In this document: positions 1 through 5,770 of the stretch, one piece after another
Layout: every line of letters begins with the position of its first letter
Numbering within the stretch: position 1 is the first letter of the stretch
Assembly (NCBI GenBank): GCA_027051265.1
Contig: JALTZH010000039.1
Span: 1-5,770 of the forward strand
Direction: 5' to 3'
Source: an archaeon
GTDB lineage: Archaea > Hydrothermarchaeota > Hydrothermarchaeia > JALTZZ01 > JALUTC01
Length of the DNA: 5,770 bases
Program-made: the position numbers and the translations under genes
The notes under the pieces: model-generated
What the model was told of the DNA's origin: nothing
Seen by the model: only the letters and a program-made list of their open reading frames with translations
Database searches by the model: none

Positions 1-41
1 AAATTTTACTTACTAATATACAAGCAACTACTATTTTGTTA

Positions 42-317
42 TCAACTCTTTATCAGATCATCTATTTCTTTAATAAGTTTCGCAAGTTTCTTACCTTTGT
101 CTGTCAATTTTATAAATCTTTTTCTTCCTTTTTTAACTGTCTCTACTAATCCAAGTTGCTGAAGTTTTTTTACTATGTTAAATATATGTGCATAGGTTGA
201 AGCTACTTTTAACGCTAGTTCATATATATACCATTCATCCTTTTCAGCTAATGCAAGCATGATATCTTTACTACGCTTCCTAAGGAAAATGTTTTCTTTC
301 GTCATGTGCATCACCAT
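42..317 (-). CDS. Small winged-helix DNA-binding protein (MarR/PadR-like)
   Basis: A 91-residue basic protein that looks like a stand-alone winged helix-turn-helix domain and probably acts as a transcriptional regulator binding DNA in the cytoplasm. Visible order: helix 1 about residues 9-24, a short helix (30-38), a likely recognition helix (about 40-56, ending KKLQQLGLVE), a beta wing rich in Lys/Arg (57-71, with KKGRKRFIKLTDKG) and a C-terminal amphipathic helix (72-89) that could dimerise. The 'L..LGLVE..KKGRK.....T.KGK.L' pattern is typical of MarR/PadR-type and archaeal viral or chromosomal wHTH proteins. No ligand domain is present. The start at 317 is chosen because a TATA-like box lies about 29 bases upstream, which suits leaderless translation from the first ATG; in-frame GTG (314) and ATGs at 311 and 305 are alternatives. 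It is separated from the upstream dehydratase gene by 93 bases and has its own promoter. Target genes are unknown; the fold is fairly sure, the family less so. Confidence 0.8.
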   Translation of the reverse strand: MVMHMTKENIFLRKRSKDIMLALAEKDEWYIYELALKVASTYAHIFNIVKKLQQLGLVETVKKGRKRFIKLTDKGKKLAKLIKEIDDLIKS

Positions 318-338
318 TTATTATAATGAATTTATGTA

Positions 339-350
339 TTTTTTTAAAAA
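339..350 (-). promoter_or_regulatory. TATA-like box of the winged-helix gene
   Basis: On the minus strand a TTTTTAAAAAAA run is centred about 29 bases upstream of the ATG at 317. That is the spacing expected when an archaeal TATA box sets a transcript start at or next to the start codon. The surrounding gap is AT-rich throughout, so the exact box is uncertain. Confidence 0.45.
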
Positions 351-383
351 TTTTTAAATTAAGTTCTTTATAGAAATATTAAA

Positions 384-393
384 TATAAAAAAT
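384..393 (-). terminator. Possible U-tract terminator after the dehydratase gene
   Basis: Reading the minus strand, a run of six T (392 to 387) within CTATTTTTTATATTT starts about 19 bases after the dehydratase stop codon. Archaeal transcription often ends at such T-tracts without a hairpin. In DNA this AT-rich such runs also occur by chance. Confidence 0.35.
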
Positions 394-410
394 AGTTATT
401 TCAAACGTTC

Positions 411-1517
411 TTAAATATTTATGAGATGCGTTTTATATCCTTGTAAATTTAGGTAAAAGCATGCTTTAGTTGAATTCGTAGCAATAGTTTTATATTTTAA
501 TGGAGAAACTACCATACATGTATCTGGTATCAATTTAATATTTTCGCATCGAACATCTTCTTTAAAAAGTTTATAAAAAGAATAATTTGTAAACAAAAGT
601 ACTTCATTCTTAAACTTCATTCTTAAATAACGTTTGATCTCCATCATGCTTAGATGTGGACAACCTAAACAAATAGCTTCATAATCGTTGGATTTAAACA
701 TCAAAACCGTGTCATCTAACGTTTTCCTGTCAAGCTTAATCTTTTCCAAATCTTCTATATCGTAATTTTTGGATTCCAACGTTAAATTATATACGTGAAA
801 AATGTTAATGCTTGATACGCTTAATCCTGCGGATAAATATTTCAATTCATCGACGTTCGGATATACGTTTTCTATAATAGGTATTTCTCCGAGTTCTTTG
901 CCTATATAATATCCTAGTAAATAATATTCGTAACCTTTTAATTTATCTTCAACGATAACTCTAATTTTCGGCTTCCTATTTTCTTCTTTGTGTAACCCAT
1001 ATAATGGAGTCTTTCCTATTATTGCAGCAGCTATTGAAGAGATGGAAGATTCCCTATTTGTATAAGCACCAAGTACGGAATTTACAAAAATCGTTGCAGA
1101 ACTTTCGGCAAATGCTACATGTCTTCTATAAGGTAAGTTTCCTATGTAATAAGGAGTACAAGTACAAGTAATTTTTGCACCCATTTGTTTTAAAACATTT
1201 AGTATGAGCATTTGTTTCTTATAGAAATGTTCATCCACTCCCAATATATTAAACCTATCAACACCTGAAGGATTCGTTGTTGCAAGAATGGAAAATTTTG
1301 CACCTAAGTTTTTTAAATCCATAAGAAATTCCAAACCCGCATCACCTATGTTTTTATAAGATATACCAGATATATGCGCAGCATCGATTTCTATTAAGCG
1401 ATCGGCTTTGTTTATATCTCCAAGTTTTACTAATATTTCCATTGCTAGCCTTTTTGCCTCACCATGTTCCCCATCCAAAATTTTTTCTTCATGTTTTGAG
1501 AGATAAATAAAACTCAC
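411..1517 (-). CDS. Phosphomevalonate dehydratase large subunit (aconitase X family)
   Basis: A 368-residue protein of the aconitase X (AcnX, DUF521) catalytic-subunit family. In most archaea this family forms the large subunit of phosphomevalonate dehydratase, which turns (R)-5-phosphomevalonate into trans-anhydromevalonate 5-phosphate in the archaeal mevalonate route to isoprenoid lipids; it carries an Fe-S cluster. Visible family motifs: YLSKHEEKILDGEHGEA (5-21), SYKNIGDAGLEFL (53-65), a Cys pair C118/C120, FAESSATIFVNSVLGAYTNR (136-155), GKTPLYGLH (168-176), CLGCPHLS (283-290), DTCMVVSPL (332-340) and TNSTKA (347-352); C118, C286 and C334 are candidate cluster ligands. The length is near normal and the N-terminus looks complete. 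The start is GTG; no nearby in-frame ATG precedes M26. The start codon abuts the end of an IS607 element, so the native promoter is probably displaced and transcription may now come from the IS. The small subunit (DUF126) that must partner this protein is not in the window. The family is sure; the precise substrate is inferred from archaeal context. Confidence 0.9.
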   Translation of the reverse strand: MSFIYLSKHEEKILDGEHGEAKRLAMEILVKLGDINKADRLIEIDAAHISGISYKNIGDAGLEFLMDLKNLGAKFSILATTNPSGVDRFNILGVDEHFYKKQMLILNVLKQMGAKITCTCTPYYIGNLPYRRHVAFAESSATIFVNSVLGAYTNRESSISSIAAAIIGKTPLYGLHKEENRKPKIRVIVEDKLKGYEYYLLGYYIGKELGEIPIIENVYPNVDELKYLSAGLSVSSINIFHVYNLTLESKNYDIEDLEKIKLDRKTLDDTVLMFKSNDYEAICLGCPHLSMMEIKRYLRMKFKNEVLLFTNYSFYKLFKEDVRCENIKLIPDTCMVVSPLKYKTIATNSTKACFYLNLQGYKTHLINI

Positions 1518-1525
1518 CCCGTTCT

Positions 1526-1577
1526 CTCCTCAAGGTGGCTTCATTAACATTAAGTAATATTCATCCACCTTGAGGAG
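1526..1577. repeat. 13-bp perfect inverted repeat across the tnpB stop codon
   Basis: CTCCTCAAGGTGG at 1526-1538 is the exact reverse complement of 1565-1577, with a 26-base AT-rich spacer. The tnpB stop codon (1530-1532) lies in the outer arm. In AT-rich DNA a 13-bp GC-containing palindrome at the very end of an IS is unlikely to be chance. It could be a guide-RNA stem, a transcript-end hairpin, or both. Confidence 0.85.
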
Positions 1578-2741
1578 TTCTCCCGTTCCGTCTTCTTTTA
1601 TGAGGAGGACTTCATCGGGAAGCGTTCGGGGGGAACGGAACTCCCCACATTCTGACTTAAAGAGGTTAAGGGTGGCGAGGACATCTCTATCGATGATTTT
1701 ATTACAAATATTACATTTCAACAACCTCTGCCCATTCGGGTTTAGCATATACCCACATATTGGGCAGAGGCGAGAAGTATATTCGGCATCGGAATATTTA
1801 ACAGGTAAACGAGACCATTTAGCTTTGTATTCGATGAAAAGCTGTAATTTTCTGAAATTCCATCTGTTTAATCTTCTTCTTATGTTTTTTCTCTTCCTAT
1901 TGATGGTGATACGTAGGTTGTTTAGGTTTTCCATGATGATTTTAGCGTTATATTTTTCAGCTTCTCGAACTATAATTTTTGATACTTTGTGTAAGAAATT
2001 TTCAACCCTTCTTTTTTCTCTACCGGAATATTTTTTCAGGATTTTTCTCATTTTGATAGGTTTTTTAGCGAGTTTTTTCTGGATTTTCTGCCTTTTTTTG
2101 GAGTATTCGTCGTGAATCCTCTTCACCTTATAAATATCGAGCCTTACCGTCTTAATAACTTTTCCATCCTTATCGAATATTGAATAGGTAACGTTTTTCT
2201 CGTTTATATCGATTGTTATAGTTGCAGCGGTTTCTTTAGGCTTGAAGATTTTCTTAAACGGGATTATGATGAAATCTTTCTTAATGATTATCTCTCCGAT
2301 ATCAAGTTCTCCTCTCTTCCAAGCTTCGATGAACTTTCGTTGATATTCAGCAACAACTAAATTCACGATTATTTCTTTTCTCGGAGAAGTAACAATCTTA
2401 ACTTTATCCCCCTTGAACTCGAAAAGCATTTCTTCGAGTTTAATGAACTCTTTCTTAACCTCTGGCTTATTTTTATAAGCTAAACCTTTTCTTTTTCTCT
2501 TTCTGAAATTCTTCAAGATTGCCGTTGCAACTCTACAGGCTGAATGACAGTAATGAGTGTGATATTTCGGATACCATCTTTTCTTCCACTCTTCATAAAT
2601 TGCTTTCCTAAGCTTAGCATATGAGGTGATGTTTAATTCCAATGCTTTATCAATGCAAAATTCTATCATCTCACTGAAATCCCTGAAAAGTTCGTCGAAG
2701 CTTCTATGATATTTAAACTTGACCGATTTAATTATCACCAT
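1530..2741 (-). CDS. tnpB: TnpB, RNA-guided nuclease of the IS607 element
   Basis: A 403-residue TnpB (OrfB) of the archaeal IS607/IS1341 type, the ancestor group of Cas12. TnpB proteins cut DNA that matches a guide carried by an RNA made from the transposon end, which helps keep the element at its donor site. Visible parts: an N-terminal REC/wedge-like region with YHTHYCHSACRVA (60-72); RuvC-I with catalytic D178 in TITIDINEKN; a basic helical stretch (about 205-300); RuvC-II with E271 in IIMENLNNLR; a four-Cys zinc finger, C326/C329 and C343/C346; and RuvC-III DRD at 351-353. All three acidic positions are kept, so it should be catalytically competent. The RuvC-III tail reads DRDVLATLNL instead of the commoner DRDxNAAxN. 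The start ATG at 2741 overlaps the tnpA end by 14 bases, suggesting coupled translation. The stop lies about 12 bases inside the IS end, and the last 250 bases of the gene double as structured RNA sequence. Confidence 0.93.
   Translation of the reverse strand: MVIIKSVKFKYHRSFDELFRDFSEMIEFCIDKALELNITSYAKLRKAIYEEWKKRWYPKYHTHYCHSACRVATAILKNFRKRKRKGLAYKNKPEVKKEFIKLEEMLFEFKGDKVKIVTSPRKEIIVNLVVAEYQRKFIEAWKRGELDIGEIIIKKDFIIIPFKKIFKPKETAATITIDINEKNVTYSIFDKDGKVIKTVRLDIYKVKRIHDEYSKKRQKIQKKLAKKPIKMRKILKKYSGREKRRVENFLHKVSKIIVREAEKYNAKIIMENLNNLRITINRKRKNIRRRLNRWNFRKLQLFIEYKAKWSRLPVKYSDAEYTSRLCPICGYMLNPNGQRLLKCNICNKIIDRDVLATLNLFKSECGEFRSPRTLPDEVLLIKEDGTGELLKVDEYYLMLMKPP
1550..1561 (+). repeat. Right-end copy of the 12-bp IS end motif
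   Basis: TTAAGTAATATT on the plus strand matches 11 of 12 bases of TTAAGTAACATT, the minus-strand reading of the left-end copy at 3409-3420. Relative to the element, this copy is inverted with respect to the left-end copies. It lies in the spacer of the 1526-1577 inverted repeat, about 30-40 bases inside the right end. It is a candidate TnpA binding site. Confidence 0.45.
1725..1770. repeat. 10-bp inverted repeat inside the tnpB zinc-finger coding region
   Basis: CCTCTGCCCA at 1725-1734 is the exact reverse complement of 1761-1770. Inside the 26-base spacer, GGGT (1738-1741) can pair with ACCC (1751-1754). The hairpin lies in the codons between the two CxxC pairs of the TnpB zinc finger, about 200-250 bases from the IS end, where the 5' part of a guide RNA would be expected. 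Confidence 0.7.
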
Positions 2742-3378
2742 TTTCTTTCAGCTCCTTCTCAACAGTTTCTTTAAGCTTTTTAACCTTATGGCTTCTCATA
2801 CCATACAATTTCCCTGCGAATGAAGTAATGATGCTTATTAAGTCATCAATAAGCTCCTCTTTTGGCTCTTTTTCTTTTTTTGGTTTAATGTATTCCACCG
2901 AAACTCCACAATAGCTTAGATGTCTTTCAATATATTTTAAACCGAATCTCGATAACCTGTCTGGATAAGTCACAATTACCTTATCAATAAGACCTTTCTC
3001 AGCTAAATCGAATATTCTCCTAATACCCTTCCTATCTTCCTTCAATCCAGACGCTCTATCTTTTATCTCCTCAACAATTCTATACCCTTTCTTCTGAGCA
3101 TATTTTCTAAGCAATTCCAGCTGTCTATTTAAATCACCATGTTGCTCTTGGTCGTAAGAGCTTACTCTCGCATAAAGAACAACTCTTACATCTCTGATTT
3201 CATCAATCCTTTTAACTTCCTCACCAAGTAATCTCCTTATTTCAGACTCTGGAATCCTTCTAATACCTCCAACAGTCTTAACAACTCTTATCTTACCTTC
3301 TCTGGCCCATCTTTGTAGTGTCTTTGGATGTACTCCTAATATTTCTGCAGCTTCCTTAATTCGATATAACTTTTCCAT
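2728..3378 (-). CDS. tnpA: TnpA, IS607-family serine transposase
   Basis: A 216-residue transposase that moves the element through a serine-recombinase mechanism via a circular intermediate. Residues 4-50 form a MerR-type helix-turn-helix (YRIKEAAEILGVHPKTLQRW, then a wing with GGIRRIP), which binds the element ends. Residues 65-195 are the resolvase/invertase catalytic domain: YARVSS (69-74) with expected nucleophile S73 and R71; the PDRLSRFG stretch with D140, R141 and R144; and the family-typical 'ELIDDLISIITSFAGKLYGMRSHK' segment, of which residues 182-198 are ITSFAGKLYGMRSHKVK. Having the DNA-binding domain at the N-terminus, the reverse of resolvases, defines IS607 transposases. The length is normal for the family. 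ATG at 3378 is the only sensible start. The gene overlaps tnpB by 14 bases. A TATA-like box lies upstream within the left end of the IS, with two direct repeats between the box and the start codon. Confidence 0.95.
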   Translation of the reverse strand: MEKLYRIKEAAEILGVHPKTLQRWAREGKIRVVKTVGGIRRIPESEIRRLLGEEVKRIDEIRDVRVVLYARVSSYDQEQHGDLNRQLELLRKYAQKKGYRIVEEIKDRASGLKEDRKGIRRIFDLAEKGLIDKVIVTYPDRLSRFGLKYIERHLSYCGVSVEYIKPKKEKEPKEELIDDLISIITSFAGKLYGMRSHKVKKLKETVEKELKENGDN

Positions 3379-3388
3379 AATCTTTTTT

Positions 3389-3420
3389 AATGTTTCTTAA
3401 CATGCTCAAATGTTACTTAA
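3389..3420. repeat. Two 12-bp direct repeats in the IS left end, 20 bases apart
   Basis: AATGTTTCTTAA (3389-3400) and AATGTTACTTAA (3409-3420) differ at one base and repeat every 20 bases, about two helical turns, so they face the same side of the DNA. Between them TAACAT (3398-3403) and ATGTTA (3410-3415) form an inverted repeat. They lie between the tnpA TATA-like box and the tnpA start. They are plausible TnpA binding sites that could also repress tnpA. Confidence 0.6.
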
Positions 3421-3428
3421 TTTTTAAA
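3419..3428 (-). promoter_or_regulatory. TATA-like box of tnpA-tnpB within the IS
   Basis: TTTAAAAATT on the minus strand is centred about 45 bases upstream of the tnpA ATG. With an archaeal start site about 25 bases downstream, the transcript would begin near 3397, leaving a leader of about 20 bases and placing the direct repeats around the start site. It is weak evidence on its own because the whole stretch is AT-rich. Confidence 0.4.
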
Positions 3429-3444
3429 CTGTGTTGAACCCAAA

Positions 3445-3455
3445 TTTTTAAAAAA
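3445..3455 (+). promoter_or_regulatory. TATA-like box of thiE
   Basis: TTTTTAAAAAA is centred 30 bases upstream of the thiE ATG, the spacing expected for a leaderless archaeal transcript. It is preceded by AAA at 3442-3444, where a BRE would sit. The IS left end (about 3439-3441) falls only a few bases upstream, so the core promoter seems to have survived the insertion while anything further upstream was replaced by IS sequence. Confidence 0.5.
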
Positions 3456-3479
3456 CAATTTTGTTGAAATAATAAATTT

Positions 3480-4130
3480 ATGAAGAAAATAAACATTCTC
3501 AAAAATAATTATCTCTATTTTATAACTCCTAACTTCAACAAGAATATATTTAAACTAGTTGAAAACGTTCTCAAAGCTGGTGTAAGAATTATACAGTTTA
3601 GAGATAAAACTCTCAACGATAAACTAAAATATTATGTTGGAAAACACTTGAGAAAATTGTGTAACGAATATGATGCTCTTTTCATAGTTAACGATAGAAT
3701 TGATATAACAATAGCAACTGATGCGGATGGTGTACACCTTGGTAATGATGATTTACCTGTAAACGTTGCTAGAAAATTATTGGGTAACGATTATATAATC
3801 GGAAGAACGATAAGAAATTTAGAAGAAGGAATCTTAGCGGAGAAACTTGGTGCTGATTATGTTGGTGCAGGTCCCGTTTTTAAAACAGAAACTAAAAAAA
3901 TAAAACATGTACTAGATATTAAAGAACTTAAGGAAATCGTTAGTAGTATAAGATTACCAGTATTTGCTATAGGAGGAATTAATAAAAGTAACGTTCATAA
4001 AGTACTTGAATCAAATGTACATGGTGTTGCAGTTATTTCTGCTATAGCTTCTAGTGATGATCCATATAGAGAAGCAAAAACTTTACTCACACTCATTAAC
4101 AAATACAAGAAAAAGCATACCAAAATTTAA
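3480..4130 (+). CDS. thiE: Thiamine phosphate synthase
   Basis: A 216-residue TIM-barrel enzyme that joins the pyrimidine HMP-PP to the thiazole phosphate to give thiamine monophosphate, in the cytoplasm. The active-site pattern is clear when set against the Bacillus subtilis enzyme: QFRDK (39-43) for QFREK, ND at 71-72 and D91 (the two Mg-binding Asp are 19 apart in both), DGVHLGNDDLP (83-93), GADYVGAGPVFKTETKK (124-140) with the T-x-T-K phosphate loop, and AIGGI (163-167). The usual 'GxSxH' loop reads GRTIRN (108-113), so the serine is replaced by Thr or shifted. Length is normal, and the basic C-terminal tail (KKKHTKI) is unremarkable. ATG at 3480 has a TATA-like box 30 bases upstream and no visible Shine-Dalgarno sequence, which suits leaderless translation. 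Before the IS inserted, thiE was probably divergent from the dehydratase gene with only about 40 bases between. cofD follows after 66 bases in the same direction. Confidence 0.95.
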   Translation: MKKINILKNNYLYFITPNFNKNIFKLVENVLKAGVRIIQFRDKTLNDKLKYYVGKHLRKLCNEYDALFIVNDRIDITIATDADGVHLGNDDLPVNVARKLLGNDYIIGRTIRNLEEGILAEKLGADYVGAGPVFKTETKKIKHVLDIKELKEIVSSIRLPVFAIGGINKSNVHKVLESNVHGVAVISAIASSDDPYREAKTLLTLINKYKKKHTKI

Positions 4131-4196
4131 ACGTTTTAATCTTATACTAAATATTTTTCATAAATACTTTTACAAACGATAGAAATATAAATTTTT
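4131..4196 (+). promoter_or_regulatory. thiE-cofD gap with possible T-tract stop and cofD promoter
   Basis: This 66-base AT-rich gap contains TTTT after an AACGTT at 4130-4135 and a run of five T near 4153-4157, which could end the thiE transcript. ATAAATAC (about 4160-4167) sits roughly 33 bases upstream of the cofD ATG and could serve as its TATA box. Neither signal is strong, and co-transcription of thiE and cofD is equally possible. Confidence 0.3.
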
Positions 4197-5114
4197 ATGA
4201 GAATAACAGTCTTATCTGGTGGTACTGGTGGTGTTAAATTAATTCAAGGCCTTACTAAAATAATAAACGAAGAGAACTTGTACATAATAGTAAACGTTGC
4301 TGATAATATGAAACTAGACTACGGTTACTTTGCACCTGATATTGATACGGTTATGTATGCGTTGGCAGGAATTTTAAGCGAAAAATATTATGGTATAAAG
4401 AATGATACATTTTATACGAATAAGATGCTTAAAGAATATGGTTACGAAGAATTTCTAAGAATTGGTGATAAGGATCGTGCATCACATATATTTAAGTACG
4501 TGATGATGAAAAGAGGATATAAATTATGTGAGATAATAGAATTTCAAAGAAAAGCGTTAAAAGTAAAAGCAAATATTATACCTGCGAGTGATGATCATAT
4601 AGAATCTAGAATTGTAACAAATATAGGTGATTTACACCTCCAAGAATTTTGGGTAAAATATAAAGGCATGCTAGATGTCTTAAACCTTTATATAAAAGGA
4701 ATTGAAAATGCAAAACCTTGTGAAAAAGCGATCCATGCGATTAGAAATTCTGATGTAATAATTATAGGCCCTAGTAACCCCGTTTCAAGTATTCTTCCAA
4801 TATTGAAATTAGTTGGTGATGAAATAAAGAAAAAAAGACACCGTTGTATAGCTATATCTCCACTGTTGAAAGATAAACCAATATCTGGACCAGCGGAAAA
4901 ATACATGGAGGCTATTGGTATAGAAGTTAGTAATAAAGGTTTAATATACTTTTACAAAGATTACGTATCGTATTTCGTTGTTGATTCTTCTGAAGATTCT
5001 ACTTTGGAAGAGTATGGTCGAAAATACAACGTAAACGTACTTAAGACAAAAATTTATATGCAAAACGAAAAAGATAAAGTAAAGTTGGCAAAATTCATAA
5101 TTAATATTCTATGA
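4197..5114 (+). CDS. cofD: 2-phospho-L-lactate transferase, F420 biosynthesis
   Basis: A 305-residue CofD-family protein. CofD transfers the phospholactyl group (or its phosphoenolpyruvyl equivalent) from the guanosine-diphosphate-activated donor made by CofC to the deazaflavin FO, giving F420-0 (or its dehydro form); CofE then adds glutamates. Family motifs in order: SGGTGGVKLIQGL (7-19) nucleotide-binding loop, VNVADN (32-37), APDIDTVMYALAG (46-58), GIKNDTF (66-72), RIGDKDRASHI (88-98), PASDDHIESRIVTNIGD (129-145), QEFWV (149-153), IGPSNPVSSILPIL (190-203) and a C-terminal SPLLKDKPISGPAEKYMEAIG (221-241). Length is normal. ATG at 4197 lies right before the first motif and follows a T run, with no Shine-Dalgarno sequence. 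The gene shows that the organism probably makes F420. The partners cofC, cofE and the FO synthases are outside the window. It is convergent with the flippase gene, 26 bases away. Confidence 0.95.
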   Translation: MRITVLSGGTGGVKLIQGLTKIINEENLYIIVNVADNMKLDYGYFAPDIDTVMYALAGILSEKYYGIKNDTFYTNKMLKEYGYEEFLRIGDKDRASHIFKYVMMKRGYKLCEIIEFQRKALKVKANIIPASDDHIESRIVTNIGDLHLQEFWVKYKGMLDVLNLYIKGIENAKPCEKAIHAIRNSDVIIIGPSNPVSSILPILKLVGDEIKKKRHRCIAISPLLKDKPISGPAEKYMEAIGIEVSNKGLIYFYKDYVSYFVVDSSEDSTLEEYGRKYNVNVLKTKIYMQNEKDKVKLAKFIINIL

Positions 5115-5140
5115 GTTCTCTCATCTTTTTATTAAGTTTA
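5115..5140 (+). terminator. Convergent gap after cofD with a T-tract
   Basis: Only 26 bases separate the stop codons of the convergent cofD and flippase genes. The gap contains CATCTTTTTATT on the plus strand, a T-tract that could stop cofD transcription. No hairpin is visible. The call rests on position and T content only. Confidence 0.35.
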
Positions 5141-5770
5141 TTAGAACTTTTTGATAAAGATAAACGTAGCTACGATCAAAGAAAGAAACCAAGAGATTAG
5201 TGTTGCATAAATTGCTCCAATAACGCCATAAATTGATATGAGAAAAACATCCAAAATCGTGTTGGAAATTAACATTACAGAAGAAACAATCGCAGTATAT
5301 TCCGATCTTCCCTTCATATCAAATACTGTCGTAAAATAACTGAAACAATTAATTATTAAAAGTAAAGAAAATATTTTCAATAATTCATATGAATACATAT
5401 ATGTTTTTCCATATATAAATGTTATTAACTGTTCTCCATACAAATTTATAACGAGGACTATTGGTAATACGAGGATAAGATTTATACTAAAAATTTTAGG
5501 TAGATTTTTCTTTATCTCATCGATACTCCACGTTGAAAATCTTGGAGAAAAGATCATGTGTAAGCTGGAAACAACAATTAAAGCGCTTATAAAAGTCTGC
5601 GCTACTCTATAAAAGCTTAGATTTTTTACATCCAACATTATTGCAATTATTATTGAATCTATCCATGCATACATGGAATGAAATGCTAAAGATATATTCA
5701 AAAAAAACATGTATCTCAAAATTTCATTTACTTTTATGTTTAAATCATGTATCGTAGCTTTTGATTCAAA
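5141..5770 (-). CDS. Flippase of the MOP/polysaccharide-export superfamily, C-terminal part
   Basis: The frame is open from the window end to the stop at 5141, giving 209 visible residues of a longer protein; the true start lies outside. Residues read ...VNEILRYMFFLNISL..., matching the start of the second half of Wzx/RfbX-type flippases ('E.LRYGLPL...'). Six hydrophobic segments are visible at about 21-46, 57-77, 95-115, 131-150, 160-180 and 183-205 of the fragment, with short charged loops such as FSPRFSTWSIDEIKKNLPK and FIYGKTYMYSYELLKIFS, typical of this superfamily. Such proteins move lipid-linked sugars across the cell membrane for glycan or N-glycan assembly. No glycosyltransferase neighbour is in view, so the substrate is unknown. 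An in-frame TTG at 5719 could be mistaken for a start, but the similarity continues upstream of it. Membership of another MOP family (MATE, MurJ-like) is less likely but not excluded. Confidence 0.75.
   Translation of the reverse strand, partial: FESKATIHDLNIKVNEILRYMFFLNISLAFHSMYAWIDSIIIAIMLDVKNLSFYRVAQTFISALIVVSSLHMIFSPRFSTWSIDEIKKNLPKIFSINLILVLPIVLVINLYGEQLITFIYGKTYMYSYELLKIFSLLLIINCFSYFTTVFDMKGRSEYTAIVSSVMLISNTILDVFLISIYGVIGAIYATLISWFLSLIVATFIFIKKF

Follow-up and report, generated by a model that had tools for sequence, protein, structure and literature searches.

The closest described relatives of the RNA analysed here are the omegaRNAs (reRNAs) of TnpB-encoding transposons and two non-coding RNAs of Pyrococcus abyssi. 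In the ISDra2 omegaRNA, the loop of stem 1 pairs with the 3' end of the RNA (PMC10097598), and the reRNA of the IS607 element ISXfa1 needs its pseudoknot for activity (PMC10711439). The P. abyssi RNAs, sRk48 and sRk52, derive from repetitive loci and, as far as the accessible part of the original report goes, belong to six similar sequences related to partial OrfB (IS607) 3' ends, have a primary transcript that starts 22 nt downstream of a BRE/TATA box, appear on Northern blots as species of 130 and 190 nt, of which the 130-nt species is the processed form, and fold into four stem-loops, P0-P3, with covariation in P0 and P3; recombinant L7Ae retards them in gels, consistent with a K-loop in P2 (Phok et al. 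2011, PMC3124441). The same accessible text states no loop-to-end pseudoknot and no guide or TnpB role for sRk48/52, and in the open literature we found the two RNAs named only there (PMC3124441).

The window, by which we mean the whole 5,770-nt stretch of archaeal DNA analysed, contains an IS607-type element flanked by an aconitase X gene and by thiE/cofD (Table 1). We consider it very likely (probability roughly 0.9) that the minus strand from 1519 to about 1775 encodes the omegaRNA (reRNA) scaffold of this element's TnpB, overlapping the 3' end of tnpB. Features expected of an omegaRNA are present, namely, an intact tnpB whose 3' end the scaffold overlaps in sense, a pseudoknot that links a hairpin loop to the 3' end of the scaffold and, at the DNA level, a scaffold that ends at the right end of the element and is followed by variable flank. 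The element, its boundary, the compensatory changes in the helices and the loss of conservation in the flank can all be read from the compared sequences themselves.

Table 1. Features of the window, with positions, strand and the basis of each assignment.
Feature	Position	Strand	Basis
omegaRNA scaffold (H0, linker and core 1519-1653)	1519..1775	-	covariance model; 5' end inferred
H0, 5' hairpin (1725-1734/1761-1770, inner 1738-1741/1751-1754)	1725..1770	-	covariation
Stem 1 (1643-1646/1629-1632); loop carries the pseudoknot 5' strand	1629..1646	-	4/4 pairs change on both sides
Pseudoknot 5' strand, CCGUUC	1633..1638	-	covaries with the terminal hexamer
Pseudoknot 3' strand, GAACGG; last scaffold bases and element end	1519..1524	-	covariation, boundary
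Stem A (1616-1621/1580-1585), loop GAUGA...	1580..1621	-	6/6 pairs change on both sides
Stem B, right-end hairpin (1565-1577/1526-1538)	1526..1577	-	13/13 pairs change on both sides
Predicted guide, read downwards from 1518 into the aconitase X start	1499..1518	-	conservation lost after GAACGG; inference
Alternative pairing 1574-1589/1632-1644	1574..1644	-	in sequence, not conserved, judged non-functional
IS607-type element	1519..3441	-	sequence shared with C153 and L078 to exactly 1519; left-end alignment of copies
tnpA, serine recombinase, N-terminal HTH	2728..3378	-	Pfam HTH_17 residues 4-51, Resolvase 66-203
tnpB, 403 aa, RuvC and zinc-finger (TNB) nuclease	1530..2741	-	Pfam Cas12f1-like_TNB, alignment, solved-structure search
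Aconitase X gene	411-1517	-	flanks element
thiE/cofD	flanking element	+	neighbouring genes

Assignment of the element to IS607 rests on its TnpA, a serine recombinase with an N-terminal DNA-binding domain (Pfam), and on its ends. Copies from the same genome and the related locus L078 (76% identical) share sequence with the window up to exactly 1519, where the scaffold terminates in GAACGG (RNA sense), and diverge beyond it; in another genome, two identical 527-bp stretches (L035/L041) break at the last G of GAACGG, the homologous base. The left end, placed at about 3441 by alignment of the copies, begins with GGGTTCAAC at 3441-3433. The exact ends are ambiguous by a GG dinucleotide, and GG is found at both, which fits the crossover dinucleotide of IS607, GG (PMC6188088). 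The catalytic residues of TnpB (D178, E271 and D351) and its zinc-finger cysteines are invariant among 12 aligned relatives, and a search of solved structures with its profile returned Cas12f and TnpB chains. No empty insertion site was found among the relatives, the same-genus genome having no aconitase X match and the others being too distant, and a search of IMG/VR viral contigs returned no TnpB relative.

To describe the RNA, we built a covariance model, R1, from the tnpB 3' ends of other archaea, and a genome-wide TnpB search provided further loci; the seed of R1 comprised 14 rows, with the window among them, and three stems were modelled, leaving the pseudoknot out. The window core, itself one of the 14 seed rows, matched at 1519-1653 (E 6.9e-22), and R1 yielded 85 matches in 95 loci, almost always located at a tnpB 3' end and spread over many archaeal lineages. 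In the R1 alignment, the conserved fold was paired in 94.3% of cells compared with 66.4% after shuffling, covariation was 0.542 compared with 0.123, changes on both sides occurred in 27 of 29 pairs, and slid controls dropped to 40-55% paired; the alignment behind these counts had been fitted to the three stems in the model, and kinship among the sequences inflates them. The pseudoknot, being absent from the model, covaries in a manner that is not a product of fitting: we observed CCGUUC/GAACGG 42 times, CCGUUG/CAACGG 20 times, GGGGUU/GAACCC twice and GGGUUU/AAACCC once. A structure-blind MAFFT alignment of 14 sequences likewise upheld the structure, giving 94.3% paired cells versus 82.7%, with stem 1 and the pseudoknot invariant and hence uninformative. 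For stem A, the model prefers a register one base off for the window row, and the mismatch-free register is used here. The 5' hairpin, H0, was paired in 89.5% of cells versus 75.9% after shuffling, with covariation of 0.465 versus 0.203 (20 sequences, 12 of them copies lacking tnpB), and the 181-nt minus-strand RNA as a whole folded with z = -3.55, none of 200 shuffles being equally stable. In the degenerate copies C153 and C138, the pseudoknot is partly broken.

Thus, the central proposal of the original prediction, a minus-strand TnpB guide RNA scaffold spanning about 1518-1775, is borne out by covariance matches at tnpB 3' ends, by a covarying fold and, for its extent, by the conserved hairpin at 1725-1770. 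So is the second of the two pairings that it had offered for GAACGG, in which the terminal GAACGG (RNA sense, 1524-1519) pairs with CCGUUC (1638-1633). This pseudoknot also bears on a different reading, in which stem B and its neighbours are DNA palindromes for transposase binding or end recognition rather than parts of an RNA. Stem B does lie at the element end, the site on which TnpA has to work, and inverted repeats in DNA would covary as well; however, the pseudoknot spans about 110 nt across two other helices and cannot be read as a DNA palindrome, loop lengths vary, G-U cells outnumber A-C cells (78 vs 49, a weak strand test), and the homologous P. abyssi RNA is expressed according to the accessible text of its description (PMC3124441). 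We therefore regard a purely DNA-level feature as highly improbable.

Part of the conservation could, in principle, come from tnpB itself: the core overlaps codons, H0 sits within those of the tnpB zinc finger, the 3' strand of stem B contains the tnpB stop codon, and in parts of stem 1 and H0 the sequence itself is conserved. That protein coding alone explains the conservation of an RNA overlapping the tnpB 3' end is, however, contradicted by copies without the gene. Among 33 sampled copies (from G283, G196 and part of G132), 27 are without a full tnpB, two of these retaining remnants of 20-24 residues, and the fold is kept at scores of 40-107 bits. An alignment of 34 rows, 28 of which make up the tnpB-less set, covaries (0.414 vs 0.161), and 12 of the 20 rows in which H0 covaries come from such copies. 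We give the coding-only explanation practically no chance.

The original prediction had also suggested that the scaffold possibly has two states, for example one ending the tnpB message and one bound to TnpB. Every pairing that it listed is present in the sequence at its coordinates: 1565-1577 is the exact complement of 1526-1538, with no mismatch over 13 bp, and is conserved as stem B; a pairing of 1574-1589 with 1632-1644 is possible (7+6 bp around a 3-nt bulge) and uses 1574-1577 of the 13-bp stem; and CCCGTTC occurs at 1518-1524 and 1582-1588, GAACGG at 1633-1638 and CGTTC-GGGGG-GAACG at 1623-1637. In dinucleotide shuffles of 1518-1650, a perfect stem of at least 13 bp arose once in 2000 and a bulged 13-pair stem once in 500, a rarity that does not by itself separate genuine pairings from spurious ones. 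Of those listed, conservation was found for the 13-bp stem and for the pseudoknot with 1519-1524 only. The suggested pairing of 1633-1638 with the copy at 1582-1588 belongs to the rejected fold, 1580-1585 serving as the 3' strand of stem A; the small hairpin at 1623-1637 shows neither conservation nor covariation; and its C-run, suggested as a possible partner of the terminal GGGG, instead pairs with GGGG at 1643-1646 in stem 1.

An RNA switch in which the 1574-1589/1632-1644 pairing ends the tnpB message, and the stem B state binds TnpB, gains some credit because both pairings exist and are mutually exclusive, because the bulged one is rare in shuffles (1/500) and because in one relative, L082, the same two regions share a related complementarity of 8 nt. 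However, this complementarity is missing from most relatives, and in the R1 alignment, where a riboregulator should have both exclusive folds conserved, the alternative was paired in 51.4% of cells versus 51.1% after shuffling, with covariation equal to the shuffled level. Compensating changes, which the original prediction had named as its test, were thus found for the guide RNA fold and not for the switch. Moreover, the alternative fold carries an energy penalty of 9.6 kcal/mol at 37 C and of about 5 at 70-80 C, and in the equilibrium ensemble of the window sequence its pairs have zero probability. Because conservation does not rise above shuffles and the energetic penalty is 9.6 kcal/mol, the two-state idea is unsupported, and we consider the switch very unlikely. 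A co-transcriptional variant, in which the alternative forms before stem B is complete, would draw on the fact that the 5' strand of the alternative and its first partner are transcribed ahead of the 3' strand of stem B, but found no support. Very probably, there is one conserved fold, and the alternative is a by-product of GC-rich repeated strands.

Under the omegaRNA reading, the RNA would most likely be cut from the tnpB transcript or, in copies lacking tnpB, made from their own promoter; it would fold into H0, stem 1, whose loop would pair with the last six scaffold bases, stem A and stem B, and the pseudoknotted scaffold would bind TnpB. Because the scaffold ends at the element boundary, transcription into the flank would append a guide taken from the insertion site, which in this case is the beginning of the aconitase X gene. 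TnpB and this RNA would then cut at sites matching the flank, that is, unoccupied copies of the insertion site, which would help the element to be retained after it excises. That the RNA is expressed, processed and bound by TnpB, and that DNA is cut, are predictions by analogy with the homologues ISDra2, ISXfa1, ISFba1 and sRk52. Conservation stops at GAACGG, the pattern of a scaffold followed by a guide: among 84 members with full flank, each of the 20 positions past GAACGG carries at most 0.09 bits, the first excepted. That first base (0.4 bits; T in 48 of 84) is the sole guide position with a preference, which may reflect target choice or membership in the scaffold. At 1515-1531 of the window, the element lies 1-3 bases ahead of the GTG start of aconitase X and places an SD-like GAGGAG, within stem B, just upstream of this start; making the guide RNA and expressing aconitase X might interfere with each other.

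The architecture parallels that of the ISDra2 omegaRNA, with the same order of elements, pairing between the stem 1 loop and the scaffold end, further hairpins and overlap of the scaffold with the tnpB 3' end (PMC10097598), whereas ISDra2 is an IS200/IS605 element with a Y1 transposase, its pseudoknot is shorter, and its helix sequences are unrelated as far as examined. Nearer in element type are ISXfa1 (PMC10711439) and ISFba1/RAGATH-18 (PMC11061315), IS607 elements with a scaffold at the tnpB 3' end, pseudoknots, a GG crossover and the flank-side base inside the scaffold; these are bacterial, whereas the window family has archaeal hosts. The sotRNAs/omegaRNAs of Halobacterium salinarum (PMC12558985) differ in belonging to IS200/IS605 elements of haloarchaea. 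Neither the window nor any of 20 relatives reaches the gathering cut-off of an Rfam model, that of RAGATH-18 included. Weak Rfam matches by E-value (NBR2, MIR6445 and others) were attributed to chance, and HgcC, considered as a candidate, had no Rfam match and no literature support that we could find. The result is a covariation-supported structure, pseudoknot included, for archaeal IS607-type TnpB omegaRNAs without a matching Rfam model.

The comparison with Pyrococcus is more direct. In genome G068, which we take to be P. abyssi GE5, match coordinates and copy number agreeing, the published sRk52 and sRk48 regions contain the model R2 matches at 1104118-1104231 and 985861-985983, respectively, and 6 of 7 RNA matches have no TnpB just upstream. 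Judging from the accessible part of the published description, the hairpins P0-P3 are, in this order, the counterparts of H0, stem 1, stem A and stem B, agreeing in sequence and covariation, and the sRk52 start at 1104056 lies about 20 nt past a TTTTTAAATA box and just before H0. The same source gives sRk52 lengths of 177 and 180 nt (clones) and 190 nt (Northern), which, counted from the mapped start, put its 3' end about 1-14 nt past the scaffold; this is short for a guide. Unlike the window, the sRk48/sRk52 loci have no adjoining tnpB, and the window copy, for its part, has an incomplete version of the canonical stem A K-turn. The stem A loop starts with AUGA in 71 of 85 members and ends with GA in 59, both holding in 55; the window loop has AUGA and lacks the terminal GA, so that its K-turn is non-canonical and binding of L7Ae to the window RNA is uncertain. 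In the open literature, an examined paper that names both L7Ae and TnpB draws no link between them. The family was thus already known as an RNA that is expressed, processed and bound by L7Ae in P. abyssi; its identity as a TnpB guide is new relative to the accessible text of PMC3124441. The orphan RNA sRk48/52 is thereby explained as a TnpB guide scaffold, and the L7Ae-binding result, together with many tnpB-less copies, is brought into the TnpB question.

These tnpB-less copies are the more interesting part and form an unexplored set. Comparing coordinates of RNA matches with those of TnpB matches to one TnpB query, we counted 74 RNA loci in G068, G283, G196 and G132, about 14 with TnpB or a remnant just upstream and about 60 without. 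A TATA-like box lies about 20-31 nt upstream of H0 in copies of G283 and G132, distances taken from G283 and some G132 copies only, and each tnpB-less copy has its own flank behind the scaffold. Many such copies (L209-L241, L037, L042) combine a TATA-like box with an H0 close to the core. In the window genome (G000, with the window being contig C39), the model matches at ten places, of which the two with the lowest scores are doubtful, and in several of them the coding stretch between H0 and core is deleted. Contigs C112, C138, C225, C134, C173 and C48 of this genome include several tnpB-less derivatives of two types; in C112, C138 and C225, a common internal deletion (window 1662-1719) joins H0 to the core. 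Tentatively, the tnpB-less copies might be independent, promoter-driven omegaRNA genes on tiny IS607 derivatives, carrying guides from their own sites, used in trans by TnpB encoded elsewhere and, in most archaeal members, bound by L7Ae via the stem A K-turn, a suggestion that we think has perhaps one chance in three. If true, the genome would hold a dispersed set of guides. A 2021 study by Altae-Tran reportedly described trans-acting standalone omegaRNAs of IscB; for TnpB, we saw no standalone omegaRNAs in the titles and abstracts of the open literature. Action of transposon-derived guides in trans in archaea is now directly testable.

Close relatives of the element, L078, L079 and L100 (TnpB identity 69-79%; TnpA 92% for L079), come from bins labelled Thermofilaceae, Archaeoglobales and Nanoarchaeota, reflecting either recent transfer between lineages or misbinned contigs. 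At L050 (2662-3995, in G196), a solo tnpB of the family adjoins genes judged by eye to encode aconitase X-like subunits, probably a coincidence. Finally, the scaffold of L051 terminates in CAACGG, as in a subgroup with the pseudoknot strand CCGUUG (L051, L083-L101, L107 and others; 22 members, one with CAACGU counted). This pseudoknot variant tracks solo tnpB genes: in the fetched DNA, a serine TnpA accompanied none of the 22 CAACGG members compared with 24 of 45 GAACGG members.
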